A DNA stretch of 64,000 bases, from NCBI GenBank assembly GCA_902789245.1, contig CADAND010000016.1, positions 1-64,000 of the forward strand. Reading direction: 5' to 3'. Made by a program: the position numbers and the translations under genes. The notes beneath the pieces are model-generated. The model did not search any database, had not been told where the DNA came from, and saw only the letters and a list, made by a program, of their open reading frames with translations. Source of the DNA: an uncultured Bacteroidia bacterium. GTDB taxonomy: Bacteria; Bacteroidota; Bacteroidia; Bacteroidales; UBA932. This document shows, piece by piece, positions 1 through 64,000 of this stretch (the first letter of the stretch is position 1; each line of letters starts with the position of its first letter).

Positions 1-131
1 ACGACCTCAAGTTTTTCTACTATCGTGGCCTTCGTGAATGGGGACACATCAACGGTTATCTGACTGACACTTGCCTCACGGCCCAGGACAACTACAAGGC
101 ACTTCTGGACTATTTTAAAATAAAATACTGA
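1..131 (+). CDS. C-terminal end of an unidentified protein (5' end outside window)
   Basis: Reading frame 3 is open from the first base of the window and encodes 42 residues before a TGA at 129-131 (starting DLKFFYYRGL, ending LDYFKIKY). The sequence is aromatic-rich and has no recognisable domain at this length. No terminator-type hairpin is obvious directly after it. Frame openness and plausible amino-acid content are the only support, so the product is left unnamed. Confidence 0.5.
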   Translation, partial: DLKFFYYRGLREWGHINGYLTDTCLTAQDNYKALLDYFKIKY

Positions 132-206
132 TAAAAGACCGACCCTGAACCAGCCACTCAGCGAACGACAGGTCTCCATCCGTATTGTGTTTTTTCGGGT
201 AATGCG

Positions 207-214
207 TATCTTTA
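207..214 (+). promoter_or_regulatory. Putative -7 box (TATCTTTA) before the small membrane-protein gene
   Basis: The octamer fits the Bacteroidota -7 consensus TAnnTTTG except for the last base. It straddles the outer edge of the left inverted-repeat arm (211-233), so the repeat would cover the transcription start of the gene at 249. A T-run at 190-195 is the only -33 candidate and is weak. Confidence 0.35.
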
Positions 215-233
215 CACCGATAAATCGGAATTT
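211..233 (+). repeat. Left arm of a 23-bp imperfect inverted repeat framing a small gene
   Basis: The 23 bases match the reverse complement of 460-482 at 21 of 23 positions; the two mismatches are adjacent. The arm ends 15 bases before the ATG at 249. Outside the arms the similarity stops, so the repeat has sharp ends, as expected for a recombination site or element terminus. No target-site duplication is visible in the bases just outside. Confidence 0.75.
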
Positions 234-248
234 AATGGAATAAATACT

Positions 249-461
249 ATGGCAACTTGGAGAATTATCATTAACGTATTCCTTATCATCGTCATTCTTG
301 GAGCCACAATTGCGATTATCTTAGATTATCGTGAGCATAAAAATGACGAAAGCATATCACCCGAGGACTTGAAAGCCCTCAGACGAAGTCATTTCAAGTT
401 TGCCATGCTCGTTGCTGCCTGGTTACTTTATGTCCACGTAGGCAGATTCTTCAACTGGTAA
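249..461 (+). CDS. Small two-segment membrane protein (70 aa), unknown function
   Basis: Residues 5-25 (IIINVFLIIVILGATIAIIL) are a clear transmembrane helix. A charged stretch follows (DYREHKNDESISPEDLKALRR), then a second weaker hydrophobic segment near residues 50-66 (FAMLVAAWLLYVHVG). The charged middle is probably a short loop. No family is recognised. The gene sits exactly between the two arms of an inverted repeat, and the right arm overlaps its stop codon. It is AT-richer than the neighbouring genes, in line with a mobile or acquired unit. A real gene is likely given the promoter-like box and protein-like composition, but its function is unknown. Confidence 0.6.
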   Translation: MATWRIIINVFLIIVILGATIAIILDYREHKNDESISPEDLKALRRSHFKFAMLVAAWLLYVHVGRFFNW

Positions 462-482
462 ATTCGAATTTATCGGTGTAAA
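460..482 (-). repeat. Right arm of the 23-bp inverted repeat
   Basis: Reverse complement of 211-233 with two adjacent mismatches. It begins inside the TAA stop codon of the 70-aa gene. Together the arms delimit a 272-bp unit. Confidence 0.75.
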
Positions 483-561
483 GCATCAATGATTCGCTGG
501 ATTCCCAGCATCCCTTCAAGGAGCCGTAGGTTCGAGATTCGGAGTGTTTGGACTACTAAAC

Positions 562-590
562 AAAACGGCAGCCGAACTGGCTGCCGTTTT
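562..590. terminator. Bidirectional rho-independent terminator
   Basis: Perfect 12-bp arms (AAAACGGCAGCC at 562-573 and its complement at 579-590) surround a 5-base loop. The stem ends in T4 on the plus strand and T4 on the minus strand, so it can end the rightward small gene and the leftward lipoprotein operon that stops at 617. The stretch 483-561 holds nothing recognised. Confidence 0.85.
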
Positions 591-616
591 CGTGTTGAGG
601 GAGCTAGGTTCGGGGA

Positions 617-1210
617 TTAATCGTAACACCACTCCTCCGGATCTTCGTCGTAAGTGTCGCAATAATCCAAGCAGATTGCTTCCCAGAAATCATCCCAGAA
701 GCCATTGCCGCCAAAGTCCACATGTGTCTGCTTGGCAAAGCCTTCCTGGCTTACGGTAAAGGACACGGTGGGGGAAGTGGCGCACCAGGCTTGAATCTCG
801 GCTGCGGTCTTGGCTACTGTGGGGGCCTTGGGCGTATTGCTGTATATATCGGCAATCTTTTTCCCATTCCCCAGATGGCCTCCATAAGCCGCAATCGTAT
901 TAAGATCGAGCGAATAAGTGCTTTCGGGGACTCCGAACTTGGGCGTTATTTTAGCCCAGACCCCCTCCGTGAGGGGTAAAGCGTCGGCCACAATGGTGAG
1001 TTTCCACGGAGTCTTGGTAACGATTTCCTTCTTCTTATCCCCGGTCTTGTCCACGTAATAGACCTCGACATTGGCCACTTTGAGAACATCCTCGGAGACA
1101 TTGACGGCGTAAACCATTCTCACGCTGGGCTTACCACCGTTCTTCTGACAGGCCGTGAAGGCGAGAGCGAGCAATAATGCGCTGGAAATCAATAAAAATT
1201 TTCTAATCAT
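617..1210 (-). CDS. Small lipoprotein of unknown function, last gene of the legumain operon
   Basis: The 197-residue product starts with a lipoprotein signal (MIRKFLLISSALLLALAFTAC, lipid Cys21). The mature part starts with a beta-rich segment (residues 29-125) containing KVANVEVYYVDKTGDKK and ends with an acidic, Cys- and Trp-rich tail (FWDDFWEAICLDYCDTYDEDPEEW) with four cysteines in the last 60 residues, possibly disulphide-bonded. No family is recognised. The start overlaps the end of the TlpA-like gene by 8 bases, so translation is probably coupled. The cysteine-rich tail next to a redoxin gene suggests, as inference only, that it could be a substrate or partner of that redoxin. Confidence 0.75.
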   Translation of the reverse strand: MIRKFLLISSALLLALAFTACQKNGGKPSVRMVYAVNVSEDVLKVANVEVYYVDKTGDKKKEIVTKTPWKLTIVADALPLTEGVWAKITPKFGVPESTYSLDLNTIAAYGGHLGNGKKIADIYSNTPKAPTVAKTAAEIQAWCATSPTVSFTVSQEGFAKQTHVDFGGNGFWDDFWEAICLDYCDTYDEDPEEWCYD

Positions 1211-1718
1211 GGCTTGTATAGTTTTGGGTTAGACTTTCTATTTCATCGGCCAGTTCCCGGGCCGAAGGCAGGTGTTCGTCCGCATGAATGTATCGTATGA
1301 TCCCCTGATCATCGCTGATGTAGATCCGGGGGATGCGGGATGGAGCAAAGCGCGAATAGATGCGGCGGCTCCTCTGCGGGGAGTACGTCATCGTGAATTC
1401 GGAAAACGCCCAGAAAGGCACGATGTCTGCGGCCGTGTTCTTACGCGCAATCAGCACGATGGGAAGACCCAGATCCATATCCCACAGCTTCTGAATCTGC
1501 GGCAGCAGGTGTCGGCAATCTATGCAATCCACCGAGAAGAAGACGATGACGCTGGGCTGGCCCAGGAGGTCGGCAGTGCGCACGCGCGTCCCGTTGTTCA
1601 TCCGCACCGAAAACTGCGGCAGCGCGTCTCCCGCTTCCAGATTCACCGGAAGTGGGTTGCCGCTGCAGCCAAAGAGCATCAACGCTGCAAGGAGTCCTCC
1701 AAATCGTTTCTTGAGCAT
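1203..1718 (-). CDS. TlpA/ResA-like thioredoxin-fold lipoprotein
   Basis: This 171-residue protein has a lipobox LMLFGC (Cys18) and a thioredoxin-like fold of the AhpC-TSA/redoxin type. A DALPQFSVRMNNG entry strand (residues 31-43) resembles the PDF motif of redoxins. The active-site CIDC is at residues 65-68 in SVDCIDCRHLLPQI, and a cis-Pro candidate P130 lies in SRIPRIYISD. Such membrane-anchored redoxins reduce or shuffle disulphides on the periplasmic face. The gene lies 12 bases after the binding-protein/legumain fusion and overlaps the next lipoprotein, so all belong to one operon. CIDC rather than CGPC or CxPC is unusual and may shift the redox potential. The substrate is unknown. Confidence 0.85.
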   Translation of the reverse strand: MLKKRFGGLLAALMLFGCSGNPLPVNLEAGDALPQFSVRMNNGTRVRTADLLGQPSVIVFFSVDCIDCRHLLPQIQKLWDMDLGLPIVLIARKNTAADIVPFWAFSEFTMTYSPQRSRRIYSRFAPSRIPRIYISDDQGIIRYIHADEHLPSARELADEIESLTQNYTSHD

Positions 1719-1730
1719 GCCTGGTGGGGT

Positions 1731-4046
1731 TTATGGTTGTTTCTTGATGAAAAAATCCTTCGGGCCGTTGATATACAGGTTGCCGAAATGGGTATGGTTG
1801 AAGATGCCGACATGCGAGCCGAGCGTGTGCCTGGCGCAATAGAGATAGAGGTCCCGGTAGGTGCCGTTGGGATTGGTCGAGGTGTGTCCCGCCAGGTTGC
1901 GGCTGAAGCGGTCGCACATCCACACATTCAGTTCGTTGCTCCAGGAATCCGCGAAAGATTGCTCGTAAGGACCGGCCGAGCAGATGGCCAATACCCCAGG
2001 AATGCCTTCCAGCGCCATGCCGATATTGGCCGAGTAGCAGGGCTCCAGACACACGAGCATCTGACGGAACTGATGCTGCCCGGCCATCTGGCTGATGGTC
2101 TTCGCCAGCAGGTCCGCCGTCATGCCCTCGGCGGGCGGATTGTCGCGCCACGCCATCTCATTGATGCCGCCCACGGCCTGGCTGTGACCGTGACCGCTCC
2201 AGAACAGCAGAACGTTTTGTCCGGCATCGGAGGGCAGCACCACCGGCGTCCGTGCCGTGGACACGCCCTTTAAGATGTTGACAATGTCGGCGGGCGCGAG
2301 ATCGGCGTTCTTATAGTCGACGATTGCGCCCGCGCGCAGATTCACGCCGTCCGAATCGGTGCGCACGGCCCCGCGGTCCGGGTTCTCCGGCGCATTGGCT
2401 ATATCGTCGGCGATGATGAGGATGATGTGATCGTCGTCGTAGCCGCCAGCTTTGAGCAGTTGGTAGATGTTCAGCACATCGGCCTCGTGGCGATAGTTCT
2501 GCCAACCATTGCTGCCCTGCACCAGAACGGCGTATTGATCCGAAAGCGCGGGATAAACGGGCGCAGATCCTTCATCGCCGTATTCGCGGTCAAAGCGCTC
2601 TTCTGCGTGCTGTACCGCCCAGTTCCAGGAGGCCATGGTCTCTCCCGTCTGGGCGCTGCCGGAAGCACTGAAATATCCTTGATTCCGGATGCGGCCCTCA
2701 GAGATGATCCAGTTTACGTAAGTGGTGTTGAGCGCGGCCGTATAACACTCCTTATCAAACTGGACGGGGCCGGAAGCGCCTTTGAAGCCGATCAACTGCC
2801 CGTTCTCCATGGCCGATAAATAAAGTTCTATGCCGGTGGCGTTCCAGGCATGGTTAGAAAGGAGGTTGTCGGTGGTGCAGATGGCGATGATCGCGTCGTT
2901 GAGGTCCGTTATCTCCGGGTGGTGCTCCAGATAACTGCCGGCGAAGGCCGTCAGCAGCAGGGCATCGTAGAACTTGCACTCGGCGAAGGTGGGCTTGGTG
3001 TCATAGCGGGATTCGTAGCTGAGCTCGAAGCCCGTGGTCGGGTCCGCGTACGGAGCGTAACCCTGATAGCCATTGGTCAGGACCTTGCCGCGCGGGCCGA
3101 GGGCTTCGATCGCCTCGTCGGTGAGGTTGGAGAGGGCGAAATAGACGGGAGCCCAAAGCGCCCGTCGGCCATCGTGGCCGCGTGCGTCGTCTTCGGGATT
3201 GTCGGGGTCCATGCCCATCCATTCGCTACGGATACGGGCAATCTGATAAAGCATCTCCGCGTCCCGAGCCACGATGAAGGAAGGAATGAAAAAGCTAAGG
3301 AAATAGGCGCTGCTCAACAACTCGTAATACTCTTGCAGGTACTCGTAGAGTGCTTCAGGCGCTGCGTATTGCTTGTTATACTCGAAGGAGATATCCAGTT
3401 CCTTCGCCTGGAACGGCGTCCACTCGAAGAAGGTCTGGCCATACGTGTCGGCAGGCGTAAAGAGGGCGGAATACCGGGCCAGATATACGAATGCGTCCTC
3501 GTCCATCAGGGCCAGGAAATTGGCATAGTTGTTCATTAGGACCTCGGACAGGGAGACATCCGTTTCCGTGAGGGACCACATGAACGGTTTCTGGCCGGAT
3601 CCGGTGCTGGTGATGGCAAAGCGGCGGATAACCGTCTCGCTGGTGGCGGTGGGCAGGATGAGCGGCTTGCCTGTCTTGTGGCAGTAGGGTGCCAGGCGGT
3701 TTACGTTGTCGCTGTCGAAGGGGCCGATGACTGCTATCAGGTCCTCCCGCTCAGAGAGATCCTTCCCCAATTGATCCAGGTCGTTGCCGTATTCGTCGTA
3801 CCATTCAAGCTTGAGTTGGATACAGAGCGTGTCCCGCAGTTGTCCTTGATGCAGGTTGTCTTTCATCCAGCTTGCCGTGCGTTCCAGCCTGGATTTCATG
3901 ATGGGGTCGTTCAGCGGCGCCACCACGGCTACCGTCTTTTCCACCCATCGGCGGGAATCCTTGTAGATGATGATGTCATCCTCCTTGTAGCAGCCTGTGA
4001 GCAGCAGGAGCGTCATGAGTATGTGCAGCAACCTATCTGTTTTCAT
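1731..4046 (-). CDS. Lipoprotein fusing a type I periplasmic-binding domain to a legumain-like (C13) peptidase
   Basis: The protein has 771 residues. The lipid anchor is Cys19 (LLLLTGC). Residues 36-445 look like an ABC-type amino-acid receptor: TVAVVAPLNDP at the first strand, AVIGPFDSDNV near 105, LPTATSET near 131, and GPVQFDKE near 426, typical of Leu/Ile/Val-type binding proteins. Residues 503-771 closely follow legumain: YAVLVQGSNGWQNYRHEADV, IIADDIANAPENP, then SGHGH with catalytic His619 and CLEPCYSANI with catalytic Cys670. Legumains cleave after Asn/Asp. It would sit on the periplasmic or outer-membrane surface with a ligand-binding head and a protease tail. Its 5' end overlaps the end of the upstream BMP-type gene by 14 bases. 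Domain identities rest on motif reading. The combined function (ligand-gated protease or sensor) is inference. Confidence 0.85.
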   Translation of the reverse strand: MKTDRLLHILMTLLLLTGCYKEDDIIIYKDSRRWVEKTVAVVAPLNDPIMKSRLERTASWMKDNLHQGQLRDTLCIQLKLEWYDEYGNDLDQLGKDLSEREDLIAVIGPFDSDNVNRLAPYCHKTGKPLILPTATSETVIRRFAITSTGSGQKPFMWSLTETDVSLSEVLMNNYANFLALMDEDAFVYLARYSALFTPADTYGQTFFEWTPFQAKELDISFEYNKQYAAPEALYEYLQEYYELLSSAYFLSFFIPSFIVARDAEMLYQIARIRSEWMGMDPDNPEDDARGHDGRRALWAPVYFALSNLTDEAIEALGPRGKVLTNGYQGYAPYADPTTGFELSYESRYDTKPTFAECKFYDALLLTAFAGSYLEHHPEITDLNDAIIAICTTDNLLSNHAWNATGIELYLSAMENGQLIGFKGASGPVQFDKECYTAALNTTYVNWIISEGRIRNQGYFSASGSAQTGETMASWNWAVQHAEERFDREYGDEGSAPVYPALSDQYAVLVQGSNGWQNYRHEADVLNIYQLLKAGGYDDDHIILIIADDIANAPENPDRGAVRTDSDGVNLRAGAIVDYKNADLAPADIVNILKGVSTARTPVVLPSDAGQNVLLFWSGHGHSQAVGGINEMAWRDNPPAEGMTADLLAKTISQMAGQHQFRQMLVCLEPCYSANIGMALEGIPGVLAICSAGPYEQSFADSWSNELNVWMCDRFSRNLAGHTSTNPNGTYRDLYLYCARHTLGSHVGIFNHTHFGNLYINGPKDFFIKKQP

Positions 4047-5076
4047 ACTCTTTCTCTTTGAGGATGGCCACCCTGCGCAGGCTGTCCAGATCCAGTTTTA
4101 CTTTTACTTTCGCTCCATTGATCACTACGCCCGTGGAGCCTTCCTTCAGCCCCAGGGTCTGGTGCTTGGGCAAATCGCCGTCCAGCCACAGGCCCACATA
4201 ATCCTCCATTACCCTGTCTATGTTTTTGATAATGGAGAAGTAACAGTATCTGTCGGCATTCAGGTCGCCGTCCACGCCGACGTAACCGAATGTAATCCAG
4301 ATAAAGGCCCGCATGGCCCGGATGAGACTGTGTATGGAGCCGCCGCAGATGGGGATATAGATGCTGTCGGAAAAGTATTCGTCTTCATTCAGGATGCGCA
4401 GCATCGTGGAATCGGCCACGGCGAATCCACCGGCCGGTTCGTCGCTCAGATAGCGTGCATGCAGGGGCATGGGGCTCCGGGGTGTGTCATTAAACCCCGC
4501 TGCAAAGCCTTCGGCAGCCTCCCGGACGGCCTGAGTGTAGGGATTGGCCAGAATGAGGGAGGCGGCAGTTTTGTCTGTATAATGCGCCAGGCATCCGCCC
4601 ATATACATGGCCCCATAATAGTCGATATACAGCGTGGATCCCTTGCCTTCCAGCGGCGTGGTGGTCTCCATATACAAGAGGTCCGCCCGGGGATTGACTT
4701 CCAGCCGGCGGTTGTTGGCGCGGATGTAATCATTGTAAACCGAGCTGGGCGTGATGAACAGGTGCCGGACGGTGTCCGTGACATCCTCCATCTGGGAGAA
4801 GATTTTTTCCAAGTAGGCCCTGCCCTGTTCCTCGCTCTCCGGGGAGAGCTGCAGCGTACGTAACCCATAGCGCTGTGCCGCCGTCTCCACGCCCCGATAA
4901 ATGAGGTCGCAATAGGAACGGTCTCCCAGGTCGTTGGGGCCGTAGAGAACGACCACCATGGGAGCCCCGTCGGCTTTTTCTTCGTTCGGATTGGGCACAT
5001 AAACGATGTCTCCTGCCTTGACGCAGGAAGCGAACAGTGCCAGACAGCAGCACAGAATGAGGGGCAGGCGGTTCAT
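4033..5076 (-). CDS. BMP/PnrA-family substrate-binding lipoprotein
   Basis: The start is placed at 5076 (MNRLPLILCCCLALFASC), which gives a lipoprotein signal with lipid Cys18 or so. An upstream in-frame Met would put 33 untypical residues before it. Body features fit the basic-membrane-protein (Med/PnrA) family: MVVVLYGPNDLGDRSYCDLIYRG near the N-terminus, GFAAGFN in the middle, and the C-terminal signature FGYVGVDGDLNADRY, then SIIKNIDRVMEDYVGLWLDG and LGLKEGSTGVVI. In other bacteria such proteins bind nucleosides for ABC import, but no permease or ATPase is encoded here. It is the first gene of a four-lipoprotein operon and overlaps the binding-protein/legumain gene by 14 bases, so two different ligand-binding folds are coexpressed. 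Confidence 0.8.
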   Translation of the reverse strand: MNRLPLILCCCLALFASCVKAGDIVYVPNPNEEKADGAPMVVVLYGPNDLGDRSYCDLIYRGVETAAQRYGLRTLQLSPESEEQGRAYLEKIFSQMEDVTDTVRHLFITPSSVYNDYIRANNRRLEVNPRADLLYMETTTPLEGKGSTLYIDYYGAMYMGGCLAHYTDKTAASLILANPYTQAVREAAEGFAAGFNDTPRSPMPLHARYLSDEPAGGFAVADSTMLRILNEDEYFSDSIYIPICGGSIHSLIRAMRAFIWITFGYVGVDGDLNADRYCYFSIIKNIDRVMEDYVGLWLDGDLPKHQTLGLKEGSTGVVINGAKVKVKLDLDSLRRVAILKEKEYENR

Positions 5077-5180
5077 TTGATGGGGGCTCTCTGCCATACA
5101 ATTCCGGGGCAATATACATATTAGTGCGCTCTTTTCCAAATTCTTTGTAACTTCGTGACGGAAAAAACTAACCACGTCAG

Positions 5181-6920
5181 ATGCAGTCGGTCCGGAATTC
5201 TCATATCATTCGCCACACGCTGAGGAATTACCTGGCGGCGGCCATTTTTGCCGGAATCATCATTCAGCTCAACTGCACCATCGACAGCATGGTGGCGGGA
5301 CAGTTCATCGGGGCCGACGCCGTGTCGGTCATCGTCCTGGCCCTGCCGCTGGTGAACATCCTCATGCTCCCGGGCACCATCCTCCTGATGGGCACGACGC
5401 TCCTGATTGCCCCGGCCTTCGGGAACCAGGACTACGGCCGGGTGAACCGGATGCTCACGGTGGGGCTGGCGTCGGCTCTGCTCGTCAGCGGGATCTTCAC
5501 GGCCCTGCTGGCGGTATATGCAGGACCGGTCTCCATGTTCATCACGCAGGACGCGCGTCTGCAGCCCATGCTGCAGGAATACTTCCCGTTTGCTTTCGTG
5601 GGAAGCTTTTTCGCCCTTTTCGCCTGCGCGGGCGGCCAGTTCGTCCAGATCAGCGGCCGGCCGCGGCTGGTGGCCTGGTTCGTGGGGATCTTCGGGATCC
5701 TGAACCTGGCCCTGGACATCCTCTTCGTGCGGGTGCTGGGGATGGGCATCCGGGGCGCGGCGGCGGGCACTTCCTCCGCGGCGGTCCTGGGCTTCCTGGT
5801 AATGGTCCCGTACCTGCTGCGGGAGCCGCGCCCGTACCGTTTGTGCTGGCCCGGATGGGCCCAGGTCGGCAAGTTCTTCCGGGAGATCCTGTCCCGGGGC
5901 ACCCCCGCTGCCATGACGGGCGTTTCGATGATTCTTCTGAATCTCGGCCTCAATACCCTGGTCCTGCACAAGCTGGGGGCCGACGGCATGTTCACCCTGA
6001 GCATCTGCATGCAACTGCTGATGATCTGCATGCTGGTGCTCACCGCCACGGGCGGCACCGTCACGGGGCTGGGCGGCATCCTGTCCGGAGAAGGGGACTG
6101 GGACGCCGTGGGACGGCTCATTTCCATCATCCTGCGGCTGTCGCTGGGGCTGGCGCTCTGCGCCGCTGTCCTGCTCCTGGCTTTCCCCGTCGGGGTGGCC
6201 TCGCTCTTCGGCGCCGATGCAGCCCTCGCACAGCTCTCAGCCGGCCCGCTCCGCATCTTCAGCGGCGTCTTCCTGCCGGCCACGGTCCTGATGACGCAGG
6301 CCAATGCCTTCCTGCTGGCCAAACGGGGCCGCCTGGCCGGCCTGCTGCAGGCGGGCATCGTCATCTGTACCCTGCCACTGGCCCTGGCCCTTTCCCGTTG
6401 GAACCTGTGGGTGGCCCTGCCGCTGGGCATGCTGCTCCCTATGCTGGGCGGCCTGGCGGCCGCGCCCCTTATCTCCAGAAAGGAAGGGAACTTGCACCCG
6501 GTCTGGCTGATCCCCGTGGGCGACACGCGGCATGCTTTCGCCGTGAGCGTGGGCTATTCCCGCGAAAGTGTCTCGCAGCAGTTCTCCCTGCTCCGTGAAA
6601 GACTGGAGGCGATGCATCTCCCTCCGGCCGAGAATACGGCCGTCACCCACTGCGTGGAGGAGATGATGCTGCACCAGCTGGAGATGGGGCAGTCCTGCGG
6701 GCTCCGGGGGAGCTTCGACGTGGGGATCGTGGACGGAGACGACCGTTTCACCATCCTGGTCAAAGCGGCCGGAAAGGCTTTCAATCCCCTGTACGCCTAT
6801 CAAGAAGACACCCCGGCGTCGCTGAGCCTCCGCATCGTGGAGGGCTACTGCCGGGATGTCAACTACCGCTATGCCAGCGGGGTCAATTGCGTCTATCTGA
6901 ATTTCGACAAAGAGCCTTAG
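5181..6920 (+). CDS. MATE-family efflux transporter with C-terminal HATPase-like domain
   Basis: Residues 1 to about 440 form the 12-helix MATE (MOP superfamily) fold, with typical starts such as MVAGQFIGADAVSVIVLALP. Such proteins export cationic drugs or metabolites in exchange for H+ or Na+. After helix 12, residues about 448-579 are soluble and resemble the anti-sigma/histidine-kinase ATPase fold: a degenerate N-box (CVEEMMLHQLEM, usual Asn missing), a G1-like KAAGKAFNP, and an end ASLSLRIVEGYCRDVNY then NCVYLNF. MATE proteins are normally about 450 residues, so the extra 130 are a true fusion. Lack of the canonical Asn suggests weak or no ATP hydrolysis. It is divergent from the lipoprotein operon and alone on its strand. 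Confidence 0.85.
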   Translation: MQSVRNSHIIRHTLRNYLAAAIFAGIIIQLNCTIDSMVAGQFIGADAVSVIVLALPLVNILMLPGTILLMGTTLLIAPAFGNQDYGRVNRMLTVGLASALLVSGIFTALLAVYAGPVSMFITQDARLQPMLQEYFPFAFVGSFFALFACAGGQFVQISGRPRLVAWFVGIFGILNLALDILFVRVLGMGIRGAAAGTSSAAVLGFLVMVPYLLREPRPYRLCWPGWAQVGKFFREILSRGTPAAMTGVSMILLNLGLNTLVLHKLGADGMFTLSICMQLLMICMLVLTATGGTVTGLGGILSGEGDWDAVGRLISIILRLSLGLALCAAVLLLAFPVGVASLFGADAALAQLSAGPLRIFSGVFLPATVLMTQANAFLLAKRGRLAGLLQAGIVICTLPLALALSRWNLWVALPLGMLLPMLGGLAAAPLISRKEGNLHPVWLIPVGDTRHAFAVSVGYSRESVSQQFSLLRERLEAMHLPPAENTAVTHCVEEMMLHQLEMGQSCGLRGSFDVGIVDGDDRFTILVKAAGKAFNPLYAYQEDTPASLSLRIVEGYCRDVNYRYASGVNCVYLNFDKEP

Positions 6921-8284
6921 CGCCTGCCGCCCTGCTGCTGCGGGACCGTAGGGGCGGTGAGCACCTGGGCGTTCATCCAGTCGAAGAGGTTGTGGAAACC
7001 CTGGGGTGCGACGGCGCCGCCGCCGTTGTTGGACGGCTGGAGTTCGCCCGTCGACTGCGCCTGGGCGCCCGTGACCTGGTCGTTGAAGACATAGACCCAG
7101 GAGAAGTGGCCCATCAGCCGCTGGCCGGGCGTGTCGGTGCCGGTCACGTTCTCGAACATGGACATCCAGACGTTCTTGGCACCGGCCTCGATGAGGCGCT
7201 TGTAGGTCGGGATGCAGTAGTCGGTCGGGCGGACCGTGGTGTCGTCGAAGGACTGCACGAACCAGATGTTCTCGCCGGCGATCTGCTTGATCTGCAGGTC
7301 GGAGATGTTGGCGTCAGCGAAGGCCTCGCAGGTCGGATAGGCGGCCGCGAAGAAGCCTGGGTTGCGCAGGAGCATGTTCATGGTCATGTAGCCGCCGTTG
7401 GAGCAGCCGCCGATGTAGACGCGGTTGCGGTCCACGTCCGGGTTCTGCGCGAGGTAGTGGTCGATGCAGGACTTGAGGACGTCGGAGTACAGGGACGGGT
7501 GGTCGCCGGCGCTGAAGCCCTTGGCGGTGTCCATCCACATGGTCGGGCACTGGACGGCGAGGACATAGGCGCCTTGCTCGCCGCCCTCGGTGGTGAAGTG
7601 GGACTGGATGTCGTTGCGGATGAGGGCCACGACCTCGTTGCCCATCAACTCGATGGAGACGTCGGTGCCGCCTTCGCCCATGCCGTGCAGCCAGATGATG
7701 AGCGGGTTGGCCTTGCCGTCGATACGGAGGGCCTCCGGCTCATAGGCGCCGTAGGTGAGGGTCTCGTCGCCCGGACGGCCGGTCGACGGCCCGGTGAAGG
7801 TGCCGCGGCGGAAGAAGTCGGACTCGGAGAGGAAGTTGCGGAGCGCGTGCGGGGTCTCGCATTCCACGGCCGTGTATTTCTTGCCGGCGGCCTTGACGCT
7901 CTTGCCCTGCTTGAGGGCGACCTTGACGGGGTAGGCCGTGCTCCAGGTACCCATGCCGCGGGAGACGAGCGGGGCGGCGCCGCGGGCCCGGCTCGGCTCG
8001 AGGCCGAAGGCGAGGTACTCGCCGCCGTCGGCCCATTCGCCGCGGTCGTCGCAGGTGTAGATGATCTTGACGTTGCGCTCCACGCCGTTGGTCTCGACGG
8101 TGAAGACCGCCGGATCCAGGACGTCGGGTTTCACTTCGGGCTTCACGACCACCAGGTTGACGGCGGTGGAGGCTTCGTAGGCGGTGATGCGCACGACCTG
8201 AGGGGTCATCTTCAGGGTCTGGGCGCCAGCCGTGGCCGCGATGGTCAGCGCCAGCGCGGCGAGGATGGATTTGGTACTTTTCAT
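6917..8284 (-). CDS. Secreted alpha/beta-hydrolase, carbohydrate-esterase/peptidase-like
   Basis: The start at 8284 (MKSTKSILAALALTIAATAGAQ) gives a clean Sec signal; an extra ATG lies one codon upstream. The product is about 455 residues. An N-terminal beta domain (to about residue 170) precedes an alpha/beta-hydrolase with IIWLHGMGEGG (oxyanion strand), GGCSNGGYMTM (nucleophile Ser about 295), SFDDTTV (Asp about 347) and MGHFSW (His about 393). This layout matches secreted esterases and prolyl-oligopeptidase-related hydrolases of Bacteroidota that deacylate plant or host glycans; the exact substrate is unknown. The C-terminus is a Gln/Gly tail (PQQQGGRR). It overlaps the end of the convergent MATE gene by 4 bases and precedes nothing in its direction. 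A GH2 gene lies just upstream on the same strand. Confidence 0.8.
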   Translation of the reverse strand: MKSTKSILAALALTIAATAGAQTLKMTPQVVRITAYEASTAVNLVVVKPEVKPDVLDPAVFTVETNGVERNVKIIYTCDDRGEWADGGEYLAFGLEPSRARGAAPLVSRGMGTWSTAYPVKVALKQGKSVKAAGKKYTAVECETPHALRNFLSESDFFRRGTFTGPSTGRPGDETLTYGAYEPEALRIDGKANPLIIWLHGMGEGGTDVSIELMGNEVVALIRNDIQSHFTTEGGEQGAYVLAVQCPTMWMDTAKGFSAGDHPSLYSDVLKSCIDHYLAQNPDVDRNRVYIGGCSNGGYMTMNMLLRNPGFFAAAYPTCEAFADANISDLQIKQIAGENIWFVQSFDDTTVRPTDYCIPTYKRLIEAGAKNVWMSMFENVTGTDTPGQRLMGHFSWVYVFNDQVTGAQAQSTGELQPSNNGGGAVAPQGFHNLFDWMNAQVLTAPTVPQQQGGRR

Positions 8285-8424
8285 CATGTGAAATATTGGT
8301 ATAATTATCAGTTTCGGTCTGTGCAAACAAATTTAATCATTTCCCGCAGAGGTGGAACACCGCGGGCCGAACTCTGAACAATCCGACCAAAAATTGCACT
8401 TTTAGAAGAATAATCGCCCGCCGC

Positions 8425-10494
8425 CTAGAGCGGCAGGAAGCTGACGCTGTCGCGGACGCCGGTATCGGAGACAAGCTCGAAGGTGGTCTCGGCGGAGCCC
8501 ATCTCCAGATCCTCGAACTTCCAGATGACGCCGGAGATCTCGCCGGACCCTTCCATCGTGCGGACGGGCTCCCCGTCGCGCAGCAGGGTCAGCGAGCGGG
8601 CGTTGGAGTAGGCCGTGAGGGTGAAGGTCGAGCCGGCGGGGCGCTTGCGGAGCCGCCGCTCGGAGATGTAGACCGTCTCCTCGGCGTCATTCCACCATGC
8701 CTTGTAGAGGTAGAAGACGTCCTTTTTCGTCTGCCTGTCACGCGTCACGAGACCCTTGTCGTTGGTGAACAGCCGCGCGGGATTCTCCACGTAGTTCACG
8801 CCGTCGTCCGAGTCGAGGAAGCCTTCTTTCCGGTCTGCGACCGGGAAGTCGAACAAAATCCAGAGCGAGGTGAAGTTGAGCCAGGGCATGGCGCAGATCT
8901 GCTGGACCTGCGACTCGTGGGCGCGGTTGCCGTAGGCCTCCATGTGGCGACGGTCGTCGGCGTAGCGGCGGATGTCCTCGGCGTTCCAGCTATGGCAGAA
9001 GGGGTTGATGCCCACGCCGTATTCCGACAGGTTGGTCACACCCATGTGGTCGTGGATCCACTGCATGGAGCCGGTCAGGCCGCTGAAATCATTGTATTCG
9101 TAGTACCAGCCGTGGTAGCGGTTTTCCGAGTAGTAATCCGCCTTGAGCTCGGTGTAGAAGTCGCGGGCGAAGACGCTGTCGTCGGTCAGGCCGACGGCGC
9201 GCGTCGGGTCGAGCGACTTGGCGTAGGCGTACAGCCGGGCGGTCTCGTCTACCGCGCGCCGGGCGTCGAGCCGGCCCTGGTAGACGGGCGTGTTGCCCCA
9301 GCTGTCGAGCTCGTTCCACATGCCCCAGAAGCAGATGGATGCGTGGTTGTAGAGGCTGGTGACCATCTCCCGCATCTGTTCGTGGATGTTGTCGAAATAG
9401 GCTTCCGTGGCTTGTTCTCCGCAGATGTTGACCCATGGAATCTCCGTCTGTACGATGATGCCCATGCGGTCGCAGAGCCGGAAGGCGTACTCGTTGTGCG
9501 GGTAGTGCGCCAGACGCAGGAAGTTGCAGCCCAGCTCGCGTACGACCTCGTAGTCACGGTCGATGTCCTCGCGGGTGAGCGCAGACGCGCGTCCGTCCAT
9601 GTCCTGGTGCATGCTCACGCCGCGCAGCGGGTAAGGTTTGCCGTTGAGCATGAATCCGTTGTCGCGGTCCAGGCTGAAGAAGCGGAAGCCCACCTGGGCG
9701 CGCGCGACGTCGCCGCGGATCCGGACTTCGACGGTGTAGAGATACGGGTCGCGGACGCCGTCCCAAAGGTGCGGGCGGTCCAGCGCGATGTCCGCGCAAA
9801 TGGGTGCGCCCTCGCCGGCCGGTACCGTGAGGCGCTGGCGCTCGCGCCAGACCACGCGGCCGGCGGCGTCCCGCAGGAGGACGGTCGCGCGGACCGTTTT
9901 CGCGCGCGGCGCGGCATTGACGATCCGTGCCTCCAGTCGGGCCTCCGCTCGCTCGGCCGAGACCGCCGTCTGCGTTAGGTGCAGGCGGTCGGGGCCATAG
10001 GCCGCCGGGCACAAGTACTGCCGGCCGAAGGTCAGCAGCGACACCGGGTTGTGCAGACCGTTGTTCTTATTAAAGTCGGAGGAAATGGGAATCATCTCCA
10101 GGTCCACGCTATTGTCGCAGACCACCTCCACGAGGTTCTCGCCGCGCTGCAGCATGTCCGTGAGGGGGACGGTGAAGGGGGTGTATCCGCCCTTGTGCGT
10201 GCGCGCCAGCTGGCCGTTCACGTAGACGTCAGCCGCCTGCGCGGCGCCCTCGAACTGCAGGAAAGCGGGGCGCGCGGGGTTCGCGCGGAACGTGCGGCGG
10301 TAGTGCGTCTGACCGCGGTAGTAGGCGGCCGAGCGGCCGTCCACGGCGTTGGTGCTGTGCGGCACCGTCACCGTCTCCCAGGAAGCCCCGTCCCGGGAAA
10401 ATTGCCACTGTTCCAGAGAAGTCGTACGCGCTTGGGCGGCAACGCCCAAGGCAAGGGCCGCGAGGGCCGTCAGTAGGTAGGAAAAAGCTCTCAT
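8425..10494 (-). CDS. Glycoside hydrolase family 2 (beta-galactosidase/glucuronidase type)
   Basis: The 689-residue protein has a Sec signal (MRAFSYLLTALAALALGVAAQA). It has the GH2 order: jelly-roll sugar-binding domain (about 25-165), immunoglobulin-like domain (about 170-270), then the TIM barrel. Signatures seen are FMLNGKPYPLRGVSMHQD (281-298), FLRLAHYPHNE (325-335), acid/base Glu395 in FWGMWNE and nucleophile Glu491 in LSEYG. A short beta domain ends the protein. It would remove a terminal beta-linked sugar in the periplasm or at the surface. Specificity cannot be read. The 140-base gap to the esterase gene downstream is large enough for a separate promoter. The start codon lies 5 bases from a -7 box, pointing to a leaderless mRNA. 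Confidence 0.9.
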   Translation of the reverse strand: MRAFSYLLTALAALALGVAAQARTTSLEQWQFSRDGASWETVTVPHSTNAVDGRSAAYYRGQTHYRRTFRANPARPAFLQFEGAAQAADVYVNGQLARTHKGGYTPFTVPLTDMLQRGENLVEVVCDNSVDLEMIPISSDFNKNNGLHNPVSLLTFGRQYLCPAAYGPDRLHLTQTAVSAERAEARLEARIVNAAPRAKTVRATVLLRDAAGRVVWRERQRLTVPAGEGAPICADIALDRPHLWDGVRDPYLYTVEVRIRGDVARAQVGFRFFSLDRDNGFMLNGKPYPLRGVSMHQDMDGRASALTREDIDRDYEVVRELGCNFLRLAHYPHNEYAFRLCDRMGIIVQTEIPWVNICGEQATEAYFDNIHEQMREMVTSLYNHASICFWGMWNELDSWGNTPVYQGRLDARRAVDETARLYAYAKSLDPTRAVGLTDDSVFARDFYTELKADYYSENRYHGWYYEYNDFSGLTGSMQWIHDHMGVTNLSEYGVGINPFCHSWNAEDIRRYADDRRHMEAYGNRAHESQVQQICAMPWLNFTSLWILFDFPVADRKEGFLDSDDGVNYVENPARLFTNDKGLVTRDRQTKKDVFYLYKAWWNDAEETVYISERRLRKRPAGSTFTLTAYSNARSLTLLRDGEPVRTMEGSGEISGVIWKFEDLEMGSAETTFELVSDTGVRDSVSFLPL

Positions 10495-10499
10495 GATTA

Positions 10500-10507
10500 C
10501 AAAGATA
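10500..10507 (-). promoter_or_regulatory. -7 promoter box TATCTTTG for the GH2 gene
   Basis: A perfect TAnnTTTG on the minus strand ends 5 bases before the ATG at 10494. Transcription should begin at or within a few bases of the start codon. The divergent box for the plus-strand gene lies 26 bases away. Confidence 0.75.
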
Positions 10508-10533
10508 CAAAAAGAATGAGATAATATTTTTAC

Positions 10534-10541
10534 TATCTTTG
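10534..10541 (+). promoter_or_regulatory. -7 promoter box TATCTTTG for the CxxCH propeller gene
   Basis: A perfect TAnnTTTG ends 5 bases before the ATG at 10547, predicting a leaderless or near-leaderless transcript. It is arranged back-to-back with the GH2 promoter. Confidence 0.75.
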
Positions 10542-10546
10542 AGGGT

Positions 10547-11869
10547 ATGAAAAAAATAGCGATAGCGGTTTGTCTCTTGGCGGCGGGGTGCGGACGGGTG
10601 CATTTCGCGGCGTCCGACGCGGTGCCGGAGATTTTCCCGGACTATGTGGGCGTGACGGTTCCCGAGACGATGGCCGCGCTCAGCTTTGAGATGGCCGACG
10701 GCCGGAAGCTGTCCTATACGTCGGAGCGGGTGGGGGACACGCTGTTCTTTCATGTAAAAGCCTGGAAGAAAGGCAGCAAGGAGGGTGTCGCGTACGCGCC
10801 CTTCAAGGTTTTCCTGTCGAAAGACGAGATCCCGCCGTACATCGCCTATCGCCTCATCGAACCCAACTACGAAGGCTGGCGCGACATGGGCATCTACGCC
10901 CGCGAGCTGGCCTCCTATAAAGAGACGGCCGTCGTGCGCAACAGCGCGAACGGCAGGGGCTGCGTGAACTGCCACAGCTTTGCCGGCGGGGACCCCGGCC
11001 GGATGATGTTCCACGCCCGCGGGGCTGGCGGCGGAACGGTCTTCCGGGACGGGGAGGAGCTCCGCCTGCTGAACCTGACCACCGTCGGCCCGAAGCGCCA
11101 GGGGACCTATCCCGCCTGGCACCCGGGCGGCCGCTACATCGCTTATTCGTCCAACTCCACCCAGCAGAGCTTCCCCATAGCGGGGTCGCAGCCGGTGGAG
11201 GTGTATGACCATTTCTCGGATATCATCCTGCTGGACACGCAGACGGACTCCGTGACGACGTGCCCGCATCTCTTCGGCGATGCGGAAATGGAGACCTTCC
11301 CCGCCTGGTCGCCCGACGGCGAAATCCTTTATTATTGCAGCGCTCCGCAGTCGGAGAAAGTGGCCGCGAACCGCGGCGATATCCGCTACGCCCTCAAGGC
11401 CATCCGCTTCCGCGACGGCGCATTTGAGGGGGAGCCCTGGACGGTCTTCGCCAGCGACAGCCTGTCGGTTTCTTTTCCCCGCGTGAGCGGGAAATGGCTG
11501 CTCTTCACCGCCTCCGCCTACGGGACCTTCCCGATCTGGCACCGCGAGGCGGACCTGTGGCTGCTGGACCTGGAGAGCGGCGCCCTGCGGCGCGTGGACG
11601 AGCTGGACAGCGAGGACACGGAGAGCTATCATTCCTGGTCGCCGAACGGCCGCTGGGTGGTCTTCTCCAGCCGACGCCTCGACGGCCGCTACACGCGCCT
11701 GTTCTTTGCGCATTTCGACGGCGAGGGCCATTTCAGCAAGCCTTTCCTGCTGCCGCAGCAGGATCCGCAGCACAATGTCCTGCGCCTGACTTCCTATAAT
11801 GTCCCGGAGTTCGTGGACGGCGATCCGGGGCAGCTTACCGATGCCGTCAGCAAGTTGTTCCAGCCATGA
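10547..11869 (+). CDS. TolB/PD40-type beta-propeller lipoprotein with a CxxCH motif
   Basis: The 440-residue product has a lipobox LLAAGC (Cys15). Residues 25-130 form a small N-terminal domain. Then GRGCVNCHSF carries Cys139-x-x-Cys142-His143, the covalent haem c motif. From about 165 onward there are repeated PD40/TolB-like blades: YPAWHPGGRYIAYSS, FPAWSPDGEILYYC, FPRVSGKWLLFTA, YHSWSPNGRWVVFSS. The protein thus looks like a surface or periplasmic propeller with a mono-haem or metal site inserted before it. Only one CxxCH is present and no haem-lyase gene is nearby. Its stop overlaps the start of the next membrane-protein gene (ATGA), so the two are translationally coupled. Function unknown; similar Bacteroidales proteins are, from memory, annotated as cytochrome-c-biogenesis or TolB-like. 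Confidence 0.8.
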   Translation: MKKIAIAVCLLAAGCGRVHFAASDAVPEIFPDYVGVTVPETMAALSFEMADGRKLSYTSERVGDTLFFHVKAWKKGSKEGVAYAPFKVFLSKDEIPPYIAYRLIEPNYEGWRDMGIYARELASYKETAVVRNSANGRGCVNCHSFAGGDPGRMMFHARGAGGGTVFRDGEELRLLNLTTVGPKRQGTYPAWHPGGRYIAYSSNSTQQSFPIAGSQPVEVYDHFSDIILLDTQTDSVTTCPHLFGDAEMETFPAWSPDGEILYYCSAPQSEKVAANRGDIRYALKAIRFRDGAFEGEPWTVFASDSLSVSFPRVSGKWLLFTASAYGTFPIWHREADLWLLDLESGALRRVDELDSEDTESYHSWSPNGRWVVFSSRRLDGRYTRLFFAHFDGEGHFSKPFLLPQQDPQHNVLRLTSYNVPEFVDGDPGQLTDAVSKLFQP

Positions 11870-13095
11870 AGAAGATCCTCCCGCCGCTGATTGTCTTTGC
11901 CGGGGCGTTCCTGGGAACGCTCCTGCTGCAGAAGAACAGCTTCGTGATGCAGGAGTATGACGGGCTGTTCCTGCTGAGCGGGGATTATTTCTCCGCGATG
12001 CTGCGCACGCCCTTCCCGGTCTCCGGGATCATCGGCGACTTCCTGACGCAGTTCTTCCGCTTCGGCGTTTACGCCCCGCTGATCGTGGCGGCAGGCGTGT
12101 GCCTGGCCTTCCTGCTGGTGCGGAGCATCCTGGGCCGCTTTGGTCTGCCCGGCGACCTGCCCGCCGCGGCGCTCAGCTGCGGGCTATGGGTCGCGGTCGC
12201 CTTCGCGCCCACGGCGCGGCGCGGCGTGGCCGTCGTGCTGATCCTGTGCCTGCTCTGGGCGCTGAGCCGGCTGCTCCCGAAACGGGACGCGCGCTGGCCG
12301 CTGCCGCTCTGGCTGAACCTCGCCGGGACGGCCCTGCTGGCCGCCGGCGCCTTTCTCTTCATCGCCCTGAACGGCACGCTCCAGGCGCGTGAGCGCATGG
12401 CGGCGGTGCGCGTGGCCGCGGTGAACGCCGACTGGGACCGCATCCTCTCCGTCGCCACCCCGGCTCGGACCGCCACGGAGCGGGAGCTGCTGCCGTACGC
12501 CTTCCTGGCGCTGGGCGAAAAGGGTCGGCTGGGCGACGAGCTCTATCGCTATCCCGTCCGCTCGCGGAGCGATTTCGACATGTCCGGACTGCCGGAAGGC
12601 TACGCGCACTACTTCTACAATGCGCTCCTGTACGGGACGCTGCAAGGCCCCAACGAGGCCGTCCACAGCGCTTTCCAGCTGGCCACCTACCAGGAGCACG
12701 GCCAGAGCTTCCTGGTTCTGCGCCGCCTGCTGGCGGACTATTACGCGATGGGCAATTACGCGCTGGCGAAGAAATACGCCGCGGTGCTCTCCCGGAGCAC
12801 CCTGCACGCGCAGTACGTGCGGCATTTTACGGAGCGGATGGCCGCCGGGACGCCGCGCGAGCCGGACAGCGTCGCCTTCAGGAAGGAGGTGCCGCTGATC
12901 ACCCGCGACCCGCTCTCGAACCTGGTCAAGCTGGGCGCGGGCGGCATCAACGCCCCGGCCTCGCTCGACCGGGTGCTGTGCTCGCTGCTGCTCGACGGGG
13001 ACCTGGATTCTTTCCGGACGGTGCTCGCCTCCGCGCGCGACCGCTATCCCGTGCTGCCGCGCTACTACCAGGAAGCCCTGGCCGGGGGACTATAA
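11866..13095 (+). CDS. Multi-spanning membrane protein (DUF6057-like), coupled to the propeller protein
   Basis: The 409-residue protein has about four to five hydrophobic segments in its first 170 residues (starting MKKILPPLIVFAGAFLGTLL, then VYAPLIVAAGVCLAFLLV, LSCGLWVAVAFA, VAVVLILCLLWALSRLL, LNLAGTALLAAGAFLFIAL). A soluble Arg/Ala-rich C-terminal half of 230 residues follows, with helical-repeat character (ALNADWDRIL-like and YYAMGNYALAKKYAAVL, resembling TPR packing). I recall such proteins as DUF6057 next to PD40 propeller genes in Bacteroidales; this assignment is unverified. The four-base ATGA overlap with the propeller gene says both are made in fixed ratio, perhaps as a membrane anchor or partner complex. 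Confidence 0.75.
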   Translation: MKKILPPLIVFAGAFLGTLLLQKNSFVMQEYDGLFLLSGDYFSAMLRTPFPVSGIIGDFLTQFFRFGVYAPLIVAAGVCLAFLLVRSILGRFGLPGDLPAAALSCGLWVAVAFAPTARRGVAVVLILCLLWALSRLLPKRDARWPLPLWLNLAGTALLAAGAFLFIALNGTLQARERMAAVRVAAVNADWDRILSVATPARTATERELLPYAFLALGEKGRLGDELYRYPVRSRSDFDMSGLPEGYAHYFYNALLYGTLQGPNEAVHSAFQLATYQEHGQSFLVLRRLLADYYAMGNYALAKKYAAVLSRSTLHAQYVRHFTERMAAGTPREPDSVAFRKEVPLITRDPLSNLVKLGAGGINAPASLDRVLCSLLLDGDLDSFRTVLASARDRYPVLPRYYQEALAGGL

Positions 13096-13135
13096 TACCG
13101 ACTTTTCCTCTCGCTTGTCTTCAAAATGCGGTGTA

Positions 13136-13169
13136 TTTGAGGACAGCGAGTGTTTTTTTGCTACCTTTG
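13136..13169 (+). promoter_or_regulatory. Promoter of the histidine phosphatase gene
   Basis: TTTG at 13136-13139 and TACCTTTG at 13162-13169 match the Bacteroidota -33/-7 pair with a 22-base spacer. The ATG follows at 13175, again leaving almost no leader. Confidence 0.6.
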
Positions 13170-13174
13170 ATGGT

Positions 13175-14437
13175 ATGAAAAAGATAGCGATTGCGATTTG
13201 TTTGCTCGGGGTGTGCGGCGCGATTCACGCGCAGCGCGACAGCCGCGCCGAAGTGATGGCCGACATCGAACGCGCCGGCGGCACCTATTACCTGTATCCC
13301 ATGGACCAGCCGGCCCCGACGCCGGCCCCCAAAGGCTACCAGCCGTTCTACGTCAGCCACGTCGGCCGGCACGGCTCCCGCTTTGCCCTGGGCAGCAAGA
13401 TCTATGAGGAGCTCCTCGAAATCTGGACCGGTGGGCATGAGCAAGGCTGGCTGACCCCGCAGGGAGAGGCCGTTTATGAAGCCTTTACCGCCCTGTATCC
13501 CAGCATCGCCCGCCGCGAGGGCAACCTGACCCACAAGGGGCAGGCGCAGCACCGCTACATCGCGTCGCAGATCTTTAAGAATTATCCCGCCGTCTTCAAG
13601 GGCCCGACCCGCGCCGAGGCCGTGTCCACGGTGTCGCACCGCGTCATCGTGAGCATGTTCTCCTTCCTGCGGGAACTGGACGCGCTGGACCGCGACTTCA
13701 GCTACGACGTCGACTACGGGCAGCCCTACCAGAGCTACCTGCTGCCGGACGTCATCGACTCGGACGCCGACCGGACCGAGCAGGCCGGTCAGAAGTTCGA
13801 CAGCTTCCTGGCGAGCATCCTGGCTGAGGGCGAGGTGGACCTCGAGGCCATGCTGGGCCGCTGGATATCCCAGCCGGATTCCCTGCTGCCGGACACCGAG
13901 GCCCGCCTGGATTTCTGCGACGGCATGCACACCTTCGTCTCCTCGCTGGACAACCTCGACGTCCCGGTCCCGGAGGTGTTCTATTCCCTGTTCTCCCCCG
14001 AAGAACGCTACGCCATCTGGCGCTTGGACAACTATGGTGCCTACGCGCTCCTCGGCCGCTCCCCGGACACGCAGAACCTGCGCGTCCAGGCCATGCAAGC
14101 TCTCTGGGACGACTTCCGCGACAAGGCCGAAGCTGACTGGGCGAACGGCGTCCAGCTCCGCCTGCGTTTCGCCCACGACTCGACCCTGATGCCGCTCCTG
14201 TCCCTGCTGGACGTGAACGGCATGGGCGCGCGCATCGAAGACCCTGCGCAGGTCGAGCAGTATTGGCGTAGCTTCGATATCCCGATGGCCTGCAACCTGC
14301 AGTTCATCTTCTTCAAGAGCAAAAAGAATCCCGACATCCTGGTCCAGGTCTTGCTGAACGGCCGCGAAGCGACGTTGCCGCTCCCCATGGCCGCCCCGGG
14401 CAGCTTCTATCGCTGGGACGAGGTCAAGAACCTGTAG
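13175..14437 (+). CDS. Secreted histidine acid phosphatase (branch 2, phytase-like)
   Basis: The start at 13175 gives MKKIAIAICLLGVCGAIHAQ, a Sec signal directly after a -7 box; an upstream in-frame ATG at 13115 would add 20 non-signal residues and overlap the promoter. The mature protein (about 400 residues) carries FYVSHVGRHGSRF with the nucleophile His66 of the RHG motif, and RFAHDSTLMPLL with the proton-donor His334-Asp335. These define histidine acid phosphatases (phytases, glucose-1-phosphatases, multiple inositol-polyphosphate phosphatases). It probably releases phosphate from organic phosphates in the periplasm. The substrate range is not readable. It stands alone between the propeller pair and the convergent S46 peptidase. 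Confidence 0.85.
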   Translation: MKKIAIAICLLGVCGAIHAQRDSRAEVMADIERAGGTYYLYPMDQPAPTPAPKGYQPFYVSHVGRHGSRFALGSKIYEELLEIWTGGHEQGWLTPQGEAVYEAFTALYPSIARREGNLTHKGQAQHRYIASQIFKNYPAVFKGPTRAEAVSTVSHRVIVSMFSFLRELDALDRDFSYDVDYGQPYQSYLLPDVIDSDADRTEQAGQKFDSFLASILAEGEVDLEAMLGRWISQPDSLLPDTEARLDFCDGMHTFVSSLDNLDVPVPEVFYSLFSPEERYAIWRLDNYGAYALLGRSPDTQNLRVQAMQALWDDFRDKAEADWANGVQLRLRFAHDSTLMPLLSLLDVNGMGARIEDPAQVEQYWRSFDIPMACNLQFIFFKSKKNPDILVQVLLNGREATLPLPMAAPGSFYRWDEVKNL

Positions 14438-16492
14438 CTAGAGATTCAGTTCGGCGAGGATGCGGTCGAAGTGCGCGTACTCGCGGAGGATCCACACCAC
14501 ATAGCGGATATCCACGTTCACGCTGCGGTTGTAGTCGGGCGTGAAGAGCATCTCGGACGCCAGCGACTCCTTGTTGCCGTCGAAGAGCAGGCCGATGATC
14601 TCGCCCCGGGCGTTGAGGATGGGGGAGCCGGAGTTGCCGCCGGTGCTGTCGTTGTTGGTGATGAAGTTGAGGCGCATCGTGGCGGGGGCCTTCTTCAGCG
14701 CGCCGAGCATGTCGGCGGGAAGGCAGAAATCGTATTCGTCCGGGTCGTGCTTGTCCAGCAGGCCGGCCGCGGTGCTGAAGTAGTCGCAGTGCACGGCGTC
14801 GCGCGGACGCAGGCCCATGACGCGGCCGTAGTTGACACGCATCGTGGAATTGGCGTCGGGGTAGGGGTTGCGTTTCAGATCCGTCTGCATGGCGAAGAGG
14901 GCGTGGGTGTAGTCACGCGTGAGTTCCGTGATGGTCGGGGTGCCCTCGGCCTCGCTGATGGCCTGGTTGTAGGTCACGATCTTCGTGTCCATGAAGAAGC
15001 GTACGAGCGGATCGTCGTCGTGCGCATCCAGGAAGGCCTTCATGTCGGCCTCCGGGTCCAGATAAACCGCAATCTGCGTGGGGTCGGAGAGCCAGCTGCC
15101 GTCCCAGAGGAAGGCGCACATGGCGTCGTACTGCTGGCCGAAGCGCGTTTTCATTTCCCGCTGGAAGGGCCCCAGCATGGCTTCATCCACATTCTCATAG
15201 AAGGTCTCCAGCGTGTAGCGGAAAAGCTCCCGCTCGACGCGGAGGTCGATCTGCTCGAAGTTGCGCGCCGAGGCGCGTCGCACGCCGGGCACCTTGCTCT
15301 CGCTGTAATTGCCCGCCAGTACGCTCGTTCGGGAGGCGACGGGCTCGATCTGGGTGCCGCGGATGAGGCATTCGCGGAAATACTGCACGTTCTTCTCCGG
15401 GCCGGCCACGCGTGCGTAGCGCTCGCGTAGGGCTCCCGCCGGGTCGCCGAATTGCGCCCGCCGCGCCGGATCGGCGTCGAGCCAGGCGTCCAGCTCCGCC
15501 TCCAGAAGACGTTTCTCGTCCGCCACGCGGAAGCGCTTGTAGCACTGCAGTTCGCCCAGGTAGAGCTCCTGCGCGTTGGAGAGGTTGAAGAAATAATTGG
15601 AATACTTGCGCCGCACCTCGGGGTCGCGGTTCATCCATTTCTTGATAATGTCCATGCGGGCGCCGCGGATTCGGGTCTGGATGGGAAGCTCCACGCCCGT
15701 CATGAAATCCGCCTTGGCGGAAGAGGCGTAGCGGTCCGTGCTGCCGGGGAAGCCGATCAGGGTGGTCTTGCTGCCTTCGCGGTAGCCCTTCAGGGAGATT
15801 TTCAGGTATTTGTCGGCCCGGAGCGGGACGTTCTCGGGCGCATACTTCGCCGCGCTGCCGTCGGGGGCGGTGTAGATGCGCAGCAGGGCGAAATCGCCCT
15901 TGTGCTGCGGCCACTCCCAGTTGTCCACGTCGCCGCCGAAAGCACCCACCTGGGCGGGCGGGGCGCCGACGAGGCGGACGTCGTTGTATTCCTCGTAGAG
16001 GGAAATGTAGTAGCGGTCGCCGCGCCAGGCGCTGCTGAGCGAGGCCACGTAGCCGGTTTTCTCCTGGTAGCGCTTCTCCAGGATGCCGCTCAGGCGGCGC
16101 ATCATCATCGCGTTGCTGCGCTTGACGGTGCCGTCCGCGAAGAGCTGCTCCACCTCGTCGGTCACGTCCACGGTGCCGCGCAGGAACTGCACGCTGCGCC
16201 CGGGGATGGGGATTTCCTCCTCCAGGCTGCGGGCCCAGAACCCTTCCTCGAGGTAGTTGTGATCGTCGTCGCCCAGCTCGAAAACGTCCGAGTAGGCGAC
16301 GTGGTGGTTGGTGATGACCAGGCCCTGGCTGGAGATGAGGCTGCCCGTGCCCATGAAATCGATGGATACCACGCAGCCGCTCAGCTCGGCCGTTTTCTTG
16401 TCCACAGAGGGAATCATCCACATGCCTTCGTCCGCCAGCGCCGTCGCGCAGAGGGCGAAAATCATAATTAATGATGAAAATAAGCGCTTCAT
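14438..16492 (-). CDS. S46-family dipeptidyl-peptidase, DPP7-type
   Basis: The start at 16492 (MKRLFSSLIMIFALCATALA) is chosen because it begins a signal peptide and sits behind a -7 box. The product has 684 residues, usual for S46. Catalytic elements are GLVITNHHVAY (His), FGGDVDNWEWP (Asp) and NDSTGGNSGSPI (Ser, near the C-terminus). Eighteen residues after the catalytic Ser, the S1-pocket position is Gly (GLLFDGN); in the family Gly at this place goes with hydrophobic P1 preference (DPP7) and Arg with Asp/Glu preference (DPP11). It would release dipeptides from peptides in the periplasm, a main nutrition route of asaccharolytic Bacteroidales. It is divergent from a TonB receptor/M16 locus that may use the products. 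Confidence 0.9.
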   Translation of the reverse strand: MKRLFSSLIMIFALCATALADEGMWMIPSVDKKTAELSGCVVSIDFMGTGSLISSQGLVITNHHVAYSDVFELGDDDHNYLEEGFWARSLEEEIPIPGRSVQFLRGTVDVTDEVEQLFADGTVKRSNAMMMRRLSGILEKRYQEKTGYVASLSSAWRGDRYYISLYEEYNDVRLVGAPPAQVGAFGGDVDNWEWPQHKGDFALLRIYTAPDGSAAKYAPENVPLRADKYLKISLKGYREGSKTTLIGFPGSTDRYASSAKADFMTGVELPIQTRIRGARMDIIKKWMNRDPEVRRKYSNYFFNLSNAQELYLGELQCYKRFRVADEKRLLEAELDAWLDADPARRAQFGDPAGALRERYARVAGPEKNVQYFRECLIRGTQIEPVASRTSVLAGNYSESKVPGVRRASARNFEQIDLRVERELFRYTLETFYENVDEAMLGPFQREMKTRFGQQYDAMCAFLWDGSWLSDPTQIAVYLDPEADMKAFLDAHDDDPLVRFFMDTKIVTYNQAISEAEGTPTITELTRDYTHALFAMQTDLKRNPYPDANSTMRVNYGRVMGLRPRDAVHCDYFSTAAGLLDKHDPDEYDFCLPADMLGALKKAPATMRLNFITNNDSTGGNSGSPILNARGEIIGLLFDGNKESLASEMLFTPDYNRSVNVDIRYVVWILREYAHFDRILAELNL

Positions 16493-16497
16493 ACCCT

Positions 16498-16505
16498 CAA
16501 AGGTA
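16498..16505 (-). promoter_or_regulatory. -7 promoter box TACCTTTG of the S46 peptidase gene
   Basis: Minus-strand TACCTTTG ends 5 bases before the ATG at 16492. The box-to-ATG sequence (TACCTTTGAGGGTATG) is nearly the same as at 10534, showing a recurrent leaderless promoter layout. Confidence 0.7.
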
Positions 16506-16563
16506 GTACACTTTTTCCATTTTTTCACTTAATTTGTAATTCCTTATAGAAGTGTATCTCCGA

Positions 16564-19560
16564 ATGTTCGGTTCAAAGCGCATATTGTTGGTGCTCGCAT
16601 GCCTGTTTGTTTCTTGGGGCGTGCGCGCGCAAGGCATAACCCTCAGCGGCACTGTGACTGACAAGAGCACGGGCGCACCCGTGAGCTTCGCCACCGTCGT
16701 GGTGGACGCCACGGAGCAGTGGGCCGTGGCCGACGCCAAGGGCAAATTCGTGCTGCGCAACGTGTCCGTGGCCGCATCCATCGTCCGGGTGGACTGCCTG
16801 GGTTACGTGACCTGGGCCCGCGACATGAAGTTCAGCAAAGACATCGATTTCCGCGTCGAGCTCAGCCCGGACAACCTCTCGCTCGAGAGCGCCATCGTGA
16901 CCGCGCAGGAGGACGGCAACTCCGCCACCACCACCCGCACCATCGACCGCATGGCCCTGGACCACGTCCAGCTGATGAACGTCTCCGACATCTCCAGCCT
17001 CCTGCCGGGCGGCGCGACGGTGGACCCGTCGCTGACCTCCGAGAAGCAGTTCAACATCCGCGCGGGCTCCGGCGAGAAGGGATCCGCCTCCTTCGGCACG
17101 GCCGTCGAGGTGGACGGCGTCCGCCTGTCCAATAACGCGTCCTTCGTGGCCGCCTCCGATTTCGACAACAAACCCGTCAAGGGTGTTTCCACCAATAACA
17201 TCGCCTCTTCCAACATCGAGTCCGTCGAAGTGATCACGGGCGTCCCTTCCGTGGAATACGGTGACATGGGCTCCGGCGTCGTGAAGGTCAATCTCAAGAA
17301 GGGCAAGACGCCCTTCATGGTGACGCTCTCCACCAGCCCGAGCACCAAGCAGGCTTCGGTCTCGAAGGGTTTCGACCTGGGGTCGACCCGCAGGGGCCGC
17401 GCCCTGGGCGTCGTGAACGCGAGTGCGGAATACGCGCAGTCGATTTCCAAGCAGATGTCGCCGTACACGGCGTATCGCCGCCAGCAGCTGTCGGTTTCCT
17501 ATACGAATACGCTCAGCCGGGGCATCTTTTATACGATGCCGCTTCGCATCACCGTCGGCGTGACGGGCAATCTGGGCGGCATGAATTCCACTGCCGACCC
17601 GGATGCCGTTCAGGGAACCTGGTCCATGGGCAAGGACAACGCGATCCAGGGCCATTTCGACCTGAACTGGCTGCTCAGCAAGCCGTGGATCACCAGCGTG
17701 GAGCTGAGCGGCTCGGCTTCCTATTCCGACAGGTCGAGCCAGGAGCGCACCTTCAACTCCTCTTCCATCAACAAGACGGTCCTTCACGGGCGCGAGGAGG
17801 GTTACGGCATCGCCGTTCCCTATACCGCCGGGACGGTCCCCTCGGTGATGTACATCCCCGCCGGGTACTGGTACAACACGATGTGCGACGACGACCGCCC
17901 GCTGGCGACCAAGCTTTCTTTTAAGGCAAATCACAGCCACCTGTTCGGCAAGGTCAACAACAAGATCAAACTGGGTGCGGACTGGACCACGGACCGCAAC
18001 TTCGGCATCGGCGCCAATTCACCCGAGATGGAGACGGCCCCGACCTTCCGCGAGTACCGCTACAGCGACGTCCCGACGATGCACAATGTAGGCGTCTACC
18101 TCGAGGATAATATCATGATTCCCGTCGGGACGGGCCACATCAACCTGATCGCCGGCCTGCGCAACGACAATACGATTATCCGGGGCTCCGCCTATGGCGT
18201 CACGTCCAGCCTCTCGCCCCGCTTCAATGCCAAGTACACGGTCTTCAAGCGGACGGCCCGGGACGGGAAGGCGTTCCGCGAACTGTCCTTCCGCGCCAGC
18301 TGGGGAGAATCCGTGAAGCTCCCGTCCTTTGCCGTGCTGTTCCCGATGCCGACCTACCGCGACGTGCGCGTGTTCGCCTCCAGCACGAATTCGGCCAACG
18401 AATCCTTCGAGGCCTATTACACCCAGCCCCGCACGGTCGAGTACAACCCCAACCTAAAATGGCAGCGCAACCGGATGATGGAGATCGGCGTGGACGCCGA
18501 CATCCTGGGCACCCGGATCTCGCTGGCGGCCTATTACAACCGGACGCTCAATGTGTATCGCGTCTCGACGCGTTACGACCGCATCTCGTATGCTTATACG
18601 ATGGACAACGCCCTGGTCGGCGTGCCCATCGCGGCGGACGACCGTGCCTTCACAATCAACCCCCAGAGCGGTATCGTCACGGTCTCCGACAAGACGGGCG
18701 TCCTCCCTTCGCAGGAGCTGGCCTACCAGACTTATAAGGAACTGTCCCCGAGCTACTATCCTGACAATGAGCTGAATCCCATCGACCGCTACGGCGTCGA
18801 ATGGGTTATCGAGTTCGCCCGGATCAAGGCCATCCAGACGGATATCCGCATTGACGGCAACTGGTATGCCTACAAGGCACTCGGGACCAATCAGGTCGCG
18901 TACAGCCCGACGACGTACCGCTCGTCGAAAGACAAGATGCCGTACCCGTACATCGGTCTCTATTACGGCGACAACGCTTATTCCAACGGGTCTGAGTCCC
19001 AGTCTTTGCGCATGAACCTCACGCTCACGACGCATATTCCCCGCATCCGCATGATCGTGTCGATGAAGCTGGAGTCCAGCCTGCTGAAGTATTCCCGGAC
19101 CCTGAGCGAGACGCCGGACGGCAAGGAACTGGCCCAGGTGATTTCCAACCTGAGCGATGCGCTGTCCACGACGGGCGAATCCATCTATGCCGGCGACAAC
19201 TATGTCGTCCGCTATCCGGAGCAGTACTGCAGCTATGACGACCCGACGCCGCGCGACTACCTGACGGACCTGCAGGCGGCCAAGGCGTCGGGAGATATGG
19301 ATCTTTACAACGATCTTCTGCAGCTCTCGTACAAGTCCAGCTACCTGTATGTCTTCCAGAAGGATTACCTCTCGCCCTATTTCAGTGCCAATTTCAGCAT
19401 CACCAAGGAGATCGGGGACCTGGCGTCCATTTCCTTCTACGCCAACAATTTCTTCGTCAACCGCTCGCAGCTCTGGTCTTCGAAGACGCGGACCTATCTT
19501 TCTGCGGCCAACTATATTCCGAAGTTCTACTACGGACTTACTTTACGACTCAAATTTTAA
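16564..19560 (+). CDS. TonB-dependent outer-membrane receptor with carboxypeptidase-like N-terminal domain
   Basis: The ATG at 16564 begins the signal (MFGSKRILLVLACLFVSWGVRAQ); a GTG four codons upstream is an alternative. Mature residues about 25-105 form the carboxypeptidase regulatory-like domain (LSGTVTDKSTGAPVSFATVV). A plug domain follows (DISSLLPGGATVDPSL, IESVEVITGVPSVEYGDMGSGVV), then a long 22-strand barrel ending with KFYYGLTLRLKF, which finishes in Phe as outer-membrane barrels do. Length 998 suits SusC/Oar-like receptors. There is no SusD partner. Instead the gene is followed at 12, 3 and 6 bases by a lipoprotein, a barrel protein and an M16 protease, so the transported compound may be a peptide or a peptide-bound ligand (inference). 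Confidence 0.92.
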   Translation: MFGSKRILLVLACLFVSWGVRAQGITLSGTVTDKSTGAPVSFATVVVDATEQWAVADAKGKFVLRNVSVAASIVRVDCLGYVTWARDMKFSKDIDFRVELSPDNLSLESAIVTAQEDGNSATTTRTIDRMALDHVQLMNVSDISSLLPGGATVDPSLTSEKQFNIRAGSGEKGSASFGTAVEVDGVRLSNNASFVAASDFDNKPVKGVSTNNIASSNIESVEVITGVPSVEYGDMGSGVVKVNLKKGKTPFMVTLSTSPSTKQASVSKGFDLGSTRRGRALGVVNASAEYAQSISKQMSPYTAYRRQQLSVSYTNTLSRGIFYTMPLRITVGVTGNLGGMNSTADPDAVQGTWSMGKDNAIQGHFDLNWLLSKPWITSVELSGSASYSDRSSQERTFNSSSINKTVLHGREEGYGIAVPYTAGTVPSVMYIPAGYWYNTMCDDDRPLATKLSFKANHSHLFGKVNNKIKLGADWTTDRNFGIGANSPEMETAPTFREYRYSDVPTMHNVGVYLEDNIMIPVGTGHINLIAGLRNDNTIIRGSAYGVTSSLSPRFNAKYTVFKRTARDGKAFRELSFRASWGESVKLPSFAVLFPMPTYRDVRVFASSTNSANESFEAYYTQPRTVEYNPNLKWQRNRMMEIGVDADILGTRISLAAYYNRTLNVYRVSTRYDRISYAYTMDNALVGVPIAADDRAFTINPQSGIVTVSDKTGVLPSQELAYQTYKELSPSYYPDNELNPIDRYGVEWVIEFARIKAIQTDIRIDGNWYAYKALGTNQVAYSPTTYRSSKDKMPYPYIGLYYGDNAYSNGSESQSLRMNLTLTTHIPRIRMIVSMKLESSLLKYSRTLSETPDGKELAQVISNLSDALSTTGESIYAGDNYVVRYPEQYCSYDDPTPRDYLTDLQAAKASGDMDLYNDLLQLSYKSSYLYVFQKDYLSPYFSANFSITKEIGDLASISFYANNFFVNRSQLWSSKTRTYLSAANYIPKFYYGLTLRLKF

Positions 19561-19572
19561 TCTTATAGTGTT

Positions 19573-20907
19573 ATGAAGAAGGTTTTATTTTTTGTTTTGG
19601 CGGCGCTCAGCCTTGCGCTGATTTCTTGCGAGAAACGCCCGACCACCGTTGAAGTGCCGATCCAGCTGATGTACAACGGCGCTCCTTTCGCCGTCGCCGG
19701 CGTCCCGGTGACGCTCGCTTCCGGCAGCGCTACTTTTGACGCGCTGACCGATGATACCGGTCTCGTGAAGTTCACGGTCTCCGTGGGAACTTATACCGCT
19801 ACTACTTCGTATCGCGCTTCGGAGAGCGCGGTCATGGTCAACTACAACGGCAGCGTTAACATCCTGGTGCCTGAGATCGCCACCGGAAAGGAGTTCGCCA
19901 CCATGCGCCTGGAGCTCACGGCTTCCAAGGCCAGCCAGCTGATCATCAAGGAAGTGTACAACGGCGGCTGTAAGGATAACGCAGGCTCCAAGAACTTCCA
20001 GAACGACAAGTATATCATCGTGTACAACAACTCCGACGTGGAGGTGGACGCCAGCGGCATGTGCCTCGCGATGGCCCAGATCAGCAGCCTGGTCTCTACG
20101 AACAAGTATACGATTACCGACGGTGTCATTGAATATGCTGCAGCCGGTTGGACACCTGCTTCGTACGGTATCTGGTGGTTCCAGTCCGGAACGTCCGTCA
20201 AGATCGCGCCGTACTCCCAGATCGTCATCTCCGTCACGGGCGCGATTGACCACACTCAGACGTACACCAACTCGGTTGACCTGAGCCATGCGGATTATGT
20301 CACCTATGATCCTGAGTCCGGTTTCAACGGTGCCGCCCAGTATCCCGCTCCTTCTGCGGACATCCCGGCCAGCCACCAGATGAAGACCTACGAGTTCGGT
20401 CAGGGCACCGCATGGCCGTTCCCGATCAAGACGGCCGCTCCGATGCTCCTGATGCCCGGCGAGGACATCCAGGCTTTTGTGAAGAACGAGGCCAACTTTG
20501 ATAATCGCTCCAGCAACAAGTCCGGCAACTACTGCAAGATTCCTACGTCCTGGGTGCTGGATGCCGTGGATATCTGGGGCGACGCCGATGAGACGAAGAA
20601 CTACTTCCGCTTCCCGGCCGAAGTCAACACCGGCAAGGTCGTTTTTGCTACGAATGCTATGGGTTATACGATCTACCGCAATGTCGACAAGGCGGCCACG
20701 GAGGCGATTGCTGAGAATGCCGGCAAGCTGGTTTATGATTATGCCGGTGCTGTCAGCGCTGACGATACAGATCCTTCCGGCATCGACGCGGAGGCTTCGA
20801 TCGCCAAGGGTGCGAAGATCGTTTACATGGATTCCAATAACTCCGACGCGGACTTCCACGTCCGCAAGGTTGCTTCCATCAAATTGTATAACTTTGCAGT
20901 GAAGTAA
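19573..20907 (+). CDS. Surface lipoprotein, DUF4876-like
   Basis: The 444-residue lipoprotein has a lipobox LALISC (Cys19). Residues 25-110 form an Ig-like/transthyretin-like domain (VPIQLMYNGAPFAVAGVPVTL, LTDDTGLVKFTVSVGTYT). Then comes a larger domain starting LIIKEVYNGGCKDNAGSKNFQNDKYIIVYNNSD, which resembles lamin-tail-like beta sandwiches and, from memory, DUF4876. It lies between a TonB receptor and a second barrel protein with almost no spacing. A role as the surface ligand-capture subunit of the receptor, in place of SusD, is inferred from this position. Codon use is like the neighbours. Confidence 0.75.
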   Translation: MKKVLFFVLAALSLALISCEKRPTTVEVPIQLMYNGAPFAVAGVPVTLASGSATFDALTDDTGLVKFTVSVGTYTATTSYRASESAVMVNYNGSVNILVPEIATGKEFATMRLELTASKASQLIIKEVYNGGCKDNAGSKNFQNDKYIIVYNNSDVEVDASGMCLAMAQISSLVSTNKYTITDGVIEYAAAGWTPASYGIWWFQSGTSVKIAPYSQIVISVTGAIDHTQTYTNSVDLSHADYVTYDPESGFNGAAQYPAPSADIPASHQMKTYEFGQGTAWPFPIKTAAPMLLMPGEDIQAFVKNEANFDNRSSNKSGNYCKIPTSWVLDAVDIWGDADETKNYFRFPAEVNTGKVVFATNAMGYTIYRNVDKAATEAIAENAGKLVYDYAGAVSADDTDPSGIDAEASIAKGAKIVYMDSNNSDADFHVRKVASIKLYNFAVK

Positions 20908-20910
20908 GTC

Positions 20911-22503
20911 ATGCGATTCCGGTCGATATCCTTTATTGTCGTACTGACCCTCTGCCTCGCGGCTTCGGCCGCGGGGCAGGAGCCGGTGCGCGATTTTCAG
21001 CTTGCCGTGGAGCGAAATCCGCTGCTCTCCTTCGAGAATGCGGCAGGCTTGAGTTCCCTGGGAGAAGAACACTTTTCCGAGGCGACCGGATCCTTTATCA
21101 TGCATTACGGCGGTCTCGTTCCGCTGGAGGGGTCTCCCGACAGCTGGAAGGTGAACGTCGGCACCAGGTCCTTCCAGCGGGTTTCCGACCGCATCGTATT
21201 CGCCGGAGGACTTTCTTACTCGCACGCCCGGGGAAAGGGTATGGGTGGACAGATCCTGATGGATCCTCAAGACAACCCGATCAATTTCCTGGAAGAGGAC
21301 GGCACGACTGCCGGACAGAAAAAGCGGGAGACCTATTCCCTCTACGGTGCGATTTCCTACTCGTTCAGTGACCGCTTCAGCGCCGGCCTTCGCGTGGATT
21401 ACACCGCCGCTGATCAGACGAAGTTCAAGGATCCGCGTTTCCTGAACGTGGTGATGGACCTCAAGGTCGCGCCTGGCGTGATATGGCATCCTTCCGAGCA
21501 GTTCTCCCTGGGCGGCAATCTCCTGTATCGCCACAGCCTGGAGCAGCTCAGTGCCGGCCTTTTCGGCACCATTGACCGTCAGTTTGACATTCTGGTGGAC
21601 CAGGGCGCGTTCCTGGGCAACCGGGAGGTTTTTGAGGGCGATGCCGGCTATGTGTCCGTATCGAACATGCGGCCCCTGGCCAACGAACGCTACGGCCTCT
21701 CCTTGCAAACGGTGATCGGGTCCCGCATCAAGTATCATGGCCAGCTCTCCGCCCTGTGGCGGACCGGCTATTATGGCAGCCGGACTTCCACGTCCGTGGT
21801 GTTCTGCGAATTCAGCGGACCGGAAGCGTCTTTTGAAGGTGTCTGGCTGGTTCCCGCCCGGGACGCATCGCACCGGATCGCTTACGATCTGGGGGTGAAG
21901 TATTTATCCCGATACACCAATTCGTACAGATACAAGGCGCAGCCCGGTATGGCCACGACCGTGGAGTACCATGGCCGGAACAGAACCCTCGACCGCCTGG
22001 ACCTGACCGCCCGCGTGGCGTACAAGTGGGAGAAGGGGCTCTCGGGATTCCGTCCCGATTGGATGCTTTCAGCCAGTGTCGAGGGGAATCTGCGCAATCA
22101 GAATGTCGATTTCTATCCTTCCCGCCGCCATCAGGACTATCTGAACCTGTCGGCGCAGGTGGTCGGGGAGCGCAATGTCAAGCGCGCCTCCGACTGTTTC
22201 TCCTTCGCCGCGGGCCTTTCCTTCCTGTGGGGAACCGGCGATCCCAAAACCGACGATGCCGTCTCGAACACCGGCACGTCCAAACTCAAGTCTTTCGACG
22301 AATGGCTCTACCGCCAGTTCGAATATGACACGGCCGCCCGTGCGGGCGCGTCGCTTTCCTTCACCTGGTCCATGCTGGGTTTCCGGGGGCTTGTCCCTTA
22401 TCTGACGGTCTCCGACCGCTTCGTGTCCCTGCTGGCAGCGCCGCAATACCTGCAGAGCGGCTACCGCAACGAGGCCTTGCTGACCCTCGGCGTTAATTTC
22501 TAG
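20911..22503 (+). CDS. Outer-membrane beta-barrel protein, DUF6850-like
   Basis: The 530-residue product has a Sec signal (MRFRSISFIVVLTLCLAASAAGQ). The rest shows alternating beta strands, e.g. FIMHYGGLVPLEGSPDSWKVNVG, YSLYGAISYSFSDRFSAGLRVDY, and a final strand EALLTLGVNF ending in Phe. I recall such barrels as DUF6850 next to DUF4876 lipoproteins and TonB receptors. It begins 3 bases after the DUF4876-like stop and is followed within 6 bases by an M16 protease, so it is firmly part of the operon. A second barrel next to a TonB receptor could form a co-receptor or secretion pore; the function is not known. Confidence 0.75.
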   Translation: MRFRSISFIVVLTLCLAASAAGQEPVRDFQLAVERNPLLSFENAAGLSSLGEEHFSEATGSFIMHYGGLVPLEGSPDSWKVNVGTRSFQRVSDRIVFAGGLSYSHARGKGMGGQILMDPQDNPINFLEEDGTTAGQKKRETYSLYGAISYSFSDRFSAGLRVDYTAADQTKFKDPRFLNVVMDLKVAPGVIWHPSEQFSLGGNLLYRHSLEQLSAGLFGTIDRQFDILVDQGAFLGNREVFEGDAGYVSVSNMRPLANERYGLSLQTVIGSRIKYHGQLSALWRTGYYGSRTSTSVVFCEFSGPEASFEGVWLVPARDASHRIAYDLGVKYLSRYTNSYRYKAQPGMATTVEYHGRNRTLDRLDLTARVAYKWEKGLSGFRPDWMLSASVEGNLRNQNVDFYPSRRHQDYLNLSAQVVGERNVKRASDCFSFAAGLSFLWGTGDPKTDDAVSNTGTSKLKSFDEWLYRQFEYDTAARAGASLSFTWSMLGFRGLVPYLTVSDRFVSLLAAPQYLQSGYRNEALLTLGVNF

Positions 22504-22509
22504 TTTACC

Positions 22510-25326
22510 ATGAAACGATTCTTCTTCTGCCTGCTCGCGCTGTCCCTGCTCGGAAACGCGGGCGCCCAGCCCATCGCGGCCGATCCTGAATTCCGTGTCG
22601 GCCGGCTTGACAACGGTCTGACCTATTACCTGGCCCACAACGAGCTGCCGGCCGGCTGCGCCGATTTCTACATCGCGCACAACGTGGGCGCCCTGCAGGA
22701 GGAGGACAACCAGAACGGCTTGGCGCATTTCCTCGAGCACATGGCCTTCAACGGCACCCGGCACTATCCGGGGAAGGGGATCCTGGAGTTCCTGGCGAAG
22801 GACGGCGTGCGCTTCGGCTACAACGTCAACGCCTACACCACGCGCAACGAGACGGTGTACAACCTCTCGTCCGTGCCCCTGGTGCGCGAGTCGTTCGTAG
22901 ACTCCGTGCTGACGGTGCTGCACGACTGGTCCTGCGACATCTCCTGCGAGCAGCAGGCGCTGGACGACGAGCGGGGCGTGATCAGCGAAGAATGGCGCCT
23001 GCGCGACGACTCGCGCACGCGCATCAACAATCTCCAGAACGCCCTCATCTACAAGGGCTCCAAGCAGCCGGAGCGGACGGTGATCGGCTCCTACGAGGTG
23101 ATCAACGGCTTCAAGCGCGAGGAGATCCTGGACTTCTATCATAAGTGGTACCGCCCCGACCTGCAGGCGATCATCGTGGTGGGCGACTTCGACGTGGACG
23201 AGATGGAGGCCCGGGTGCGGGCGAAGTTCTCCGACATCCCGAAGGCCGTCAACCCCGCGCAGAAAGAGCGTTACCTGCCCGCGAAGCGATCCCTGCCGCT
23301 GATCGAGGACATGGCCGACGAGCACCTCAAGATCGGGGTGGTGAAATTCATCTTCAAGCAGCCCTATCCCGGGAGCGCGGAGCGGATCACGGAAGAATAC
23401 ATCCGCGACGCCTTCAGCCGCCAGATCGTCTCTGCGGTGCTCACCGAGCGCCTGCGCCGGCTCACGCAGCAGCGCGACTGTCCCGCCCGCTCCGCGGTGC
23501 TGGTGACCAACGAGTACGAGCCGGACTACTACATCAGCCTCTTCACCGTCACGCCCAAGAGCAAGGACCGCGTGGCGGAGTGCATGGAGATGACCGCCCG
23601 CGAGATCCGGCGCCTGGTCCTGTTCGGCATCAGCCCGGACGAGTTCGAGGCGGCGAAGCTCAGCGTGGCGCAGCGCTTCCACCTGGACCGCGAACTCAGC
23701 CGCGACGAAGTCAAGAGCGAGGAGCTCGTGAAGGCGGCGGTCGAGCACTTCCTGCGCAACCATCCGCTGCTCGGCCCGGTCGGGCTCCAGGAGGTCCAGA
23801 ACAAGGCCCTGGCCGCCATCAGCTGGGAGAGCGTCCGAGATTATCCGGCGAGCATGTTCCTGGACAGCGAGGCCATCTACTCCACCTGCTACAACCCCGT
23901 GGAGAATCCGGGCTTCGCCCCGTCCGCCGACGCGGTGCGCGGCATCCTGGCGAGCGTGGAGGCGGAGCCGCTGCAGGCGCAGTATCTCAGCTACCCGAAG
24001 CTGGATTTCGACGTGGACGTGGCGCCCGGCCGCATCGTGAAGCGGACCGCGGACAAGCGCCTGGGCGGCTACGAGGAGTGGCTGCTCTCCAACGGCGCGA
24101 AGGTCTATTACCGCCAGGCGGCGCCCGTGAAGGCGAATGTCCACCTGGCCACCGTCTGGCGCTTCGGCACCGGCTACCGCAGCTATCCGGCCGAGGGGCT
24201 CACTGCCGCGCGTTTCGCCGCGGCCTACAACAACCGCACGCTCGGCTTCCGCGGTTTCGAGCGGCAGGCGCTGCGGAGTTTCCCGGAGCTCTCCGGGGTG
24301 AGCATCCTGACCCGCACGCTCCAGCAGTCCGCCTCGGTCGAGCTGAGCGCCGCCCGGGGCAGGGAGGAGGCCGCCTTCAAGGCGGGCTGGCTGCTGCTCC
24401 AGGAGCCGTATTTCGGTGATGAGAACGGCCTGGAGAAGACCAAGGCGGACAATCTCAAGAACCTGGGCCGCAAGCCGAATCCCCGTACGGTCTTCGAGGA
24501 GAAATACACCCGGCAGGTCTATGGCGACCACCCCTGGCTGCAGCCCTTCGACTCCGCTGCCATCGAGGCGGTGGACATGGCCCTGCTCCGCGAGGTGTAC
24601 GAGCGGGAATTCACGGATTTCGCGCAGCTGTCTGTCTTCATCACCAGCGACCTGGACCGCGCCGACATCGAGGCGTACGTCTGCCGCTACGTGGCGTCCC
24701 TGCAGGGTGAATACCCTTACGGGAAGACCGCCACGGCCCTGCCGAAGCCCGTCCTGAAGGGCCGGCAGCTGATCACGGAGACCAACGCCCCCGAGTCCGA
24801 GCCGGTCTCGAACGTGGACTACATGTACGTGGCCGCTGTCAAGACCACGGCCCGCAGCATCCTCGTGTCCGACTTCCTGGACTACATCCTCTCCGCCCGC
24901 TACCTGAACCTGATCCGCGAGGAGCGCGGCGGGACCTACCACGTGGGCTTCTCGACGGATGTCCCGGACAATCCGGCCCAGCCCTGGCGGGGTGTGGTGG
25001 ACTTCCAGACCCGCCCGGAGATGACGCAGCTGCTGGTCGGCGATGTCCGCGACGTGATGGAGGCGATGGCGAAGGACGGCCCCACGGCCGAGGAGATGGA
25101 CCAGGCCGGGAAGTACATCCGCAAGCGCCACGGGGAGCTGGAGCGCCGCGCGTCTTCGTCTCTGACGGAGCAGAACGACCGCCTGGTCAAGACCGTGCTT
25201 TGGGGTCGCGATTTCGACGCCGACTACGATGCGCTGCTCCTCGGGATCAGGGCCCGCGACGTGCGCGACCTCGCCCGGAAGTTCCTCGCGGGCGACCATA
25301 TCGTCGAAATCTATACGGAAGAGTAA
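22510..25326 (+). CDS. M16-family zinc metallopeptidase (pitrilysin type), secreted
   Basis: The 938-residue protein begins with a Sec signal (MKRFFFCLLALSLLGNAGAQ) and has the double-length M16 layout, two M16 half-domains in one chain. The inverted zinc motif HFLEH is at residues 73-77 in NGLAHFLEHMAFNGT, and the distal ligand is Glu154 in LDDERGVISEEW. The second, inactive half contains ERGGTYHVGFSTD typical of the R/Y pair that binds substrate. M16 enzymes degrade short peptides inside a closed chamber. Being last in a TonB receptor/lipoprotein/barrel operon, it likely processes whatever enters or is captured there. This is similar in idea to the FusA/FusC ferredoxin system of plant pathogens, but the receptor family differs. 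Confidence 0.92.
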   Translation: MKRFFFCLLALSLLGNAGAQPIAADPEFRVGRLDNGLTYYLAHNELPAGCADFYIAHNVGALQEEDNQNGLAHFLEHMAFNGTRHYPGKGILEFLAKDGVRFGYNVNAYTTRNETVYNLSSVPLVRESFVDSVLTVLHDWSCDISCEQQALDDERGVISEEWRLRDDSRTRINNLQNALIYKGSKQPERTVIGSYEVINGFKREEILDFYHKWYRPDLQAIIVVGDFDVDEMEARVRAKFSDIPKAVNPAQKERYLPAKRSLPLIEDMADEHLKIGVVKFIFKQPYPGSAERITEEYIRDAFSRQIVSAVLTERLRRLTQQRDCPARSAVLVTNEYEPDYYISLFTVTPKSKDRVAECMEMTAREIRRLVLFGISPDEFEAAKLSVAQRFHLDRELSRDEVKSEELVKAAVEHFLRNHPLLGPVGLQEVQNKALAAISWESVRDYPASMFLDSEAIYSTCYNPVENPGFAPSADAVRGILASVEAEPLQAQYLSYPKLDFDVDVAPGRIVKRTADKRLGGYEEWLLSNGAKVYYRQAAPVKANVHLATVWRFGTGYRSYPAEGLTAARFAAAYNNRTLGFRGFERQALRSFPELSGVSILTRTLQQSASVELSAARGREEAAFKAGWLLLQEPYFGDENGLEKTKADNLKNLGRKPNPRTVFEEKYTRQVYGDHPWLQPFDSAAIEAVDMALLREVYEREFTDFAQLSVFITSDLDRADIEAYVCRYVASLQGEYPYGKTATALPKPVLKGRQLITETNAPESEPVSNVDYMYVAAVKTTARSILVSDFLDYILSARYLNLIREERGGTYHVGFSTDVPDNPAQPWRGVVDFQTRPEMTQLLVGDVRDVMEAMAKDGPTAEEMDQAGKYIRKRHGELERRASSSLTEQNDRLVKTVLWGRDFDADYDALLLGIRARDVRDLARKFLAGDHIVEIYTEE

Positions 25327-25335
25327 GCCGCGCTG

Positions 25336-26397
25336 CTACATCAGCAGCATCACCGCGAAGATATAGAGCAGGAAGGCCTGCAGCTTGATCCGGTCGCGGT
25401 TGTTCTCGGAGAGGAGCGATTCCGTCACGTCCTCGGCCGCGAAGTCTTCGAGCGTCTGGTGGTCCGGGAGGTCGAGGCGGTGCCACTTCGTGACGATGAG
25501 TCCGTCCTGGATGAAGGCGGCGCCGCCGTTGGAGCGGTTCAGCGTCAGCAGTTTCTTGCGGTCGGCGTAGTACGTGGCGTCAATCACTTCGTGCGAGGAG
25601 ACGAGCTCCTGCATCATTTCCGGCGTGGCGGCGGCCAGGACCATGGGCGTGAAGCCCGCGTCCCTGGCGTCCTGGACCACGCGCTGCACGCGGGCCCAGT
25701 GGTTCGGACGCATCTTTTCCGGGTCGTAGACCGACACGACCACCAGCTGGCCTTCGACCAGCTTCTCGTCCACATATTCTCCCGTGGCGTCGCTGATGGA
25801 CAGCGTGGGGGTGCGGTCGTCGGTGGGGTCGTCGATGTCCCAGGGGAGCATCAGCTCGGCGCCCGGCTTGAAGGGCGTGAAATCGACGAGCGGAATGCTG
25901 AACGAGGAGTACAGCAGGAAGAAGCAGATGGACACGGCGGCGATGGGGAAGCTGACGTACTTGACCTTGCGCGTGATCTCGATCTTGCGGAAGGGCAGGA
26001 ATGCGAGCGCCCACATGGCCAGCAGGACGAGGTTCTTGATCAGGCTCTGGGCGTGCGTGAGGTGGATGATCTCGCCGAAGCAGCCGCAGTCTATGTGGGG
26101 ATTCTTGATGTAGAGCAGCAGGGTCAGCAGCGTGAAGAGGACCAGCATGATGCCCGTCACGGCGGCCACGACGCGGCGCCACACGCCCGTGATGAGGGCG
26201 GCGCCGACGAGCGCCTCGAGCAGGGCCATGCCGGAGCCGATGAAGCCTGCTCCGCCCATCAGGAAATTCAGGTGCAGGAACTTGAGGTATTCCTCCACGA
26301 CGAGGCGGGCGCCCACGGGATCCATGAGCTTGAGGATGCCCGCGAGGAAGAAAACGAAGCCGATCAGGACGGCGCTAATCCTTCGGATAACTCTCAT
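25336..26397 (-). CDS. DoxX-like membrane protein with fused thioredoxin-like region (BT_3928 type)
   Basis: The start at 26397 (MRVIRRISAVLIGFVFFLAGILKLMDPVG) is chosen because it opens the first membrane helix. The protein has about 353 residues: four DoxX/MauE-type helices (residues 1-150) with IDCGCFGE at about 100, another helix pair to about 200, then a soluble thioredoxin-like domain (VVVSVYDPEKM, FTPMVLAAATPEMM) lacking a CxxC, and a last helix. The family is known from Bacteroidales as BT_3928 (recalled, not checked). CGCFG may serve in quinone/thiol chemistry. It overlaps the end of tmk by 23 bases on the same strand, implying coupled expression. Confidence 0.8.
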   Translation of the reverse strand: MRVIRRISAVLIGFVFFLAGILKLMDPVGARLVVEEYLKFLHLNFLMGGAGFIGSGMALLEALVGAALITGVWRRVVAAVTGIMLVLFTLLTLLLYIKNPHIDCGCFGEIIHLTHAQSLIKNLVLLAMWALAFLPFRKIEITRKVKYVSFPIAAVSICFFLLYSSFSIPLVDFTPFKPGAELMLPWDIDDPTDDRTPTLSISDATGEYVDEKLVEGQLVVVSVYDPEKMRPNHWARVQRVVQDARDAGFTPMVLAAATPEMMQELVSSHEVIDATYYADRKKLLTLNRSNGGAAFIQDGLIVTKWHRLDLPDHQTLEDFAAEDVTESLLSENNRDRIKLQAFLLYIFAVMLLM

Positions 26398-27058
26398 AGA
26401 CAGCTTTGATCTTGTCGAAAATGTCCTCGGGCGGCAGCATGCGCCCTTCGGCGTCGCTGCAGTCCACGACGATGAAATGCGGATCCAGGGCGGCCTGGCG
26501 GCGGTACATGTCCCGCACGCGGCGCTGGAAGTTGATGTCGGCCTCGTGGATGTCCTGCTGGCCGTGGAGGTAGCCCCGGTCACCGCCGGCGCGCTGCGCG
26601 GTGAGGCTGTGCTCCACGAAGTCGATGGGCACGTCGAGGAAGATGTTCAGGTCCGGGCGCGGCAGGTCGAACTGCCCGTACTCGGTGTTGTTGATCCATT
26701 CGCGCAGCTCCTCCGCCTCACGGTCCGAGGGGAGCTTGGCGCACTGGTAGGCGATGTTGGAATAGACATAGCGGTCCAGCAGGACCGTGCCGCCGTCGCG
26801 CAGCGAGCGGCGGATGTCAGCGGCGGCGTCCGCGCGGTCGCCGGCGAAGAGCAGGGCCACCAGCTGCGGGTGGACGCTCTCGATGGTGCCGAACCCGCCG
26901 CGCAGGAATTTGCCGATCAGGCCACCCCAGACGGGCGCGTCGTAGCGCGGGAAATGGATGTATTCCAGCCGGGGACAGACCGTGGCAAGGTATTCTCTGA
27001 ACATGCGGACCTGGGTGGACTTGCCGGCGCCGTCCAGGCCTTCCAAAACGATAAGCAT
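26375..27058 (-). CDS. tmk: Thymidylate kinase
   Basis: The start at 27058 (MLIVLEGLDGAGKSTQVRMF) gives 227 residues, slightly longer than the usual 205-215. The P-loop GLDGAGKST is at about 7-15, the DRYVYSNIAYQ segment (DRY motif) at about 100, and the lid region includes RAGGDRGYLHGQQDIHE. It phosphorylates dTMP to dTDP in the cytoplasm. It is transcribed leftward from a -7 box at 27065-27072, back-to-back with folP, and overlaps the downstream DoxX-like gene. Confidence 0.95.
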   Translation of the reverse strand: MLIVLEGLDGAGKSTQVRMFREYLATVCPRLEYIHFPRYDAPVWGGLIGKFLRGGFGTIESVHPQLVALLFAGDRADAAADIRRSLRDGGTVLLDRYVYSNIAYQCAKLPSDREAEELREWINNTEYGQFDLPRPDLNIFLDVPIDFVEHSLTAQRAGGDRGYLHGQQDIHEADINFQRRVRDMYRRQAALDPHFIVVDCSDAEGRMLPPEDIFDKIKAVYESYPKD

Positions 27059-27064
27059 AACATA

Positions 27065-27093
27065 CAAAGGTAAGCAATTTTTCGCTAATTTTG
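27065..27093. promoter_or_regulatory. Back-to-back -7 boxes for tmk (-) and folP (+)
   Basis: Minus-strand TACCTTTG occupies 27065-27072 (6 bases before the tmk ATG), and plus-strand TAATTTTG is at 27086-27093 (4 bases before the folP ATG). Each gene would have practically no leader. Confidence 0.7.
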
Positions 27094-27097
27094 CGGT

Positions 27098-27835
27098 ATG
27101 GTACAAATCATGGCTATCGTCAACCTGACGCCCGATTCGTTCTTTGCGCCGAGCCGTGTCCTCGCCGGGCAGGCGCAGGAGCGCGTCCGCGCGCTGGTCG
27201 CGCAGGGGGCGGATATCATCGACCTGGGCGCCATCTCCACGCGCCCCGGGGCGGAGGACGTTTCGCTGGAGGAGGAATGGGCCCGGCTCGCGCCCGTCGT
27301 GCGCGAGTGGGACCGCAGCATTCCGTTCTCGGTCGACACGACGCGCGCGGAGATCGTCCGCCGCGTGTACGACTGCGCGGGGCGCTTTCTCGTGAACGAC
27401 ATCTCCGCGGGCGAGGACGACCCGGCCATGCTCTCGACCGTCGGAGAGCTGGGGCTCCCGTACGTCGCGATGCACAAGCGCGGCAACCCCCGCACGATGG
27501 ACGCGCAGGTGGACTATCCGGACGGGATCATCCCGGCCCTGGTGGCCTATTTTACCGATTTTACCCGCCGCGCCGAGGCGCACGGCATCGCCGACTGGAT
27601 CCTCGATCCGGGCCTGGGCTTCGCCAAGACGGCGGAGCAGAACTGGGAGATCCTCGACCAGTTGGAGGCGCTGCAGGTCTTCGGCCGTCCGATCCTGATC
27701 GGTGCTGCCGACAAGCGCTTTACGGGCGGTGATACGGAAAAGGCACACCGCCTCGCGCTGGCGCACGGGGCGGTGATACTTCGTGTTCACGATGTCGCCG
27801 CAGCGCGGGCGACTATTCTTCAAACAACGGCTTGA
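27098..27835 (+). CDS. folP: Dihydropteroate synthase
   Basis: The 245-residue protein carries the DHPS signatures: IVNLTPDSFF near the N-terminus, DIIDLGAISTRPGAEDVSLEEEW (pterin site), FLVNDISAGEDD, MHKRGNPRTM, DPGLGFAKT (pterin/pABA site) and RVHDV at the end. It condenses 6-hydroxymethyl-dihydropterin diphosphate with pABA for folate synthesis and is the sulfonamide target. It is about 30 residues shorter than common DHPS because the N-terminal strand is missing. The Met at residue 5 is an alternative start. Its 3' end overlaps the convergent CPBP protease gene by 23 bases. Confidence 0.93.
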   Translation: MVQIMAIVNLTPDSFFAPSRVLAGQAQERVRALVAQGADIIDLGAISTRPGAEDVSLEEEWARLAPVVREWDRSIPFSVDTTRAEIVRRVYDCAGRFLVNDISAGEDDPAMLSTVGELGLPYVAMHKRGNPRTMDAQVDYPDGIIPALVAYFTDFTRRAEAHGIADWILDPGLGFAKTAEQNWEILDQLEALQVFGRPILIGAADKRFTGGDTEKAHRLALAHGAVILRVHDVAAARATILQTTA

Positions 27836-28712
27836 CCGGGTCGAAATTCCCTTCCGTTTTCTCCAGCGGGATGCGGTGGAACGCCCGGACGATCAGCACG
27901 ACCAGCAGGGTGCTGGCGGCGACCAGGATCCAGTACAGCTGGCCCCCGATCACGTCTGAGAGCTTGTCGGCGTCCTTGAAGGCGTCGATGTTGGCCAACA
28001 CCAGCGCGAAGGTATTGTTGGTGAAGTGCATCAGCATCGTCAGCTGCAGGGAGCCGGTCTTGTAGTACACATAACCGAAAAGGCAGCCGAGCAGGAAAGC
28101 CGGCAGGGCCTGCCAGGGGTTGAGGTGGATGAAGGCGAAGAAGGCGGCGGAAATCACGATGGCCCAGATGGGCTTCAGGTGGTTGCCCAGCAGGCCGCGG
28201 AGGATGATGCCGCGGCAGAGCCTCTCCTCGAAGAACGGCGCGAACAGACTCACCAGCAGGAAGTTGATGAGGATGTTGTCGCTGGAAGTCAGCCCCTTGA
28301 GTGCATCCTCCAGCCAGGCCGGCATCTGGGGCAGCAGGTTGGTCAGCGGGTCCGAGGCCATGCCCAGCGCGAGAGTACCCAGCATCACGAGGATGGCGCA
28401 GACCGTACCGCCCAGCGGGCTGAAGTGCGAGCTGTCCAGCTTCAGGCCCTTGACGACCATGCTGGCGTTGCGGCTCTTGATGCTGGCGTAGATCATCGGG
28501 GGGATGAACATCAGCGGGTAGGAGATGAACGTGGCATACTGCGAACTGGCCTCGTGGCCCAGGAGGGCGACGAAGGGGATGGTCAGCAGCGAGCCCAGCA
28601 GGGTGCCGAGCAGCAACAGGGCCAGCAGGATGAACATGTCTGCCACGCCGGGGAGGTAGTAACTGAACTTCTCGTAGAAGCCGTAGTTACGGGGGCCTTT
28701 TCTTTTTGCCAT
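27813..28712 (-). CDS. CPBP-family intramembrane metalloprotease
   Basis: The start at 28712 (MAKRKGPRNYGFYEKFSYYL) is 4 bases after the stop of the upstream nucleotidyltransferase gene. The product has about 299 residues with eight hydrophobic segments. CPBP/Abi motifs are FFEERLCRGIILRG (EExxxR type), FFAFIHLNPWQALPAF (FxxxH) and LMHFTNNTFAL (HxxxN). These are glutamate proteases related to Rce1 that cleave membrane-bound substrates; the bacterial roles include bacteriocin self-immunity and lipoprotein or signal processing. The substrate is unknown. The arginine-rich N-terminus should stay in the cytoplasm. Confidence 0.85.
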   Translation of the reverse strand: MAKRKGPRNYGFYEKFSYYLPGVADMFILLALLLLGTLLGSLLTIPFVALLGHEASSQYATFISYPLMFIPPMIYASIKSRNASMVVKGLKLDSSHFSPLGGTVCAILVMLGTLALGMASDPLTNLLPQMPAWLEDALKGLTSSDNILINFLLVSLFAPFFEERLCRGIILRGLLGNHLKPIWAIVISAAFFAFIHLNPWQALPAFLLGCLFGYVYYKTGSLQLTMLMHFTNNTFALVLANIDAFKDADKLSDVIGGQLYWILVAASTLLVVLIVRAFHRIPLEKTEGNFDPVKPLFEE

Positions 28713-28716
28713 GCGA

Positions 28717-29652
28717 TTATTGATAAAGCGGGGTGGGATAGACACCCTCGCGGGCGAGCTGGGCGAACTTTTCGACCACGGCGGGGCGGTCTTCCTTGTA
28801 GGTGACGCCGAACCAGTGGGCCGGGGTGGAGAGGACGTCGCAGCGCGCGTCGCCGCCGCGGATCATGCAGTCCACGGCGTAGGGGATGTAGTATTCCTTC
28901 TTGAGTTCCTGGCTGTTCTGCTCCAGGAAGTCCTCGAAGATGACGGCGCTCTTCTCGAAGTAGTCGGGAGTGAAGCACCACATGTTCATCGAGCAGAGGT
29001 CGCTGCCGCGCAGGATCACGTGTTCGCCGGTGGCGGAATTGTCGCCGGTGACCACGCCGTCGGCGCCTTTCACGATGTTCAGGTGCTCGACCACGTCGGT
29101 CAGGCGCTGCATCGCGTCGTAGTGGCAGATGCCGCGGGACACGCCGCCGGACTCGCTCAGCGTGTGGTCCAGCTCGAAGCCCACGATGCCGTAGACGTTC
29201 TTGCTGCCTTCGTGCGCGCGGCACCAGTCGGCGGCGATACGGAAGGACTCCCGGCCGTAGAAGTCGTCGCCGTTGATCACGACGAAGGGCTCCTTGATCA
29301 CGTCGGCGGCCATCAGCATGGCGTGGGCCGTGCCCCAGGGCTTCTGGCGCTCGGGGTTGAGCGGCAGGAAGCGGGCGGGGATCTTGTCCAGCTCCTGGGT
29401 CACGAAGACGAACTCCAGCGGGCTGCCGTCGATGCATTTGACCTTGCTGTATTTGCGTGCGACCGCCTCCTTGAACTGCTCGAGGAAGTACTCGCGGACG
29501 ATGTAAACCACCTTGCCGAAACCGGCCTGTACGGCGTCAAAAATGGAATAATCGATAATGGTTTCGCCGTTGGGGCCGAGGCCGTCCATCTGCTTGAGTC
29601 CGCCGTAACGGCTGCCCATTCCGGCGGCGAGGACGAGGAGAGTAGGTTTCAT
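28717..29652 (-). CDS. Nucleoside-diphosphate-sugar pyrophosphorylase-like nucleotidyltransferase
   Basis: The start at 29652 (MKPTLLVLAAGMGSRYGGLKQM) gives 311 residues. The N-terminal LVLAAGMGSRYGGLKQ is the NTP-binding signature of sugar nucleotidylyltransferases, though the usual GxGTR is GMGSR. VVINGDDFYG (metal-binding Asp) at about 130-140, a GTAHAML segment and a WFGVTYKED near the C-terminus support the fold. It would activate a sugar-1-phosphate with an NTP; substrate not deducible. It precedes the CPBP protease gene by 4 bases. The promoter is a -7 box at 29680-29687. Confidence 0.85.
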   Translation of the reverse strand: MKPTLLVLAAGMGSRYGGLKQMDGLGPNGETIIDYSIFDAVQAGFGKVVYIVREYFLEQFKEAVARKYSKVKCIDGSPLEFVFVTQELDKIPARFLPLNPERQKPWGTAHAMLMAADVIKEPFVVINGDDFYGRESFRIAADWCRAHEGSKNVYGIVGFELDHTLSESGGVSRGICHYDAMQRLTDVVEHLNIVKGADGVVTGDNSATGEHVILRGSDLCSMNMWCFTPDYFEKSAVIFEDFLEQNSQELKKEYYIPYAVDCMIRGGDARCDVLSTPAHWFGVTYKEDRPAVVEKFAQLAREGVYPTPLYQ

Positions 29653-29679
29653 GTTGAATCTGGATTTAGATACTTTTCG

Positions 29680-29697
29680 CAAAAATAACTATTTTTG
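29680..29697. promoter_or_regulatory. Touching divergent -7 boxes (nucleotidyltransferase - / divIC +)
   Basis: Minus TATTTTTG (29680-29687) and plus TATTTTTG (29690-29697) lie two bases apart, forming a near-palindrome. Polymerase could bind in only one direction at a time, so the two genes probably compete. Confidence 0.6.
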
Positions 29698-29708
29698 TGC
29701 AAATAATC

Positions 29709-30035
29709 ATGGCCAAATATACCAAAGACATCTGGAACCGGGACAAGGACGGCAACAAGAAGGAGCAGCGTTCTTTCATCCGCTACGCCATCGTGGCGAC
29801 GGCGCTCTTCCTCCTGTTCCTCTTCCTGAAGAAGGACAGCATCGTGAGCTGGGTCCAGGCGGGCGTCACCCTGCGCCGCCAGGAGCGGCAGATCGAGCAG
29901 TACCGCCAGGAGAACGAGGACCTCGACCGGCAGATCCGGATGCTGACGGGCGACCGCGACACGCTCGAGCGCTTTGCGCGTGAGCAGTTCTACTTCGCCG
30001 AGCCCGGTGATGACGTCTATATTATTGAAAAATAA
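29709..30035 (+). CDS. FtsB/DivIC-like septum-formation protein
   Basis: This 108-residue single-pass protein has a basic cytoplasmic N-terminus (MAKYTKDIWNRDKDGNKKEQRSF), a transmembrane helix (IRYAIVATALFLLFLFL, about 24-41) and a coiled coil rich in Glu/Gln/Arg (LRRQERQIEQYRQENEDLDRQIRML, about 55-80), then REQFYFAEPGDDVYIIE. That order is the DivIC/FtsB design, part of the divisome core with FtsL/FtsQ. The ATG lies 11 bases after the -7 box. The last 14 bases overlap the convergent tilS gene. Confidence 0.85.
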   Translation: MAKYTKDIWNRDKDGNKKEQRSFIRYAIVATALFLLFLFLKKDSIVSWVQAGVTLRRQERQIEQYRQENEDLDRQIRMLTGDRDTLERFAREQFYFAEPGDDVYIIEK

Positions 30036-30921
30036 TTAATTCCTTTTCGATCCGAAGCACGGCACCCGCCCCCTCGAAGGTCTTGCCCCCGATGGTGACG
30101 GTGCCCCGCGGTTCGTCTTTGTAGCGGCGCAGCAGGGCGGTCAGCTTGCCAAAGGTCGGCGCGCTGAGAGCGGCGTCTTCTAGCAGGCGCCAGAGGGCGT
30201 ATTCCCAGTGCTCGAGGGCGAGCACGGCGGGGATGCGGACGGCACCGTCCGCCGTCGTCAGCCCCTCGCGCACGGAGCGGAACCAGCTCTCGGCGATGTC
30301 GTCCGTACGGGCGATACGCTCCATGTCCTCGCCCAGCGTGCGGAGGAAGGAAGGATTGATCTTCGCGAAGATGGGGAACACCTCGTTGCGGATGCGGTTG
30401 CGCTTGGGGGTGCTGTCGGCGTTGGTGCTGTCCTCGCGCCAGGCGCAGCCGTGCGCGAGCATCCAGTCGCGGATCTCGGCGCGGGGCGTGTCCAGCAGCG
30501 GGCGCACGATGCCGTCGCGGTCGCCCATCCCCCGGAGTCCGCGGGTACCCGTGCCGCGCAGGAGGTTGAGGAGCATCGTCTCGGCGTTGTCGTCGGCGTT
30601 GTGGGCCACGGCCACCGCCGCGAAACCGCCTTCCCGGCAGAGCCGGGCGAACCAGGCGTAGCGCAGCTCGCGCGCCGCCATCTCGATGCTGATGCCGTGC
30701 TCCGCAGCATATGCGGCCGTTTCGAAGCGCTGCACGAAGCATTCCAGCCCGTGGGCGGCGCACCAGTCGCGCACGAACTGCTCGTCGCCGTCGGATTCGT
30801 CGCCGCGCAGCGTGAAATTGCAGTGGGCGACGGCAAACCGGGCTCCGGGAAACAGTTCCGGGGCCCGGTTTGCCAGGTACATCGAGTCGATGCCCCCGCT
30901 GACGGCGAGCAGGATACGCAT
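30022..30921 (-). CDS. tilS: tRNA(Ile)-lysidine synthase, short form
   Basis: The PP-loop ATPase signature SGGIDSMYL is at residues 8-16. AHCNFTLRGDESDGDEQFV, EMAARELRYAWF, AVAHNADDNAETMLLNLLRG and RNRIRNEVFP follow in TilS order. The enzyme makes lysidine at C34 of tRNA-Ile(CAU), needed to read AUA. The 299-residue length lacks most of the C-terminal domains present in about 430-residue TilS of E. coli, though a short beta region (RGTVTIGGKTFEGAGAVLRI) remains. Bacterial short forms are known. It lies one base after the DUF3078 stop (30923), same direction. Confidence 0.92.
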   Translation of the reverse strand: MRILLAVSGGIDSMYLANRAPELFPGARFAVAHCNFTLRGDESDGDEQFVRDWCAAHGLECFVQRFETAAYAAEHGISIEMAARELRYAWFARLCREGGFAAVAVAHNADDNAETMLLNLLRGTGTRGLRGMGDRDGIVRPLLDTPRAEIRDWMLAHGCAWREDSTNADSTPKRNRIRNEVFPIFAKINPSFLRTLGEDMERIARTDDIAESWFRSVREGLTTADGAVRIPAVLALEHWEYALWRLLEDAALSAPTFGKLTALLRRYKDEPRGTVTIGGKTFEGAGAVLRIEKELIIFQ

Positions 30922-30922
30922 C

Positions 30923-31942
30923 TTATTTCTTGCCGAAGGTGTAGGTAAAGTTGAAAGAGAAGAACTCCTTGAACTGGACGCGCTGCCTGGGATCCAGGCC
31001 GTCCTTGCCGGCGATCAGCACGACCGGGTCGTAGATGAGCCAGGTGTCGAGGGCGAGCTTGATGTAGCGGCCCACGAGGAAGGAAAATTTGTTGTCCCAG
31101 TTGATGCGGTTCCACGCGAAGGGGTGGTTGAGGTAGTCCGTGAAGAGGACGAGCTGCGTCTCAAAGTTGACCACGTCGTTGATCGAAGTCTTGACATTGG
31201 CCTTGATCTGCGCACCGAGCTGGAAGAGCGAACCGTTGTAGTTGGCGCCGACGGCCGGATCCAACGCGCTGTCCCTGAGCTTCATACCGTATTTCTGGCG
31301 GAGCTCCGGGATGGAGCAGAAAATGAATCCGCCGGTGACCGGGGAAATGTTGAGGTCGAACCAGGGGGCCGGGTCCCACGAGATACCCAGACCGAAGGTC
31401 AGGTAGGCGGGGGAGAAGAGGCCGGACTTGAGCGTGCCGCTCCACATCTTGGTCTCCGCATTCTGCTTGTAGGAGTCGTAGCTGTTGGAGAACTGCGACT
31501 TGAATGTCAGGTCGGCCGTGTACTTCCAGTCGCTTTCGGTGGAGGTCTTGTAGCCGAAACGGCTCTCGAACTGCATCAGGTCGGCGCTCTTCTGGAGGAG
31601 GTCCTCCTTGTCGGCGGACCACAGGAAGCCGTACTGCAGCTGCACGCGGTTGGTCCAGGTGACGAGGTCGCGCCCGTAGTTGAGGTTGCCGTCGAAACCG
31701 AGGCGCAGGGTGGCGGTGTTGTAACCGCCGGAGGCCCAGGACCAGAGCCCCGTATGGCTGAAGCCGAGGTCGAAGGTGGCGTTCCGCTTCCAGTAGGAAG
31801 GCTTCGGCGCCGCCTCTTCCGCCTTGGGCGCTTCGGCGTAGGCGGCCGCGGCTTCGGCGGCTGCCTTGAGGACGTCGTCCTGCGCGCGGACGCCCGGCAG
31901 GGCGGCCAGCAGGACGGCGGTCAGGGTCAGCAATCTCTTCAT
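30923..31942 (-). CDS. DUF3078 outer-membrane-type protein
   Basis: This 339-residue protein has a signal peptide (MKRLLTLTAVLLAALPGVRAQ), an alanine/glutamate-rich linker (residues 22-48), then the DUF3078 core with HTGLWSWASGGYNTATLRL. A barrel-like series of strands ends in FSFNFTYTFGKK. Proteins of this kind are conserved in Bacteroidota and probably lie in the outer membrane; function not known. It sits between proS upstream (17 bases) and tilS downstream (one base) in one leftward run. Confidence 0.85.
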   Translation of the reverse strand: MKRLLTLTAVLLAALPGVRAQDDVLKAAAEAAAAYAEAPKAEEAAPKPSYWKRNATFDLGFSHTGLWSWASGGYNTATLRLGFDGNLNYGRDLVTWTNRVQLQYGFLWSADKEDLLQKSADLMQFESRFGYKTSTESDWKYTADLTFKSQFSNSYDSYKQNAETKMWSGTLKSGLFSPAYLTFGLGISWDPAPWFDLNISPVTGGFIFCSIPELRQKYGMKLRDSALDPAVGANYNGSLFQLGAQIKANVKTSINDVVNFETQLVLFTDYLNHPFAWNRINWDNKFSFLVGRYIKLALDTWLIYDPVVLIAGKDGLDPRQRVQFKEFFSFNFTYTFGKK

Positions 31943-31959
31943 GGCTGGTATTTTCGGGA

Positions 31960-33438
31960 TTAGTAGGAAATCGCGAAGACGACGCGCCGCTTGGACGGCT
32001 TGCCGGAGAAGATGTCGCGGCCTTCCTCCTCGCAGACGTAGCTGTCGATGGGGATGCAGCGGATCGTAGCCTTGGTGGCGTCCTTGATGGCCTGTTCGGT
32101 CTCGACGGTGCCGTCCCAGTGGCAGAGCAGGAACTTGCCGGTCTGGATCTTGGTCTTGAACTCCTCCCAGTCATCGCACTTCTCGACGTTGGCCTCGCGG
32201 AAGGCGAGGGCCTTGTCGTAGATGTTCTGCTGGATATCGTCGAGCAGCTTGGAGATATGCGCTTCGATGCCCTCCAGGGCCATCGTCTCCTTGGTCAGGG
32301 TGTCGCGGCGGGCCACCTCCACGGTGCCAGCTGCGAGGTCGCGGGCGCCCATCGCGAGGCGTACGGGCACGCCCTTGAGCTCCCACTCGGCGAACTTGAA
32401 GCCCGGACGGACCGTGTCGCGGTCGTCGATTTTCACGCTGTGTCCGAGGGCCTCGAGGCCGCGCTTCAGCTCGGCCATCTTGTCGAGGACGGCGCTGTGC
32501 TCCTCGTCGGTCTTGTAGATCGGCACCATCACGATCTGGATCGGGGCGAGCTTCGGCGGCAGGACGAGGCCGTTGTCGTCGCCGTGGGCCATGATCAGGG
32601 CGCCCATCAGGCGGGTGCTGACACCCCAGGACGTCGCCCAGACGTACTCCTGCTGGCCTTCCTTGTTGGTGAACTGCACGTCGAAGGACTTGGCGAAGTT
32701 CTGCCCGAGGAAGTGGGACGTGCCGGCCTGGAGGGCCTTGCCGTCCTGCATCATCGCTTCGATGGTGAGGGTGTCCAGGGCGCCGGCGAAGCGCTCGTTG
32801 GGGCTCTTGTGGCCCACGATGACAGGCAGGGCCATCACGTTGCGGGCAAAATCGGCATAGACGTGCACCATCTCATAGGCCTTGGCTTCGGCCTCCTCGG
32901 CGGTGGCGTGGGCCGTGTGGCCCTCCTGCCAGAGGAACTCCGCGGTGCGCAGGAACAGGCGCGTGCGCATCTCCCAGCGGACGACGTTGCACCACTGGTT
33001 GCAGAGGATGGGCAGGTCGCGCCAGGAGGTGATCCAGTTCTTGTAGGTGCTCCAGATGATGGTTTCGGAGGTCGGACGGACAATCAGCTCCTCTTCGAGC
33101 TTCGCTTCCGGGTCCACCACCACGCCGGCCCCGTTGGGGTCGTTCATCAGGCGGTGGTGCGTGACCACGGCGCACTCCTTGGCGAATCCCGCCACATGCT
33201 CGGCCTCACGGCTGAAGAAGGACTTGGGGATGAAGAGCGGGAAATAGGCGTTCTGCACGCCGGTGCGCTTGAACATGCCGTCCAGCGTGGACTGCATCTT
33301 CTCCCAGATGGCGTATCCGTAGGGTTTGATGACCATGCAGCCGCGCACGGCGGACTGCTCTGCGAGATCGGCTTTCAGGGCCAGGTCGTTGTACCACTGT
33401 GAGTAATTGTCGGATCTTTTGGTAACCTCTTTTGCCAT
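31960..33438 (-). CDS. proS: Prolyl-tRNA synthetase (archaeal/eukaryotic type)
   Basis: The start at 33438 ([19 protein letters not shown]) matches the usual N-terminus of this class; an in-frame ATG at 33510 would add 24 basic residues and is less likely. The product has 492 residues with no editing insertion: class II motif 1 near [27 protein letters not shown], motif 2 near [16 protein letters not shown] and [25 protein letters not shown], motif 3 near [14 protein letters not shown]. The anticodon-binding domain follows from about 290, and a C-terminal zinc-like domain ends with [12 protein letters not shown]. It charges tRNA-Pro. A -7 box (TATCTTTG, minus) is at 33522-33529, leaving an 83-base leader. 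Confidence 0.95.
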
Positions 33439-33558
33439 ATGCTTGCTAGAAAATCTGCGTTTTTTTACGAAATTTGCATCTACTATAATAAAGAAGCCTT
33501 GCGGCATCATAATTGCAACCGCAAAGATAATAACTTTTATTAGATAGGAGACGAAAAT

Positions 33559-34626
33559 ATGAAACGGAGCACGACACTTTTCCTGCCTGTCCTTCTTCTG
33601 GTCATGGCATCCTGTGGAACCCCTGCTCAGTATTCACAGCAGCGGTTCCCGGACGGCATTTACGCCAAAGTCGGAGAGGAACCCGAAGTCGTCCGCCTTT
33701 ACAGCGAAGAAGATTTCGAAAATATGGCGGCCGCCAACATAGCACGCAAGAAGGGCCGCGACACGCTGGTCGTTATCATCGACGACCCGTGGGATTTTGC
33801 CTGGTACAGCCGGTATAACCGGTATCACTATGCCCCCTGGGTGTGGGGCGGCCTGGCCTTCGGCAGCTACTATTGGAACCGCTACTACGGCAGCTGGTAC
33901 GATCCTTTCTGGGACAACTGGTACGGCTACTACGGCGGCTGGTATGACCCTTGGTACTACAGCTATTATGATCCCTGGTACTACGATCCTTGGTACGGCG
34001 GCTACGGCTGGTACGGCCACCGTTACGGCTGGTACGACCATCCGGTCTATCCCGGCGGCTACTGGGGTGGCGGCGGCTATTACCGGGCCCGGGATGTGGT
34101 CTACACGCCGCGTTCCACCACGACCGCGGGCGGCAGCCGCGACCGGCGTCCGGGCAGCGGCTCCAACTACCGCTACGGCACGCCCGGCTCGTCCGGCAGC
34201 ACCATCCTGCGCAGCGGCACCAACGTCCGTCCGACGAGCGGCTCCCGCGCCAGCGCCAGTGCAAGCACCGGCACCAGAAGTTCCCGTTCGGGCTCCTCTC
34301 CCGCCACGTATTCGGCGGAGCGCAGACGCGCGGAGGGCTACAATCCTTCCCGCACTTATCAGAACAGGAACAGCAACAGCAGCAGCTCCACGCGCAGCTA
34401 CTCCTCGGGCTCCGGCACGAGATCCTATGGCAGCAGCTCGTCCGGCACCAGCCGGAGCAGCAGTTCGAGCAGCTCTTCGGGCAGCGTGTCCCGGAGCTCC
34501 GGCTCGTACGGCGGCGGCAGTGTCAGCCGCAGCAGCGGTGGCGGCGGTGGCGGCTCGTACAGCAGCGGCAGCTCCTCGCACAGCGGCGGCGGTGGCGGTG
34601 GCTCGCGCGGCGGCGGACGACGTTGA
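33559..34626 (+). CDS. Low-complexity lipoprotein with Trp/Tyr-rich centre and Gly/Ser-rich tail
   Basis: The 355-residue protein has a lipobox LVMASC (Cys19) and an N-terminal segment (residues 25-80) with predicted beta/alpha content ([34 protein letters not shown]). Residues 82-175 are extremely aromatic, made of recurring [16 protein letters not shown] units. Residues 180-355 are almost only Ser, Gly, Arg and Thr. A Shine-Dalgarno-like AGGAG lies about 10 bases before the ATG, unlike the leaderless genes. The composition suggests an unstructured or amyloid/matrix-forming surface protein. No family recognised. Near-identical low-complexity tails are prone to replication slippage. Confidence 0.7.
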
Positions 34627-34631
34627 CCGTC

Positions 34632-34652
34632 ATTCCGGGCTTGACCCGGAAT
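34632..34652 (+). terminator. Hairpin with 8-bp arms between lipoprotein and OMP genes
   Basis: Arms ATTCCGGG (34632-34639) and CCCGGAAT (34645-34652) surround the loop CTTGA. No T-run follows, so it is either a weak terminator or a dispersed REP-like palindrome; the same arm sequence is known as a frequent intergenic repeat in other bacteria. The gap (34627-34696) contains nothing else. Confidence 0.5.
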
Positions 34653-34696
34653 CTCCCAACGGAACCTAAGCCTACCGTGTTTAACCCTAAAAACGA

Positions 34697-36406
34697 ATGA
34701 AAATGAAAAAGATACTTCTTGCAGCGGCTATGCTTGCCGCAACGGTTTCGGCCGGGGCGCAGACTATGTATGACGCCATTACCTTCAGCCAGAACCAGTA
34801 TTATGGCACCGCCCGCAGCATGGCGCTGGGCAATGCCGTCACCGCCCTGGGCGGCGACCTCGGCTCCATCGGCATCAACCCGGCCGGCTCGTCCGTGGTG
34901 TCTTACGGCCAGTTCGTGATCACGCCCGGCGTGACGATCTCCGCCGTCAATTCCGCCTATTCGCCGGAAGGCGAGAAAGCCTACGGGCTGGACAGCCGCC
35001 TCTCGCACGGCCGGATGAACATGCCGAATATCGGTGCTACGATCAATTTCAAGACCGGCAACCGCTACGGCGTGAGGACCATCTCGTTCGGCTTCGTGTC
35101 GAACCAGACCAACAACTACCACTTCCTGAGCGATGGCTTCGGCTCCAACAGCCGGACTTCCATGATCGCGGAGCGCGCCGACGCCGCCTATGGCTACGAC
35201 GAGCGGGTGCTCAAGGAGTATAATTCCTTCAACAACACCGACGTCCCCTGGGACATCCTGGCGGGTTACCAGGGCGGCATGTACGGCCCTTACGGCTGGG
35301 ACGGCCTGTACGCCGGCGTCACGGAGATGATCTCTCCCGACGGGGACTACCACTACGTGTCCGGCCCGCTGTCGCAGACTTCCTACCGCACCAAGTACGG
35401 CAGCAAGAACGACATCATCCTCAATGCGAGCATGAACATTTCCGACAAGTTCTACATCGGCTTCAATATCGGCATCCCGACGGCCCGCTACCGCTACAAC
35501 GAGGATTTCTACGAGGCGGCGGTCAACCCCCGCGATTTCCTGATCCAGTATGACGACGGCCACGACACCTATTTCCTGAACGGTTCCTCCGGCTATCAGT
35601 ACCTGGCCGAGATGGCTGGCATCTACGCCAAGATCGGTTTCATTTTCCGCCCGATCGACGGTCTCCGCCTCGGCGCTTCCATCCAGACGCCGACGTCCTA
35701 CACCATCTCCGAGAGTTGGTCGTACTCCGCCGCCACGAACTATGACGACAGCTACTACAACGACAGCGCCGTGTCGCCGCAGGGCCGGTATTCCTACATT
35801 CTGCGCTCCCCGTACCGCGCCTCCTTCGGTGCCGCCTTCACCTTCGGGAAGATGGGCCTGATCAGCGTGGACTACGAACTCGCCGACTACAGCGTGATGC
35901 GTTTCAGCCAGCTCCGCGACGGCTACAGGGTCGCCGATCCGTTCCTTGTGCAGAACTGGTCGAACCGCTATTTCACGGGATTGGAGCACAACATCCGCGT
36001 GGGTGCCGAGCTGCGCGTGACGCCGGAATGGGCCGTCCGTGCCGGTTATGCCATGCAGACTTCGCCGGAGCGCTGGTGGACCGGTTCCGACGGGCAGATG
36101 GTGACGGCCGGCGATTTCGAGGCGGATCCCAACGCCTATATCAACCGCGTGAAGAATCTCGTTTCGCCGCACTACTACAACGACCGTACGCGGACCATCT
36201 CCGCCGGCTTCGGTTACTCCTCGCCCGGCTCCTTCTTCATGGATGCCGTGTGCCGCGTGACGCGCTACCCGGCCGCGACCTTCTCGCCGTACTACGATTA
36301 TGACAGTTATGACAGCTTCGGCAACTTCGGCTTCGTGGAGTCGCCGCGCATCCTGACCTACAGGAATCTGTGGAATGTGGCCGTGACCTTCGGCTGGAGA
36401 TTTTAA
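34697..36406 (+). CDS. Outer-membrane protein of the OmpP1/FadL type
   Basis: The 569-residue protein has a Sec signal (MKMKKILLAAAMLAATVSAGAQ; ATG at 34703 possible). The mature N-terminus TMYDAITFSQNQYYGTARSMALGNAVTALGGDLGSIGINPAG is the FadL/OmpP1 hatch sequence, with the NPAG that precedes the barrel. Later strands such as GLRLGASIQTPTSY and a final strand NVAVTFGWRF fit a 14-strand barrel. Such proteins let hydrophobic compounds pass the outer membrane. The ligand is unknown. It precedes lpxD by 9 bases, so it may be coexpressed with the lipid A genes. Confidence 0.85.
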   Translation: MKMKKILLAAAMLAATVSAGAQTMYDAITFSQNQYYGTARSMALGNAVTALGGDLGSIGINPAGSSVVSYGQFVITPGVTISAVNSAYSPEGEKAYGLDSRLSHGRMNMPNIGATINFKTGNRYGVRTISFGFVSNQTNNYHFLSDGFGSNSRTSMIAERADAAYGYDERVLKEYNSFNNTDVPWDILAGYQGGMYGPYGWDGLYAGVTEMISPDGDYHYVSGPLSQTSYRTKYGSKNDIILNASMNISDKFYIGFNIGIPTARYRYNEDFYEAAVNPRDFLIQYDDGHDTYFLNGSSGYQYLAEMAGIYAKIGFIFRPIDGLRLGASIQTPTSYTISESWSYSAATNYDDSYYNDSAVSPQGRYSYILRSPYRASFGAAFTFGKMGLISVDYELADYSVMRFSQLRDGYRVADPFLVQNWSNRYFTGLEHNIRVGAELRVTPEWAVRAGYAMQTSPERWWTGSDGQMVTAGDFEADPNAYINRVKNLVSPHYYNDRTRTISAGFGYSSPGSFFMDAVCRVTRYPAATFSPYYDYDSYDSFGNFGFVESPRILTYRNLWNVAVTFGWRF

Positions 36407-36415
36407 AAACATAGC

Positions 36416-37408
36416 ATGGAACTGACAGCTAAGCAACTGGCGGAGGTCCTCCACGGAACGGTGGAGGGGAATCCGGATGCCAAAGTAACTTCTTTCGCGA
36501 AAATCGAACACGGCAAGCCGGGCCAACTCTGCTTCTACGCCAATCCGAAATACGAACATTATGTCTATACCAGCAGGGCCTCGGTCCTGCTGGTTAATGC
36601 TGATTTTACCCCCAAAGAGCCGGTGGCGCCGACGATGGTGCGCGTGGAGAATGCCTACAGCGCCCTGGCGGACCTGCTCAAGTATATGTCCGAGCAGAAG
36701 AAAAAGTACCGCCGGCGCCGCTCGCTGCGCTCCCGCATCGCCTGCAGCGCCAAGCTGGGCAAGCGGGTGAGCGTGGGCGACTTCGTGACCATCGGCAAGG
36801 ACTGCCGGATCGGCGACTGCACGGTGATCCACGACAACGTGACCATCGGCGCCGGGACGAAGATCGGTTCGTACTGCATCATCTATCCGGGCGTGCACAT
36901 CTTCCCGGGCATGGTGATCGGAGACCGCGTGATCCTGCATGCGGGCTGCATCATCGGTGATGACGGTTTCGGCAATGCGCCGCAGCCGGACGGCACCTGG
37001 CGCAAGATTGAGCACCTGGGCAACGTGGTGATCGGCAACGACGTGGAAGTCGGTTCCAATACGACCATCGACCGCGCGCCGATGGAGTCCACGATCATCG
37101 GGGACGGCGTGCGTATCGACAACCTCTGCCAGATCGCGCACAACGTCGTGGTGGGCAAGAACACGGTGATGGCCGCCCAGACGGGCATCGCCGGCTCCAC
37201 GCAGGTCGGCGAAAGCTGTATCTTCGCGGGTCAGGTGGGCATCTCGGGCCACCTCAAGATCGCCGACCATACGACCCTCGGGGCCAAGAGCGGCCTGATC
37301 AGCAATATCCGCAAGCCCGGCGAGACCTACTGGGGCATCCCGTCGATCCCGCACCGGACCTTCCTGAAAGCGTACGCGAAGTTCAAGCGCACGGGCGAAG
37401 AGGATTAA
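36416..37408 (+). CDS. lpxD: UDP-3-O-acylglucosamine N-acyltransferase
   Basis: The 330-residue protein starts with the LpxD uridine-binding domain ([40 protein letters not shown]). It continues with the left-handed beta-helix of hexapeptide repeats from about residue 100 ([27 protein letters not shown]). The catalytic His is in [22 protein letters not shown]. It adds the second 3-hydroxyacyl chain in lipid A synthesis. It begins 9 bases after the OMP gene, and lpxC and lpxA follow in the order lpxD-lpxC-lpxA. Confidence 0.95.
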
Positions 37409-37422
37409 TCCATTTTTATTCG

Positions 37423-37430
37423 TATCTTTG
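37423..37430 (+). promoter_or_regulatory. -7 box TATCTTTG before lpxC
   Basis: A perfect consensus box lies 8 bases before the lpxC ATG at 37439, inside the 30-base lpxD-lpxC gap. lpxC can therefore be transcribed on its own from a near-leaderless mRNA. Confidence 0.65.
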
Positions 37431-37438
37431 CCGCCCGA

Positions 37439-38347
37439 ATGAAGCAACAGACGCTAACAACTGAATACACCTTCGAGGGCCGCGGCCTTCACACGGGCAA
37501 ATACGCACACCTGACGCTGAAGCCGGCCCCCGCCGGCTACGGCATCCGTTTCGTCCGCACGGACGTCGGGGTCGAGATCCCGGCCCTGGCCTCCCACATC
37601 AGCCGTACCGACCGAAGCACCACGATCTCCGAAGGGGAGGTTTCCGTGGTGACCATCGAGCATGTGATGTCCGCCCTGACGGGCCTGGGCGTCGACAATG
37701 CCCGGATCGAGATCGACAACGAGGAGGTCCCCATCCTGGACGGCAGCGCCGAGCGCTACGTGCGCGCTGTCGCTCCCGACGGGCTGCAGGCCCAGGACGC
37801 GGAACGGGTCTGGCTGGAGTTCGACGAGCCCTTTGAGGTCCGCGACGAGCAGACCGGGTCGTGGGTGCGGGTCGAACCGGCGGCCACGATGTCTTTCGAG
37901 GCGAAGTCCGATTTCAACTCCCGGGTGCTGGGTGTCCAGGAAGCCCGCTGGGAGGAACCGGCCGACTATGTGGGCCAGATCGCTCCCTGCCGCACCTTCG
38001 TTTTCTTCCACGAGCTGGAATTCCTGGCCGCCAGGGGCCTGGTCAAGGGCGGCGACGTGGACAACGCCATCGTGATCGTGGAGCATCCCGTCAGCGAAGA
38101 GCAGATCGAGTCCATGTGCCGGCTTTTCGGCCAGCCGCATCTGTCCGTGACGCCGCAGGGATACCTCAGTAACCTCAAGCTTCATTTCCCGAACGAGTGC
38201 GGGCGCCACAAACTGCTCGACCTGATCGGGGACATGCGTCTGTTGGGAGGCTTCCCGAAAGCCAGAATCACTGCCTTCAAGCCCGGCCACACGATCAACA
38301 GCGTGGCGAGCCGGACGGGGCTCAAGCATATCAAGCATATCAAGTAG
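37439..38347 (+). CDS. lpxC: UDP-3-O-acyl-N-acetylglucosamine deacetylase, not fused to FabZ
   Basis: The 302-residue zinc deacetylase catalyses the committed step of lipid A synthesis. Zinc and catalytic residues are in VVTIEHVMSAL (Glu74, His75), NECGRHKLLDLIGD (His257, Asp261) and FKPGHTINS (His284). The N-terminal GRGLHTGK is the usual start motif. In many Bacteroidota LpxC is joined to a FabZ dehydratase domain (about 460 residues). Here the protein ends after KHIKHIK, and lpxA starts 3 bases later, with no trace of fabZ between. Confidence 0.95.
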   Translation: MKQQTLTTEYTFEGRGLHTGKYAHLTLKPAPAGYGIRFVRTDVGVEIPALASHISRTDRSTTISEGEVSVVTIEHVMSALTGLGVDNARIEIDNEEVPILDGSAERYVRAVAPDGLQAQDAERVWLEFDEPFEVRDEQTGSWVRVEPAATMSFEAKSDFNSRVLGVQEARWEEPADYVGQIAPCRTFVFFHELEFLAARGLVKGGDVDNAIVIVEHPVSEEQIESMCRLFGQPHLSVTPQGYLSNLKLHFPNECGRHKLLDLIGDMRLLGGFPKARITAFKPGHTINSVASRTGLKHIKHIK

Positions 38348-38350
38348 CTT

Positions 38351-39163
38351 ATGACGAACATTCATCCCCTTGCATGCGTGCATCCCGGCGCCCAACTCGG
38401 CGAGAATGTCGAGGTCGGGCCGTACGCCTATATCGACGACAATGTCGTGATCGGGGACAACTGCAAGATCCTTCCCCATGCCACGATCTTCCCCTACGTG
38501 AAGATCGGCAATAACTGCCAGGTATTCCCGGGCGCCGTGGTCGGCGCCGTGCCGCAGGACCTCAAGTTCGAAGGCGAGGTGACCTGGGTGGAGATCGGTG
38601 ACCGCGTGACCATCCGCGAGTGCGCGACCATCAACCGCGGCACGAAAGCCAGCGGCAAGGGCGTCACGCGCGTCGGCAACGACACGCTGATCATGTCCTA
38701 CGTGCACGTGGCGCACGACTGCCACGTGGGCAATCACTGTATCCTGGTGAGCTACGTGGGCATCGCCGGCGAGACGGACGTGGACGACTGGGCCATCATC
38801 GGCGGCAGCACCGTCGTGCACCAGTTCTCCCACATCGGTACGCATGCGATGGTGGGCGGCGGCTCGGCCGTCAACAAGGACATCCCGCCGTATTCCATCT
38901 GCGGCCGCAACCCGATCTGCTTCTCCGGCATCAACATCGTCGGCCTGCGCCGCCGCGGCTTCGACTCCGACGTGATCCGGAACATCAAGGACATCTACGA
39001 CACGATCTACTACCAGGGCCTGAACAATGCCGACGCCTGCAGCAAGGTGGAGGCCGGCTTCCCGCAGTCCGTGGAGCGTGACACCATCCTCGAATTCATC
39101 CGCGGCTCCAAGCGCGGCATCGTGCGCGGCCTCGAGCTCAGCGTCAAGAGCGAGGTAGAGTAG
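38351..39163 (+). CDS. lpxA: UDP-N-acetylglucosamine O-acyltransferase
   Basis: The 270-residue protein shows the left-handed beta-helix from HPLACVHPGAQLGENVEVGPYAYIDDNVVIG on. The catalytic His is in MSYVHVAHDCHVGNHCIL. GGGSAVNKDIPPYSICGRNPICFSGINIVGLRRRGF marks the start of the C-terminal alpha-helical domain. It performs the first acylation of lipid A synthesis. It is 3 bases after lpxC and 6 bases before the WbqC-like gene, so all four are one operon. Confidence 0.96.
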   Translation: MTNIHPLACVHPGAQLGENVEVGPYAYIDDNVVIGDNCKILPHATIFPYVKIGNNCQVFPGAVVGAVPQDLKFEGEVTWVEIGDRVTIRECATINRGTKASGKGVTRVGNDTLIMSYVHVAHDCHVGNHCILVSYVGIAGETDVDDWAIIGGSTVVHQFSHIGTHAMVGGGSAVNKDIPPYSICGRNPICFSGINIVGLRRRGFDSDVIRNIKDIYDTIYYQGLNNADACSKVEAGFPQSVERDTILEFIRGSKRGIVRGLELSVKSEVE

Positions 39164-39169
39164 CGGACC

Positions 39170-39742
39170 ATGGTCCCGACGCTCACCATCGCGTGGTTTC
39201 CCCCGACAGAATACTTTGCGGTCCTCGCAAAGTATTCTTCGGTTTATGTGGAGGCGTGTGAGCATTACCAGAAGCAGTCTTACCGCAACCGCTGCCGCAT
39301 CTATGCGGCGGACGGGCCGCAGATGCTCAATTTCCCGGTGCGCCACCGGGAAATCGAGGTGGATTATTCCACCCCCTGGGTGGAGAAGGCGGAGCGCTGC
39401 ATCGAGACGGCGTACCGCTCCTCCGCCTATTTCGAGTACTACCGGGACGAACTCTTCGCCATCCTGGATGCGCATCCCTGCTCGCTCTGGGAGCTGGACA
39501 TGCGTATCATCCGCTTTTTCCTGGACAAGATCGGGCTGCGCACGGAGCTCGTGCCGACGGCGGCCTTCGCCGCGGAGCACGTGGATATACATCCCAAAAG
39601 GCCGAACGCAATCCTGCAGGAATATGGATTGGTTCGACCTTATTATCAGGTATTTGCGGATCGGCACGGGTTTGTCCCGAACCTCTCCGTGATGGACCTT
39701 CTCTTCAACGAGGGTCCCGCTTCGCTGGAGTATCTCCTATAA
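39170..39742 (+). CDS. WbqC-like family protein
   Basis: The 190-residue protein begins LTIAWFPPTEYFAVLAKYSSVYVEACEHYQKQSYRNRCRIYAADGPQMLNFPVRHR, which is the WbqC-like pattern. PWVEKAERCIETAYRSSAYFEYYRDELFAIL and a C-terminal LSVMDLLFNEG follow. WbqC-like proteins accompany surface polysaccharide and lipid A genes; the enzymatic activity is unsettled. Its codons 13-24 contain a perfect 13-bp hairpin (39208-39238). The gene meets the convergent lipoprotein gene with a 6-base overlap. Confidence 0.85.
   Translation: MVPTLTIAWFPPTEYFAVLAKYSSVYVEACEHYQKQSYRNRCRIYAADGPQMLNFPVRHREIEVDYSTPWVEKAERCIETAYRSSAYFEYYRDELFAILDAHPCSLWELDMRIIRFFLDKIGLRTELVPTAAFAAEHVDIHPKRPNAILQEYGLVRPYYQVFADRHGFVPNLSVMDLLFNEGPASLEYLL
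39208..39238 (+). other. Perfect 13-bp hairpin inside the WbqC-like coding region
   Basis: Arms at 39208-39220 and 39226-39238 (AGAATACTTTGCG and its complement) enclose loop GTCCT. No T-run follows, so it is not a classical terminator. It lies 38 bases after the start codon. Confidence 0.8.
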
Positions 39743-40162
39743 TTCTTCTCCCGAGAAACCGTACGCTTCTTCGGACCACTGCCAGACCTTGGTGCCGACC
39801 CAGCATTCGCCGTACTTGCCGGACAGATAGCCCTCCAGGAAGACGTATTCCTTGGAGCCCATCTTGAGCTTGCTGAAGAAGTACTCCGTGAGTTCGTATG
39901 AATTCAGGACCTCCTTCTTGAAGAAATCCGTGGCCTGCTCGGCCACATCGTGGAGTTTGCCGTAGTAGGTCGGCCGCATCGAGCCGTTGATGAAATAGCT
40001 CTCGATGAATTCGGTGACTTCTTTCTGGATGTCCGGATCTTCGATGTTGACGGTATAGTTGTACCCGAAGGTATAGTCCATCTCCTTGTCGAGTTTCATA
40101 CAGGAGGTGAGGGAGCCCAGGAGCACCAGCCCCGCGGCAAGTATGGCGATGAGTCTGCGCAT
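39737..40162 (-). CDS. Small lipoprotein of unknown function
   Basis: The start at 40162 (MRRLIAILAAGLVLLGSLTSC) gives 141 residues and a lipobox SLTSC (Cys21). The mature protein is acidic and helical (VTEFIESYFINGSMRPTYYGKLHDVAEQATDFFKKEVL), with Trp near the end (CWVGTKVWQW). No family is recognised. A minus -7 box TATATTTG at 40178-40185 lies 15 bases upstream, back-to-back with the rimP promoter. Confidence 0.7.
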   Translation of the reverse strand: MRRLIAILAAGLVLLGSLTSCMKLDKEMDYTFGYNYTVNIEDPDIQKEVTEFIESYFINGSMRPTYYGKLHDVAEQATDFFKKEVLNSYELTEYFFSKLKMGSKEYVFLEGYLSGKYGECWVGTKVWQWSEEAYGFSGEEL

Positions 40163-40173
40163 AATCCAGAGTT

Positions 40174-40205
40174 TTTGCAAATATAAGGAAAAATGTCTAT
40201 CTTTG
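40174..40205 (+). promoter_or_regulatory. Promoter of the rimP-nusA-infB operon
   Basis: TTTG at 40174-40177 and TATCTTTG at 40198-40205 are spaced 20 bases apart, a full match to the Bacteroidota -33/-7 promoter. About 45 bases of leader follow up to the rimP ATG. The minus box TATATTTG (40178-40185) overlaps the spacer. Confidence 0.8.
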
Positions 40206-40221
40206 CACCAGTGAACGAGAT

Positions 40222-40249
40222 GGAAGGCCCCGAAGAGGTCTTCCTTTTT
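40222..40249 (+). promoter_or_regulatory. Attenuator-like hairpin plus T5 in the rimP leader
   Basis: Arms GGAAGGCCCC (40222-40231) and GAGGTCTTCC (40235-40244) form a stem with one G-U and one mismatch, followed by TTTTT (40245-40249). A small ORF of 11 codons (40220-40255, peptide MEGPEEVFLFD) covers the hairpin and stops 2 bases before the rimP ATG. This is the layout of a translation-controlled attenuator. Confidence 0.55.
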
Positions 40250-40257
40250 GATTGAAT

Positions 40258-40530
40258 ATGGACAGGACAGAATTCGAAAAAGTGGTGGAGAAGGCCGTCG
40301 CAGAGCGCGGCTGCTCCCTCGTGGACATCATGTTCAACGATGACGACAACGTGTTTGAAGTCACGATCGACAAGGCGGACGCCGATGTGGATCTCGCAGA
40401 CTGCGAGTACGTGCACCGGGCCGTGCTGACCGCCTTCGACCGCAACATCGAAGACTATGCCCTCACCGTCGGCTCCGTGGGGATCGACGCCGCCGAGGCG
40501 GATGAAATGCTGAAAACAATTAAAGAATAA
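40258..40530 (+). CDS. rimP: Ribosome maturation factor RimP, N-terminal domain only
   Basis: The product is 90 residues from the ATG at 40258. It matches only the N-terminal alpha/beta domain of RimP: EFEKVVEKAVAERGCSLVDIMF, EVTIDK, DCEYVHRAVLTAFD and EDYALTVGSVGID, the last replacing the usual LEVSSPGLDRPL. The C-terminal SH3-like domain (about 60 residues) is absent, and nusA begins 9 bases after the stop, so there is no room for it. RimP assists 30S assembly. Position ahead of nusA and infB supports the identity; whether the short form still works is unknown. Confidence 0.75.
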   Translation: MDRTEFEKVVEKAVAERGCSLVDIMFNDDDNVFEVTIDKADADVDLADCEYVHRAVLTAFDRNIEDYALTVGSVGIDAAEADEMLKTIKE

Positions 40531-40539
40531 ACGATAAAA

Positions 40540-41808
40540 ATGGAAAAGGAAAAAGTAATTACGCTCATTGACGCCTTCAAGGACTTCAAAGAGGAGAAGA
40601 ACATTGACCGCCCTGTGATGATGCAGGTCCTCAAAGACGTCTTTCTGACCCAGATCGCCAAGACCTACGGCTCTTCGGACAACTTTGACGTGATCGTCAA
40701 CGTGGACAAGGGTACTTGCGAGATCTATCAGAACTTCGATGTGGTGGAGGAGGTCGAGAACCCGAACGCCGAGATCACCATCGACGGGATCCGGGAGGAC
40801 GGCGGCGACGCCGACGATTACGAGATCGGCGACCAGTACGCCAAGAAGCTGCCGCTGGCCGCTTTCGGCCGCCGCGGTATCCTCAACATCCGCCAGAACC
40901 TCCAGGGCCGCATCATGGACATCGAGAAGGCGAATGTCTTCAAGAAGTACTCCGAGAAGGTGGGCGAACTCTTCTACGGCGAGGTCTACCAGACCTGGTC
41001 CAAGGAAGTGCTCATCCTCGACGAGGACGGCAACGAGCTGCACATCCCGAAGAGCGAGCAGATTCCCGGCGAGCGTTTCAAGAAGAGCGACTCCGTCCGC
41101 GCCGTCATCAAGAGCGTGGAGATGAAGAACAATACGACGCCGTATATCACCCTCAGCCGCGTGTCCAACGACTTCCTGGAGCGCCTTTTCGAGCAGGAGG
41201 TGCCGGAGATCGCCGACGGCCTGATCACCGTCAAGAAGGTGGTCCGCGTGCCGGGCGAGCGTGCCAAGGTGGCCGTGGAGTCCTACGACGACCGCATCGA
41301 CCCGATCGGCGCCTGCATCGGCGTCAAGGGCGGCCGTATCATGGGCATCGTCCGTGAGCTGCGCAACGAGAACATCGACGTGATCCAGTGGTCCCAGAAC
41401 CCGAAGCTGATGATCCAGCGCGCCCTCAATCCCGCCGTCGTCTCCTACATCGAGATGGGCGAGGGCCCGGAGGACAAGGTGAAGGTGTTCATGCAGCCGG
41501 ACCAGGTCAGCAAGGGTATCGGCCGCCACGGTGTCAACATCCAGCTGGCCGGCATGCTCGTCGACCGGGAGATCGAGGTGTACCGCGAGCTTCCGAAGGG
41601 CGAGAGCAGCGAGGAGGAGGACGTGCTCCTGAGCGAGTTCTCCGACGTCATCGACCAGTGGATCATCGACCGTCTCGAGGCGATCGGCTGCGACACCGCC
41701 AAGAGTGTCCTGGCACTCGCCCCCGAGGACATCGCCAAGCGTGCCGATCTCGAGGATGAGACCGTCGAGGAAGTCCGTAATATCCTGAAAGCAGAATTCG
41801 AAGACTAG
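40540..41808 (+). CDS. nusA: Transcription termination/antitermination factor NusA
   Basis: The 422-residue protein has the N-terminal polymerase-binding domain ([28 protein letters not shown]), the S1 domain ([38 protein letters not shown]), two KH domains ([32 protein letters not shown], then [24 protein letters not shown]) and a short acidic C-terminus with a helix-hairpin-helix-like stretch ([21 protein letters not shown]). It controls pausing and termination. It is second in the rimP-nusA-infB operon, with 5 bases to infB. Confidence 0.96.
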
Positions 41809-41813
41809 ACAGA

Positions 41814-44666
41814 ATGGCAGAAATCAGAATCAGCAAATTACTCCGACAATTCAACATCGGTCTCGACGACCTGGTGGACTTCCTCCAGAACCAGGGCGTC
41901 GAGGTCGACGCCAACCCCAACGCCAAGGTCTCCGAAGAGTATATGCCGCTGCTGACCAAGCAGTTCGGTAAGGATTTGGAGCTGAAGCAGGCTGCCGACA
42001 AGGTCGAGGTGAAGATCACCGAGATCCTGGAAAAGAGCAGCCGCCGTCCATCCGGCGAGCAGTCCGAGGAGGAGGACGAGCCCGAGCAGGAGACCATCAT
42101 CAAGAGCAACACGTTCATCAACGCGAAAAAGGAGGCCGCATCGCAGCCTGTCGCGTCTCCGGAGCCGTCGGAAGAGGCTTCTCCCGAATCTCCCGTGTCA
42201 CCGCTCCCCGAAAGCAAGCCGGAACCCGAACCGGAACCGGAAGCCGCTTCGCAGCTCCCGGCGGCTCCTGAATCATCGGGGGACGTTCCCCCCGAACCCC
42301 CTGTGTCGCTGCGCTCCGAGCCGGAACCCGAACCGGAGCCCGAGCCGGAACCGGAAGCCGCTTCGCAGCTTCCGGCGGCTCCTGAATCATCGGGGGGCGT
42401 TCCCCCCGAACCCCCTGTGTCGCAGCGCTCCGAGACCGAGCCCGAACCCGAGCCGGAACCCGTCGCGGAACCGGAGCCTGTCGTGGAGGCGCCGAAGGCA
42501 GCCCCTGCCACGGGCGGTCCCGAGCTGAAGGTGGTCGGCAAGATCGACCTCAGCCAGTTCGACCGCAAGCCCAAGAAGCGCGAGCGCATCAGCAAGGGCA
42601 CCCAGAAGGTCGACGTGGCCAAGGCCGGCGCCAACATCGAGAAGAATCCCAAGAAAGAGAACCGCCAGCAACCCCAGCAGGCCGCTGCGGGCAAGGGCCG
42701 CAAGCGCGACCGCGACCGCTTCAAGCCGGCGCTCACCGAGGCGCAGCAGGAGGAGCTCCAGAAGGAGATCCAGAAGCAGGTCAAGGAGACCTACGCCAAG
42801 ATGAACGAGGGTAAGAAGAACAACTTCGGAGCCAAGTACCGCAAGGAGAAGCGCGAAGCTGCCGCCCAGCGTACGCAGGAGGAGATGGAGCAGGCGATGG
42901 CCGAGAACAAGGTGCTGAAAGTCACCGAGTTCGTGACCGTCAACGACCTGGCCACGCTCATGAACAACACGCCGGTGGTCAAGGTTATCGGCGCCTGCAT
43001 GAGCCTGGGCCTGATGGTGTCCATCAACCAGCGTCTCGACGCCGAAACCCTCGTGCTCGTGGCCGAGGAGTTCGGCTACCAGGTCGAGTTCGTCACGGCC
43101 GAGATCTCCGAGGAGATCAGCCAGGCCGAGGAGGTCGACCGTCCCGAGGATCTGCAGCCGCGTCCGCCGATCATCACCGTGATGGGCCACGTCGACCACG
43201 GTAAGACCTCGCTGCTCGACTACATCCGCAAATCGAACGTCATTGCCGGTGAGGCCGGTGGCATCACGCAGCACATCGGCGCCTACAACGTCAAGCTGCC
43301 CGACGGCCGCCGCATCACCTTCCTCGATACCCCGGGCCACGAGGCCTTTACGGCCATGCGTGCCCGCGGCGCCCAGCTCACCGACCTCGCCATCATTATC
43401 GTGGCGGCTGACGACGCCGTGATGCCGCAGACCATCGAGGCCATCAACCATGCCCAGGCGGCGAATGTCCCGATGGTGTTCGCCATCAACAAGATAGATA
43501 AGCCCGGCGCCAATCCCGACACCATCCGCCGCCAGCTCTCCGAGATGAACATCCTCGTGGAGGACTGGGGTGGCAAGTACCAGTGCCAGGAGATTTCCGC
43601 CAAGCAGGGCATCAACGTGGACAAGCTGCTGGAGAAGGTCCTCCTCGAGACCGACCTGCTCGAGCTCAAGGCCAACCCGAACAAGAAGGCCGTGGGCGCC
43701 GTGATCGAGTCTTCGCTCGACAAGGGCCGCGGCTACCTCGCCACCGTGCTCGTGCAGGAGGGTACCCTCCGTCCGGGCGACGTGATGCTGTGCGGCAGCT
43801 TCTACGGCCGTGTGAAGTCCATGTTCAACGAGCGTGGCCAGAAGGTCACCGAGGCCGGTCCTTCCACGCCGGTGTCCGTGCTCGGCCTGAACGGCGCTCC
43901 CGCCGCCGGTGAGAAGTTCAACGTGATGGCCGACGAGCGCGAGGCCAAGAGCATCGCCGCCAAGCGCGAGCAGCTGCTCCGCATCCAGGGCATCAAGACC
44001 CAGAAGCACATGACTCTCGAAGAGATCGGCCGGCGTATCGCCATCGGCAACTTCAAGGAGCTCAATATCATCGTCAAGGGCGATGTGGACGGCTCCGTGG
44101 AGGCGCTGTCCGATTCCCTCATCAAGCTTTCCACCGAGGAGGTCAAGGTCAATGTCATCCACAAGGCTGTGGGCGGCATCTCCGAGTCCGACGTCCTGCT
44201 CGCGGAGGCTTCCGACGCCGTGATCGTCGGCTTCCAGGTACGTCCTACGCCGGAGGCCCGCAAGGCCGCCGACCGCGAGGGCATCGAAATCCGCCTCTAC
44301 TCCGTGATCTACGACTGTATCAACGAAGTCAAGGACGGTATCGAGGGTATGCTCGAGCCGGAGAAGAAGGAGGAGGTCATCGCCACCGCCGAGGTCAAGC
44401 AGATCTTCCGCATCAGCAAGGTCGGCACCATCGCCGGCTGTATCATGCGCGACGGCAAGATGGTCCAGAAGGCCAAGGTCCGCCTCATCCGCGACGGCAT
44501 CGTGATCTACACCGGCGAGCTCGGCTCCCTGCAGGTCGGCAAGGACGCCGTTAAGGAGGTCGTCTCAGGCAAGGAGTGCGGTATGTCCATCTCCGGCTAC
44601 AACGACATCAAGGAGGGCGACATGATCGAAGGCTTCCAGATCGTCGAGATCAAGCGCACGCTCTAA
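41814..44666 (+). CDS. infB: Translation initiation factor IF-2
   Basis: The 950-residue GTPase places fMet-tRNA on the 30S subunit. The N-terminus ([42 protein letters not shown]) is the Bacteroidota IF2_N form. Residues about 100-230 are a Pro/Glu linker built from PEPEPE and a 38-residue tandem repeat. The G domain starts near [20 protein letters not shown] (G1), with DTPGHEAFT (G3), [11 protein letters not shown] (G4) and SAKQG (G5). Domains II-IV with [11 protein letters not shown] and a C-terminal beta-barrel ending in [10 protein letters not shown] follow. The long acidic linker is variable in the family. It closes the operon. Confidence 0.97.
42239..42433 (+). repeat. 114-bp tandem repeat in the infB linker
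   Basis: The unit beginning at 42239 returns at 42353 (period 114, 38 codons, peptide core [13 protein letters not shown] then PPEPPVS). The second copy is cut after about 80 bases, where it diverges into the next PEPE stretch. Identity between copies is high, pointing to recent slippage or duplication. Confidence 0.85.
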
Positions 44667-44907
44667 CGACCGGTGGGCTAACCCCCCGGACCTATCCATG
44701 AAGGGGGCTCCGCCCCCTGTAACCCCTTGCGGCCATAAACCCCTTTCCGTATTTGGCCAAATTGGCCAAATACCCGGGGCCGGCCGGTCGGCTGGTCGTA
44801 CGAGATTCGCCGGCTTTGCCCGGCGAATTTCGTTTTCCGGCCAGGATTTCCCGGGAAAACCTGGCCGGTCCCCCGAAATAATGGGGGACCTGCCAGAAAT
44901 ACCGGCC
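44667..44907. other. Hairpin-dense intergenic segment, five consecutive stem-loops
   Basis: No gene is seen here. Perfect or near-perfect palindromes follow one another: 44702-44718 (7-bp arms), 44749-44773 (12-bp arms, one-base centre), 44805-44828 (9-bp arms), 44837-44868 (a 9-bp outer and 6-bp inner stem with one A/A mismatch) and 44867-44890 (8-bp arms, 8-base loop). The first could act as the infB terminator. The total (about 70% of bases paired by eye) is more than termination needs. Confidence 0.8.
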
Positions 44908-45110
44908 TTTTTCTGTCCGGTGCTTCCGGCAGAGCCGGCAGGGCTGCCGTCGTGCAAGCAAATTAAATGCTTGCCCGCCGCCACCCTGCCGCCTTATCTG
45001 CCTCCAGCACCCGCGGCAGCCGCTCCCACCGCACGGCCCCCGCACACCCCCCGACAGCACGGGCAAACGGGCACGGGCCCTCGCACATCCTCCCCACCGG
45101 CTGCCGCAAA
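44908..45110 (-). repeat. Structured dispersed repeat, copy A (about 200 nt)
   Basis: Read on the minus strand it begins 24 bases after the stop of the isomerase-like gene. It aligns over its whole length with 49783-49982 (plus). It has a 10-bp closing stem (GCGGCAGCCG with CGGCTGCCGC), then a second domain with GGTGCT-GGA-GGCAGA pairing TCTGCC-GGA-AGCACC, a middle 8-bp stem (44984-44991 with 44936-44943) and an inner stem GCAAGCA (44954-44960 with 44968-44974). It ends AGAAAAA. Confidence 0.85.
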
Positions 45111-45134
45111 CTGTCAGTTTTGGATGATCCCGAA

Positions 45135-46331
45135 TTACTTTCCGCAGAACTCCTTCAGGAGGGCGCCGTGGTGGCCGGGGAGGATGATGTGGTGGTTGCC
45201 GATGGGCTGCGTCAGGAAGTAGCGCGCATCGGCGGGCTGCAACCGCAGGACCACCTGCGTGCGGCACAGGTGCTGCTCGTACTGATTGCGGACCAGCGTT
45301 CCCTCCGCCACGAAATGCCGCCGGAGGTCGCCGGAGACCTTGAAAACGGTTACGGGGCCCTCCGGCAGTTCGCCGTGGATACCGACACCGATTCCGGATT
45401 CGAAATGGGTGTCGAGGGTCCAGTCCCGGACCATATTGAACGGCACGGTGCAATGGGCAAACAGCATTTCCCCGCTCTCAGGGTCGATGCGGGCCGGGTT
45501 GGCCTGGAAACCCGTCCGGCCGGTCAAGGCCTGGGCGATCATCATGGACAGCAACGCCGGGACGTCGCCCTCGCAGGCGGCGGGGATGCCGTCGGCATTG
45601 CACTGTGCCAGGGCCAGGCAGCCGGTATTGCCGACAGCCGTCAGCAGATCGAAGCAGCGCAGAGTGAAGGCCCCCAGCCCGTGGCGCTGCACCAGCGCCC
45701 GAAGGGCGTGGCTGATGCGGCTCGCTCCAGCCCAGGCGCTGCGAACATCGCGCGCCATGGAGACCGGCTTCGGCAGCGGATCGGCGGGAGCCTTTTCGAT
45801 TTCCGCCAGCAGCTCCTCCATCGGGATGTCCACCCGCACCAGGCCGAGCTTTTCCGACAGCGCGCCCGCGTCCGCCTGGCTGGCGATGAGCCAGTCCGAC
45901 GGCGCGCCGACCACGCCGAGACGCGTGTCGCGCAGCTTTTCACGCGCGGCGGCAACCGCCTCGAGGGCCTGGATACGGCGGCGCAGGTAGTCTGTACTCC
46001 CGTGCAAAACTTCCCCCTGCAGACCTTGCTGCTGGAGGTAGGAAAGAATCTCCAGCGAGGCCGCGAGCGAATTGCTCTGGCCGGACGTCAGCAGCAGGAA
46101 ACGCTTCACGCCGCGCTCCAGCAGGCCCGGGAGCAGCTGCTTGAAGATGCCCTCGGCGCCGCCGGTACGCACATAGATCAGGTCGAGCGCGTGCGTGCCG
46201 AAATCGGAGAAATCCGCCCCGCGCATCTCGTATCCGTCCTCGGGGAAGATGCCCCCGAGAAAGGCGTCGCTGAGCCGGGCCACTGACGCTTCATCGTGCA
46301 GGCCCGAGGTGATGGTATAGATTGCCGTCAT
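45135..46331 (-). CDS. L-fucose/L-arabinose isomerase-fold protein
   Basis: The start at 46331 (MTAIYTITSGLHDEASVARLSDAF) gives 398 residues; an ATG two codons earlier is possible. The N-terminal domain resembles the sugar-isomerase first Rossmann-like domain (FLLLTSGQSNSLAASLEILSYL). The middle has AACEGDVPALLSMMIAQALTG, equivalent to the metal-binding CEGD segment of fucose isomerases, and the C-terminus IGNHHIILPGHHGALLKEF carries the His cluster. The length is shorter than true FucI (about 590) but fits FucI-like proteins of Bacteroidales. The substrate is unknown. It follows higA by 13 bases, so it is probably read from the higBA promoter, an unusual partner for a toxin-antitoxin pair. 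Confidence 0.75.
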   Translation of the reverse strand: MTAIYTITSGLHDEASVARLSDAFLGGIFPEDGYEMRGADFSDFGTHALDLIYVRTGGAEGIFKQLLPGLLERGVKRFLLLTSGQSNSLAASLEILSYLQQQGLQGEVLHGSTDYLRRRIQALEAVAAAREKLRDTRLGVVGAPSDWLIASQADAGALSEKLGLVRVDIPMEELLAEIEKAPADPLPKPVSMARDVRSAWAGASRISHALRALVQRHGLGAFTLRCFDLLTAVGNTGCLALAQCNADGIPAACEGDVPALLSMMIAQALTGRTGFQANPARIDPESGEMLFAHCTVPFNMVRDWTLDTHFESGIGVGIHGELPEGPVTVFKVSGDLRRHFVAEGTLVRNQYEQHLCRTQVVLRLQPADARYFLTQPIGNHHIILPGHHGALLKEFCGK

Positions 46332-46344
46332 AATCATGAGTTGT

Positions 46345-46710
46345 TTATAGCATACACGCCCAGCCAAATTTGCGGGCAATCTCTTTGAGCAGTTTCTTGT
46401 CCTGTACGGGGATGGTTACGGAGACGGTCTCCCTGCGGTTGTCCCGTTCGGCAATATGGGCTGAATCCAGATTATACTGGGTCTGAAGATTCATCCACAT
46501 ATCGGCCGGGATACCCAATGCTTTTTCCAGTGCGACGGCCATATTCAGGGACACAGAGCGTTTCCCCTTGATGGTCTCGCTGATGACGGACGCTTTAATG
46601 CCTGTCGCTTCAGCAAGTTGTTTCTGCGACATGCCACGCTCTTTCAGTTCGTCTTTAAGCAGCTCCCCGGGATGTGTGGCCCGAAAGGGAACAAGTGTTT
46701 CATTATTCAT
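46345..46710 (-). CDS. higA: HigA-family antitoxin (XRE DNA-binding)
   Basis: The 121-residue product has the HigA addiction-module start THPGELLKDELKERGMSQKQLAEATGI and a helix-turn-helix (SQKQLAEATGIKASVISETIKGKRSVSLNMAVALEKALGIPADMWMNLQ), followed by a C-terminal tail (VSVTIPVQDKKLLKEIARKFGW). It neutralises HigB and represses the operon. It overlaps the toxin gene by 8 bases in toxin-first order, typical of higBA. A palindrome at 47066-47080 next to the promoter is the likely operator. Confidence 0.92.
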   Translation of the reverse strand: MNNETLVPFRATHPGELLKDELKERGMSQKQLAEATGIKASVISETIKGKRSVSLNMAVALEKALGIPADMWMNLQTQYNLDSAHIAERDNRRETVSVTIPVQDKKLLKEIARKFGWACML

Positions 46711-47020
46711 AGTGCTTCGATATTTCTTTTAACAGTGCATTCACAATAATTCCCTGTTCGTCGGAAGAACTCTTGAACAACAGGCGATACTTGTCATTAA
46801 TCCTGACGGCTTCCACATCCTTCAAGTCACCACATTTTTTCTCATAGTGAAGCGAGTTGATGAAGAACAAATCTTCAACGCGCCGGGCACTTTTCAAGAA
46901 GTTTACCACCTTGATGTAGCGTTTTATAATGTCTTTTGGTAGCCGTTCGTACCGCTTGTCTTTCGTGGATCCGGTTAAGTACAGATCCTCTAATGCTCTT
47001 TCTTCAAAGTCAATAATCAT
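46703..47020 (-). CDS. higB: HigB-family (RelE superfamily) mRNA interferase toxin
   Basis: The start at 47020 (MIIDFEERALEDLYLTGSTKDKRYERLPKDIIKRYIKVVNFLKSAR) gives 105 residues, usual for HigB. LHYEKKCGDLKDVEAVRINDKYRLLFKSS is the RelE-like core with the basic residues that cut ribosome-bound mRNA (RLLFK strand). The order toxin before antitoxin supports HigBA. It is strongly AT-rich compared with the core genes. Confidence 0.9.
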   Translation of the reverse strand: MIIDFEERALEDLYLTGSTKDKRYERLPKDIIKRYIKVVNFLKSARRVEDLFFINSLHYEKKCGDLKDVEAVRINDKYRLLFKSSSDEQGIIVNALLKEISKHYE

Positions 47021-47032
47021 AGTTTGTCCGTG

Positions 47033-47080
47033 CAAAGTTAATCATTTTTGATAAATTCACAAATCTGCGAATAATTCGCA
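47033..47080 (-). promoter_or_regulatory. higBA promoter and adjacent palindromic operator
   Basis: Minus-strand TTTG (47060-47063) and TAACTTTG (47033-47040) are 19 bases apart. A perfect palindrome TGCGAATAATTCGCA lies at 47066-47080, directly upstream of the -33 box and only 2 bases before the start of the divergent small ORF at 47083. HigA binding there would control both directions. Confidence 0.7.
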
Positions 47081-47082
47081 TC

Positions 47083-47349
47083 ATGCTGCAATCAGTCACA
47101 CCGACGAAACTAAACAAAAAAACAATAGAAGACAGTATGATTCGTGCTTTTAACGAAAACAGATACGATTATTATTGGTTTATACGATTTTTAATCTCGA
47201 TTGCAAAATCGATAATCCTTGTTATTCCGCTGATAATTCTTAATTTTGTGATGCCTCCGGAAAAGGAGGAGACATATAGTAATTTAGCATTTGCTATTTA
47301 TTCGGTTGCCCTGAAACCTAGGAAATTTCACAAGCAATACACCGGATAG
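47083..47349 (+). CDS. AT-rich small membrane protein (88 aa), unknown
   Basis: The frame is open for 88 codons with much lower GC content than all neighbours. Residues 34-56 (FLISIAKSIILVIPLIILNFVM) form one transmembrane helix; the rest is basic and polar. No family recognised. It shares its upstream region with the higBA operator and ends 135 bases before the methyltransferase start. It may be a remnant or a small accessory gene; the start at ATG 47083 is only 2 bases after the operator palindrome. Confidence 0.4.
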   Translation: MLQSVTPTKLNKKTIEDSMIRAFNENRYDYYWFIRFLISIAKSIILVIPLIILNFVMPPEKEETYSNLAFAIYSVALKPRKFHKQYTG

Positions 47350-47357
47350 GTCAGTGA

Positions 47358-47489
47358 ATGTCTGCGCGTAGGCGTGGACTCGACTTATCTAGTGTTGCGG
47401 GCTTCCTAGGGCCCCAGGGCATGGATTGGAAAAGTCCATGCCTCCCACCGAGTTAAGTCGCAAGTGCCATGAGAAGCGCAGCTTATGGC
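47358..47489 (+). ncRNA. Candidate structured leader of the methyltransferase gene
   Basis: No protein gene is seen. Complementary pieces can build a multi-branch fold: CTGCGC near 47361 with GCGCAG near 47476, CGACTTA (47381-47387) with TAAGTCG (47454-47460), GGCATGGA (47418-47425) with TCCATGCC (47435-47442). Also GCCAT (47466-47470) can pair with ATGGC (47485-47489), which contains the start codon. That would let the leader switch translation on or off. The pairing is by eye only. Confidence 0.45.
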
Positions 47490-48600
47490 CAACAACACGA
47501 ATCTTGGCGCCGCTAAGGCTGCCAAGAACGACGAGTTTTACACCCAGTACGCCGACATTCAGAAGGAAGTCAATGCTTACCTGGAGTACAACCCGGACAC
47601 CTTCCGTGACAAGACAGTCCTCCTGCCTTGTGACGACCCCGAGTGGTCCAACTTCACCCGTTTCTTCGCCCAGAACTTCGAGCGTCTGGGTCTGAAACGG
47701 CTCATCAGCACGTCCTATGCCGTCGAGAGCAAGAAGTACAAGGACTACGAGCCCACCCTCTTCGAGACGGAAAGCCCGTTGTTCGACATCGACAAGACCC
47801 GCATCAAGGGAAAGATTTTCGAACTCACCCGCGACACCAATGGCAGCGGGCGCATCGACATCGACGACTTGGAGTGGCACTACCTGGAGGGTGACGGCGA
47901 CTTCCGTAGCCCGGAAGTCTGCGCTCTCCGTGACCAGGCCGATATCATCGTGACGAATCCGCCGTTTAGTCTTTTCCGGGAGTTCTTGGCATGGTGTGTT
48001 TCCGCCCAAAAACAAATCCTTATTATCGGTAGCATGAATGCTATTTCTTATAAGGAAGTTTTCCCACTTATCCGCGATAATAAATTGTGGTATGGCCCTT
48101 CTATATCCAGTGGCGATCGAGAATTTATGGTCCCAGAATCCTATCCGATCGAAGCTGCTGGATGGCGTGTTGATGAAAAAGGAAAGAAGTACATCCGCGT
48201 CAAAGGCGTAAGATGGTTTACAAATCTTGAGCATGGACGACGGCACGAATCAATGAAACTCATGTCCATGAAGGACAATGAGCGTTTTGCTAAGCACCGG
48301 GAAATCCAAGAGACGGGGTACCGGCATTACATTAATTACGATGCTTTGGAGGTGCCTTACTCAGATGCTATCCCTTATGATTATAATGGCGCTATGGGTG
48401 TTCCCATTTCATTTCTCGATAGATATTGCCCGGAGCAATTTGAGATTGTTGGCCATAGTTTGCAGCTTGCTGATATGAACGTTATTAAAAAGAGGCTCGG
48501 CAAAGCTGGAGGCGGTCCGCGATTTTACGTAGAAGAGAATGGCCAATTGCTCCGTCTGTATGAAAGAATTGTAATCAAGAAAATACAAAAATCACTATGA
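47485..48600 (+). CDS. EcoRI-family adenine-specific DNA methyltransferase
   Basis: The 371-residue protein begins [29 protein letters not shown] and contains [17 protein letters not shown] (AdoMet region) and [16 protein letters not shown] (catalytic NPPF, Asn158-Phe161), in the order of the M.EcoRI family, N6-adenine methylases. The first half (to about 47985) has the GC-rich codon use of the core genome, while the second half, which should hold DNA target recognition, is clearly AT-rich, so the gene looks mosaic. Its stop overlaps the start of the DUF262-HNH gene by 4 bases (ATGA). EcoRI endonuclease itself is not present. Modification of host DNA to protect against the partner nuclease is the likely role (inference). 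Confidence 0.88.
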
Positions 48601-49769
48601 TAGCACGACTTGTAACCGATTGGACGATTGGCGACATTTGCAAAGGATTCCAGTATAACGAATATGAAGGCAAGGGCCTGTATGGCCTGTCGGGCCGACT
48701 GACCATCCAGCCGGAATTCCAGCGTCATTATCTCTACGCCGAGAATGGCGGCAAGAAGGAGGTGGACGTGATCCAGTCCGTCCGGAACGGCTATCCGCTG
48801 GGCCTCATCTATTTCTCCAAAGTCGGCGAAGACCGCTACGAGGTGCTCGACGGCCAGCAGCGAATCACTTCGCTGGGGCGCTTCCTGACGGAAAAGTTCG
48901 CGTGGATTGACGCCGACGGCCGGCCGTGGTACTTCAGCGCGCTGAATCCGGACGAGCAGGAGAAGTTCCTAAATACCAAGTTGCTGATCTACGTTTGCGA
49001 AGGCACGGAGAAAGAAATCAAGGACTGGTTCCGAACCATCAACATCGTGGGCATTCCGCTGAACAACCAGGAGACCCTGAACGCCGTTTATTCCGGACCG
49101 TTCGTGACGAAGGCCAAGGAAGAATTCTCCAACTCCAACAACACCAACATCAACAAATGGAGCTGCTTCATCCCGGGTTCCGCTAAGCGGCAGGACTACC
49201 TGGAGGCGGCGCTGGACTGGGTGAGCCGGGGCCATGTGGAAGAATACATGGCCGCGCATCGGTATGATGACAGCATCGCTGAATTGAAGGCCTATTTCAC
49301 CTCCGTGATCGACTGGATTACCTCCGTTTTCGACATCACCCCGGAGAAGGAAATGTGCGGCCTGAAGTGGGGCGAGCTCTACGAGCGCTACCACCGCACG
49401 GCCTACAACCCCACCGAAGTGGCCACCAAAGTCCGTGAACTCTACGAGAGCTTCTACGTGAAGGAGAAGAAGGGCATCTACGAATACATCCTGGACGGCT
49501 GCCAGAACACGAAATTGCTGAACGTGCGCGTCTTCGATGAGCCGACCAAGAAGGCCGTCTACGCGCAGCAAACGGCTGCTGCCCGCGAGAAAGGCGAATC
49601 CAACTGCCCACTCTGCGCCATTGGCCATGATGCGAACCACACCAAAATCTGGGACCTGAAGGATATGGATGCCGACCACGTGACGGCCTGGAGCAAGGGT
49701 GGCGCCACCGACATCGGCAACTGCCAGATGCTGTGCAAGACGCACAACCGCGCGAAGGGGAACCGCTAG
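48597..49769 (+). CDS. DUF262 (GmrSD/ParB-like) protein with C-terminal HNH nuclease
   Basis: The 390-residue protein has the DUF262 pattern: [13 protein letters not shown] (YQRxYxW-type box, 35-47), [33 protein letters not shown] (nucleotide-hydrolysing DGQQR at 85-89), [15 protein letters not shown] helical middle follows. The C-terminal HNH domain has CPLC (337-340), [12 protein letters not shown] (Asp360-His361) and [16 protein letters not shown] (Asn375, His383). DUF262 proteins such as GmrS use NTP to control DNA cleavage in type IV restriction. Translational coupling to an adenine methylase suggests a modification-dependent restriction unit. The first about 70 bases are AT-rich, then core-like. 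Confidence 0.88.
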
Positions 49770-49782
49770 TCGCAGATGATGG

Positions 49783-49982
49783 TTTGCGGCAGCCGGTGCG
49801 TGGGCCGTGCGGGAGCCTGTGGCCGTTTGCCTGCGCCGTCGGGGGCCGTGGGGAGCGTGTGTGGGGTCGGCTGCCGCATGGTGCTGGAGGCAGAAAAAGG
49901 CTGTGGGGTGCAGGCAGACAAGCATTTTTTGCTTGGATGGCTGCAGCCCCACAGGCTCTGCCGGAAGCACCGGGTAGAAAAA
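49783..49982 (+). repeat. Structured dispersed repeat, copy B (about 200 nt)
   Basis: It starts 14 bases after the HNH stop, in sense orientation, and runs to the convergent hydrolase stop. Same closing stems as copy A: GCGGCAGCCG (49786-49795) with CGGCTGCCGC (49868-49877), GGTGCT-GGA-GGCAGA with TCTGCC-GGA-AGCACC, CTGTGGGG (49901-49908) with CCCCACAG (49947-49954), CAAGCA (49919-49924) with TGCTTG (49930-49935). It ends AGAAAAA. Confidence 0.85.
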
Positions 49983-49983
49983 T

Positions 49984-50949
49984 CTAGTTCATCGCCTTGA
50001 CCTTCGCGAGGAAGTCGCGGACGTGCTGGGTGTACTCTTTCGGATACTTGGCGTAGGAGTTGGCGTGGACGGCGCCGGGGGCGACCCACATCTCCTTGTA
50101 GCCGCTGGTCTTGGCGTCGTAGTTGAGCTGCAGGTGGCTGAAGGGGACGAAGTCGTCGGCGTCGCCGTGGATGAAGAGCATCGGGCGGTCGCACTTGGCG
50201 AGCTGCTTGACGGGAGAGGCTTCCCAGAAGCCCCAGCCGTATTTCAGCCGGGTCACGAGGCTGGCGCTCTGGAGCACGTCGGGCGGGATGAAGCGGAAAT
50301 CCTGCCGGCGGTTGTTGTTGAACTGGCGGATGACGGATGCGTAGCCGCAGTCCTCCACGAAGCAGCGGACGTAGTCGGGGAGGGGATCCCCGCTGGTCAT
50401 CATGACCGTGGCGGCGCCCATGGACACGCCGTGGAGCACCATGAAATCATCCTGGAAGATGTCGTGTGCGACCGGGATCCATTTCTCGATGTCGAGGCGG
50501 TCGTACCAGCCCATCTGGATGTGGTCGCCTTCGGAATAGCCGTGGTACTGCAGGTCCGGGAAGAGGACGTTGTAGTTGAACTCGTCGCGGTACATGCGCA
50601 CCAGGTACATGAACACGATGTGGTTGTCCTTGTAGCCGTGCACGACGATGGCCGTGCCCCGGGCGCTGGCGGGATCCTTCGCGCCCACGTAGCAGGCGTG
50701 CACCTTGAAGTCGCGGTGGCCCGCGATGGTGGTGTCCTTTAGGATGCCTGCCACCTTGAGGGAGTCGTACCAGGCCGTGCTGCCGGGCATGAGGGAGTCC
50801 GCCTTGTGGCGGGTGCGCCCGATGTCCTCGACGCCGTGCGGCGCGGGATTGAGGGCGTAGCGGCTCATAAACGTGCCTGCCGCAAGGCTGAAGACAGCCC
50901 AGACGGCCGCGATGATGACGATAAGTCGGGTGAATTTTTTCTTTTTCAT
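49984..50949 (-). CDS. Membrane-anchored alpha/beta-hydrolase
   Basis: The 321-residue protein starts with a signal-anchor (MKKKKFTRLIVIIAAVWAVFSLAAGTFMS). GTAIVVHGYKDNHIVF is the oxyanion strand, LHGVSMGAATVMM holds the nucleophile Ser (GVSMGA), MLFIHGDADDFVPFSH the acid Asp, and VAPGAVHANSYAKYP the His. This matches the YqkD/FrsA-like serine hydrolases of the periplasm or membrane surface. Substrate unknown. Its promoter box (TATCTTTG, minus) at 50995-51002 faces the glpA promoter. Confidence 0.85.
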   Translation of the reverse strand: MKKKKFTRLIVIIAAVWAVFSLAAGTFMSRYALNPAPHGVEDIGRTRHKADSLMPGSTAWYDSLKVAGILKDTTIAGHRDFKVHACYVGAKDPASARGTAIVVHGYKDNHIVFMYLVRMYRDEFNYNVLFPDLQYHGYSEGDHIQMGWYDRLDIEKWIPVAHDIFQDDFMVLHGVSMGAATVMMTSGDPLPDYVRCFVEDCGYASVIRQFNNNRRQDFRFIPPDVLQSASLVTRLKYGWGFWEASPVKQLAKCDRPMLFIHGDADDFVPFSHLQLNYDAKTSGYKEMWVAPGAVHANSYAKYPKEYTQHVRDFLAKVKAMN

Positions 50950-50994
50950 ATCGAAATGAACGTCATTTGTAACAATATGTTGTTACAAGCCCTG

Positions 50995-51022
50995 CAAAGA
51001 TAACGAAGATTTCGTAAATTTG
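50995..51022. promoter_or_regulatory. Divergent -7 boxes: hydrolase (-) and glp operon (+)
   Basis: TATCTTTG (minus, 50995-51002) serves the hydrolase, with a 45-base leader. TAAATTTG (plus, 51015-51022) lies 19 bases before the glpA ATG. Upstream, TTTGTAACAATATGTTGTTACAA (50967-50989) is a near-palindrome, with TTGTAACA-like arms around ATATG, and is a possible operator for the glp genes. Confidence 0.55.
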
Positions 51023-51041
51023 CAGGATAAGAAGTTTTTTA

Positions 51042-52637
51042 ATGGATCCAAGAGAATTTGACGTCATCATCCTGGGCGGCGGCGTCGTAGGGGCGGGCAC
51101 GATGCGTGACTGCGCCATGCGCGGCCTGCGCGCGCTGCTGATCGAGCGCGCGGACATCGCGACAGGAGCCAGCGGCCGCAACCACGGCCTGCTGCACTCC
51201 GGCGCCCGCTATGCCGTGAACGATCCCGAGTCGGCGGCCGAGTGCATCGCAGAGAACCAGATCCTCCGGCGCATCGCGGCGCACTGCATCGAGCCGACGG
51301 GCGGCCTGTTCATCTCTCTCCCGGAGGATGACCTCTCCTATCAGCATACTTTCGTCGAAGCTTGCCGCAAGGCGGGCATCGGCGCGGAAATCATAGACCC
51401 GAAACTGGCCCGCGAGATGGAGCCGTCCGTCAACCCGGACCTCATCGGCGCCGTGCGCGTGCCGGACGCCAGCGTGGACCCGTTCCGCCTGTGCGCCTCC
51501 AACATGCTGGACGCGAAGCTGCGCGGTGCCCAGGTGCGCCTGCGCACGGAAGTGACCGGCTTCATCCGCGAAGGCGACACCATCCGGGGCGTGCACACGC
51601 GCAACGTCCAGACGGGCCGCGAGACGGATTACTACGCGCCGGTGGTGGTGAACGCCTGTGGCGTGTGGGGCCAGGAGGTCGCGCAGATGGCGGGGGTGCA
51701 GGTCGGGATGTTCCCGTCCAAGGGCGCCCTGCTGATCTTCGCGCACCGCGTGAACAACATGGTCATCAACCGCTGCCGCAAACCGTCCAACGCCGACATC
51801 CTCGTGCCGGGCGACACGGTCTGCATCATCGGCACGACCTCCACGCGCATCCCGCTGGAGAACTGCCACAAGGTGTCCGTGACGCCGGACGAGGTGACGC
51901 TCCTCGTCACCGAAGGCGCCAAGCTGACGCCAGCCCTGTCCGAGACCCGCATCCTGCGGGCATTCGCGGGCGTACGCCCGCTGGTCAGCGACGACAACGA
52001 CCCGACGGGGCGCAACATCTCCCGCGGCATCGTCTGCCTCGACCATGAGACGCGCGACGGCCTGAAGGGCTTCGTGACCATCACGGGCGGCAAGCTGACG
52101 ACCTATCGCCTGATGGCCGAGATGGCCACGGACCTGGTCTGCAGCAAGCTGGGCGTGAACAAGGCCTGCGAGACGGCCACGACCCCGCTGCCCGGCTCGG
52201 AGGGGCGCAGCTACGAAGAGCTGGCCCGCCAGATTTGGGAAGCGCCCTCGACGGCGCAGAAGGCCGCGACGGCCCGCCTGGGCTCCGTCGTGTCCGAGGT
52301 GCCGAAACGCAGCCGGCAGGACGAAGCGCTCGTGTGCGAGTGCGAGGAAGTGCCGGTCTGGGAAGTCAATAACGCATTCGAGCGCATGGGCGTGTCGTCG
52401 CTGACGGACCTGCGCCGCCGCACCCGCGTCGGCATGGGCACCTGCCAGGGCGAATTCTGCGCCTGCCGTGCGGCCGGCCTGCTGGCCAAGGCGCAGGACT
52501 GCGCCGCGCGCGAGCGCGCCGACCTGCTCAAGTTCATGGGCGAGCGCTGGAAGGGCAATTTCCCCATTGGCTGGGGCGAATCGCTCCGCGAAGCGGAATA
52601 CACGCAGTGGGTCTATAAACACGTGTTGGGCTTATGA
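51042..52637 (+). CDS. glpA: Anaerobic glycerol-3-phosphate dehydrogenase, subunit A
   Basis: The 531-residue flavoprotein has an FAD-binding start DVIILGGGVVGAGTMRDCAMRGL (residues 6-28) and SGRNHGLLHSGARY. A C-terminal [2Fe-2S]-type BFD domain has cysteines in ALVCECEEVPVWEV and GTCQGEFCACR. With GlpB and GlpC it oxidises sn-glycerol-3-phosphate to dihydroxyacetone phosphate and passes electrons to the quinone pool without oxygen. It leads a five-gene operon and overlaps glpB by 4 bases (ATGA). Confidence 0.96.
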   Translation: MDPREFDVIILGGGVVGAGTMRDCAMRGLRALLIERADIATGASGRNHGLLHSGARYAVNDPESAAECIAENQILRRIAAHCIEPTGGLFISLPEDDLSYQHTFVEACRKAGIGAEIIDPKLAREMEPSVNPDLIGAVRVPDASVDPFRLCASNMLDAKLRGAQVRLRTEVTGFIREGDTIRGVHTRNVQTGRETDYYAPVVVNACGVWGQEVAQMAGVQVGMFPSKGALLIFAHRVNNMVINRCRKPSNADILVPGDTVCIIGTTSTRIPLENCHKVSVTPDEVTLLVTEGAKLTPALSETRILRAFAGVRPLVSDDNDPTGRNISRGIVCLDHETRDGLKGFVTITGGKLTTYRLMAEMATDLVCSKLGVNKACETATTPLPGSEGRSYEELARQIWEAPSTAQKAATARLGSVVSEVPKRSRQDEALVCECEEVPVWEVNNAFERMGVSSLTDLRRRTRVGMGTCQGEFCACRAAGLLAKAQDCAARERADLLKFMGERWKGNFPIGWGESLREAEYTQWVYKHVLGL

Positions 52638-53755
52638 GATTCGATACTGTCATCATCGGCGGCGGCCTGGCCGGCCTGGTAGCCGGCATCAGCCTGCAGC
52701 AGGCAGGCCGCAGCACCGCCATCGTCAGCACCGGGCAGAACGCCCTGCATTTTTTCTCCGGCAGCTTCGAGTCCATGAAGGAGGCGCCGGAGCGGCTGAC
52801 CGCGCTCTTCGCGGGCGCCGGTATCCGGGTGCATTACAATCCCGGCGTGCGCCTGACGCCGCTGGGCACCTTCCGCGAAGCGGAGCTCTCGCTGGAGGAT
52901 ATCAGCCTCTTCCCCGAGGCGAAATTCGCCGACAAGGCGCTGCTGGCCTGCGTGCCGGGCTACCTGGATTTCTTTCCCGCCTTCCTGGCGGAAGGGCTGG
53001 AGAAGCAGGGCATCCAGTGCCGCCTGTGCTCCCTGGACCTGCCGGAGGAGCTGCAGGACGGCTCCGTGGAGCGGCGCTCGGTCCAGTTGGCGCGCCTGGT
53101 GGACCGCGACTGGAAGAAGATCGTCCAGCAGATCCGCCTGATGATCCAGGACGAGGACGCCGTGATCCTGCCGCAGCTCTTCGGCCTGCAGGACGCGTCC
53201 GTGCCGGAGCACCTGCGCCAGGAGATTCCCGCGCGCGTGGTCTTCGCCGGCACGATGCCCCCGTCGATCCCGGGCATCCGCACGCAGCGGCTCCTCAAGC
53301 GCCGCTACGAAGTGCTCGGCGGCACGTACCTGGGTGGCGACGAGGCCGTGGAAGCCCAGGTGGAGGGGAATAAGATCCTGAGCGTGCGGACGCACAACCT
53401 GGAGGCGCACGCCCTGGAGGCGTCGCACTTCATCCTCGCCTCCGGCGGCTTCTTCTCCAAGGGCCTGCGGTCCAATCCGTTCCGCGTCTGGGAGCCGGTC
53501 TTCGGCGTGGACGTGGACTTCGACGAGGACCGCAACGCCTGGTACAATGAGGAGTTTGTCGGCGACCAGCCGTACATGCAGTACGGCGTCAGGACCGACG
53601 TGACGCTGCATCCCCTCGTGGACGGGCAGCCGCGCGGGAACCTCTACGCCATCGGCTCCGTGCTGGGCGGCACGCGCCCCGAGCTCGGCTCGGGCGCCGG
53701 ACTCGCCATCCGCACCGCCTTCCTCGCTGTCGATAAAATCCTGGAAAGCCTATGA
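52634..53755 (+). CDS. glpB: Anaerobic glycerol-3-phosphate dehydrogenase, subunit B
   Basis: The 373-residue protein begins FDTVIIGGGLAGLVAGISLQ (FAD/NAD-binding Rossmann fold). It has GQNALHFFSGSFE and a C-terminal GSVLGGTRPELGSGAGLAIRTAF, which is the GlpB signature for the second flavin/NAD fold. It couples GlpA to GlpC. ATGA overlaps with glpA at the start and with glpC at the end show tight translational coupling. Confidence 0.93.
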   Translation: MRFDTVIIGGGLAGLVAGISLQQAGRSTAIVSTGQNALHFFSGSFESMKEAPERLTALFAGAGIRVHYNPGVRLTPLGTFREAELSLEDISLFPEAKFADKALLACVPGYLDFFPAFLAEGLEKQGIQCRLCSLDLPEELQDGSVERRSVQLARLVDRDWKKIVQQIRLMIQDEDAVILPQLFGLQDASVPEHLRQEIPARVVFAGTMPPSIPGIRTQRLLKRRYEVLGGTYLGGDEAVEAQVEGNKILSVRTHNLEAHALEASHFILASGGFFSKGLRSNPFRVWEPVFGVDVDFDEDRNAWYNEEFVGDQPYMQYGVRTDVTLHPLVDGQPRGNLYAIGSVLGGTRPELGSGAGLAIRTAFLAVDKILESL

Positions 53756-54966
53756 GACATCAAGAGAAGACCAGCAGCAAGCACAATTTCGAGGAGTGCA
53801 TGAAGTGCACCGTGTGCACGGTCTACTGTCCTGTGCTCCAGGTCAATCCGCGCTATCCCGGCCCCAAGCAGGCCGGCCCGGACGGAGAGCGGCTCCGCCT
53901 CAAGGATCCGTACTTCTTCCACTATGCGTTGAAATATTGCATGAACTGCAAGCGCTGCGAAGTGGCCTGCCCGTCCGGCGTGGACGTGGCGGACCTGATC
54001 CAGTCCGCGCGCATCAGATATGACCATTCCGCGCCGAAGCTGCGCGACCGCATCCTGGCGTCCACCGACCTGATGGGCACGGTGACGCGTCCGCTCGCGC
54101 CGGTGGTGAATGGCGTGACCGGCCTCGGCCTGACGCGCAGCGTCCTGGACGCCACGCTGCAGATCGACCACCGGCGCGTGTTCCCGAAATACAGCGGCTG
54201 CAGCTTCGAATTCTGGCTGAAGCGCCGGGCGAAGGAGCAGGCCATGTACCTCGATCAGGTGGCCTACTTCCACGGCTGCTATGTCAATTACAACTATCCC
54301 CAGCTCGGCAAGGACCTGGTCAAGGTGCTGAACGCGCTGGGCGTGGGCGTCCAGCTGCTGGACGGGGAGAAGTGCTGCGGCATCGCCATGATCACCAACG
54401 GCATGTCCGCCCGCGCCACGAAGAACGCGGTGCACAACATCGAGTGCCTGCGCAAGGCGGGCGCCGCCACGGGCATGAAGGTGCTGACTACCTCATCGAG
54501 CTGCACCATGACCTTGCGCGACGAGTATCCCAATCTGCTGGGCGTGGACAACGCCGACGTGCGGGACGCCGTGCAGATGGCCACGCGCTTCGTGTTCGAG
54601 CGGCTGGAAGCCGGCGCCACGCTGCGCTTCAAGCCCGACTACCACAAGAAGGTGGCTTACCACGTGCCCTGCCACATGGAGCGCCTGGGCTGGGGCGTCT
54701 TCTCCGAGCGGCTGCTCCGGATGATTCCGGGTGTGGAGTTCACGCTGCTGGACTCCGCCTGCTGCGGCATCGCCGGCACCTACGGCTTCAAGAAAGAGAA
54801 CTACGAGGCCTCGCAGGCCATCGGCGCGCCGCTCTTCGAGCAGATCCGCGCTGTGGATCCTGAGGTCGTCGCGTGCGACTGCGAGACCTGCAAGTGGCAG
54901 ATAGAAATGTCCACGGGCTATTCCGTGCAGAACCCGATATCCATTTTAGCTGACGCCATCCTATGA
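53752..54966 (+). CDS. glpC: Anaerobic glycerol-3-phosphate dehydrogenase, subunit C
   Basis: The 404-residue membrane-linked iron-sulfur subunit has two 4Fe-4S clusters (ECMKCTVCTVYCPV and YCMNCKRCEVACPSGVDV). Two CCG domains of the heterodisulfide-reductase kind follow (YFHGCYVNYNYPQ with GEKCCGIAM; YHVPCHMERLG with SACCGIAGTYGF). It transfers electrons to menaquinone. It overlaps the downstream phosphodiesterase gene by 4 bases. Confidence 0.95.
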   Translation: MRHQEKTSSKHNFEECMKCTVCTVYCPVLQVNPRYPGPKQAGPDGERLRLKDPYFFHYALKYCMNCKRCEVACPSGVDVADLIQSARIRYDHSAPKLRDRILASTDLMGTVTRPLAPVVNGVTGLGLTRSVLDATLQIDHRRVFPKYSGCSFEFWLKRRAKEQAMYLDQVAYFHGCYVNYNYPQLGKDLVKVLNALGVGVQLLDGEKCCGIAMITNGMSARATKNAVHNIECLRKAGAATGMKVLTTSSSCTMTLRDEYPNLLGVDNADVRDAVQMATRFVFERLEAGATLRFKPDYHKKVAYHVPCHMERLGWGVFSERLLRMIPGVEFTLLDSACCGIAGTYGFKKENYEASQAIGAPLFEQIRAVDPEVVACDCETCKWQIEMSTGYSVQNPISILADAIL

Positions 54967-55832
54967 AACGCTGGTTCCTTCTTCCCCTGATCCTTCTGGC
55001 GGCCTGCCAGAGCAAGCCAGTCATCGACGTGCAGGCGCACCGCGGCGGCGCGGGCCTGATGCCCGAGAACACCATTCCCGCGATGCAGAACGCCCTCGAC
55101 CTGGGCGTGAATACGCTCGAGTTCGACCTGCATCTCTCGCAGGACGGACAGGTGGTGGTCTCGCACGACAGCTACTTCCATCCGCGCTACTCCACGCGTC
55201 CGGACGGATCGCTGATCCAGGAAGAGGACGAGAAAGAATACCTCTACACGATGCCTTACGACAGCATCGCGAAATACGACGTGGGGCAGCGCTTCGTGGA
55301 GCGCTGGCCCGGCCAGGCGAAGATGGCCGTCAGCAAGCCGCTGGCGTCCGATCTGATTGACTTCGCCGAGAGCTACGCGAAGAAGCCTGTGAACTACAAT
55401 ATCGAGATCAAATCCTGGCCCGGTGAGGGGGAGGGGATGCTCTGGCCCGAGTACCATGTCTTCTGCGACACCTGCGTGCCGCTGCTGCTCTCCAAGAACC
55501 TCGGCAAACGCCTGATCGTCCAGAGCTTCGATACGCGTGCGCTGAACTACATGCACGCGCAGTGGCCGGAGCTCACGCTCTCTTACCTGACCGAGGACTA
55601 CGACGGCGGCGACATCGAGGCGCTGCTGCAGAACCTGGATTTCATCCCGCAGTGGTGGAGCCCGGAGTCCAGCGTCGTGACGGCCGAGAATGTGGCCTGG
55701 TGCCACGCGCACGGCATCGGTGTCGTCCCCTGGACGGTGGACGATCCGGCCGAGATGCTGCGCCTGGTGGACTGCGGCGTGGAGGCCATCATCTCCAATT
55801 ATCCTGACGTTTTGATTCAAACCGTAAGATAG
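54963..55832 (+). CDS. Glycerophosphodiester phosphodiesterase lipoprotein
   Basis: The 289-residue GDPD-family protein has a lipobox ILLAAC (Cys15). IDVQAHRGGAGLMPENTIPAMQNALDLGVNTLEFDLHLSQDGQVVVSHD contains the catalytic His, Glu and Asp of the TIM-barrel phosphodiesterases. IQSFD and GIGVVPWTVDDPAEM near the end fit too. It releases glycerol-3-phosphate from glycerophosphodiesters outside the inner membrane, feeding GlpT, whose gene starts one base after its stop. It corresponds to GlpQ in role. Confidence 0.93.
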   Translation: MKRWFLLPLILLAACQSKPVIDVQAHRGGAGLMPENTIPAMQNALDLGVNTLEFDLHLSQDGQVVVSHDSYFHPRYSTRPDGSLIQEEDEKEYLYTMPYDSIAKYDVGQRFVERWPGQAKMAVSKPLASDLIDFAESYAKKPVNYNIEIKSWPGEGEGMLWPEYHVFCDTCVPLLLSKNLGKRLIVQSFDTRALNYMHAQWPELTLSYLTEDYDGGDIEALLQNLDFIPQWWSPESSVVTAENVAWCHAHGIGVVPWTVDDPAEMLRLVDCGVEAIISNYPDVLIQTVR

Positions 55833-55833
55833 C

Positions 55834-57204
55834 ATGCTCCCGTTCCTCAAGCAGCCGGCGTACAAGCCGGCCGAGACCGGCCCCGAGGCCGACGCCAAGT
55901 ACAAGCGTCTGCGCCTGCAGGTCTTTCTGGGCGCGTTCATCGGCTACGCCGGATTCTACCTGGTCCGCAAGAACCTCTCGATGGCCATCCCGGCCATGGC
56001 GCCGCTCGGCTTCGAGAAGACGGAGCTGGGCTTCGTGCTGGGCCTGAACGCCGCGGCCTACGCCCTGTCCAAGTTCCTGATGGGCAGCGTGTCCGACCGC
56101 TCCAACGCGCGGGTATTCCTGCCCCTGGGGCTCATCCTGACGGCCATTTCGATGTGCTTCATGATCGTCCCGATCCAGTGGATCGGCGCGGAGCACAAGG
56201 CCCTTGCCATCGTGGTGATGGGTGTGCTGAACTGCCTCGTCGGCTGGTTCAACGGCATGGGCTGGCCCCCTTGCGGCCGCGTGATGACGCACTGGTTCTC
56301 CCCGGGCGAGCGCGGCACGATGATGAGCATCTGGAACTGCGCGCACAACGTGGGCGGCGCCCTGGTGGGGCCGATGGCCACGTACGGCGCCGCCTGGTTC
56401 GGCAGCTGGTTCTACGGCTCGCATGAGGAGCTCTATTTCCTGATCGGCACCTTCGCCTTCCCGGCCGCCGTGGCGCTCTTTATCGCGCTGCTCGCCTACG
56501 TGCTCCTGCGCGATACGCCGCAGTCCTGCGGCCTGCCGTCCGTGGAGGCCTGGCGCAATGATTATCCGAAGAATTATTCCGAGAAGCACGAGGAGACGCT
56601 ATCCACGAAGGAGATCCTCTTCCAGCACGTGCTCAACAATAGGTTTTTATGGTTCATCGCCCTGTCGAACGCCTTCGTGTACATGGTGCGCTACGGCTGC
56701 CTGGACTGGGCGCCGACCATCCTGACGGAGAAGGGGATCGACCTCAAGAGCGCCGGCTGGGCGTATTTCGCCTATGAGTTCGCGGCCATCCCGGGCACGC
56801 TCCTCTGCGGCTGGCTCTCCGACAAGCTCTTCCATGGGCGCCGGGCCATGCCCACGATGCTCTTCATGGCGCTGGTGCTGGTGTTTATCGTGCTGTACTG
56901 GCTCAATCTGGACAATCTCACCATCGTGATTATCAGCCTGATCGGCATCGGCTTCTTCATCTACGGGCCGGTGATGCTGATCGGCGTGCAGGCGCTTGAC
57001 CTGGCGCCGAAGAACGCCGCCGGCACGGCCGCAGGCCTGACCGGCTTCTTCGGCTACTTCCTGGGCACCTTCATCCTCGCCAACACCGTCATTGGCTGGG
57101 TCGCGCAGACCGCAGGCTGGAGCGTGACCTTCGTCCTGCTTATCGCCGCCTGCGTCCTCGCCATCGTCTTCATGGGCCTCACGCTCAAGCAGGAGAAGCG
57201 GTAA
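55834..57204 (+). CDS. glpT: Glycerol-3-phosphate:phosphate antiporter
   Basis: The 456-residue MFS transporter of the organophosphate:phosphate antiporter family starts AYKPAETGPEADAKYKRLRLQVFLGAFIGYAGFYLVRKNLSMAIP. This Y(A/S)GFYLVRKN is the GlpT/UhpT signature with the substrate-phosphate Arg. LSKFLMGSVSDRSNARVFLP follows, and a second-half signature AIPGTLLCGWLSDKLF. It imports G3P in exchange for phosphate. It is the last gene of the glpABC-phosphodiesterase-glpT operon. Confidence 0.95.
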   Translation: MLPFLKQPAYKPAETGPEADAKYKRLRLQVFLGAFIGYAGFYLVRKNLSMAIPAMAPLGFEKTELGFVLGLNAAAYALSKFLMGSVSDRSNARVFLPLGLILTAISMCFMIVPIQWIGAEHKALAIVVMGVLNCLVGWFNGMGWPPCGRVMTHWFSPGERGTMMSIWNCAHNVGGALVGPMATYGAAWFGSWFYGSHEELYFLIGTFAFPAAVALFIALLAYVLLRDTPQSCGLPSVEAWRNDYPKNYSEKHEETLSTKEILFQHVLNNRFLWFIALSNAFVYMVRYGCLDWAPTILTEKGIDLKSAGWAYFAYEFAAIPGTLLCGWLSDKLFHGRRAMPTMLFMALVLVFIVLYWLNLDNLTIVIISLIGIGFFIYGPVMLIGVQALDLAPKNAAGTAAGLTGFFGYFLGTFILANTVIGWVAQTAGWSVTFVLLIAACVLAIVFMGLTLKQEKR

Positions 57205-57251
57205 CACCGCCCTCCACAACGCCAACGCACGGCAAGCCTTTTTTCTATGGG

Positions 57252-58610
57252 CTAGAAGATGTAGTTCAGGCCGATCTTCATGCCGATGCCGGAACCGTCG
57301 TTGTTCTTCCAGCCGAAGCTCTTGCCGTCGTAGAAAGACTTGCCGAACTCGAAGCTGATGTTGAAGTTCTGGTTCATGATGACGTGCAGGCCGAGACCGG
57401 CGCTCGTGTGGAGCCCGTCCGTGCGGCCGGTGTAGAAGTCGGAGGCGAAGTAATCCTTGCCGCCCACGGAAGCGACCGGGAAGTCTTTCAGATCCTGGCC
57501 CAGCCCCTTCATCTGCTCCAGCCGGTAAGGCACCACGACCATGCCCAGGTCGATGAACGGGTTCGTGGCGAGCGCCCAGTTCTGGTTGATCCAGCGGAAC
57601 TTCGCAAAGGTCCAGCGGAGCTCCAGGTTGGCCCAGACGTAGCTGTTGCCCTGCAGGCGGTTCGCCACGGTACCGCGGACGGAACTGATGGAGCCCAGGC
57701 CGTCGGTAATGACGTTCTTGCGATTGACCGGCTGGATGGTCTGCAGCGAATAGAAGGGCGCGTTGCCGGCCAGCAAGCCCTGGAAGGCCAGGTGCGCGCC
57801 GAACACGACGCGGTCGCCCAGCGGGAAGAACTGGCGGAGGTGAATGGCCAGCTTGAGGTAGTCGTTGCGGTAAGTACGCTTGCCGTTCAGGAAGTCCGGC
57901 GAGCCGAAAAGGAAGGCCTCGATGTTGGTACCGCGGGTCGGGTTGTTCTCGTGGTCGCGCGTGTCGTAGACGACGCCGAGCTTGATGTCAAGATGGTTGC
58001 CGCCGTAGGCTTCCTCGATCGGGATGATGCCGTAGTTGACATAGAGGTCGTAGAGGGAATAGTCGCTGTTGATATCCAGGCTCTTGTTGACGGCGTGCCC
58101 CGTCTTGTAGCTGTTGAAGGCGATGCCGGCGACCCAGCCCCAGTGGCCCGAACCGATCCGGCCCTGCGTCGTGAGTTCGAAACGGATGTCATCGCGCCGC
58201 ATCAGGTAGAAACCGTGGCCGTCCACGATCTTGTTCAGGTCCGGGACGAACAGGGAGGCGGCGCCGTTGAAGCCGTAGAAGTTGGTCGTCTTGTTGCCCA
58301 GATACGTCAGGTCGGCGGAAACGCGCAGACCCCGGATCAGGGACTTGCTGTCGAAATAGGCGTGGAGCACCGAGTTTCCCTTGGTATAGCGGGATGCTTC
58401 CACGTTGATCTTCCAAAGATAATCGGGATAGACGGTACCGTCTCCGTATTGATAGATGTCCAACAGGGCGCCGTACTGGAAGCCGAGGTCGGAAGAGTAG
58501 CTGACCGCGGGCAGCGGGCCGAAGTTGAGACCGGTTTTTCTGATTTCTTCCTGGGCGGAAGCGGAGCAGACCGCTGCGAGGAGCAGCGCGAGCGTGATCA
58601 GTCTTTTCAT
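57252..58610 (-). CDS. Omp85-superfamily outer-membrane barrel without POTRA domains
   Basis: The 452-residue protein has a Sec signal (MKRLITLALLLAAVCSASAQ). The barrel carries Omp85 family features: LGVVYDTRDHENNPTRGTNIEAF in the early second half and SISSVRGTVANRLQGN, the loop-6 RG motif, ending with GIGMKIGLNYIF. The N-terminus directly enters the barrel, so the POTRA repeats of BamA/TamA are missing. This resembles the short barrel-only family (surface antigen/patatin-associated). It sits convergent to glpT and divergent to glpK, inside the glycerol cluster; whether it serves it is unknown. Confidence 0.8.
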   Translation of the reverse strand: MKRLITLALLLAAVCSASAQEEIRKTGLNFGPLPAVSYSSDLGFQYGALLDIYQYGDGTVYPDYLWKINVEASRYTKGNSVLHAYFDSKSLIRGLRVSADLTYLGNKTTNFYGFNGAASLFVPDLNKIVDGHGFYLMRRDDIRFELTTQGRIGSGHWGWVAGIAFNSYKTGHAVNKSLDINSDYSLYDLYVNYGIIPIEEAYGGNHLDIKLGVVYDTRDHENNPTRGTNIEAFLFGSPDFLNGKRTYRNDYLKLAIHLRQFFPLGDRVVFGAHLAFQGLLAGNAPFYSLQTIQPVNRKNVITDGLGSISSVRGTVANRLQGNSYVWANLELRWTFAKFRWINQNWALATNPFIDLGMVVVPYRLEQMKGLGQDLKDFPVASVGGKDYFASDFYTGRTDGLHTSAGLGLHVIMNQNFNISFEFGKSFYDGKSFGWKNNDGSGIGMKIGLNYIF

Positions 58611-58636
58611 TGCAAATAATCGTGGTTATTGTCTGA

Positions 58637-58683
58637 CAAAGATAGCAAATAATTCCTTTTCCTCCTTTTTGTTGTTATCTTTG
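58637..58683. promoter_or_regulatory. Divergent -7 boxes: Omp85-like (-) and glpK (+)
   Basis: Minus TATCTTTG at 58637-58644 (26 bases from the barrel ATG) and plus TATCTTTG at 58676-58683 (29 bases from the glpK ATG) are both perfect. A 31-base spacer between them could hold a shared operator. Confidence 0.7.
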
Positions 58684-58712
58684 TATGACTGATAACCTTT
58701 ACCTACTGAATC

Positions 58713-60191
<1,479 letters not shown>

Positions 60192-60202
60192 TCCTTTAGA
60201 CT

Positions 60203-60940
60203 ATGCAACAATACCTCTTCGAATTCCTCGGCACGCTCGTGCTCGTGCTGCTCGGCGACGGCGTCTGCGCCGCCTCCTCCCTCAACCATTCCAAGGCGAA
60301 AGGCGCCGGCTGGGTGGTCATCACCCTCGGCTGGGGCTTCGCCGTGATGATCGGCGTGCTCATCGCCGGACCGGTGTCCGGCGCGCACCTCAACCCCGTC
60401 GTCACCCTGGGCCTCGCCCTCGCGGGCACCTTCCCCTGGGCCTCCGTCGCCGGCTACATCGTCGCCCAGATGCTGGGCGGTTTCGCGGGCGCCGTGCTCG
60501 TGTGGGTATTCTATAAAGATCATTACAAGGCTACTGCCGACCAGCCGGACACCATCCTCGGCACCTTCTGCACGATGCCGGCCATCGCGAACAACTGGCG
60601 CAACTTCCTCTGCGAGACCATCGCCACCTGCCTGCTGGTGTTCGTCATCCTGGCGCTCGGTACGAACGGCAACGCCTTCTCCGTCGCGGGTGTGAACGCC
60701 TCCACGGGCTCGATCGGCTCCCTGCCCGTCACCTGCCTGATCATGTCGATCGGCATGTCGCTGGGCGGTGCCACGGGCTACGCCATCAACCCCGCGCGTG
60801 ACCTCGCCCCGCGCTGCGCCCATGCGGTGCTGCCCATCGCGGGCAAGCGCGACAGCGGCTGGAGCTACAGCTGGATCCCCGTCGCCGGCCCGATTGTCGG
60901 CGCCGCCCTCGCCGCCGGCCTCTTCCTGCTGGTTTTCTAG
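60203..60940 (+). CDS. glpF: Aquaglyceroporin (glycerol facilitator)
   Basis: The 245-residue MIP channel has six hydrophobic helices and two half-helix pore motifs: GAHLNPVVTLGLAL, where the usual NPA is NPV, and GYAINPARDLAPR, a standard NPARD with the Asp that marks glycerol channels. It allows passive glycerol entry, trapped by GlpK. The NPV substitution is a small oddity; in some MIPs it occurs without loss of function. Confidence 0.93.
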   Translation: MQQYLFEFLGTLVLVLLGDGVCAASSLNHSKAKGAGWVVITLGWGFAVMIGVLIAGPVSGAHLNPVVTLGLALAGTFPWASVAGYIVAQMLGGFAGAVLVWVFYKDHYKATADQPDTILGTFCTMPAIANNWRNFLCETIATCLLVFVILALGTNGNAFSVAGVNASTGSIGSLPVTCLIMSIGMSLGGATGYAINPARDLAPRCAHAVLPIAGKRDSGWSYSWIPVAGPIVGAALAAGLFLLVF

Positions 60941-60942
60941 CC

Positions 60943-60968
60943 AAAGAAAGCTGGCCATCTGAGCCAGC
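60943..60968 (+). repeat. Direct repeat of the tRNA-Gln terminator stem (left copy)
   Basis: The 26 bases match 61041-61066 at 24 positions and start 2 bases after the glpF stop. The copy has the stem GAAAGCTGGC/GCCAGC but not the following T-rich half. Between the two copies is a 72-base insert with its own hairpin (GGGGGATTCTTCCCCC at 60998-61013). Confidence 0.7.
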
Positions 60969-61032
60969 GATCGGAGCGAAGCGACCGAGGGGGTGTCGGG
61001 GGATTCTTCCCCCGTTAGAACGAAGTGGACGT

Positions 61033-61072
61033 ACCTCAACAAAGAAAGCTGGCCATTAGAGCCAGCTTTCTT
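61033..61072 (-). terminator. Terminator hairpin after tRNA-Gln
   Basis: Twelve-bp arms (AAGAAAGCTGGC 61042-61053 and complement 61061-61072) lie just after the tRNA 3' end on the minus strand. The outer flank extends the symmetry to about 20 bp, so the palindrome includes the CCTCA of the tRNA acceptor end. Confidence 0.8.
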
Positions 61073-61073
61073 G

Positions 61074-61144
61074 TTGAGGTATCCGGATTCGAACCAGAAC
61101 AGACAGAACCAAAATCTGTAGTGCTACCATTACACCATACCTCA
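61074..61144 (-). tRNA. tRNA-Gln (anticodon TTG)
   Basis: The acceptor stem TGAGGTA pairs fully with TACCTCA, followed by discriminator A. The D-arm contains GGTGTAATGGTAGC, the anticodon stem ACAGA/TCTGT holds loop TTTTGGT with anticodon TTG (about 61110-61112), and the T-arm is GGTTCGAATCC. The 3' CCA is not encoded. Confidence 0.95.
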
Positions 61145-61169
61145 ATTCCGGGTGCAAAGATAGCAAAAA

Positions 61170-61607
61170 TTATCGTTTCTGCTTGAAATAATCCGAGACC
61201 AGTGTGCCGCATTCTTCGGCGAGCAGGCCGGAGGCGACTTCGGTGCGGGGATGCAGCAGGGACGGGGTGAAGCGGGAATAGCCGCGGCGCGGATCGGGCG
61301 CGGCGTAAACCAGCCGCCCGAGCTGCGCCCAGCAGAGCGCCGCGGCGCACATGGGGCAGGGCTCCACGGTGACGTACAGCGTGCACTCGTCGAGGTATTT
61401 GCCCGCCAGGGCCTCCGTGGCGGCGGTCAGCGCGATCATCTCGGCGTGGGCCGTGGGATCGTGCAGGCGCTCGGTCATGTTGTGCCCGCGCGCGATGATG
61501 CGTCCGCGGCACACGACGACGGCGCCGATGGGCACTTCGTCTTCCGCTCCGGCCGCCTGCGCCTCGCGCAGGGCCTCACGCATGTATCTTTCGTCGGGAT
61601 CCATCAT
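61170..61607 (-). CDS. tRNA-adenosine deaminase-like nucleoside deaminase
   Basis: The 145-residue zinc deaminase carries PTAHAEMIAL (zinc His and catalytic Glu) and VTVEPCPMCAAAL (two zinc Cys), with VPIGAVVVCRGRIIARGHN before them, as in TadA. TadA converts A34 to inosine in tRNA-Arg(ACG). Shorter cytidine or guanine deaminases share these motifs, so TadA is probable but not certain. A second ATG lies at 61604. The -7 box (minus TATCTTTG, 61612-61619) lies 4 bases upstream, giving a leaderless mRNA. Confidence 0.85.
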   Translation of the reverse strand: MMDPDERYMREALREAQAAGAEDEVPIGAVVVCRGRIIARGHNMTERLHDPTAHAEMIALTAATEALAGKYLDECTLYVTVEPCPMCAAALCWAQLGRLVYAAPDPRRGYSRFTPSLLHPRTEVASGLLAEECGTLVSDYFKQKR

Positions 61608-61646
61608 GCTGCAAAGATACGATCTTTCCGGAAAAGCGGAAAGAAA

Positions 61647-61675
61647 AAGAGCCGCCCCGGCGGGGAGCGGCTCTT
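61647..61675 (-). terminator. Rho-independent terminator of the susCD operon
   Basis: AAGAGCCGC (61647-61655) and its complement (61667-61675), with an inner CCCC/GGGG, are followed on the minus strand by TTTTTCTTT. It ends transcripts coming from susD (stop at 61716). Confidence 0.85.
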
Positions 61676-61715
61676 AAAAGAGGTTGGTGAGTATTCGCCT
61701 TATAAGGACAAGCCT

Positions 61716-63566
61716 TTATTTCTTGATAACGTCGTAATAGGGAAGGTCACCATTGGTGAAGATCCAATTGTCACCTTCTTCGAATCCGGCGTGCTGCTTG
61801 AGCATACCTTCCTGAAGCGTGATCTGGCTCATCGGAATCATCCAGAAACCGTGCGTCTGGGCGTAGCGCTGGGAGAAGGATCTGCCCGGCATCTCGCGAT
61901 ATCCGTCCGGAACGATATTGCCCTTGAACTCCACATAGCCACCATCCTGGTTCTTCTGGATGATGTCACCGGCCGTGTCGGGATACCAACGGCGCAGGTC
62001 GTTGAAACGGATGCCTTCGAAAGCGAATTCGTAGCGACGCTCTTTCTGCAGACGATCGAAGGAATAGCTTTCGTACGGTTTCAGGCCGGCGCGCTTGCGC
62101 AGGCGGTTCATGCCGTCGACGGTGCCTTCCAGCTCATCCAGCATCAGCAGCACATCGGCGAAGCGGATGTAGATAGCGTCGTTCTTGTTGCCGCTCTTGC
62201 TATTGCTGATTGCGCTATTGAGAGCATTGAAGAAGTTCTTGTTCATTGACTTCCCCGTGCCATCTTTGTAGCTGACCGTCATCACATACTTCTTCGGATA
62301 GAAGAGGGTTCTCTCCACTTCCTTGTTGTTGTCGCCCTTGAAGTTGGGAAGCTCGATATAGGCACCCTTCTCCTCCGTGAACCACGGGTAGGCCTTTTTA
62401 ATGGATTTTTCGTTGGCGGCCAGGAAAGAACCATAGAAACGCTTGTCCTGCGGGCCGTAATCCTCATCTTCAAACCATTCTTTGACCATGAGCGGGTTAA
62501 CGGAGGCGTTACCGTTGGACTCAGCGGAATACGGGTAAATATCCTTGTTGGTTGTCTTGGCAGCGTTACGCATGCCAAGCCACTCGCCGAGGCGGTTGTA
62601 GGCCATTGTGCCGGAAGGGGTGTTGAACGGGAAATGAACGCCCCAAATGGTCTCCTTGCTGTGGTTGCCTACCCAGTGCAGATTGTTCTTGCTGGCATAG
62701 GTGCCGAAATCCGTACCAAAAGCAAAGCCACTGGAGAATTCATTCGTGTAGCTCCAGATCTCGCGCGGGTCATCCTCCAGATCGAAACCGGAAACCGCAG
62801 TATTGGCACAATCTTTCAGCCAGGCAACCACTTGAGCCTTGGTGATGCCGGCCATGTTGTCTTTCTTGTAGAAGCCCGTGTAGAAGAGCCACACGCGACC
62901 CATGAGGGCCTCGGCGGCGTACTTCGTGGCGCGGCCGCAATAGTTGTTATCCTTGGAGTAGCCGTATTTGGCCGGGATGAGGTTGATGGCATCCTTTAGA
63001 TCGGCGGCGATGGCTTCATAAATCTCATCCACAGAGGCATTAGGCGTATTCTCCACGTCAAAAGTAAGCGTCAACGGGAAGGTCTCGTGCCGCTGGGCGA
63101 GCACCCAGAGGAAGAAGCCACGCATGAAGTGAGCCTGACCCAGGTACCAGTTCTTGTTGTCTCCCGTGAAAAGAGCGTCGTCCAGAGCGGAGATGGCCTC
63201 GATTGCAAAGTTGCATCGGTGGAGGGCCTTGTAGTAGCTACCCCACGTAGAGTTGTTCTCGTCACCGGAGATCTCAAGCAGACGGTCGGCGGCAGAAGTT
63301 TCAGTAGAGGACTCGGAGCCGTGTCCGTACAGGTCATCACTGGCAATCATATTCCGGAACAGGCTGATACGGAAGATACTGCCGGTGTAGAAGGTGAACA
63401 TCGAATAATATGCTGAGTTGACCAGCTGTTCCGCGCCCTTCTCGTTCTGGGGGAAAGAGGCAGTATCCTCTTTCTGGTAGTTCGTCGTGTCAAGCAGGCT
63501 GTCGATCTTGTCGCAGCTGACAACGACCAGCAGGCATGCTGCCAAAGTAAGAAATATCTTTTTCAT
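61716..63566 (-). CDS. SusD/RagB-family nutrient-binding lipoprotein
   Basis: The 616-residue protein has a lipobox VVVSC (Cys18) and SusD features: an N-terminal helical start (QKEDTASFPQNEKGAEQLVNSAYYSM), TPR-like helices (FAIEAISALDDALFTGDNKNWYLGQAHFMRGFFLWVLAQ, then AEALMGRVWLFYTGFYKKDN) and the C-terminal IYIRFADVLLMLDELEG then RYEFAFEGIRFNDLRRWYPD. SusD caps the SusC barrel on the cell surface and binds the glycan or peptide ligand. The gene follows susC by 12 bases. The ligand is unknown; no degradative enzyme is in view. Confidence 0.93.
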   Translation of the reverse strand: MKKIFLTLAACLLVVVSCDKIDSLLDTTNYQKEDTASFPQNEKGAEQLVNSAYYSMFTFYTGSIFRISLFRNMIASDDLYGHGSESSTETSAADRLLEISGDENNSTWGSYYKALHRCNFAIEAISALDDALFTGDNKNWYLGQAHFMRGFFLWVLAQRHETFPLTLTFDVENTPNASVDEIYEAIAADLKDAINLIPAKYGYSKDNNYCGRATKYAAEALMGRVWLFYTGFYKKDNMAGITKAQVVAWLKDCANTAVSGFDLEDDPREIWSYTNEFSSGFAFGTDFGTYASKNNLHWVGNHSKETIWGVHFPFNTPSGTMAYNRLGEWLGMRNAAKTTNKDIYPYSAESNGNASVNPLMVKEWFEDEDYGPQDKRFYGSFLAANEKSIKKAYPWFTEEKGAYIELPNFKGDNNKEVERTLFYPKKYVMTVSYKDGTGKSMNKNFFNALNSAISNSKSGNKNDAIYIRFADVLLMLDELEGTVDGMNRLRKRAGLKPYESYSFDRLQKERRYEFAFEGIRFNDLRRWYPDTAGDIIQKNQDGGYVEFKGNIVPDGYREMPGRSFSQRYAQTHGFWMIPMSQITLQEGMLKQHAGFEEGDNWIFTNGDLPYYDVIKK

Positions 63567-63578
63567 ATACTTTCAGAT

Positions 63579-64000
63579 TTAGAATTTGATGCTGACGCCA
63601 GCCATGTAAACCTTCGGGGAGGGATAGTAACCGGTGTCGATGCCGGAAGACCAGCTGTAACCCTGGGCGCCGGTACCAACTTCCGGATCCATTCCGTCAT
63701 AACCGGTGATCGTGAAGAGGTTCTGTCCCGTCACGAAGATGCGGAGCTGCTGGAAGGGGATCTTCTTGAACACCTTCTTGAAGTCGAATCCAAGGGTGAT
63801 GTTGCGGATCTTGACATAGTCAGCGTTCTGGGCCCAGATGTCGCTGTTGTAGCCGTTGCACTTGAAGTTGTTGTTGGAACCGTCGGAGAAGCGCGGGAAC
63901 TTGTTGGTGGAGCCTTCGCCAGTCCACAGACGGTTGATGAAGTTGTTGGTAAAACCTTCCAGATCCTGGAGAGCGAACTGGCGGTAGCTCTGCATCACCT
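63579..64000 (-). CDS. SusC/RagA TonB-dependent receptor, C-terminal part
   Basis: The frame continues past the window end, so the gene start is missing. The visible C-terminal 139 residues are typical of SusC: QALFALQDLEGF-like, then DIWAQNADYVKIRNITLGFDFKKVFKKIPFQQLRIFVTGQNLFTITGYDGMDPEVG, and the final strand KVYMAGVSIKF ending in Phe. It imports the ligand caught by SusD with TonB energy. Confidence 0.93.
   Translation of the reverse strand, partial: VMQSYRQFALQDLEGFTNNFINRLWTGEGSTNKFPRFSDGSNNNFKCNGYNSDIWAQNADYVKIRNITLGFDFKKVFKKIPFQQLRIFVTGQNLFTITGYDGMDPEVGTGAQGYSWSSGIDTGYYPSPKVYMAGVSIKF

Follow-up and report, generated by a model that had tools for sequence, protein, structure and literature searches.

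The window, by which we mean the whole stretch of 64,000 nucleotides analysed here, contains two copies (A and B) of a structured repeat in opposite orientations, with protein-coding genes between them. The main features of the locus are listed below, where R1 and R2 denote covariance models of the 5' half and the 3' half of the repeat, respectively.

44917 to 45011, minus strand: 3' hairpin of copy A, inner stem CGGCAGGG/CCCTGCCG; R2 match at 44922-45008, 95.3 bits
45013 to 45107, minus strand: 5' module of copy A, with the architecture of copy B in reversed orientation; R1 match, 80.8 bits
45135 to 46710, minus strand: unit of a 414-aa gene (no Pfam match) and an HTH gene (PF01381, 46345-46710); inverted in assembly RGIG9685
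46703 to 49769, both strands: cargo between the copies, consisting of the next three genes, which are not called between the copies in RGIG9685
46703 to 47035, minus strand: HigB-like toxin gene
47485 to 48600, plus strand: EcoRI-type methylase gene
48597 to 49769, plus strand: GmrSD_N/HNH nuclease gene
49786 to 49877, plus strand: 5' module of copy B; R1 match, 89.2 bits; stem covariation
49786 to 49795 and 49868 to 49877, plus strand: outer stem of copy B, GCGGCAGCCG/CGGCTGCCGC, which encloses a conserved 72-nt G-rich core
49880 to 49973, plus strand: 3' hairpin of copy B; R2 match at 49883-49968, 89.8 bits; covariation

The variable cargo at 46345-49769 comprises an HTH/HigB-like pair and the methylase and nuclease genes, with PADLOC matches to type II MTase and REase models. 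Another dispersed repeat lies at 44680-44790, around GGGGGCGGAGCCCCC...CATAGATAG, and takes the place of part of the 5' module in two copies of the family, L011 and L173.

The first-pass annotation of this DNA had reported the two copies, and both stand at the sites it described: copy A at 44917-45107 on the minus strand and copy B at 49786-49973 on the plus strand. They can be aligned end to end, with 79% identity over their full length by BLAST. The hairpin of copy B is composed of a GGTGCT...AGCACC outer stem, a GGA/GGA internal loop and the inner stem CTGTGGGG/CCCCACAG, which differs from that of copy A by the same three double changes that had been noticed. When copy B was folded with short flanks, its z score was -5.11, and none of 200 dinucleotide shuffles folded as well. 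No coding frame had been seen in the repeat, and the length of the 5' module, which varies from 90 to 95 nt, likewise speaks against a kept reading frame. The copies had been placed 14-24 bases after a stop codon; by our count, 16 and 27 nt separate the ends of the upstream genes from the start of the stem, a small discrepancy that reflects slightly different points of counting.

The window pair belongs to a dispersed family of intergenic repeats of about 200 bases. In an intact copy, the 5' module is followed by a long 3' hairpin. Covariance modelling had been suggested as a check, and models built for the two halves found further homologues with covariation. The 5' module consists of a 10-bp stem, freely varying in sequence yet complementary, around a conserved G-rich core of about 72 nt. 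Stem sequences are diverse (GCGGCAGCCG, GCAGCAGCCG, GCGTCAGCCG, GCGCCAGCCG, GCAGTTGCCG, GCCGCAGCCG and others), and the exact complement is usually present. In the 5'-module alignment (A1, 37 distinct sequences), 7 of the 10 stem pairs exhibit changes on both sides and 97.6% of cells are paired, whereas none of 500 shuffles is as high, and pairing falls to 16.6-64.8% when the partner is shifted by one to three columns. The sequence of the core is conserved: it contains GTTTGCCYGYGCNGTCGGG or a near variant, and GTTTGCC starts 39 nt past the start of the stem in most copies. Its inner fold has little covariation support. Two more helices within the core were predicted by RNAalifold but are not claimed. 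In helix 2, pairing reaches 85.8%; double changes are seen at 2 of its 13 pairs, and one pair is open in 13 of the 37 sequences. Helix 3 shows no double change at any pair.

In the 3' hairpin (alignment A2, 20 sequences), 16 of the 26 predicted pairs show a double change in one or more sequences. An asymmetric loop lies near the hairpin foot; its 5' side carries ATAA or GAA and its 3' side T or little. A second hairpin subtype, found in L012, L017, L018, L025, L027, L044, L058 and others, is built of AGCC, two bulged bases, a long stem that is often near-perfect, and GGCG. Hairpins without a recognisable core also occur where R1 matched nothing, for example, in genomes G008, G274, G089 and G166. 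The mere presence of a hairpin after the 5' module (at least 20 nested pairs within 25 nt) was not relied on, because this holds for all 42 copies but also for 151 of 275 random windows. The base-pair changes in the two halves support selection on the folded shape, as had been proposed from the two window copies.

Wobble pairs also differ between the strands. Among 49 distinct hairpins, 31 cells are G.U and 6 are A.C, and among 64 distinct 5' modules the corresponding counts are 16 and 8; by pair column, G.U is the commoner in 22 and A.C in 3. From a list of 66 hairpin rows, the final 7 were left out of this count, as they are opposite-strand reads of places already included. Because G.U exceeds A.C, the sense strand is probably the folding strand. 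The indication is strong, although the sequences are related and the alignments come from sense-strand models, so the observations are not independent.

In the window's own genome, the repeat occurs at 21 places by BLAST and R1 detects 17 core copies, while R2 returns 25 rows that represent 17 places and 8 opposite-strand reads of those places. Among 400 species of one Bacteroidales genus, R1 matches the core in at least 13 and R2 matches the hairpin in at least 24, of which 12 also match R1; these counts are lower bounds, as the best 10 or 11 candidates per genome were scored with strict filters. In an order-wide draw of 393 genomes, three of them from the genus, only the window's own genome was matched by either model. 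A pattern scan of genome contigs identified 34 stretches, 28 of which lie in eight Bacteroidales assemblies (RUG11407, RGIG9685, RUG13584, RGIG10249, RUG14425, Red_deer_4_mag_112, SRR8387718_bin.64 and SRR11784285_bin.42). Six pattern matches in unrelated taxa (L029, L037, L038, L043, L046 and L048) were treated as chance and dropped before counting. Several record titles mention yak rumen or omasum, or red deer, and the RUG assembly series is presumably of rumen origin. The family is lineage-restricted, occurring in some ruminant-gut Bacteroidales, and the host lineage is known here from metagenome assemblies alone.

In searches of Rfam, tRNA was the only match in the window at the gathering threshold, and six loci with copies gave no match at E<=1. 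Phage and plasmid sequences contained no match to the family; a lone pattern match in a viral contig (L059) lacks the flanking structure and was treated as chance. In the literature searched, no title or abstract opening describes this repeat. This is a real, lineage-restricted family of modular hairpins with strong covariation and no match in the libraries searched.

To describe the genomic setting, we used a simple codon-based gene caller. By its calls, 48 of 51 copies lie outside genes. Thirty-eight of the 51 lie between two called genes and overlap none; in 19 of them the upstream gene is in the sense orientation and in the other 19 it is antisense. The idea that the repeat is a 3'-UTR element, which both window copies had seemed to support, is thereby ruled out as a general property. 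Orientations in the window's own genome are mixed within single contigs, and a bias for one replication strand is not visible.

Upstream of 39 non-redundant copies, some of which have a neighbouring palindrome in common, no column is conserved except a weak TT at -2/-1, and the family has a single, defined 5' boundary. The sequence TAnnTTTG, which we take to be a promoter motif, occurs in none of the 39 upstream 50-mers, and in only 15 of 2000 random 50-mers; because the motif is so rare at random, this is a weak test, and the lack of upstream conservation outweighs it. On the 3' side, conservation stops at the hairpin end in copies of the GGTGCT or CCTTC type. It extends over about 7 more bases, A+T-rich and partly conserved, in the AGCC/GGCG subtype, whose 3' end is not sharp: of 10 non-redundant copies, 8 have a TATTAT-, TATAA-, ATTAT- or ATTAC-like word directly past the hairpin foot. 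These bases could belong to the element or represent a target motif. The copies in this observation are L012, L017, L018, L027, L044, L045, L058 and L080.

Target duplication was sought as an excess of words common to both ends. A 3' end could be given to 35 of 42 copies, and no clear excess was found among these (98 of 500 shuffles were as high). When misassigned or ambiguous copies (L028, L030, the minus copy of L034, and L055) and near-duplicates were dropped, 53 of 500 shuffles were as high for the remaining 25 non-redundant copies, a result that is negative but not clean. Downstream of the element in L002, L003 and L034, a TAGCCTG...CAGGCTA-type palindrome and a CCCGATCAGGTCGGG palindrome are present, and these genomes thus contain mosaics of several repeat families.

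Copies are present at some sites and absent from the orthologous sites of sister species. For example, the orthologous intergenic regions of G346 and G331 lack the element found at 75.6 kb of the window genome's contig C2; in G346 the gap measures 64 bp, against an expected 259 bp. At 91 kb of the same contig, a block of about 571 bp that includes the element together with other palindromes has a counterpart of 10-12 bp in G331 and G325. In most of the sites compared, there are differences in other repeats as well. Parts of the element are exchanged as well. The orthologous copies L025 (in RUG11407) and L028 (in RGIG9685), whose flanks are 95-99% identical, have the 5' module and hairpin foot in common and carry different hairpin tips. 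At the L012 locus, G331 has the hairpin without the 5' module, and L173, in which the module halves resemble different subtypes, and L011 are mosaic copies. In RGIG9685, the stretch between the window copies (the unit of the 414-aa and HTH genes) is inverted relative to the window. These assemblies are metagenome bins, and single rearrangements could be assembly errors. The patchiness and exchangeability of the copies point to a small mobile DNA element and not to an mRNA tail.

The repeat is most likely a mobile DNA repeat with REP-like behaviour and an unusual architecture. Specifically, we assign a probability of about one half to the reading that the family is a modular, non-autonomous palindromic repeat, located between genes and acting in a strand-specific, REP-like way. 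Of the two possibilities raised by the first-pass annotation, the hairpin mobile element is the better fit, and a new structured RNA accounts for the observations less well. In the proposed mechanism, the sense strand, when single-stranded (for example, on the lagging strand), would fold in two parts, namely, a 5' stem that holds the core and a 3' hairpin that carries the asymmetric loop near its foot. A single-strand nuclease or transposase acting in trans would recognise this folded structure, and we propose that the stems drift in sequence while their pairing is kept because the enzyme recognises structure. Inserted copies would recombine, with inverted pairs flipping the DNA between them and with hairpins and tips being swapped. 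What the data show are the conserved structure, the strand asymmetry, the 5' boundary, and the presence or absence, exchange and inversion of copies; that the element passes through single-stranded DNA and is served by an enzyme in trans is our inference. The 5' boundary, the lack of a clear duplication, the strand-specific fold, the asymmetric foot and the drifting stems would all be expected of single-stranded DNA handled by a Y1/HUH enzyme, according to the properties described for REPs (PMC8266576, PMC6006769). No mobilising enzyme was identified by the searches for Y1, RVT_1 and integron integrase.

The E. coli REP/BIME elements described in PMC8266576 resemble the family in being intergenic palindromes with a bulged stem and one active strand, and in forming mosaics with other repeats. 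The family differs in its longer hairpin (about 86 nt, versus 20-50 nt for REP) and in its extra core module of 90-95 nt, and its 17 copies are few for a REP. For a comparison of sequence, we took a 34-nt sequence as E. coli REP; of 5426 E. coli genomes, 5375 contain it. The resemblance to the E. coli REP foot is slight and confined to few hairpins: the foot letters GCCGGATAA occur in 4 of 49 distinct hairpins and the full 12-mer GCCGGATAAGGC in 1 of 49. Among the traits of REP-type hairpins, the asymmetric loop near the foot and the wobble asymmetry were observed, whereas enzyme recognition of the fold is a prediction. As for a GT[AG]G tag 5' of the foot, among the type-1 hairpins read GTAG precedes the foot CC in L012 only, and the others have AG but not GT at this position.

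Matches to Y1_Tnp numbered 46 in 19 of 23 genomes, including 10 of 11 element-positive genomes and 9 of 12 other genomes tested. The 29 Y1 loci examined, which include all 20 in element-positive genomes (best E among these 0.72), gave no significant R1 or R2 match; R2 fits type-1 hairpins poorly. The only strong Y1 match (L103) lies at a contig edge and looks like an ordinary IS200-type gene. Membership in a REPtron was rejected on two counts, the GTAG tag and a Y1 gene flanked by modules. By analogy, the family would work like REP; that it is REP is a candidate reading. The REP-like reading is tempered, and explanations based on RNA or recombination gain slightly, because the 12-mer occurs in a single hairpin, the 3' flank of type-1 hairpins is partly conserved and the duplication test is unclean.

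Two other systems were compared by their published descriptions. As described in PMC6006769, Bacteroidetes TnpA_Y1 genes of subclass 2.6 are flanked by atypical structures without GT[AG]G that have copies elsewhere in the genome. Those structures are like our repeat in occurring in Bacteroidetes, in lacking the tag and in being dispersed, but they flank the enzyme gene, whereas the Y1 loci examined here are without modules. The BrickBuilt MITE of Porphyromonas gingivalis, with 19 copies in one strain, is likewise lineage-restricted, intergenic and modular, but it has a 23-nt tandem repeat and small inverted-repeat ends, and its abstract says nothing of a conserved core with a covarying stem (PMC4596501). 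A MITE of a DDE transposon would be recognised by target-site duplication, of which the ends of the 25 non-redundant copies gave no clear sign.

It is possible, but in our judgement unlikely, that the family represents a functional two-domain noncoding RNA with flanking or internal promoters, whose copy number has been raised by recombination. The covariation and the sense-strand G.U excess fit an RNA equally well, as does tolerance of G.T, and so do a conserved core of this length and the recurrence in the hairpins of what we take to be GNRA-like loops and G.A-rich internal loops. An RNA is harder to reconcile with the absence of upstream conservation apart from TT, with the even split of orientations relative to the upstream gene, with the lack of an Rfam match in the window and at the six loci, with modules that are patchy and exchangeable, and with a core in at least 13 of 400 species of the genus.

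Somewhat less probable still are inert palindromes that have been spread and homogenised by recombination, gene conversion and template switching, in which hairpin-templated repair, not selection, would keep the pairing. The mosaics L173 and L011, the tip swaps, the inversions and the many other palindromic repeats nearby are all consistent with such a process. Hairpin-templated repair alone, however, would not be expected to produce the strand asymmetry of wobble pairs, to conserve a core in sequence without a supported partner strand, or to give 39 non-redundant copies a single 5' boundary.

The copies could also be folded recombination sites that bound exchangeable gene cassettes, in the manner of integron attC sites, which are likewise folded and strand-specific and are compared with REPs in PMC8266576. 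We consider this very unlikely. It would agree with strand-specific hairpins and with the different gene content between copy pairs of sister species: at 73-77 kb of contig C3, the window's own genome has a lipoprotein-like gene (our reading) and a small gene, whereas G104 has MazG-like and Schlafen-type helicase genes at the orthologous place, with both junctions inside hairpin sequence. The MazG-like/Schlafen pair also adjoins an element at another locus in RUG11407. However, orientations of the family are mixed, in contrast to integron attC, and none of 8 genomes has a match to integron integrase (TIGR02249) above the cut-off. Moreover, among 100 Pfam families matched by the 74 nearby proteins, the 25 listed are mostly of a metabolic or housekeeping kind, and defence-type PADLOC matches are few. 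At E<=1e-12, PADLOC gave 21 model rows near elements (within 3 kb), each for one of the 74 proteins, whereas the control gave 1 row, for one of 54 proteins; several rows may fall on one protein. The input covered 74 of 94 near genes and 54 of 57 control genes, and the control comprised five 18-kb stretches of two genomes, with L226 (1070 bases) left out. We make no strong claim that the elements are linked to defence genes.

A retrotransposed element copied by a reverse transcriptase would accord with a structured sense strand, with the reverse transcriptase gene at the orthologue of C3:130 kb in G132 and G331 and with the presence of RVT_1 in 5 of the 8 element-positive genomes searched. It is highly improbable, however, being largely refuted (subject to assembly completeness) by the lack of an RVT_1 match in G000, G346 and G104, which have at least 10, at least 10 and at least 7 core matches, and disfavoured also by RVT_1 matches in 5 of 8 other genomes and by 12 reverse transcriptase loci, from 15 matches, without a convincing module (R1 best E 3.2, R2 best E 0.047).

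A bolder variant of the mobile-element reading, which we put forward tentatively and think rather unlikely, is that the family forms a distinct class of mobile or RNA element. Such an element would have an invariant core on a stem of free sequence and an exchangeable hairpin cartridge, would be moved in trans by an enzyme that is as yet unrecognised, and would seed inversions and the exchange of cassettes, including defence genes. If so, inversions and cassette exchange of this kind would be seeded in ruminant-gut Bacteroidales. If the core and hairpin are instead recognised by a single-strand nuclease of the REP type, REP-type biology would extend to elements with a separate conserved core; and if the repeat is transcribed, it would represent a new structured RNA. 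The two covariance models, the 17 core copies in one genome and the set of sister species, which allows element movement, hairpin exchange and repeat-driven inversion to be followed, provide material for such studies.

Some additional observations concern individual loci. A reverse transcriptase gene is found at a syntenic place in several sister species (L236, L240, L231 and L234); the window's own genome has no RVT_1 match, and its orthologous place holds a degenerate copy of the element. The MazG-like and Schlafen group 3 helicase genes at L158:822-3025 and L219:9568-11771, two loci in two sister species, are 88% identical in DNA, and at each locus the right arm of a family hairpin comes directly after them. 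At about 1310-1586 of L212 (C5:93422-96507 of the window's own genome), 5' half-hairpins with AGCCGG-type feet are arranged in tandem, and the array closes with one complete hairpin.
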